Notes under the pieces: generated by a model
What the model was told of the DNA's origin: nothing
Databases searched by the model: none
What the model saw: the letters and a program-made list of their open reading frames with translations, nothing else
In this document: positions 1-20,746 of the stretch, piece by piece
Layout: every line of letters begins with the position of its first letter
Position numbering within the stretch: position 1 is the first letter of the stretch
From: a virus
Strand: one strand, 5' to 3'
Virus record (IMG/VR): IMGVR_UViG_3300030380_000774
Coordinates: 1-20,746 of that record
DNA: 20,746 nt
Position numbers and translations under genes: made by a program

Positions 1-425
1 CAATATCGCCTATTTATCGCCACATCAATACGAGACATTGCATTGTGTAGGCTATCAATAGAAATAGTTGATTTCATAATTTTGTCACTTATAGAAAATT
101 TGGTTTTTTTGCAATCTTTATAAGGTAGGAAATATATATTTTGATATTCAAGATTTACAAGAGCATACACATCAACCATGTTGTCTTTATATCTTCTGTC
201 TTTAGTATGTGAGCCTTTGCGTAAATCAAACCGCCAACTTGATCTGCCCTTCTCTATATGTGTAACTGTTTTCACTTGGCAACGATACATGGTCATATTC
301 CATTCAAACACCACATCGCTGTTAGCACCATGGGGCATTACTGTTACTGTATCGGTTTCTCTCGCTATGCAAGAGCAAGTTAGGTATTCTCCACTCCTAC
401 CTATCCGCTCTGTCTTGCGAGACAT
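1..425 (-). CDS. PD-(D/E)XK nuclease, homing-endonuclease/resolvase-like (C-terminus beyond window)
   Basis: The frame is open from an ATG at 425 to the left edge, 141 codons without a stop, so the protein is incomplete at its C-terminus. Residues that fit a PD-(D/E)XK nuclease core are E13 (in GRSGEYL), D37 (in SDVVFEW) and Q50-V-K52 (in CQVKT), followed by WRFDLR and a hydrophobic strand, VDVYALVNLEYQNIYFLP. From memory, the homing endonuclease I-Ssp6803I has almost the same E/D/Q/K spacing. This family makes double-strand breaks or cuts branched DNA using metal ions. The start overlaps the 3' end of the large ejection-type gene by 29 nt, and the ribosome binding site is weak. A shorter start at 338 would lose E13, so 425 is preferred. 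The fold is fairly sure; whether it is a homing enzyme, a resolvase or a nicking enzyme is not. Confidence 0.72.
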   Translation of the reverse strand, partial: MSRKTERIGRSGEYLTCSCIARETDTVTVMPHGANSDVVFEWNMTMYRCQVKTVTHIEKGRSSWRFDLRKGSHTKDRRYKDNMVDVYALVNLEYQNIYFLPYKDCKKTKFSISDKIMKSTISIDSLHNAMSRIDVAINRRY

Positions 426-3400
426 AATTTTGTAATAATGTTTCCGAAGTAATACCTTTAGAATTAAGTAAAGCCTTTATGTATTTAGGCTGTCTATTAA
501 ATGCAGCTTTTGCAAATTGCTTTTCATTAATTTTATTTTGTTTTATGTAATCATTTGCTGCACCCCTGATTTCTGTGAGAGTTTTTCTTAATATGACCGT
601 TTTAAGTTCGTTTGACGCAGATTGATATTGTTCACTTTGTATTATTACAGGTATAACTGTTTCAACTAAAGGCCCTAAATATTTTGCTCTTGTTTGATCT
701 ACAACAGCATTGCCAGAGTAAGGTAATATATCTCTTCTTTTAAATCCTAATCTATCAAACTCTCTTTCTGCTGCATTCTTTTCTTCTCTAACAGTTGCAC
801 CAGTAAGCTGTCTTACTAAAGGGCCTGGAGCTTCAATATCAGTAAAAGGTATTTGAACTGTATCTGGCCTGCCTGGAGTAGCTTCTCTGGTTGGTGACTC
901 TGATTCTGGAAACTGGTCTCTAACAAAAGGTATGTTAGATTTTAATTGATTGGTTGTATCAGTTAAAAATTCACCTGTCGGTAATGGCCTTCTAAATTGC
1001 TGGTCTTGATCTACAAAATCACCGAACATTCTTATAGGTGTCATATATCCACCAAGAACATTAGCAGTATAATCAGACATAAATTTATTAACTTTTTCTT
1101 CTGTATCTAAACCAGCCATTCCATCTAAAAGATTCTGTACTAACTGCACACTAGCACCAGCTCTAAACTGTGCACCTGATAAACCCTGTAAAACATCTTT
1201 TGCATCTGGTGCACCTCTGCCATTTTCAGATCTAACTACCATATCAGCAACCAATAAATATGGCGTTAATGGAAAGTATGGTCTCATGTCTATTGTTTTT
1301 CCTGATGAAGTTTCTAGTTCATACCATTTATGTTCTTCAGACATTCCTTTTCTTTTAGCTTCAATCATTGTTAAAAGTAAGGTAGTTCCTACTACTGCTT
1401 GCGATAAGGTTTTGTAATCTCCAGCTTTTAACTTAGCAATCTCTTTGGGAGTTAGTAATGCAGAAAAACCTAATGGACTATGCCTAAACTGAAAAGCAAT
1501 AGCGTTGGCCATAAACCTTGGAAATGGTATTACTCCTGTTAATAAAAATGGTGATTTATTAACAGCATCAACGAGACTTTTAATAATAGGAACATCTGGA
1601 GTTTTTGCATAAGTAAAATATAAAGCATCATCAACTGCTTTTTCAATATCAGCTTTGTTTACATATTTTAAAAGATCATCACTTATTCCAACCTTATTTA
1701 TGTCTATGCCTTTTTTAAGTAAAGCATCAGTAATATTGTTTGCAAATACTGCTCTTCTATACCAGAACTCTTGCATCCTATTTAATATATTTAATCCATC
1801 AGTAACTTTTTGACCAACTTTTATAACTCTTGAGGCATTAGATGTTTTTGTAGCGTCTGCTACATCGGAAGAATATCTGGTAAATAAATTTTCTGCATCT
1901 TTTACATAATACTTTGTTAATAAGTCTGTTAAATCTTTGGCTTGTTTTTTGTTCTTTGTTAAATTTAAAATCAATTCAAATGATCTAGCATAATCAACAG
2001 GAGCTTCTTCAGCACCAAACGCTTTTCTAAGAGGATTAAAAGTTTTCTTTAATGTATTGTCAAAAACATCAATCATTGTTTTCATACTAACCCTACCAAG
2101 TTGAGCTGTATTGTTACGCATTGCTGTAGCTATCTGACTAACCAATAAACCCCTTCTTATGTTGTCTGCTTGTTTTATAAAATTATAAAGTTTTGCTGTC
2201 CAAGTTTCTGGTTTTGCTGTCTTTCCTATTTTTTCAGATAGATTTTGAATAGACCTACTTACAGAACTTAATTTTTGCATACGCCTTGCTGAATCTGCAA
2301 TACTTCCTCTAAATAACTGTGATAACTGTGGTAATGTAATATTATTATTTTTAAGAACTGTATCTAATTTTTCTCTTGCAACTGGATTGCCTTCAGCCTG
2401 AAATAAAACTTCCTCTAACTGATCTGATATTCTTACATTTGGATTTCTTGGTATTTCTAAATCATCCATTATTTTAATACCAACCTCAACCAGCCTATCG
2501 TTTAAGTCAACAGTCGTATCAGTTTGAAAGTCTTTACCATCTGGAGATATATCATTTATTGTTCTTGCGGCTGCAATTTCATCCGCATAAGACTCAACTG
2601 GTGGTGATGGATCAAACCTTTCACCAAAGGATTCTGGAGTTGCAACTCCTGTAGACTCAATATCTATAATTTCTTTATAAACGTCATCAACTTCTTGATT
2701 GGTTTTGCCTCTAAAATTTTCTAAGTTAATACCAGCTCTTCTAAATGCACCCTCAACCTCATCATAGTTACGCAATGCTGTATCATATTTAATAAAAGCA
2801 TCTTCAAATTCTGGCAAGACGGGATTTGACTCTAAGATATCTAACGCCTCTTGAGGGGTTAATTTGCCACCTGGAACATTTCTTGCAAAACCCAACTCAC
2901 CTAATAATTCAGCTAGGTTGTCTGCTGTATCTGATATGGCTTCCCCAGTCGCTGCACTTGTTTTTGCATTTTTTGATTTATAAACAAGGGGTAAAGTATC
3001 GGTTGAATATCCTAGTGCAGAAGCAATTTCTTCAAGACCAGGATCATTCATTGGTACACCACGATATAATAAAGAATTAACCCTTTGTATTTTTGGTTCT
3101 TTGGGTGGTATTAATATATCTGGAAGTTTATTGCTTTTAGGTTTTGGTGTTTCTACTTTAGGTAAAGGGGGTTGTGTTATTTGTGCTTTAGGTTGATTAA
3201 CAAAGTCTTTATAATTTTTACCTTTTGTTATTTTTTCTAATTGTTCTTCAAACTTTTTAGGACTTTTATTATAAAAAGAAAAATCTGTTTTAGATAAATA
3301 GCTAGTGTCACCTTTATTTATAGCAGACTGTATTTGTTCTGCGGTTTCATCAAAACTATCTAAATAATCCTTATATGTTGTTTTTCTGTCTAATTTATAA

Positions 3401-4422
3401 CCAGCCACAAAATCTCTAGTAGCTCTTGCTTGATTTTTAGCAAATTCTAAAGGATCATCATCATATAAAGCATAGTTTGGTTTATCTCCACTTTCTATAT
3501 CATTTACAACTTTTGCAAATGGCGACCTTTCTTGTACGGGTGTTTCTACTTTGGGAGTAACAACTTCTGGTTCAACCAAAGTTTCTACTTTACGTTGTGG
3601 TACTTCTAGCATTGGGCCAACCATTTCATTTACTTGTGCTGGTACAGTGTTTTTGTTTTTTACAAAAGAAGCTGCACCCCCTATCGTGCCACCCAACGCT
3701 CCACCCAATCCAGCACCAAGCGTAGCAGCTTTTGCTGATTGCCCCAAATCAAAACCTTCTTGCTGACCAGACATCAATCTGGCTGATTGTCTTAGTGCGT
3801 TATCAACTGTTGAGTAAGTAGCACCTTCTATAGCTCCTATCTTTGCTCCTTGCTTTGCACCCTCTTTAACAAGTTCTTTTATACCTTGTTTGGCTGTTTG
3901 TTTAGCACCCTCTCTTGCAACAAGACCAGCTCCAAATGTTCCTATACCAACATAAGTAGATGGATCAAAAGCAAGTCCTTTTACTAACCTTTTAGTACCA
4001 GCAAGACTGGCTTTCTTGTTGTCATACATATCCATCAAACTAACAAAGTCTTCTCTTTGTTGTTGGTTTGCATTTGTTTTTAAATCAAGAGCCTCTTTAC
4101 CCATTTTAGGTATATTGTAATTAAACCAACCCATGTATCTTAGGGCATAGTCTGCATATTCTTTGTCGGAGTTTAGCTTTTTAACTTCTTTAGAATTTCT
4201 ACCTTCATTCCATTCATAGATACTTTTAGCAGCTCTTATCCATTCTGGATTTTCTTTTAATTCTGCTTCAGATAGTTTTTGATTTTTTTCTGGGACAGGG
4301 GGTAAAACAAAACCATTAGCTGTAATATTTTGTTGTGTAATATCATTAGCTTCTGGTGGAGGTGGTATCTTAAATTTGTTTACTTCCTCATGTGGCGGAG
4401 GCGGTATCTTAAATTCTACCAT
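397..4422 (-). CDS. Giant internal virion / DNA-ejection-type protein, 1341 aa
   Basis: A very long protein at the end of the structural block, probably carried in the capsid or tail and ejected with the DNA; no catalytic motif is recognisable. The N-terminus carries two copies of FKIPPPP (residues 4-10 and 17-23). Residues about 147-252 form a Lys/Ala/Gly-rich stretch ending in glycine-zipper-like GAGLGGALGG, plausibly membrane-inserting. A Pro/Lys-rich linker follows. The C-terminal half is helical, with SQIATAMRNNTAQLGR near 760-775, PFLLTGVIPFPRFMAN and a hydrophobic segment around 1005-1022; this resembles the LPD38-like helical regions of large phage polyvalent proteins (weak match, from memory). 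I start it at ATG 4422, 4 nt after the upstream stop, with AGAG seven bases before it. The frame also extends to a TTG at 4437, but that would overlap the neighbour. The stop overlaps the nuclease start by 29 nt. Confidence 0.8.
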   Translation of the reverse strand: MVEFKIPPPPHEEVNKFKIPPPPEANDITQQNITANGFVLPPVPEKNQKLSEAELKENPEWIRAAKSIYEWNEGRNSKEVKKLNSDKEYADYALRYMGWFNYNIPKMGKEALDLKTNANQQQREDFVSLMDMYDNKKASLAGTKRLVKGLAFDPSTYVGIGTFGAGLVAREGAKQTAKQGIKELVKEGAKQGAKIGAIEGATYSTVDNALRQSARLMSGQQEGFDLGQSAKAATLGAGLGGALGGTIGGAASFVKNKNTVPAQVNEMVGPMLEVPQRKVETLVEPEVVTPKVETPVQERSPFAKVVNDIESGDKPNYALYDDDPLEFAKNQARATRDFVAGYKLDRKTTYKDYLDSFDETAEQIQSAINKGDTSYLSKTDFSFYNKSPKKFEEQLEKITKGKNYKDFVNQPKAQITQPPLPKVETPKPKSNKLPDILIPPKEPKIQRVNSLLYRGVPMNDPGLEEIASALGYSTDTLPLVYKSKNAKTSAATGEAISDTADNLAELLGELGFARNVPGGKLTPQEALDILESNPVLPEFEDAFIKYDTALRNYDEVEGAFRRAGINLENFRGKTNQEVDDVYKEIIDIESTGVATPESFGERFDPSPPVESYADEIAAARTINDISPDGKDFQTDTTVDLNDRLVEVGIKIMDDLEIPRNPNVRISDQLEEVLFQAEGNPVAREKLDTVLKNNNITLPQLSQLFRGSIADSARRMQKLSSVSRSIQNLSEKIGKTAKPETWTAKLYNFIKQADNIRRGLLVSQIATAMRNNTAQLGRVSMKTMIDVFDNTLKKTFNPLRKAFGAEEAPVDYARSFELILNLTKNKKQAKDLTDLLTKYYVKDAENLFTRYSSDVADATKTSNASRVIKVGQKVTDGLNILNRMQEFWYRRAVFANNITDALLKKGIDINKVGISDDLLKYVNKADIEKAVDDALYFTYAKTPDVPIIKSLVDAVNKSPFLLTGVIPFPRFMANAIAFQFRHSPLGFSALLTPKEIAKLKAGDYKTLSQAVVGTTLLLTMIEAKRKGMSEEHKWYELETSSGKTIDMRPYFPLTPYLLVADMVVRSENGRGAPDAKDVLQGLSGAQFRAGASVQLVQNLLDGMAGLDTEEKVNKFMSDYTANVLGGYMTPIRMFGDFVDQDQQFRRPLPTGEFLTDTTNQLKSNIPFVRDQFPESESPTREATPGRPDTVQIPFTDIEAPGPLVRQLTGATVREEKNAAEREFDRLGFKRRDILPYSGNAVVDQTRAKYLGPLVETVIPVIIQSEQYQSASNELKTVILRKTLTEIRGAANDYIKQNKINEKQFAKAAFNRQPKYIKALLNSKGITSETLLQNYVSQDRADR

Positions 4423-4426
4423 GTTA

Positions 4427-5293
4427 TTACTCTGCAATTATGCCATTGCTTATCAACTCATTAATAGCTTGTTCTCTTGTTGTGCCTGGGTTTAAAGCCT
4501 GTGCTTGTTCTACGAGCTGATCAACACTTGTGCCTGAGTAAGCATTATTAACTATTTTATATGTTTTATTGTTATTGTTATTGTTATTTACACCAAACAT
4601 TTGAGTAGCTATTGCTTGATCAAGAGACATAAACCCTTGTTTGTTTATATTATTTTTATAAAAATCTCTTTCTTGTTCTGTTAAATTAGGACTATCAATA
4701 CCCTCATTAAGAACAATGTTTTTAATTTTAGCGGCAGATTCTTTATATATATCTGCTTCTGATTGTGTTTCAGTTACAGTTACTCCAGGAAATACTCTTT
4801 CGTTGTTTCCATCTACATAATATCTATAGCCATCTTTAGCTACAAAAGAATCTCTTTTTTCCGAAGCAGGTAAATTCATGCCAAACAGTTGATTCATTTT
4901 AATCGCGTTTGCATATTGAGGATTGTTTTTAATAAATTCTTCTTGATCTTTCATTAATTGCGCTTGTTTAGCCTGTCTCTCTGCTCTTTCTTTTTGAGCA
5001 TCAAAACCAGCTTTTCTTTGCATAAAACCAGAAGATGCATCTCTACCGCTCAACAAGTCACCAAGAGCAATAAGCATGTTTGCTTTTTGTTGTTTTTTTA
5101 AAAGTTCAGCTTGTGGGTTTGGTTCTTGTACTGGTGGTAAATTTAATGCATCAACTTTTTCATTTGTTTGATTCATATTATTAATCAAACCCTGTAATCT
5201 AAAATCTTGCATTTGATTTGTTGTGATGCCACCATCCATAGGATTGTAGCCACCAGCTTTCATTAAATTAAAAAAGTCATATTGATTTGCCAT
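4427..5293 (-). CDS. Putative internal virion protein, 288 aa
   Basis: I do not recognise a named family. The protein is Gln/Asn/Lys-rich and mostly helical. Residues about 60-75 and 90-125 are charged helices that could form a coiled coil (KKQQKANMLIALGDLL, then QKERAERQAKQAQLMKDQEE). A short beta-like segment, DGYRYYVDGNNERVFPG, lies near 154-170, and a run of seven asparagines at 236-242 precedes the last 46 residues. It starts in a TAATG overlap with the S74-domain gene upstream and ends 4 nt before the ATG of the giant protein downstream. A mid-sized helical protein directly before a giant one is the layout of ejection proteins in short-tailed phages. That role rests on position and composition only. 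Confidence 0.7.
   Translation of the reverse strand: MANQYDFFNLMKAGGYNPMDGGITTNQMQDFRLQGLINNMNQTNEKVDALNLPPVQEPNPQAELLKKQQKANMLIALGDLLSGRDASSGFMQRKAGFDAQKERAERQAKQAQLMKDQEEFIKNNPQYANAIKMNQLFGMNLPASEKRDSFVAKDGYRYYVDGNNERVFPGVTVTETQSEADIYKESAAKIKNIVLNEGIDSPNLTEQERDFYKNNINKQGFMSLDQAIATQMFGVNNNNNNNKTYKIVNNAYSGTSVDQLVEQAQALNPGTTREQAINELISNGIIAE
4568..4588. repeat. ATTGTT hexanucleotide microsatellite (Asn run)
   Basis: On the + strand ATTGTT occurs three times in tandem followed by ATT. On the coding (minus) strand it encodes alternating AAC and AAT asparagine codons, giving N236-N242 of the 288-aa protein. Adding or losing one 6-bp unit would change the protein by two residues without breaking the frame. 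Confidence 0.8.
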
Positions 5294-6378
5294 TATAAAG
5301 CTCCGTAATTGACCATGTAATAACCATTGTCATCTTTAATTACTGCTTCAGGCATATATTTCTTAACCTCTTGAGCAATAACACCAATTGTTGGATTGTT
5401 TACTCCAAGCTCTTTAGCTTTGTTGTTCCAGTCCCATGTATATACATTGTGTCCGTTTTCAGATGTACCAATAAATTTAATATTTTCTTTTAACCTTTCA
5501 TCAGATTGTCCCAGAAAATACATACCAGCTAGTTGAGCACCCGCACCTAATATATCTCCTAACCCAGAGCTTTTTTGACTGGTTGTAGTTGATGACACTG
5601 GCATACCTGATGCTGCACCTGTTAATAAACTAAATCTTCTAAAGGGATCGTCATATCCTCTTAAGAACTCGTTATAACCAAAGTCTAATCCTGCTTGGTC
5701 TAATCCTTGTTGTTGATTTCCTATACCAGATAATAAACCAAAGTTTTGATATTGGTCTGCTAACTGGTTTCCGTATAAACCAGCTTGGAATTGTCTATTT
5801 TGCATGTCAAGACCAGAATTAAATCTATCAGCGTTATACTGTCTATCAATGTCTCGCCCAGCTAAGTTTGTTGCTCTATCATAACCTTGTGTTCTAAGTT
5901 TTGATGAAATGTCACCTGCTTGGTCAAAGAAATTTTTATTTGTTTCAGACTCTAATATGGCTGAACGAGAACCACCAAATGCACCTCTACCTATTGCAGC
6001 ATCTTGATCTCTATTTAACTGCATTAACCTTGCATCATCTAGGTCTTGCATTGTTTTATCTATAACTTGTTCAGTAAATGGATTTTGGTATGCACCTATA
6101 TCAGCATCTAATAAAGATTGAACATTTACAGATTGTGGGCCTTGTCCTGCTAGTTCATTTAATTGACTTCTAGGATCAAATCCAAAAGATTTGTCAAACA
6201 TATTTCTTGCTTGGTCTTGTATAAACAATTGGTCATCTGTAAATCCTGCAACACCTTGACCTGTAAAAGGTTGAAATGGTGTGTTATATAATGCCTTTCC
6301 TTGATTATACACATCATTAAAGATTGCCATTTGTTGTGGATCGACTGTAGTTCCTGTTGTGGTTTTTCCTTTACTCAT
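5293..6378 (-). CDS. Internal virion-like protein with C-terminal S74 chaperone domain, 361 aa
   Basis: Residues 1-250 are Gln/Asn/Asp/Arg-rich and helical, with GAFGGSR at 132-138, a stretch typical of internal or injection proteins in marine short-tailed phages. A small hydrophobic segment (LGDILGAGAQLAGMYFLG, 273-290) leads directly into an S74-type domain (PF13884) at 292-361: SDERLKENI, VYTWDWN, GVIAQEV and a final YYMVNYGAL. The SDxRLK motif keeps the Ser and Lys that, from memory, form the self-cleavage dyad of endosialidase-type chaperones. The C-terminal coiled coil seen in the two fibre proteins is absent. Databases would probably call this a tail fibre domain protein, but the N-terminal region and location favour an internal or neck role. 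It starts in an ATGA overlap with the gene upstream and ends in a TAATG overlap with the next. Confidence 0.82.
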   Translation of the reverse strand: MSKGKTTTGTTVDPQQMAIFNDVYNQGKALYNTPFQPFTGQGVAGFTDDQLFIQDQARNMFDKSFGFDPRSQLNELAGQGPQSVNVQSLLDADIGAYQNPFTEQVIDKTMQDLDDARLMQLNRDQDAAIGRGAFGGSRSAILESETNKNFFDQAGDISSKLRTQGYDRATNLAGRDIDRQYNADRFNSGLDMQNRQFQAGLYGNQLADQYQNFGLLSGIGNQQQGLDQAGLDFGYNEFLRGYDDPFRRFSLLTGAASGMPVSSTTTSQKSSGLGDILGAGAQLAGMYFLGQSDERLKENIKFIGTSENGHNVYTWDWNNKAKELGVNNPTIGVIAQEVKKYMPEAVIKDDNGYYMVNYGAL

Positions 6379-6767
6379 AATTCTTTTCTAATCATATATT
6401 CTTGTTCAAAGCCAAGATGTTTAATTTTACGAAGCCAGCCTTTTCTGCCTCCGCCATAAATTCGTTTGCATCCAAAATGTCTTGCAAAGTTTTCAAAGCT
6501 AGGCAACATTGCTTCTAGCTCTTTGTAGTCTCCACCACAGAAGAGTAAATTCATTACCTTTGCCTGTGGAAATTCTACAATCTCAGTTATCATTACTGAG
6601 TTTTTACCACCCCAAATATGAAACATACCGAGGCGGATTTTTTCTTTAATATCTCCTAAATTATACATATCTTGGTGCTTTAATGCACGAATAATATGAT
6701 GCTCTAGTCTCTCAAACTCTAGTTCCCAGTCCTCTTTAGACTGTTGCTGTTGCTGAGAGTGTGCCAT
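6375..6767 (-). CDS. Conserved phage protein, possibly GNAT-like fold, 130 aa
   Basis: The core LGMFHIWGGKNSVMITEIVEFP...MNLLFCGGDYKELEAMLPSFENFARHFGCKRIYGGGRKGWLRKIKHLGF resembles small phage structural-cluster proteins in which a possible GNAT-like fold ends in a GRxGW motif. No acetyl-CoA-binding loop can be named, so activity is unsupported. The start is uncertain. ATG 6767 (MAHSQQ) gives a 32-nt overlap with the preceding gene; ATG 6800 would add 11 residues and a 65-nt overlap. Neither has a clear ribosome binding site, and I chose the smaller overlap. A glutamine run (QQQQQ) follows the chosen start. The stop overlaps the next ATG in ATGA. Confidence 0.7.
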   Translation of the reverse strand: MAHSQQQQQSKEDWELEFERLEHHIIRALKHQDMYNLGDIKEKIRLGMFHIWGGKNSVMITEIVEFPQAKVMNLLFCGGDYKELEAMLPSFENFARHFGCKRIYGGGRKGWLRKIKHLGFEQEYMIRKEL

Positions 6768-6963
6768 TGTCTGCGACACTAATCTTATATTTTGTTCCAT
6801 TTGGACTTATTAATACTAGCTCAGTTTGATCTGGGCCATTTGCTTCAATACGCTCTCCCTTTTTAAAGGTTAAGCCATCTCTATATTCTATTTCTGATAC
6901 CAAGTAATTTTGATATTCAGTATTAAAAACTGGGCCTGGTCTTGTTAAGGCTCGTCTTGCCAT
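6736..6963 (-). CDS. Small conserved phage protein, 75 aa
   Basis: I do not recognise a family. The protein has a basic N-terminus (MARRALTRPGPV), then alternating polar and hydrophobic residues suggesting a small beta-rich domain (YLVSEIEYRDGLTFKKGERIEAN; ELVLISPNGTKYKISVADNGTLSATATV). It starts in a one-base TAATG overlap with the nozzle gene, so translation is probably coupled. Its 3' end overlaps the next gene by at least 32 nt. Position between nozzle and ejection-type genes suggests a minor virion or assembly component. Confidence 0.68.
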   Translation of the reverse strand: MARRALTRPGPVFNTEYQNYLVSEIEYRDGLTFKKGERIEANGPDQTELVLISPNGTKYKISVADNGTLSATATV

Positions 6964-8459
6964 TACCTACGCCCTCTCTGCCTTACATTTAATCTTATTT
7001 TACCAACCTGAAATGTTTGGTCGGTATCACCTGTAACTTTCATTTTAACTTGTCTGGCAGAAAATCTTGCATCAGTATAACCATCACTTTCAAAAGTAAA
7101 TGAACCAAAGTCTGTTTCTGCTCCTAGTGGTGTAAACTTTCCTTTAAAACTTAAACTTACTCCTGGTAATGTTGCAGACTCTTCATCTGGAATGATCTGA
7201 TTACATTGCACATAGTTATCACCATTGCCTATTTCTATTGGGCCACTCTCACAAAAGGGTACTGAGTTACCTAAGTTTTCTGAGTTAATTAATGTAGTGC
7301 TATCGTGTTGGTATACAAAACCAGAACTATCACACGCTATTGGGAAATCAAATACGCCTTGGTCTAACCAACAACTTCTATCTAATATTCCGATACTCCA
7401 TACATTTTCAGCATAATTCCATATAACATATTTATTAGGTATTTCTGAATCGCCAGATGGAAAGAAAAACCACATTTCATTGTAGTTAGAGTTATGTCCA
7501 CCACATGAGGATTTTCTATAAGTTGTATTTAAAGTGTCATATATATAGTCATGCACATCACATGGTATTTCTTTTACAGTACCATCAAATACAAAGAATG
7601 AATTTTCACCCATCCAAGTTAAAAAAGCTCCTGCTGTTACAACTGTTCTAGGACTTAAAGTTTTACAATTTGTTCCTGCATCTTGTATTCCATAGATAAA
7701 AGGAGAACCCGTGTAATACATTCTAGCAATACCTGTATCAGTAAAGATGATAATATCTGTTTGCCATTTTGCAGCATGTAATATTCTACCGCCTGTTGGT
7801 ATTTGTAAATCACCAGCAGTATTCGTAGCTGCTGCTGTCCATGTGGTTAGTGTTTCTCTTGATGACCATTGCACCTTTCTAGGATCGCCACCAGCTCCAT
7901 AAGCTACGACATGCCTTTCATTAGTAACAAAAACACCCTGACAGCTTGTTGGTGCATTAGTTACAACTGTTGCAATAGAACTAGGAGAAGCTGGATTCCA
8001 TTGATAAATTTTACCATCTGATGATGAACAGAATATTAATATTTCACCAAAGTTATCAAAAGAAAAGTTATTGGTATTAAAATCTAAACCTGATTGTGAA
8101 CGAGCATCACCATAATCTTCAACGCCCCAATGATAAGCACCATATCCCAAAGGATCGGTTGACGCATCGTTAGAAAAACCAGATGGTGTTATGTCATACC
8201 AAGTATCAGTAACCATAACATATACTTTTTCTCTTGTTCCAACTGCTAATACATTAGTTCCATTATTAGTAATGTAGGAAAACATATTAGTTGGAGTTCC
8301 ATCTAAAGCAGTTGTTTTTAATTTTTCCCAACCGCCAATAGGTCTTAGATAACCATTCTCAAAGCGAACTAAATTTCCGTCAACCCATCTTCCTTTATTT
8401 GCATATTGAGTGCCGTTCGTAACAATTCCTGCGGGTGGCGTTACTTGTATTAGTGGCAT
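6963..8459 (-). CDS. Tail nozzle / stabilization protein, P22 gp10-like, 498 aa
   Basis: The N-terminus (PLIQVTPPAGIVTNGTQYANKGRWVDGNLVRFENGYLRPIGGWEKL) is typical of the beta-propeller proteins that close the tail of P22-like and related podoviruses. Those copies sit below the neck, seal the DNA channel and anchor fibres. Blade-like repeats follow, for example NVLAVGTREKVYVM, GEILIFCSSSDGKIYQWNP, TDIIIFTDTGIARMYYTG, FLTWMGENSFFVFDG and YVIWNYAENVWSIG. The C-terminal ~100 residues (ARFSARQVKMKVTGDTDQTFQVGKIRLNVRQRGRR) look like a beta-sandwich with a basic tail. ATG follows GGAGAACTAAG, so the ribosome binding site lies across the stop of the second fibre gene. Family call is confident; the P22 analogy is by inference. 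Confidence 0.85.
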   Translation of the reverse strand: MPLIQVTPPAGIVTNGTQYANKGRWVDGNLVRFENGYLRPIGGWEKLKTTALDGTPTNMFSYITNNGTNVLAVGTREKVYVMVTDTWYDITPSGFSNDASTDPLGYGAYHWGVEDYGDARSQSGLDFNTNNFSFDNFGEILIFCSSSDGKIYQWNPASPSSIATVVTNAPTSCQGVFVTNERHVVAYGAGGDPRKVQWSSRETLTTWTAAATNTAGDLQIPTGGRILHAAKWQTDIIIFTDTGIARMYYTGSPFIYGIQDAGTNCKTLSPRTVVTAGAFLTWMGENSFFVFDGTVKEIPCDVHDYIYDTLNTTYRKSSCGGHNSNYNEMWFFFPSGDSEIPNKYVIWNYAENVWSIGILDRSCWLDQGVFDFPIACDSSGFVYQHDSTTLINSENLGNSVPFCESGPIEIGNGDNYVQCNQIIPDEESATLPGVSLSFKGKFTPLGAETDFGSFTFESDGYTDARFSARQVKMKVTGDTDQTFQVGKIRLNVRQRGRR

Positions 8460-8460
8460 C

Positions 8461-9957
8461 TTAGTTCTCCAATGCTTCTACTTTTTCTTCTAGTATTTCT
8501 ATTTTTGTTATTGCTTCTTGTAAGGCTTTAGTTAAAAGTGGAACAAGTTTTGAAGCATCCATATTTTGGTATACAGGAACTTCTTTTTCTGCATACCAAG
8601 TAGAGCCTTTTAATTCTTCGTCTGGATTTTCTGTTTCTGCGTTCCATTTGGCTTTTAATGTATTAAATTCATCTTCTTCAACACCCCATTTCCAAACATT
8701 ACCGTTTTTCCCAAGAACAACATTTTGTTTTATTTCGGTTGCATCCTTAGTACCTTGAACAGCTATTGGAACAATACTGCTAACTTCGTGAGCCAAAAAT
8801 CCTTCAACAGTTATACTAGAATTATTTTTCCAATTAAATTTTGCTGGTTTTAATTTTTTAATTTCTGTTGTTGCATCAAAATCATAATTTACATTTTCTT
8901 TAAGTCTATAATCAGATGATGTGTTATAAGCTGTTGTATTAGCACTACCATTAACCGTAATACTTCCACTAGCTTGGTTATCTCCATCAGTAAATGCAAT
9001 AGCAGTATTAGTACCTGTGCTTTTAGATTTAACCGACATGGTTGTACTATTTGTTTGTCCTGCAACATGAACAGCAACATTACCTGTAACGCTTGTTTCT
9101 CCATAATTAAAATTAATAGCTTGTGTATTTCCATTAAACCTTACTTGTTCTTCACCATTAGTAATAAAACTTAAAGCATTATTACTGTTAGAGTATTGAA
9201 TAGAACCTATACTATCGGTATTTTGTACATCTGGACTGGTTTGTACTGCTTTATTAAATTGAATTTTGCTAACTCCACTTGGAGAGGCGTGGTTTGCTCC
9301 AGAATGAAGCGTTAAGGTTGCATTAACATTGTTGTATATTAATAAGTCGCCTGTATCACTGTTTGTACCATAACCATATCCACCATTAGCAATTTGTAAT
9401 CCTGTTCCTGTATTAGAGTTAGATGCTACAGAAGCACCATTAGAACCCATACCAACTACAGTTCCGTTATATACAAAGTTAGTTTCAGCTTCTAAAGTAT
9501 GAGCTGTACCACTTCCTGTAATAACTTTGTTGTCGGCATTATTGTTAATTGTTGTAGTGTTTATAGTTGCAAAAGATAAATTACCAGAACCATCAGTTTT
9601 AATAACCTGGTTAGCACTTCCATCTGCTGTAGGTAATTTCCATATTTGATCTGCGGAAAGTGTTGGTGCTTCAAAACCAACAAAGTTAGCACCTTCATAG
9701 AATCTCAATTCATTAGATGAACCATTTAAAGATACTGTATTTGAGAAATTGGCAGCACCAGTTGAGGTTAAAGTTCCTGCAACTGAAAGAGTTTTACCAC
9801 TACCAACATTTAATCCAACGCTAGTACCACTACCATTAGCGGTAAATAAACCATCAACTGAATCTAGGTTTGTGTTTAGTTTTGTACCCCAAGTATTAGT
9901 GGAGCTTCCTACTTCGGGTTTTGTTAAATTTAAGTTAGTTGTAAATGTATCTGCCAT
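8461..9957 (-). CDS. Second tail fibre with S74 chaperone domain, 498 aa
   Basis: The N-terminus ([15 protein letters not shown], then [18 protein letters not shown]) is nearly the same as that of the 1052-aa fibre and is probably the module that docks on the tail. The middle is Ser/Thr/Asn/Gly-rich and beta-helix-like. Residues 343-498 form an S74 intramolecular chaperone: [28 protein letters not shown] and a C-terminal coiled coil ([25 protein letters not shown]). Compared with the other fibre, this domain carries an extra ~50-residue Trp-rich insert ([13 protein letters not shown]...[12 protein letters not shown]). Such chaperones trimerise the fibre and usually cut themselves off at the SDxRLK motif. 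ATG 9957 has only a weak Shine-Dalgarno, so it may be translated by coupling with the 35-aa peptide gene that ends 6 nt upstream. Confidence 0.88.
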
Positions 9958-9963
9958 AATATT

Positions 9964-10071
9964 CTATTTTTTAATTTTGGATTTAATCCAATCAATCCAT
10001 TCTGGTTTCTTTTTATTAATTATAAAACCGATAACTACTGCAATAATAATTATTTGAATTAAGGTTTCCAT
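9964..10071 (-). CDS. 35-aa single-TM basic microprotein
   Basis: ATG 10071 opens 35 codons and ends with TAG at 9964-9966. The peptide begins METLIQIIIIAVVIGFIIN, one strongly hydrophobic helix (about residues 4-18), followed by a basic, Trp-containing tail (KKKPEWIDWIKSKIKK) that would lie on the cytoplasmic membrane face. The gene exactly fills the gap between its neighbours, 4 nt after the DUF7936-like gene and 6 nt before the second fibre, with AGG a short distance upstream. A one-TM peptide with a positive tail could be a pinholin-like, antiholin-like or membrane-modifying factor; T7 also has its holin gene just after its fibre gene. The window has a separate 3TM holin, so the role is open. 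Confidence 0.62.
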   Translation of the reverse strand: METLIQIIIIAVVIGFIINKKKPEWIDWIKSKIKK

Positions 10072-10075
10072 GTAA

Positions 10076-10426
10076 TTAACCTATTTGTTTTGTAACGCTA
10101 GTTGGGTTTATTTCATCTGCTATTTTTGCATCTAAAGCAGCTTCTAAATTAGCTACTTCTTCTTCGCCCATTCCATCAACAACCCATTGAGTTACGATTT
10201 CATTTGTTAGTTCAGCAAATGGTACAAAGTCTTTTATATCATCTGCACTTACTGTGTGTGTACCATATACTCTTGCTGTGTAATGTACATCTTCGCCATC
10301 AACTTCGTGAGTTTGATCGCTTACTGCATTTAGATTCCAATGCACATTGTAAACGACATCTGTGTGGTCATCGTGTTCTGGGTAGCAATCCACAGTTTTG
10401 CAATTCCAGTTATAAGTATTTGCCAT
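10076..10426 (-). CDS. DUF7936-like conserved phage protein, 116 aa
   Basis: The pattern TYNWNCKTVDCYPEHDDHTDVVYNVHWNLNAV, then ARVYGTHTV, FVPFAELTNEIVTQWVVDGMGEEEV, with an alpha-helical C-terminus ending in EINPT, matches a small protein family common near fibre genes of marine phages and cyanophages (I recall it as DUF7936). The N-terminal half is predicted beta, the C-terminal half helical. Function is unknown; its place between two fibre genes suggests a fibre-associated or assembly protein. It has one of the strongest ribosome binding sites in the window (AAAGGAG, 6 bases before ATG), located within the last codons of the 1052-aa fibre gene, which suggests it is made in quantity. Confidence 0.75.
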   Translation of the reverse strand: MANTYNWNCKTVDCYPEHDDHTDVVYNVHWNLNAVSDQTHEVDGEDVHYTARVYGTHTVSADDIKDFVPFAELTNEIVTQWVVDGMGEEEVANLEAALDAKIADEINPTSVTKQIG

Positions 10427-10427
10427 G

Positions 10428-13400
10428 TTATTCTCCTTTTAAGTTAGCAATTTCACTTTTTAGTGATTCTATTTGTTCTTGTTGTTCTTGTACTGCTTTA
10501 ATTAATGGAGTGACAAGTTTGCTGTAATCCATTTGGTAATATCCATCATCACCTTTGCTGACAGAATTAGGTACAATTTCTTCAACTTCTTGAGCTATTA
10601 AACCCTCATCAGATTTATTATCTGCTTTCCAATTATAAGCTACTGGGTTGAGTTTGTTAATGATTTCTAAACCTTTTGCTTCACCTGTAACATCTTTTAG
10701 TCTTGCATCTGAAGATGTGTTATATGTGGTTGCTGAAGAAGTTACATTAATACTTCCAACTTTTGTTCCGCTTTTGCTGAGTCTTATAACCTCTCCATCA
10801 AAAGCACAACGATTAGCATATAAAGCAACACCAGTACCATTCAGGCCACTAGCAATCTGTATATTATTATCTTGTATCGATACACCCTCTTCACTAGATT
10901 GGTTGTGTAAAGTAGAAGTAGTAGTACCAACTAATAGGTTTCCACTAGCATCTATCCTAGCTTTTTCAGAACCACTTTGATAAAACATAGTGTTATGAGC
11001 TTTAATATGCATATCTTCCCAAGCAGCAAAACCTGTAGCTTGTGAAGATATTGATAGTTCACTTGTTGAACCTTTTATTTCCAAAAGTGCATTTGTTCCA
11101 TCATCACAATAAATATATTTTTGTGAGTTTGAAGATTTTATGTCTAATTGTGCAACACTTGGAGTACCACCAATACCTAATCGCCCACTAAAATCTAGTC
11201 TCATTTTTTCAGAACCGCCATGCTCCCATCTATGACCGCCTGAACTTGCATTAACTGCATTATAAGCAACTCCACCAGCTCCTAGTTGTTCTATATCAAA
11301 ATAATATGTGCTGTCAAAAGCTAGTCTTAAAGTTCTACCTGATTGTGCTGAATTATTTTCTGCATGAATTGCTACTGCTGGCGAAGTAGTTCCCAGTCCT
11401 AATCGTCCAGAGCTATCTAGTCTCATACGTTCACTACTACCAGTTTTAAATGCTAGTGTTGCAGTAGTTGCACGATATATAGCTTCAGTTGCACCTGTAG
11501 CACTACTGTTTTGAGCAAATTGATATGTGTCTGCTTGTGCTTTACCTGAAAGGTAGAGGTCTTTGAATCTTGTACCTGATTCACCAATATCTATTACGCC
11601 ATTTGTAGCAGCAGAACCGCTATGTGGTCTTATTGATGGACTATCTCCACTATCAAAGAATAAATATGTGTCATCTGAACCAACAATTAATCTTCCACCT
11701 TGAGCACCAATACTTCCAACTATTGAACTATCTTTTCTGAAATCTAAAATAGTTCCATCAGATGTAAGCCTGTTAAAGCTACCTACTAAATTACCATCTC
11801 TAGTTGCATAGAAGAAGTTTGAAGCACCTAAACCAATTCCAGCATTATCATTATTAAATGATGTATTACCAACTAATAAATTCCTATTACTATCTATGAC
11901 AGCACTTACAGAACCATTGGTCTCAAAATATATATTGGCGTTTTCTCTTTGAACTATATAAGCATCTGAACCGCCTACGCCAATGTCAAAACCATCACCA
12001 GTAGTAAAACCAGTAGTTGAATTACGAAATCCTGCTAAACCATTTACTGTTAGAGGTCTAGCTGGGGAACTTGTACCTATTCCTACCCTATCATTACCGC
12101 CATCAACAAACAGCATGTGCGTATTGTTATCTGACTCAACTCTAAAGTCTCGGTCTTGTCCACCATCGTTAATTACAAATTCACCGTCTTGTTTAATGGT
12201 TAAACGACTTTTTCCACCTTGTACAATTCTATATGAACTAGAATTAAAGTAACCAACATCACTAACTATACCAGTATAAAAATTCTTGCTAGTTTCTCCG
12301 CTTGCATAACTAGAATCATATATGTTAGCAACTCCAGCAGTAGTTCCAACAAAGCCTATTACTTTGTGTTGAGTTGCATTTGTTGTGCTAAAACCACCGT
12401 CTATGGAAACAGAAATTATATTATTATTTGAAATAGCACCAAGCGAACCTGTAGTACCTATTGAAAGTGGTGAACTTGGTGAAGTTGTGCCGATTCCTAA
12501 TCCTGTTGGAGTTAATCTTGCACCCTCACCAACTCCCGTATCCATGATTATTGAACCATTGGAATCAGATTCTATTTTGCCATAATTACTAAGACCTGAG
12601 TTGTATATTCTGTAAGATTTACCTCTAAAATCAACAGTTGCTTCTACTATACCTGTTACATCTAAACCTGTTGAGTTTAATCTAGCTTTTTCAGAACCAT
12701 TTGCATAAAAACGCATAGCGTTTATTGAGTTTTGATAATAGATACCTTCACCAGTATTAGATGCACTATTACCTACCCAGCCAGCATTTGTGTCGCCAGC
12801 AATAATAATTCCATTATGGCTTGAATCACTATCTTTAAATCTTGCTAAATTTCCACCACTCGCATTTGCTAAATCTAATGCATATGCTGGGGAAGCTGTG
12901 CCTATGCCAACTTTATTATTCTGATTAGTACCAGCAGCATCAACACCAAATAAAATATCTTTACCTGAACCACCTGTATTATAAATTCTTAAATCATCCC
13001 CAGCATGATTGACTTTGAAGAAACTACCAGTATCACTTCTCCCAATATTTAAACTTATTTCATTTCCATTTGCAGCTCTTACATCAAGTTTAGCTGCTGG
13101 TGCTGTCGTACCGATTCCTAAAGACTCAGCACTAGCATCCCAGTATAGAGCTTTGCTAGTTCCTGTATCTTCAAAGAAGGCTATATCTCCGCTATGTTCT
13201 ACAGATAATCTATCACGCAGTCCGCCTTGATCTGGCCTTCCTGTTCTTACAAATAAAGTCTGCTTACCAAATGAGTCTGAAGTAGATTTTAATTCTATAT
13301 CCTCAGCAGCACCGCTAGTATCGTTAGTTGAAAAAACAATTTTTCCAGCTAAAGCACCATTGCTTATGCCTGTTGTTGTGTTATTTAAAGTAAGCGTTCC

Positions 13401-13586
13401 TCCACTTGTTGTTTCTACAGTCAACCCATCCATTGTTACTGTACCCATAGATACAGCCGTTCCACCTAATCCAAAAATTGCATCAAGTGCATCTAAGTCT
13501 GCATTAAGCGAAATACCCCAAGTATCTTCAGCCGCACCTGGCTCTGGTTTTCTTAAGTTTAAATTCGTTGTAAATGTGTCTGCCAT
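10428..13586 (-). CDS. Main tail fibre with S74 chaperone domain, 1052 aa
   Basis: Residues 1-45 ([33 protein letters not shown]) form the tail-docking module shared with the second fibre. The shaft is built of irregular repeats around a (M/A)R(L/I)D..G.L.(I/V)GTTSP core, for example MRLDSSGRLGLGTTSP, KVGIGTASP, RVGIGTSSP and MRLDFSGRLGIGG, at least eight copies across 10905-13127; this suggests a trimeric beta-helix or knobbed shaft that would bind the host surface. Residues about 954-1052 are an S74 chaperone: SSDARLKDV, AYNWKAD, GLIAQEVEEIVP, YQMDYSKLVTPLIKAVQEQ and a terminal coiled coil. The SDxRLK Ser and Lys of the proposed cleavage dyad are present. ATG directly follows the TAG of the upstream gene and AAAGG lies 9 bases before it. 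Confidence 0.9.
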   Translation of the reverse strand: MADTFTTNLNLRKPEPGAAEDTWGISLNADLDALDAIFGLGGTAVSMGTVTMDGLTVETTSGGTLTLNNTTTGISNGALAGKIVFSTNDTSGAAEDIELKSTSDSFGKQTLFVRTGRPDQGGLRDRLSVEHSGDIAFFEDTGTSKALYWDASAESLGIGTTAPAAKLDVRAANGNEISLNIGRSDTGSFFKVNHAGDDLRIYNTGGSGKDILFGVDAAGTNQNNKVGIGTASPAYALDLANASGGNLARFKDSDSSHNGIIIAGDTNAGWVGNSASNTGEGIYYQNSINAMRFYANGSEKARLNSTGLDVTGIVEATVDFRGKSYRIYNSGLSNYGKIESDSNGSIIMDTGVGEGARLTPTGLGIGTTSPSSPLSIGTTGSLGAISNNNIISVSIDGGFSTTNATQHKVIGFVGTTAGVANIYDSSYASGETSKNFYTGIVSDVGYFNSSSYRIVQGGKSRLTIKQDGEFVINDGGQDRDFRVESDNNTHMLFVDGGNDRVGIGTSSPARPLTVNGLAGFRNSTTGFTTGDGFDIGVGGSDAYIVQRENANIYFETNGSVSAVIDSNRNLLVGNTSFNNDNAGIGLGASNFFYATRDGNLVGSFNRLTSDGTILDFRKDSSIVGSIGAQGGRLIVGSDDTYLFFDSGDSPSIRPHSGSAATNGVIDIGESGTRFKDLYLSGKAQADTYQFAQNSSATGATEAIYRATTATLAFKTGSSERMRLDSSGRLGLGTTSPAVAIHAENNSAQSGRTLRLAFDSTYYFDIEQLGAGGVAYNAVNASSGGHRWEHGGSEKMRLDFSGRLGIGGTPSVAQLDIKSSNSQKYIYCDDGTNALLEIKGSTSELSISSQATGFAAWEDMHIKAHNTMFYQSGSEKARIDASGNLLVGTTTSTLHNQSSEEGVSIQDNNIQIASGLNGTGVALYANRCAFDGEVIRLSKSGTKVGSINVTSSATTYNTSSDARLKDVTGEAKGLEIINKLNPVAYNWKADNKSDEGLIAQEVEEIVPNSVSKGDDGYYQMDYSKLVTPLIKAVQEQQEQIESLKSEIANLKGE

Positions 13587-14129
13587 CTAAGCCGCCTTTT
13601 GTCTGTCTAATTCTGTCCAAGTAGTTGAGGGGTTTGTTTGATCTGTCCAGGTTGCACTTGCAACAATTTGATCTGTCCAATTATCCGATGGAACTACAAT
13701 ATCATTCCATTTTAAACCACCAATCGCTTCAAATCCACTTATTTGATTTATAGAAGATGAAGCAAAATGTTTAATGCCACCAAGAGCATCTACATTAGAA
13801 GTTTCTGCTATGGCTGATTGGCCATTAACAATAATAAATCCTTCAAAGCTTACATCAGAAACAGCAGCAATAGTACATGTTGCTCTATCAATTTGTGTAC
13901 CTGTTGCGGTTACATTAGATACAGCTTGTATCGTAACTGCTGCTTTATCAATTTGTGTGCCTGTTGCACTTACGTTAGAAACAGCCTGAATGACTGCTGT
14001 TGTTCTATCTATTTGAGTACCAGTAGCAGTTAAGTTAGATACTGCTTGTATGGTTGGTTCTGCTTGAAAAGCTAAGTCGTTATACTTTGACCTTGAATAA
14101 TAACCCTCGTTGTAGCCTATAGTAGCCAC
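13587..14129 (-). CDS. Tandem-repeat virion protein (six 20-aa repeats plus Trp repeats), 180 aa
   Basis: It starts at GTG (14127-14129); no alternative ATG gives the N-terminal MATIGYNEGYYSRSKYNDLAF, and no strong ribosome binding site is seen. Residues 26-145 are six consecutive 20-residue repeats. The first three are close copies (TIQAVSNLTATGTQIDRTTA and relatives); the last three are degenerate but keep the (T/A/S)I..(V/T/I)S....A.G pattern. This looks like a small beta-solenoid. The end carries three WTDQ/WTEL units exactly ten residues apart (W151, W161, W171). I recall similar short repeat proteins in marine phage fibre regions but no function. It sits directly before the main fibre gene, whose ATG abuts its stop, so a fibre-base or decoration role is likely. 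Confidence 0.72.
   Translation of the reverse strand: MATIGYNEGYYSRSKYNDLAFQAEPTIQAVSNLTATGTQIDRTTAVIQAVSNVSATGTQIDKAAVTIQAVSNVTATGTQIDRATCTIAAVSDVSFEGFIIVNGQSAIAETSNVDALGGIKHFASSSINQISGFEAIGGLKWNDIVVPSDNWTDQIVASATWTDQTNPSTTWTELDRQKAA
13602..13691 (-). repeat. Three 30-bp coding repeats (WTDQ units)
   Basis: Three ten-residue units near the C-terminus of the same protein are built around NWTDQ, TWTDQ and TWTEL, with Trp at residues 151, 161 and 171. The DNA shows the matching shared string TGATCTGTCCA on the + strand at 30-bp spacing in the first two units and a relative in the third. Confidence 0.75.
13695..14054 (-). repeat. Six tandem 60-bp coding repeats
   Basis: Six head-to-tail 60-bp units encode residues 26-145 of the 180-aa protein. 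The first three units (13875-14054) are clearly similar at the DNA level on both strands; the other three are recognisable mainly at protein level. The period is exactly 20 codons, so gain or loss of a unit keeps the frame. Confidence 0.85.
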
Positions 14130-14133
14130 GATT

Positions 14134-14526
14134 TTATGCCAATGTTATATCTAAATCACCAGTATTAAATCTAAATACATCTCCTGTACTTACAACTTTA
14201 GATGCTGTTAAGTTTCCGTAAGCTAATAAGTTACCAGATGATGAAGCATCAAAAATACCTACAGCAACTACAGTTCCATAGTTTGCTGTAGCAGTTGGAT
14301 ATTCAACCGCAGCCGTGTTACTTGCGGTAGTTGGGTTTGTTCCTGAAACAGTAAAAGCTGATGATTGTCTTACATAACCCCCACCAGATACTTCTGTTCC
14401 GCCACCTGTATCAGTTGGTGCTACTGTATATAATGCTACATGTAAAGTTCCTGGTGCTGTATAAGCATTACCACCAAATACATGGTTTAATACTTTATTT
14501 TCTAAATAATCGCTAAATCCAGCCAT
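14134..14526 (-). CDS. Gp80-like tail fibre/virion protein, 130 aa
   Basis: The start MAGFSDYLENKVLNHVFGG, then YTAPGTLHVALYTVAPTDTGGGTEVSGGGYVRQSSAF and a beta-rich remainder ending in FRFNTGDLDITLA, are characteristic of a small phage protein family usually annotated as tail fibre protein or Gp80-like. It is compact and beta-rich, as expected for a tail or capsid surface component. Exact function is not established as far as I know. It has a strong ribosome binding site (AAAGGAG before ATG) and lies between the adaptor gene and the repeat protein, at the junction of neck and fibre modules. Confidence 0.8.
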   Translation of the reverse strand: MAGFSDYLENKVLNHVFGGNAYTAPGTLHVALYTVAPTDTGGGTEVSGGGYVRQSSAFTVSGTNPTTASNTAAVEYPTATANYGTVVAVGIFDASSSGNLLAYGNLTASKVVSTGDVFRFNTGDLDITLA

Positions 14527-14540
14527 TCTATTCTCCTTTA

Positions 14541-15188
14541 TTAATTACCATAATAGTAATTTCGTTTTTGTCTTTTTCCGTAAGTTTTGCGTCTCATCAT
14601 TAGAGAACCTTTACCAAATGCAGACTTCTCTTGTTCTAGTCGCATTTCTTCCAATGCTTTTTCAAATTGCTGTGTAAACATTGGTATTCTTTCATCTTCC
14701 ATTAAATAAATAGAAGCATGTTTTAATGCACCATATAGATAAACGTCTGGGTGCGAGACAGATACAAAGTTACTTGTATTACTGTCACTTAATGCTGATA
14801 TTTTAGCATAGTAAGTTAGTTGTAGGGTATAAGAAACGTCAGGCGTTGGTGCTAATTCTATAGTGTCATCAACCATTGCAAAATAAACTGGTTGACCTGT
14901 TGAGTTGTTATTTGCTTTTCTGTAAACATCTAAAGACTCTATTGATTGTTGAAACAAAGGACTAAAATCATTTGATGTTATTTCAACATTAATAGCTTCT
15001 AACCAATCTGTTGGTACTGCAAGATATTGAGCATCTGCTGTTGCAGTAGCTCTTTTAATCATGTCTTTAGTTCTTAATCTTCTATTTAGTTCAGCTTCTA
15101 CATTATCTATAAACGTATCAATATCAGAAGTTAAATCTGATCTATTTAGATAATTTGCTATAGCTGTTTTTAATTCTGAATATGTCAT
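14541..15188 (-). CDS. Head-tail adaptor protein (SU10/T7 gp11-type), 215 aa
   Basis: The N-terminal helices TYSELKTAIANYLNRSDL, then IDTFIDNVEAELNRRLRTKDM and TATADAQYLAVPTDWLEAINVEI, are typical of the adaptor that rings the portal in short-tailed phages and connects it to the tail nozzle. The central PVYFAMVDDTIELAPTPDVSYTLQLTYYAKI is the usual beta segment, and HPDVYLYGALKHASIYLMEDER with an EKALEEMR helix follows. The basic Tyr-rich C-terminus (RRKTYGKRQKRNYYYGN) may contact DNA or a neighbour subunit. Its ATG overlaps the previous stop as ATGA, so it is probably translated by coupling. Confidence 0.85.
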   Translation of the reverse strand: MTYSELKTAIANYLNRSDLTSDIDTFIDNVEAELNRRLRTKDMIKRATATADAQYLAVPTDWLEAINVEITSNDFSPLFQQSIESLDVYRKANNNSTGQPVYFAMVDDTIELAPTPDVSYTLQLTYYAKISALSDSNTSNFVSVSHPDVYLYGALKHASIYLMEDERIPMFTQQFEKALEEMRLEQEKSAFGKGSLMMRRKTYGKRQKRNYYYGN

Positions 15189-15484
15189 ACTTTACCTTGC
15201 CAAGTTCTAAATACTTTATTGTCTGGATTGTTAAGCCACGACTTCCATTTTGCTGAGTCTTGTGACCAACCTTCTCTTAATGCTTTTTGCCAAATTACCA
15301 TAGGCACTTCAGCTATGTGTCGCATATCTTTTCCAGGCTTAAGTGTATTGTCCCTTAGTTTCTTGACGTGGTCAATGACAGGTTCGACATTCTGGGTTGT
15401 GTGATAAACCAGCTTATCATCTTCGGTTACAAATTCAGACTTGTAACCAGTTTTGTGGTCGGTAACAGTTCTTCTTGTTGTCAT
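15185..15484 (-). CDS. Small conserved phage protein after capsid gene, 99 aa
   Basis: A charged protein with a sequence pattern (VEPVIDHVKKLRDN, DMRHIAEVPMVIWQKALREGW, WKSWLNNPDNKVFRTWQGKV) that I recall as a recurrent unassigned small protein next to capsid genes in short-tailed phages. It probably folds as an N-terminal beta segment and C-terminal helices. The ATG at 15484 comes directly after the T-tract of a terminator hairpin, and no Shine-Dalgarno precedes it, so its expression must depend on read-through and be weak or unusual. The next gene begins in an ATGA overlap with its stop. Function unknown. Confidence 0.72.
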   Translation of the reverse strand: MTTRRTVTDHKTGYKSEFVTEDDKLVYHTTQNVEPVIDHVKKLRDNTLKPGKDMRHIAEVPMVIWQKALREGWSQDSAKWKSWLNNPDNKVFRTWQGKV

Positions 15485-15487
15485 TTT

Positions 15488-15515
15488 AAAAAAAGGGGTG
15501 AGTTAAACCCACCCC
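15488..15515 (-). terminator. Intrinsic terminator after the major capsid gene
   Basis: On the minus strand the arms GGGGTGGGT and ACTCACCCC pair as a nine-base stem with one G-U, closed by a three-base loop and followed by seven T residues. It starts 13 nt after the capsid stop codon. GC-rich stem plus T-tract in an AT-rich genome is a textbook rho-independent terminator. Since adaptor, fibre and ejection genes lie downstream in the same direction, it probably acts partially, setting capsid mRNA above that of later genes. Confidence 0.85.
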
Positions 15516-15528
15516 AAGACTATCTAAC

Positions 15529-16464
15529 TTATGAAGTTGTTAAGTCAGCTACGATTCCGTGAGCAGCTTCGTTGCTCATTTCTAAACCGTATTCAACTAC
15601 AATCATTTTAGTTTCAGCATCACCTATTGTTGAGATATCAACTGTTTGGAAATCTCTTAGGTATGACACTTTAGCAAATTCAGGATCAACTAATAATAGT
15701 GATCTTTCTCTACTTAAGTTTGAAGGTACGATTTTAAGTTCGCCAAAATCTGATGCGTAAATAGAAACAGATGCCTCTACTGTATTTGCATCAACAAATT
15801 GTCTAGCTTGTGATCTACCTGTGAAACCAGATATTTTTTGCTTGTTTACAGGGCCACAGATTGCCATTGAAGGCTCTCCACCATTTGTAAAACAATCTTG
15901 TAATACTGATTTAAGTAATGCTTCTGTTAAAGCTCTCTGAGTTCCGTCTGTTGGAGCTGTACCACCGCCAGTAGGTGTAGAACCTGCTGCATTGTTTACA
16001 TTAGACTTCATCCATGATTCAAAACCACCAGTTACTCTTGCTGTTGTAGCATTACCAGTTGTCTTAGCACCTTTTTGACAAAGAGCTGTTTCCATATCTC
16101 TTTTTAATGCTTTTGACATGATAGCTAATTGATGAGCCATCTCTGATTTTTTACCAGCAGGATCACTTGCGTTCTGTGAGCCAGTTACAGTTGCATCTCT
16201 TGATGAGATCATTGCCACATTACTTACTCTTGTTGTAGCAGTAGCAGCACTTCTTGAAAGTTCAAAACCTTCTAGCTGTCCACTTCCACTTGGAGTTGGT
16301 AATGCTTCTGTTTGCCAATCAAAAACTACATTCTTGATTGAGTTTTTTCCTATTGATGACATAAACGGAGTTTGCTGAGGAGAAATGTTATAAATAACAT
16401 CACTTAGTTGTTCTTTATCAGCAGTCGCAGAATATGTATCAAATGCGTTAGTTACTTTTGCCAT
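15529..16464 (-). CDS. Major capsid protein, SU10-like (DUF5309), 311 aa
   Basis: The N-terminus NAFDTYSATADKEQLSDVIYNISPQQTPFMSSIGK is the signature of the SU10-type major capsid family (DUF5309, HK97 fold). It continues with VFDWQTEALP (47-56), the central helix KKSEMAHQLAIMSKALKRDMETALCQ (about 105-130), GGFESWMKSN (147-155) and the C-terminal strands FGELKIVPSNLSRERSLLLVDPEFAKVSYLR. Length is usual for the family. The protein forms the icosahedral shell with the scaffold gene just upstream. ATG 16464 is preceded by AGGA about 10 bases before. The terminator behind the gene supports high-level monocistronic or short-transcript expression. Confidence 0.93.
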   Translation of the reverse strand: MAKVTNAFDTYSATADKEQLSDVIYNISPQQTPFMSSIGKNSIKNVVFDWQTEALPTPSGSGQLEGFELSRSAATATTRVSNVAMISSRDATVTGSQNASDPAGKKSEMAHQLAIMSKALKRDMETALCQKGAKTTGNATTARVTGGFESWMKSNVNNAAGSTPTGGGTAPTDGTQRALTEALLKSVLQDCFTNGGEPSMAICGPVNKQKISGFTGRSQARQFVDANTVEASVSIYASDFGELKIVPSNLSRERSLLLVDPEFAKVSYLRDFQTVDISTIGDAETKMIVVEYGLEMSNEAAHGIVADLTTS

Positions 16465-16491
16465 GATATTTTTTTCCTATGTTTAAAAAGT

Positions 16492-17481
16492 TTATATTAA
16501 TTGTTCAAATAATTTAGCTGCATCTTGCACTTTGCCAGTTTTAGCTAATTTCTGTTTTGCTTTTTTCACAGGAGTTGTAGATTTAGGAACATTTGAAGTG
16601 CCAGGTCGTGCGGTACGAGCTGCCGCTTTCTTTTCAGTTGGTTTCACTTTAGTCGCTTGTTGTGTTTTATGGTATAACCATGCGTTTCTTAAACCAAGTA
16701 AAACTCGGTAGTCATAAACGCTGTCCATTTGTTGAGGTGTGTACCCCAAAACATTTACGCCATAATCTCGAATTGCCATCTTTTCTTTTGATGCCACTTC
16801 GTTATCTTGCCATTCAGGAATATGCTCAAGCAACTGTTGTTGGCCATACTCAACAAATTGTTGTATTTGTTGTTGCTGTTTCATTTGTGATTCTTGTTGA
16901 ATCCTTTGTGACTCAGCTTGTACTGCTTTTAACTTTTGCTTTTTCTCATTCCATACATCTTTTTCACGGACATAAGCAATAGGGTCAGCTTCGTAAAGTG
17001 CGTTCCAATCTGGCTCGTTTTCTAACTCGCCTTTCAAAGTTGATTCCATTCTAGGTAACAACTGTGAATAAATTGCATCTTTTTGAGAAACCTCTTGTTG
17101 TTTTGCTTCAAAAGCTTTTCGCTGTTCAGCTAACTCTTGAGTTTTTCTCGTATAATCTCTTTGGCGACTGTATCCGTTTTGGAGTTCTTCAAGCGTGACC
17201 TCTGTTTCTTCGCCATCTACTTTAATTGTATATAGCTGTGGTTGCTCGGACTCCTCTTCTTCTACTTGATCTTCTTGGAGTTCTTGTTCTTCGACTTCTT
17301 CAAGTTCTTCTTCAAAGGGTTCGTTATCTTCGATAACTTCTTCTTCGTTGACTAACTCTTCAGTAGCCTGTTCTTCTATTTCGTTTTCTGGTTGCTCTGC
17401 TGGAGTCAAAAAACTTTCAAAAGATTGTTCTGTCTTTTCTAAGTTTGTTTGTAAACCAATCGGCTTTGCGTTGTTGGTCAT
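16492..17481 (-). CDS. Capsid scaffolding protein, 329 aa
   Basis: Residues about 15-85 are extremely acidic (Glu runs such as EEEVIEDNEPFEEELEEVEE). Then comes YTIKVDGEETEVTLEELQNGYSRQRDYTRKTQELAEQR (84-121), the phage scaffold signature, followed by a long Gln/Lys/Glu coiled coil to about 215, a WLYHKTQ region, and a basic Lys/Ala/Thr linker (279-316) before a last helix (DAAKLFEQLI). Acidic head, coiled-coil body and basic tail fit an assembly scaffold whose C-terminus touches the capsid protein and which leaves the procapsid before or during packaging. It lies 27 nt before the capsid gene and has AAGGA before its ATG. Confidence 0.88.
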   Translation of the reverse strand: MTNNAKPIGLQTNLEKTEQSFESFLTPAEQPENEIEEQATEELVNEEEVIEDNEPFEEELEEVEEQELQEDQVEEEESEQPQLYTIKVDGEETEVTLEELQNGYSRQRDYTRKTQELAEQRKAFEAKQQEVSQKDAIYSQLLPRMESTLKGELENEPDWNALYEADPIAYVREKDVWNEKKQKLKAVQAESQRIQQESQMKQQQQIQQFVEYGQQQLLEHIPEWQDNEVASKEKMAIRDYGVNVLGYTPQQMDSVYDYRVLLGLRNAWLYHKTQQATKVKPTEKKAAARTARPGTSNVPKSTTPVKKAKQKLAKTGKVQDAAKLFEQLI

Positions 17482-17509
17482 AATTTATCCTTAAAATGTA
17501 AAGTAATAT

Positions 17510-17529
17510 TTTAACAATACTGTGTTAAA
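17510..17529. other. Small perfect palindrome before the scaffold gene
   Basis: TTTAACA and TGTTAAA are separated by six bases in the 50-bp gap between the 86-aa gene and the scaffold gene, one of the few real gaps in the window. On the minus strand it starts 2 nt after the 86-aa gene's stop. With only one GC pair per arm and no T-tract it is a poor terminator; it could be an operator, an RNA-processing site, or chance. Confidence 0.35.
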
Positions 17530-17531
17530 TT

Positions 17532-17792
17532 TTACACAACTTTGTGCAATCTTTGTAATTGAGCTTTTGTGATTTTACCCTTCTCTACGATAATACGCAG
17601 ATGTCTTTCTACTTCTGGTAATAATTTGATTGCTTTGTGTAAATTTTCTCTTTTATTTATATCATCTTCTTTTGAAGATAACCATAAATTTATATATTCA
17701 TCTTTAAGGATTTGTATTGCGTCTTTAAATGTTTCTGAGTTAAGAATTAACTCTGCTTCGTTTGAGTGTAGTATCTCTTCTTGTGATGGCAT
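17532..17792 (-). CDS. Small helical conserved phage protein, 86 aa
   Basis: An all-helical protein (NEAELILNSETFKDAIQILKDEYINLWLSS, then KRENLHKAIKLLPEVERHLRIIVEKGKITKAQLQRL). Its pattern of a first helix ending in W-x-x-S, then R/K-rich helices with LPEVERHL, is one I recall from small unassigned proteins next to portal or scaffold genes in many phages. Function unknown; a head-assembly role is inferred from the scaffold and capsid genes that follow. ATG is preceded by GGAAG, and it starts 3 nt after the stop of the repeat protein upstream. Confidence 0.72.
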   Translation of the reverse strand: MPSQEEILHSNEAELILNSETFKDAIQILKDEYINLWLSSKEDDINKRENLHKAIKLLPEVERHLRIIVEKGKITKAQLQRLHKVV

Positions 17793-17795
17793 TAA

Positions 17796-19199
17796 CTATC
17801 TTCCAAATTTATAAATGTTTGAGTAATCAATACCAGGAGTAAATGCTGGTTTAATACTTGGTTTACGGGCAGGTTGTGGTGCGGGTGTTGGATCTGATTT
17901 TAATGTGAAATCATTTTTTAAAATAGGTCTTGGTTCTGATTTTAATGTGTAATCATTTTGTAGAGCATTAGAAATATTTTGTGCTAAACCTAAACCAGGC
18001 ACAACAGCAGGTACTACTTTTTCCATTACTGCTGGTATGCCAAGATTAATTGCACTTCCTATTGGTAATTCATTTGTATAAGCATCCATGTTATCTGGTG
18101 ATTCATTTATAAAATCATCTATTGCAACTTGATATTGATTTCTTACACCATCCTCTGCTGGTATTTCTTGTAAGATATCTTTCATATCAATAAGATTGTT
18201 TAATTGTTCTTGTGGAGATGGAACATCAACATCAGGAATAAAACCCATACCAACTGGAGTTGTTGGTGTGTCTTGTAAAGATGTTACTGGAACATCAGGA
18301 ACGAAAAAATCTTGCATTGGCTCTACTGGCACATCTACAGGTTGTGGCATAGGATTAATCTGTATTGGTTCATAAGGTTGAATATTATTAATCATATCTC
18401 TTAATGATGAATCATCATATGATGGAATATTCGCTAAATCATCTCTTGTAGCAAAGTCATTAAAATCTGGCAGGTTTAGAGTTGATGGATCGAATGTTGG
18501 TATGTTATTTATTTGATTAGAGTTTCTTCCTATTAAATCTCTTAATTCTGTATCATCAAATGTTGGTATGTTATCTATTTCATCTCTAGCAATACTTATA
18601 AAATCATTTCTAAAATTTGCTGGATCAAATGCAGCTAAATCGTTTTTCATTGCAAAATTATCAAAATCAGGAAGATCAATACTATTTGCTATTCTGTCGT
18701 AATCTATTGGTTCTGGTTTTAACATATCCAAAATACTCTGTACTCCAGATAAATCTAAAGGTTCGTAGGTAGGTGTTTGATTTTGTGATGGTGGTGTAAA
18801 GCCATTATTACCTAATATATCTACAGGAGGTGGAAATCTAAAATCATTGGGTGGAAGAATGTTTACATTATCTCCCATACCACCGCCAACAATATTAGGC
18901 GGAAGATTTATATAGTCTGGTGGATTTATAGCACTACCACCTGGCAAAAATGCTGAATCATCTGGTGGTGTTGGAATTGTTGGAGCAACAGGAGTGTTTA
19001 TGCCTGATTGTGTAAAGCCTTGTGGATTTGCAGCAGAATAGCTTACGCCTGGTGCAATCATGTTAGGAACATTTTGTCCACCAGCTATTGATTGAGCATA
19101 ATTTAAACCACTTGTAAAAGTAGGGTCTGTAGTTGGTTGAGTATTTTGTCCAAAAATACCAATTAAGTCATTGTATATTTCAGATTCATTTATTGCCAT
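17796..19199 (-). CDS. Pro/Asn/Asp-rich modular repeat protein, 467 aa
   Basis: I recognise no family. Residues 1-150 are Pro/Asn/Gly-rich and probably disordered. At 176-275 two modules recur: LPDF(D/N)(D/N)FA....DLA (176-190 and 243-256) and (T/S)(F/Y)DD(T/S)(E/S)LRD(L/M)I (213-223 and 260-270), separated by NIPTFD or similar. Prolines dominate 275-345. Near the C-terminus NDYTLKSEPRPILK is followed by NDFTLKSDPTPAPQ (415-442), and the chain ends with a basic stretch and IYKFGR. It has no signal peptide or clear membrane helix. The DD..LRD-type repeats resemble helical linkers in phage structural proteins. It lies between the lysis and capsid blocks with AAGGA before ATG, so a minor virion protein is likely but unproven. 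Confidence 0.72.
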   Translation of the reverse strand: MAINESEIYNDLIGIFGQNTQPTTDPTFTSGLNYAQSIAGGQNVPNMIAPGVSYSAANPQGFTQSGINTPVAPTIPTPPDDSAFLPGGSAINPPDYINLPPNIVGGGMGDNVNILPPNDFRFPPPVDILGNNGFTPPSQNQTPTYEPLDLSGVQSILDMLKPEPIDYDRIANSIDLPDFDNFAMKNDLAAFDPANFRNDFISIARDEIDNIPTFDDTELRDLIGRNSNQINNIPTFDPSTLNLPDFNDFATRDDLANIPSYDDSSLRDMINNIQPYEPIQINPMPQPVDVPVEPMQDFFVPDVPVTSLQDTPTTPVGMGFIPDVDVPSPQEQLNNLIDMKDILQEIPAEDGVRNQYQVAIDDFINESPDNMDAYTNELPIGSAINLGIPAVMEKVVPAVVPGLGLAQNISNALQNDYTLKSEPRPILKNDFTLKSDPTPAPQPARKPSIKPAFTPGIDYSNIYKFGR

Positions 19200-19208
19200 A
19201 ATATTTCC

Positions 19209-19445
19209 TTATCCAGATATTAGTTTATCAATTTTTGCATCAAGTTTGTCTAATCTGTCGAAAATTCTTTCAATATCTGTATGTAGGTCTTGTTTAGTGA
19301 CATACCGCATGGGTATCTCTTCTCTGGTTTTATTAATTAAAATTTCTAATCTTTGAATGTCTGAAGCGTTTGATCTAATACTATAGATGATCGGCACATA
19401 AACCAATGTGATAAATGCGTTCCATAATATTATCGGGTTGTCCAT
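19209..19445 (-). CDS. One-TM coiled-coil protein in lysis cassette, 78 aa
   Basis: MDNPIILWNAFITLVYVPIIYSIRS gives one N-terminal membrane helix (about 4-23); the rest is charged coiled coil, including YVTKQDLHTDIERIFDRLDKLDAKIDKL. ATG 19445 is preferred because it shares a base with the endolysin stop (TAATG) and has GGAG six bases upstream. An ATG four codons earlier (19457) would overlap more and lacks a binding site. Position after holin and endolysin and this architecture fit an inner-membrane spanin-like protein, but similar TM-coiled-coil proteins of unknown role are common in marine phages, and no lipobox partner is visible here. Confidence 0.72.
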   Translation of the reverse strand: MDNPIILWNAFITLVYVPIIYSIRSNASDIQRLEILINKTREEIPMRYVTKQDLHTDIERIFDRLDKLDAKIDKLISG

Positions 19446-19816
19446 TAGTAACTCCATATATGCGGTCTTGGTCTATGAGTGTCTCCCTCTGATATATCTA
19501 AATGAATAAAACGAGAGTTACCTTTTTGATTAACGCCAATACCAGTAAATCCATAATCTGCTGCTTTCGATACTATTTGTAATGCCTTATTGCCTCTAAC
19601 AAATATATCAGCAGCTATACCTTGTGTATGAGTTCCTGGATTTTTTTTCTTTGCCTCTATTGGGTGTTCTTCGCATCTATACCCAGAACTAATAATAAAC
19701 GGAAAATCCAGCTCAGTTCTAAGTGATTGTAACTTATTTATTAGTTCGTGTGAAATATCATTTTTACCACAATGTTGGCAAGAAAACTCATCTATTGTAA
19801 AGTTTTGCCAAGTCAC
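19445..19816 (-). CDS. M15 peptidase endolysin, 123 aa
   Basis: A zinc peptidase of the M15 group (Peptidase_M15_3), which cuts peptidoglycan peptide bonds and serves as the phage lysin. Seen: FTIDEFSCQHCG (C13 and C16 pair common in phage members), SGYRCEEH (44-51), the metal motif HTQGIAAD with H63 and D70, and RFIHLDIS with H105; H119 near the C-terminus (PHIWSY) is a further candidate ligand. Length matches single-domain phage members, without a binding domain. It begins at GTG in a GTGA overlap with the holin gene, with AAAGG upstream, and carries no signal peptide, so export depends on the holin. Confidence 0.9.
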   Translation of the reverse strand: MTWQNFTIDEFSCQHCGKNDISHELINKLQSLRTELDFPFIISSGYRCEEHPIEAKKKNPGTHTQGIAADIFVRGNKALQIVSKAADYGFTGIGVNQKGNSRFIHLDISEGDTHRPRPHIWSY

Positions 19817-20193
19817 TTTGTTAAGCCTTTGGTTTTCTCAAAAGTTCTAAGACCACCAAGGCCAAGCATACCCATAAGAACTGTAAGTAAAGAACCCATG
19901 TCAAACTGTGGTAGGGTTAATTGAATATTGTTTAAGGCAAGACCAAATACAATAATAGGTTCTAAGATGAAATGGTATGCTAATGCACTCGCACATACCC
20001 AGCCTGTGAAGGGCCGCCAACCAGCGACAAAAACATTTCTGTGTGCAGCTTCTACTTTGTTGACTTCTAGCTGTGCTAAATTTGCTTTATGAATCTCTTG
20101 ATTGAGTTCATGTTGTAATTTTATTTTTAAATCTTTATCAGCTATAAACTTGTCCAGTATTTCACTTACTGGTTGTATTAATTTTTCAATCAC
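19813..20193 (-). CDS. Holin, 3TM (GTA/HK97-like) family, 126 aa
   Basis: The N-terminal helices (IEKLIQPVSEILDKFIADKDLKIKLQHEL...ANLAQLEVNKVEAAHRN) and the motif FVAGWRPFTGWVCASALAYHFILEPII followed by a last membrane helix (GSLLTVLMGMLGLGGLRTFEKTKG) are typical of the 3TM holin family (PF11351). Such proteins make holes in the inner membrane at lysis time and let the endolysin out. The start is GTG (20191-20193), 8 nt after the previous stop, with a weak ribosome binding site; the family's usual N-terminus begins at this Met. Its stop overlaps the start of the endolysin as GTGA, tying the two together. Confidence 0.87.
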   Translation of the reverse strand: MIEKLIQPVSEILDKFIADKDLKIKLQHELNQEIHKANLAQLEVNKVEAAHRNVFVAGWRPFTGWVCASALAYHFILEPIIVFGLALNNIQLTLPQFDMGSLLTVLMGMLGLGGLRTFEKTKGLTK

Positions 20194-20201
20194 GCTTTAA
20201 A

Positions 20202-20393
20202 TTATTTGCCAACTTTTTTCATTGCTTTTTTATGAGATTGTCCAAAGGTAGCTCCTTTTTTCATATCATTAACCATCATAGAGATATGTTTTTTTGTATG
20301 ATGTTTAGCATGATTTTTCATAGCAGTTTGTTGTCTTTTGTTAAGAGAAGAAACATTTACACCCTTAACAGTAGCCATTTTTTTCTTAATCAT
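20202..20393 (-). CDS. Lys/His-rich small protein, 63 aa
   Basis: Sixteen lysines, one arginine and five histidines in 63 residues, including KHHTKKHISMM and SHKKAMKKVGK, with likely helices. I recall similar MATVKGVN... proteins in marine phage metagenomes, function unknown. The start at 20393 forms an ATGA overlap with the preceding tiny gene and has AGGA seven bases before it; an in-frame ATG five codons later (20378, MATVKG) is possible. Its charge suggests nucleic acid binding, for example packaging or condensing phage DNA, but this is inference. The holin follows after 8 nt. Confidence 0.72.
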   Translation of the reverse strand: MIKKKMATVKGVNVSSLNKRQQTAMKNHAKHHTKKHISMMVNDMKKGATFGQSHKKAMKKVGK

Positions 20394-20503
20394 TTCTTTT
20401 TCCTTTTCTTAAGTTTTTTAAAATCTGCTCCTGTAATTTTTTTCCGAGGTTTTGCTACAGCAGCTAATTTTTTTTGTTTAGGTGAATATTTTTTGTATGG
20501 CAT
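20390..20503 (-). CDS. Lysine-rich microprotein, 37 aa
   Basis: It reads MPYKKYSPKQKKLAAVAKP, then RKKITGADFKKLKKRKKK: 17 of 37 residues are Lys or Arg. MPYKKYSPKQK...ITGADFKKL is a pattern I recall from tiny proteins in uncultured marine phages. The start is two bases after the stop of the preceding microgene with AAAGG upstream, and the stop overlaps the next gene in ATGA. The non-lysine core (LAAVAKP, ITGADF) makes chance coding unlikely. Role unknown; probably nucleic acid or virion binding. Confidence 0.65.
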   Translation of the reverse strand: MPYKKYSPKQKKLAAVAKPRKKITGADFKKLKKRKKK

Positions 20504-20504
20504 A

Positions 20505-20576
20505 TTATTTACCTTTCTTTTTTTTGCCTTTTTTCTTTTTAGGCTTCATTGGTTTTCCGTATCCGTATCCTGGCAT
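20505..20576 (-). CDS. Lysine-rich micropeptide, 23 aa
   Basis: MPGYGYGKPMKP followed by KKKKGKKKKGK, 11 lysines in 23 residues, ending with TAA at 20505-20507. A strong ribosome binding site (AAGGAG, seven bases before ATG) supports translation despite the size. It sits 11 nt after one lysine-rich gene and 1 nt before another. No family recognised; the Gly-Tyr head and poly-Lys tail could bind nucleic acid. Confidence 0.5.
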   Translation of the reverse strand: MPGYGYGKPMKPKKKKGKKKKGK

Positions 20577-20587
20577 AATTTTTCTCC

Positions 20588-20728
20588 TTATTTTTTCTTT
20601 TTAGTTTTTTTCTTTTTTGGAAATCCAGCTTTCATGTTTGCATAGGCTTTTGGTGAAATAGTAGATTTCTTTTTGCTTCTGCTTGTTCCAGCTTTCTTTC
20701 GTTTATTTATATTTCTATACAATGACAT
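20588..20728 (-). CDS. Lysine-rich microprotein, 46 aa
   Basis: MSLYRNINKRKKAGTSRSKK, then SPKAYANMKAGFPKKKKTKKKK: 19 of 46 residues are Lys or Arg. ATG 20728 has a strong AAGGAG seven bases upstream. The SPKAYANM(K)AGFPK segment recurs, as I recall, in tiny marine phage proteins, which supports it as real. It is the first gene of the window in transcription order and of the row of four basic proteins. Function unknown; nucleic acid binding is plausible. Confidence 0.62.
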   Translation of the reverse strand: MSLYRNINKRKKAGTSRSKKKSTISPKAYANMKAGFPKKKKTKKKK

Positions 20729-20746
20729 ATTATCTCCTTACCATTT

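Follow-up and report, generated by a model that had tools for sequence, protein, structure and literature searches.

The window, i.e., the whole stretch of DNA analyzed here, is a 20,746-bp virus fragment from a marine phage, with no sequence to the left of position 1. At this edge, on the minus strand, lies a stand-alone gene (positions 3 to 425) for a predicted endonuclease of the PDDEXK_5 family with an I-Ssp6803I-like fold. The ATG of this gene is at position 425 and the frame remains open down to position 3, where it runs off the contig, so that 141 amino acids are visible and the C-terminus is cut off by the contig end. The full-length relatives comprise 132-159 amino acids, so that no more than about 18 residues are missing from the C-terminus of the window nuclease. 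The gene is shortened by the contig end and is not a pseudogene, its visible part being intact. The dN/dS values between copies of the nuclease, about 0.07-0.30, indicate purifying selection.

The first 29 nt of the nuclease gene (397 to 425, minus strand) overlap the final gene of a variable ejection block at its 3' end, in agreement with the preliminary description of this DNA, which had called the nuclease a stand-alone gene overlapping the 3' end of a virion gene. This upstream gene (397 to 4437, minus strand) encodes a predicted internal virion or ejection protein of 1346 amino acids, with a partial match to the 'putative internal virion D' of phage LUZ100; in the relatives, eight other families, all unrelated, take its place. 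On the same strand, it is preceded by a second variable gene of the block (4427 to 5293, 288 amino acids), to which an ejection-related function is attributed from its position, and by a DNA ejection protein-like gene with a Peptidase_S74 C-terminus (5293 to 6378, minus strand; phrog_4287, E = 5.7e-33; PF13884). Positions 397 to 6378 and the equivalent blocks constitute a hypervariable ejection cassette flanked by conserved genes. The 5' end of the nuclease gene contains a 14-nt stretch, ATAGGTAGGAGTGG (391 to 404, minus strand), which hardly varies among the related copies compared; it sits just within the exchange junction that coincides with the overlap (see below) and provides the stop codon with which the overlapping upstream gene ends. 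Elsewhere in the window, two tail-fibre-like genes (8461 to 9957 and 10428 to 13586) possess a common N-terminal module, the second of them being greatly expanded, and their C-terminal parts are similar to each other and resemble the S74 chaperone domain.

Family membership and predicted fold

The window nuclease scores 26.7 bits (E = 6.3e-6) with the Pfam family PF11645, PDDEXK_5, just above the curated cut-off of 26.1 bits, and matches phrog_5018 (E = 7e-12), which is currently annotated as being of unknown function. In IMG/VR, 58 homologous nuclease loci were identified. Two alignments were constructed, namely A1, with 18 members that show 57-74% identity to the window nuclease, and A2, with 15 diverse members, the identity of which to the window nuclease goes down to 36%. 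All 15 members of A2 match PDDEXK_5 at E <= 0.1, and several of the relatives individually fall under the curated cut-off of this family. Four residues are invariant throughout both alignments: the acidic residue E13 of helix 1 (codon at 387 to 389), D37 (315 to 317), and Q50 and K52, which together with V51 (270 to 278; all on the minus strand) make up QxK, one half of the PD-(D/E)XK site. The preliminary description had read these residues, at these positions, in a PD-(D/E)XK nuclease frame leaving the window, and both the frame, by virtue of the Pfam and PHROG matches and the 58 loci, and the residue positions proved to be correct. A scan of the genomes of bacterial and archaeal species yielded only one nuclease locus, itself phage-like, and a tblastn search of 50,697 phage records with the window nuclease and two diverged relatives yielded nothing convincing. 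Matches to the Pfam family C2c1_helical and to Cas12b structures in the PDB were under the cut-off and were discarded as chance.

I-Ssp6803I (PDB 2OST) is a PD-(D/E)XK homing endonuclease of Synechocystis, where it is encoded by the group I intron of tRNA-fMet. When the family profile was compared with all PDB sequences, the sole chain matched was that of I-Ssp6803I; the match is weak (E = 0.039) and not significant by itself, and in it the D and QxK residues align one-to-one with 2OST, with no offset (D37 with D36, and Q50 and K52 with Q49 and K51). To judge from the overall superposition, E13 probably corresponds to E11 of I-Ssp6803I. An AlphaFold2 model of the nuclease, for which the family alignment was used as the input, reached a pLDDT of 86 and a pTM of 0.82. 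The four 2OST chains occupied ranks 1 to 4 in a Foldseek search with this model, and VIA-align gave a Z score of 13.3 over 133 residues for 2OST, 9.9 for the DREN domain of SPARDA, 9.1 for Hjc and about 6.7 for RecU; both resolvases score well below I-Ssp6803I, and a common fold does not by itself reveal the function. The predicted core fold and the D and QxK residues fit the PD-(D/E)XK superfamily, to which we assign the nuclease on the strength of the model. The I-Ssp6803I-like spacing that had been noted from the letters alone is thus borne out, and in the structural comparison of the protein I-Ssp6803I ranks ahead of the resolvases.

Apart from the predicted fold, the nuclease resembles I-Ssp6803I in size, in the D/QxK spacing and in the match to PDDEXK_5, but the sequence identity is 12-14%, and I-Ssp6803I is intron-encoded whereas the window nuclease is the product of a phage late-block gene that is present throughout its lineage. 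No group I intron was matched in Rfam at the gathering score in nine sources (the window and eight related loci), and the nuclease gene abuts protein-coding genes directly; it is free-standing, without an intron, and in this respect departs from the intron-encoded I-Ssp6803I type. Hjc and RecU share the PD-(D/E)XK core with the nuclease but give lower Z scores and carry ExK, the usual form in Hjc-type resolvases, where the window nuclease has QxK. A phage counterpart is the unannotated ORF PfWMP3_29 of Phormidium phage Pf-WMP3 (L188:29930-30313), which likewise belongs to phrog_5018 and PDDEXK_5 and is a stand-alone gene, located between the genes for tail tubular protein B and an internal virion protein; unlike the window nuclease, it comes from a T7-like cyanophage and has no adjoining integrase, and the relationship is remote (22% over the structural alignment). 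The second-best fold match, the DREN domain (DUF4365) of SPARDA, shows the same D...QxK pattern; for DREN, a resemblance to I-Ssp6803I and the use of D41, Q60 and K62 have been reported (PMC12205087), but it is one domain within a short-Argonaute defence protein, the activity of which is collateral, whereas the window nuclease is a single small phage protein.

Exchange boundary and genomic distribution

In 79 loci, nine unrelated families of genes were found directly upstream of the nuclease. Identical nuclease proteins stand next to 2-4 different families among these, and the upstream joint is located between -29 and +16 nt relative to the nuclease start codon. In the main clade, the distances between nucleases track those of the downstream integrase (rho 0.74) and PDDEXK_15 (rho 0.78) genes, whereas the correlation with the genes upstream is only 0.19-0.37. 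There is a sharp exchange boundary at the nuclease start codon, and the recombination point between phages that the preliminary description had proposed for this locus is accordingly upheld. The junctions between g6736 and g6375 and between g6375 and g5293 are poorly correlated as well (0.33 each). General mosaicism, which is seen at these other joints of the genomes, would explain the sharp junction and the linkage to the downstream genes equally well, and the boundary need not be due to the nuclease. The location of nuclease genes at exchange boundaries is a pattern described in other phages, where several nuclease families are found repeatedly (PMC10448857); a text search of that article for PDDEXK terms returned none.

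On the downstream side, the relatives contain tRNA halves immediately past the nuclease stop codon, followed by a tyrosine integrase gene. These attP-like halves are of at least five types (L018:8481-8520, L002:8475-8530, L048:8418-8530, L103:6848-6960 and L104:16936-17050). A 5' half of tRNA-Pro, matched to annotated tRNA-Pro genes, is present in many loci; by eye, we further recognize a tRNA-Glu 5' half and one more 5' half past the nuclease, as well as probable 3' halves of the fMet and Val tRNAs in L103 and L104. Being short, the halves give no tRNA call against Rfam at the gathering score. The succession of tRNA halves and integrase corresponds to an attP layout, so that the phages of the nuclease lineage are probably temperate. 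One relative, G001, has a length of 36,109 bp and a terminal repeat of 127 bp and looks complete; its genes, named partly from their position, run from the terminases, portal, capsid and tail through the ejection block and the nuclease to attP, the integrase and the replication genes. The C-terminal tail of the nuclease, and only the tail, varies with the attP type. In the second clade and in L167 and L168, the nuclease is present without an integrase or a tRNA half, and the idea that it serves as a partner of the integrase is therefore unlikely.

The presence of the gene was assessed through a search with the conserved tail gene g6963, which is independent of the nuclease, among contigs with at least 7 kb of downstream sequence. 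The nuclease is found in all 26 informative contigs, in a constant place 4.1-6.9 kb past g6963, and the contigs without it in this search have less downstream DNA. In the window's own lineage, the nuclease is a core, colinear gene, and no empty target allele is seen among the 26 contigs. At the family level, the picture is one of movement. In a second phage type, the nuclease gene is located between the lysozyme and a tail gene in L136 and L163, and members of the same family (80-100% identity) also occur in L155-L161, where copies with 80-85% identity follow the ejection block and are succeeded by an unrelated integrase. The lysozyme gene directly adjoins the tail gene, leaving the slot empty, in L195, L196 and other relatives of the second type, and the same slot holds a divergent PDDEXK_5 gene in L198, L204 and L213; in four records without a gene in the slot, PDDEXK_5 had no match elsewhere in the sequence covered. 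The non-homologous places and the empty or refilled slot imply that the nuclease family moves and turns over. The preliminary description had suggested a mobile gene that related phages might lack at this junction; for the window's own lineage, the universal and colinear presence of the gene in 26 of 26 contigs speaks against this suggestion, and it stands at the family level, where the slot is filled or empty within the second phage type.

Other nuclease genes are encoded in these genomes. Additional PD-(D/E)XK genes (L178:9921-10343, minus strand; L179:6111-6476; L270:14816-15277, minus strand) are of several kinds: the main clade has PDDEXK_15 next to its replication genes, the second clade has a gene close to the holin that matches PDDEXK_15 weakly, and the second phage type has PDDEXK_14. 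A staphylococcal-nuclease-like gene is found at L276:9809-10189 and L278:14593-14973 as well as in L200, L215, L217, L219, L234 and L235; it is possible that it functionally replaces the PDDEXK_5 gene.

Possible roles of the nuclease

Neither the fold family nor the presence of nucleases at exchange boundaries is new; the novelty lies in a widespread, stand-alone core gene with the I-Ssp6803I fold that is located between a hypervariable ejection cassette and attP. The I-Ssp6803I-type nucleases are thereby extended from one characterized intron enzyme to a large, strongly conserved stand-alone family of marine phages, which places a nuclease exactly at the junction of swapped DNA-injection genes and integration modules. 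The closest parallels in genome context are the Seg enzymes of T4 and other boundary HEGs, which are likewise stand-alone nucleases adjoining virion genes at an exchange boundary (PMC2988022, PMC10448857), with both filled and empty slots within one related phage type; in contrast to the window nuclease, these have GIY-YIG, HNH or T5orf172 folds, and the window nuclease is universal in its own lineage.

Our preferred reading, held tentatively and with somewhat less than even confidence, is that the nuclease is a free-standing site-specific endonuclease, now a resident core gene in its own lineage; we infer both cleavage and specificity. I-Ssp6803I is a tetramer, and the window nuclease might similarly assemble as a multimer, expressed late together with the ejection genes, with catalysis by D37, Q50 and K52 (plus E13) and Mg2+. 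In mixed infections, the enzyme would cut the DNA of related phages or phage alleles at a long, specific site, and the repair of the cut would copy the nuclease along with its flank, as is the case for the Seg enzymes in intronless homing and marker exclusion; both processes have been described for free-standing endonucleases of T4 (PMC2988022). In its own lineage, the nuclease would have become resident, and elsewhere the family occupies other slots, turns over or is absent. Points against this reading are the presence of the gene in all informative contigs of its own lineage and the strength of the purifying selection, which speaks for a gene that benefits the phage directly and does not only spread selfishly.

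The boundary itself may be ordinary mosaicism with the conserved gene as a homology anchor, and that the nuclease is such a passive anchor between two swapped modules, its enzymatic role being unrelated to the boundary, appears to us a serious possibility, although one to which we give less weight than to a site-specific endonuclease. The similarly poor correlation at the other block junctions and the homology provided by the conserved 14-nt stretch at the 5' end of the gene are consistent with this explanation; the recurrence of nuclease genes of several families at such boundaries (PMC10448857) and the sharpness of the joint argue against it. It concerns the boundary alone and is compatible with any biochemical role proposed here. 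Whether modular exchange is driven by nuclease genes, or whether these simply persist at its seams, becomes testable with a single small protein.

With respect to the biochemical role, a late debranching or packaging nuclease akin to Holliday junction resolvases, which would clear branched replication intermediates before packaging, would account for the universal presence of the gene under purifying selection in its own lineage and for its position, which closes the late gene block. Among the next fold matches are Hjc and RecU, and RusA, considered as a replacement resolvase, is absent from all 14 related records checked. We nevertheless regard this role as unlikely given that I-Ssp6803I is clearly the better fold match, that the site is QxK and not ExK, that the genomes of the lineage encode other PD-(D/E)XK proteins, such as PDDEXK_15, and that some relatives of the second type lack the nuclease altogether. 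Less likely still, in our estimate, is a non-specific or broad DNase directed against host or competitor DNA, possibly packaged in the virion beside the ejection proteins. Such a function would agree with the location of the gene within or beside the tail and ejection block in three phage types, including Pf-WMP3, and with the fold match to DREN, which ranks second and is a collateral nuclease whose D/Q/K site is the same (PMC12205087). The staphylococcal-nuclease-like gene, which is found in the late region of some non-carriers and in none of the checked carriers, could be interpreted in the same vein, but this swap involves few genomes with limited flanks, and the nuclease distances track the downstream integrase and replication genes and not the ejection genes.

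The attP next to the nuclease consists of tRNA halves (Pro, Glu, probably fMet and Val, and a fifth), and I-Ssp6803I acts on the anticodon region of tRNA-fMet. For the former reason, we considered that the nuclease acts at the anticodon regions of tRNA genes, where it might cut the host attB and so aid integration or exclude rivals; if so, the integrase and the tRNA site would be the swapped partner module of the nuclease. We consider this highly improbable, and simple tRNA-specific targeting is disfavored by the occurrence of both types of the central part of the nuclease with tRNA-Pro and with tRNA-Glu attP. One nuclease allele (L044:8001-8480) is itself a mosaic, with the N- and C-terminal parts of one type and the center (about residues 60-115) of another, which suggests, from the sequence, an exchange inside the nuclease gene.
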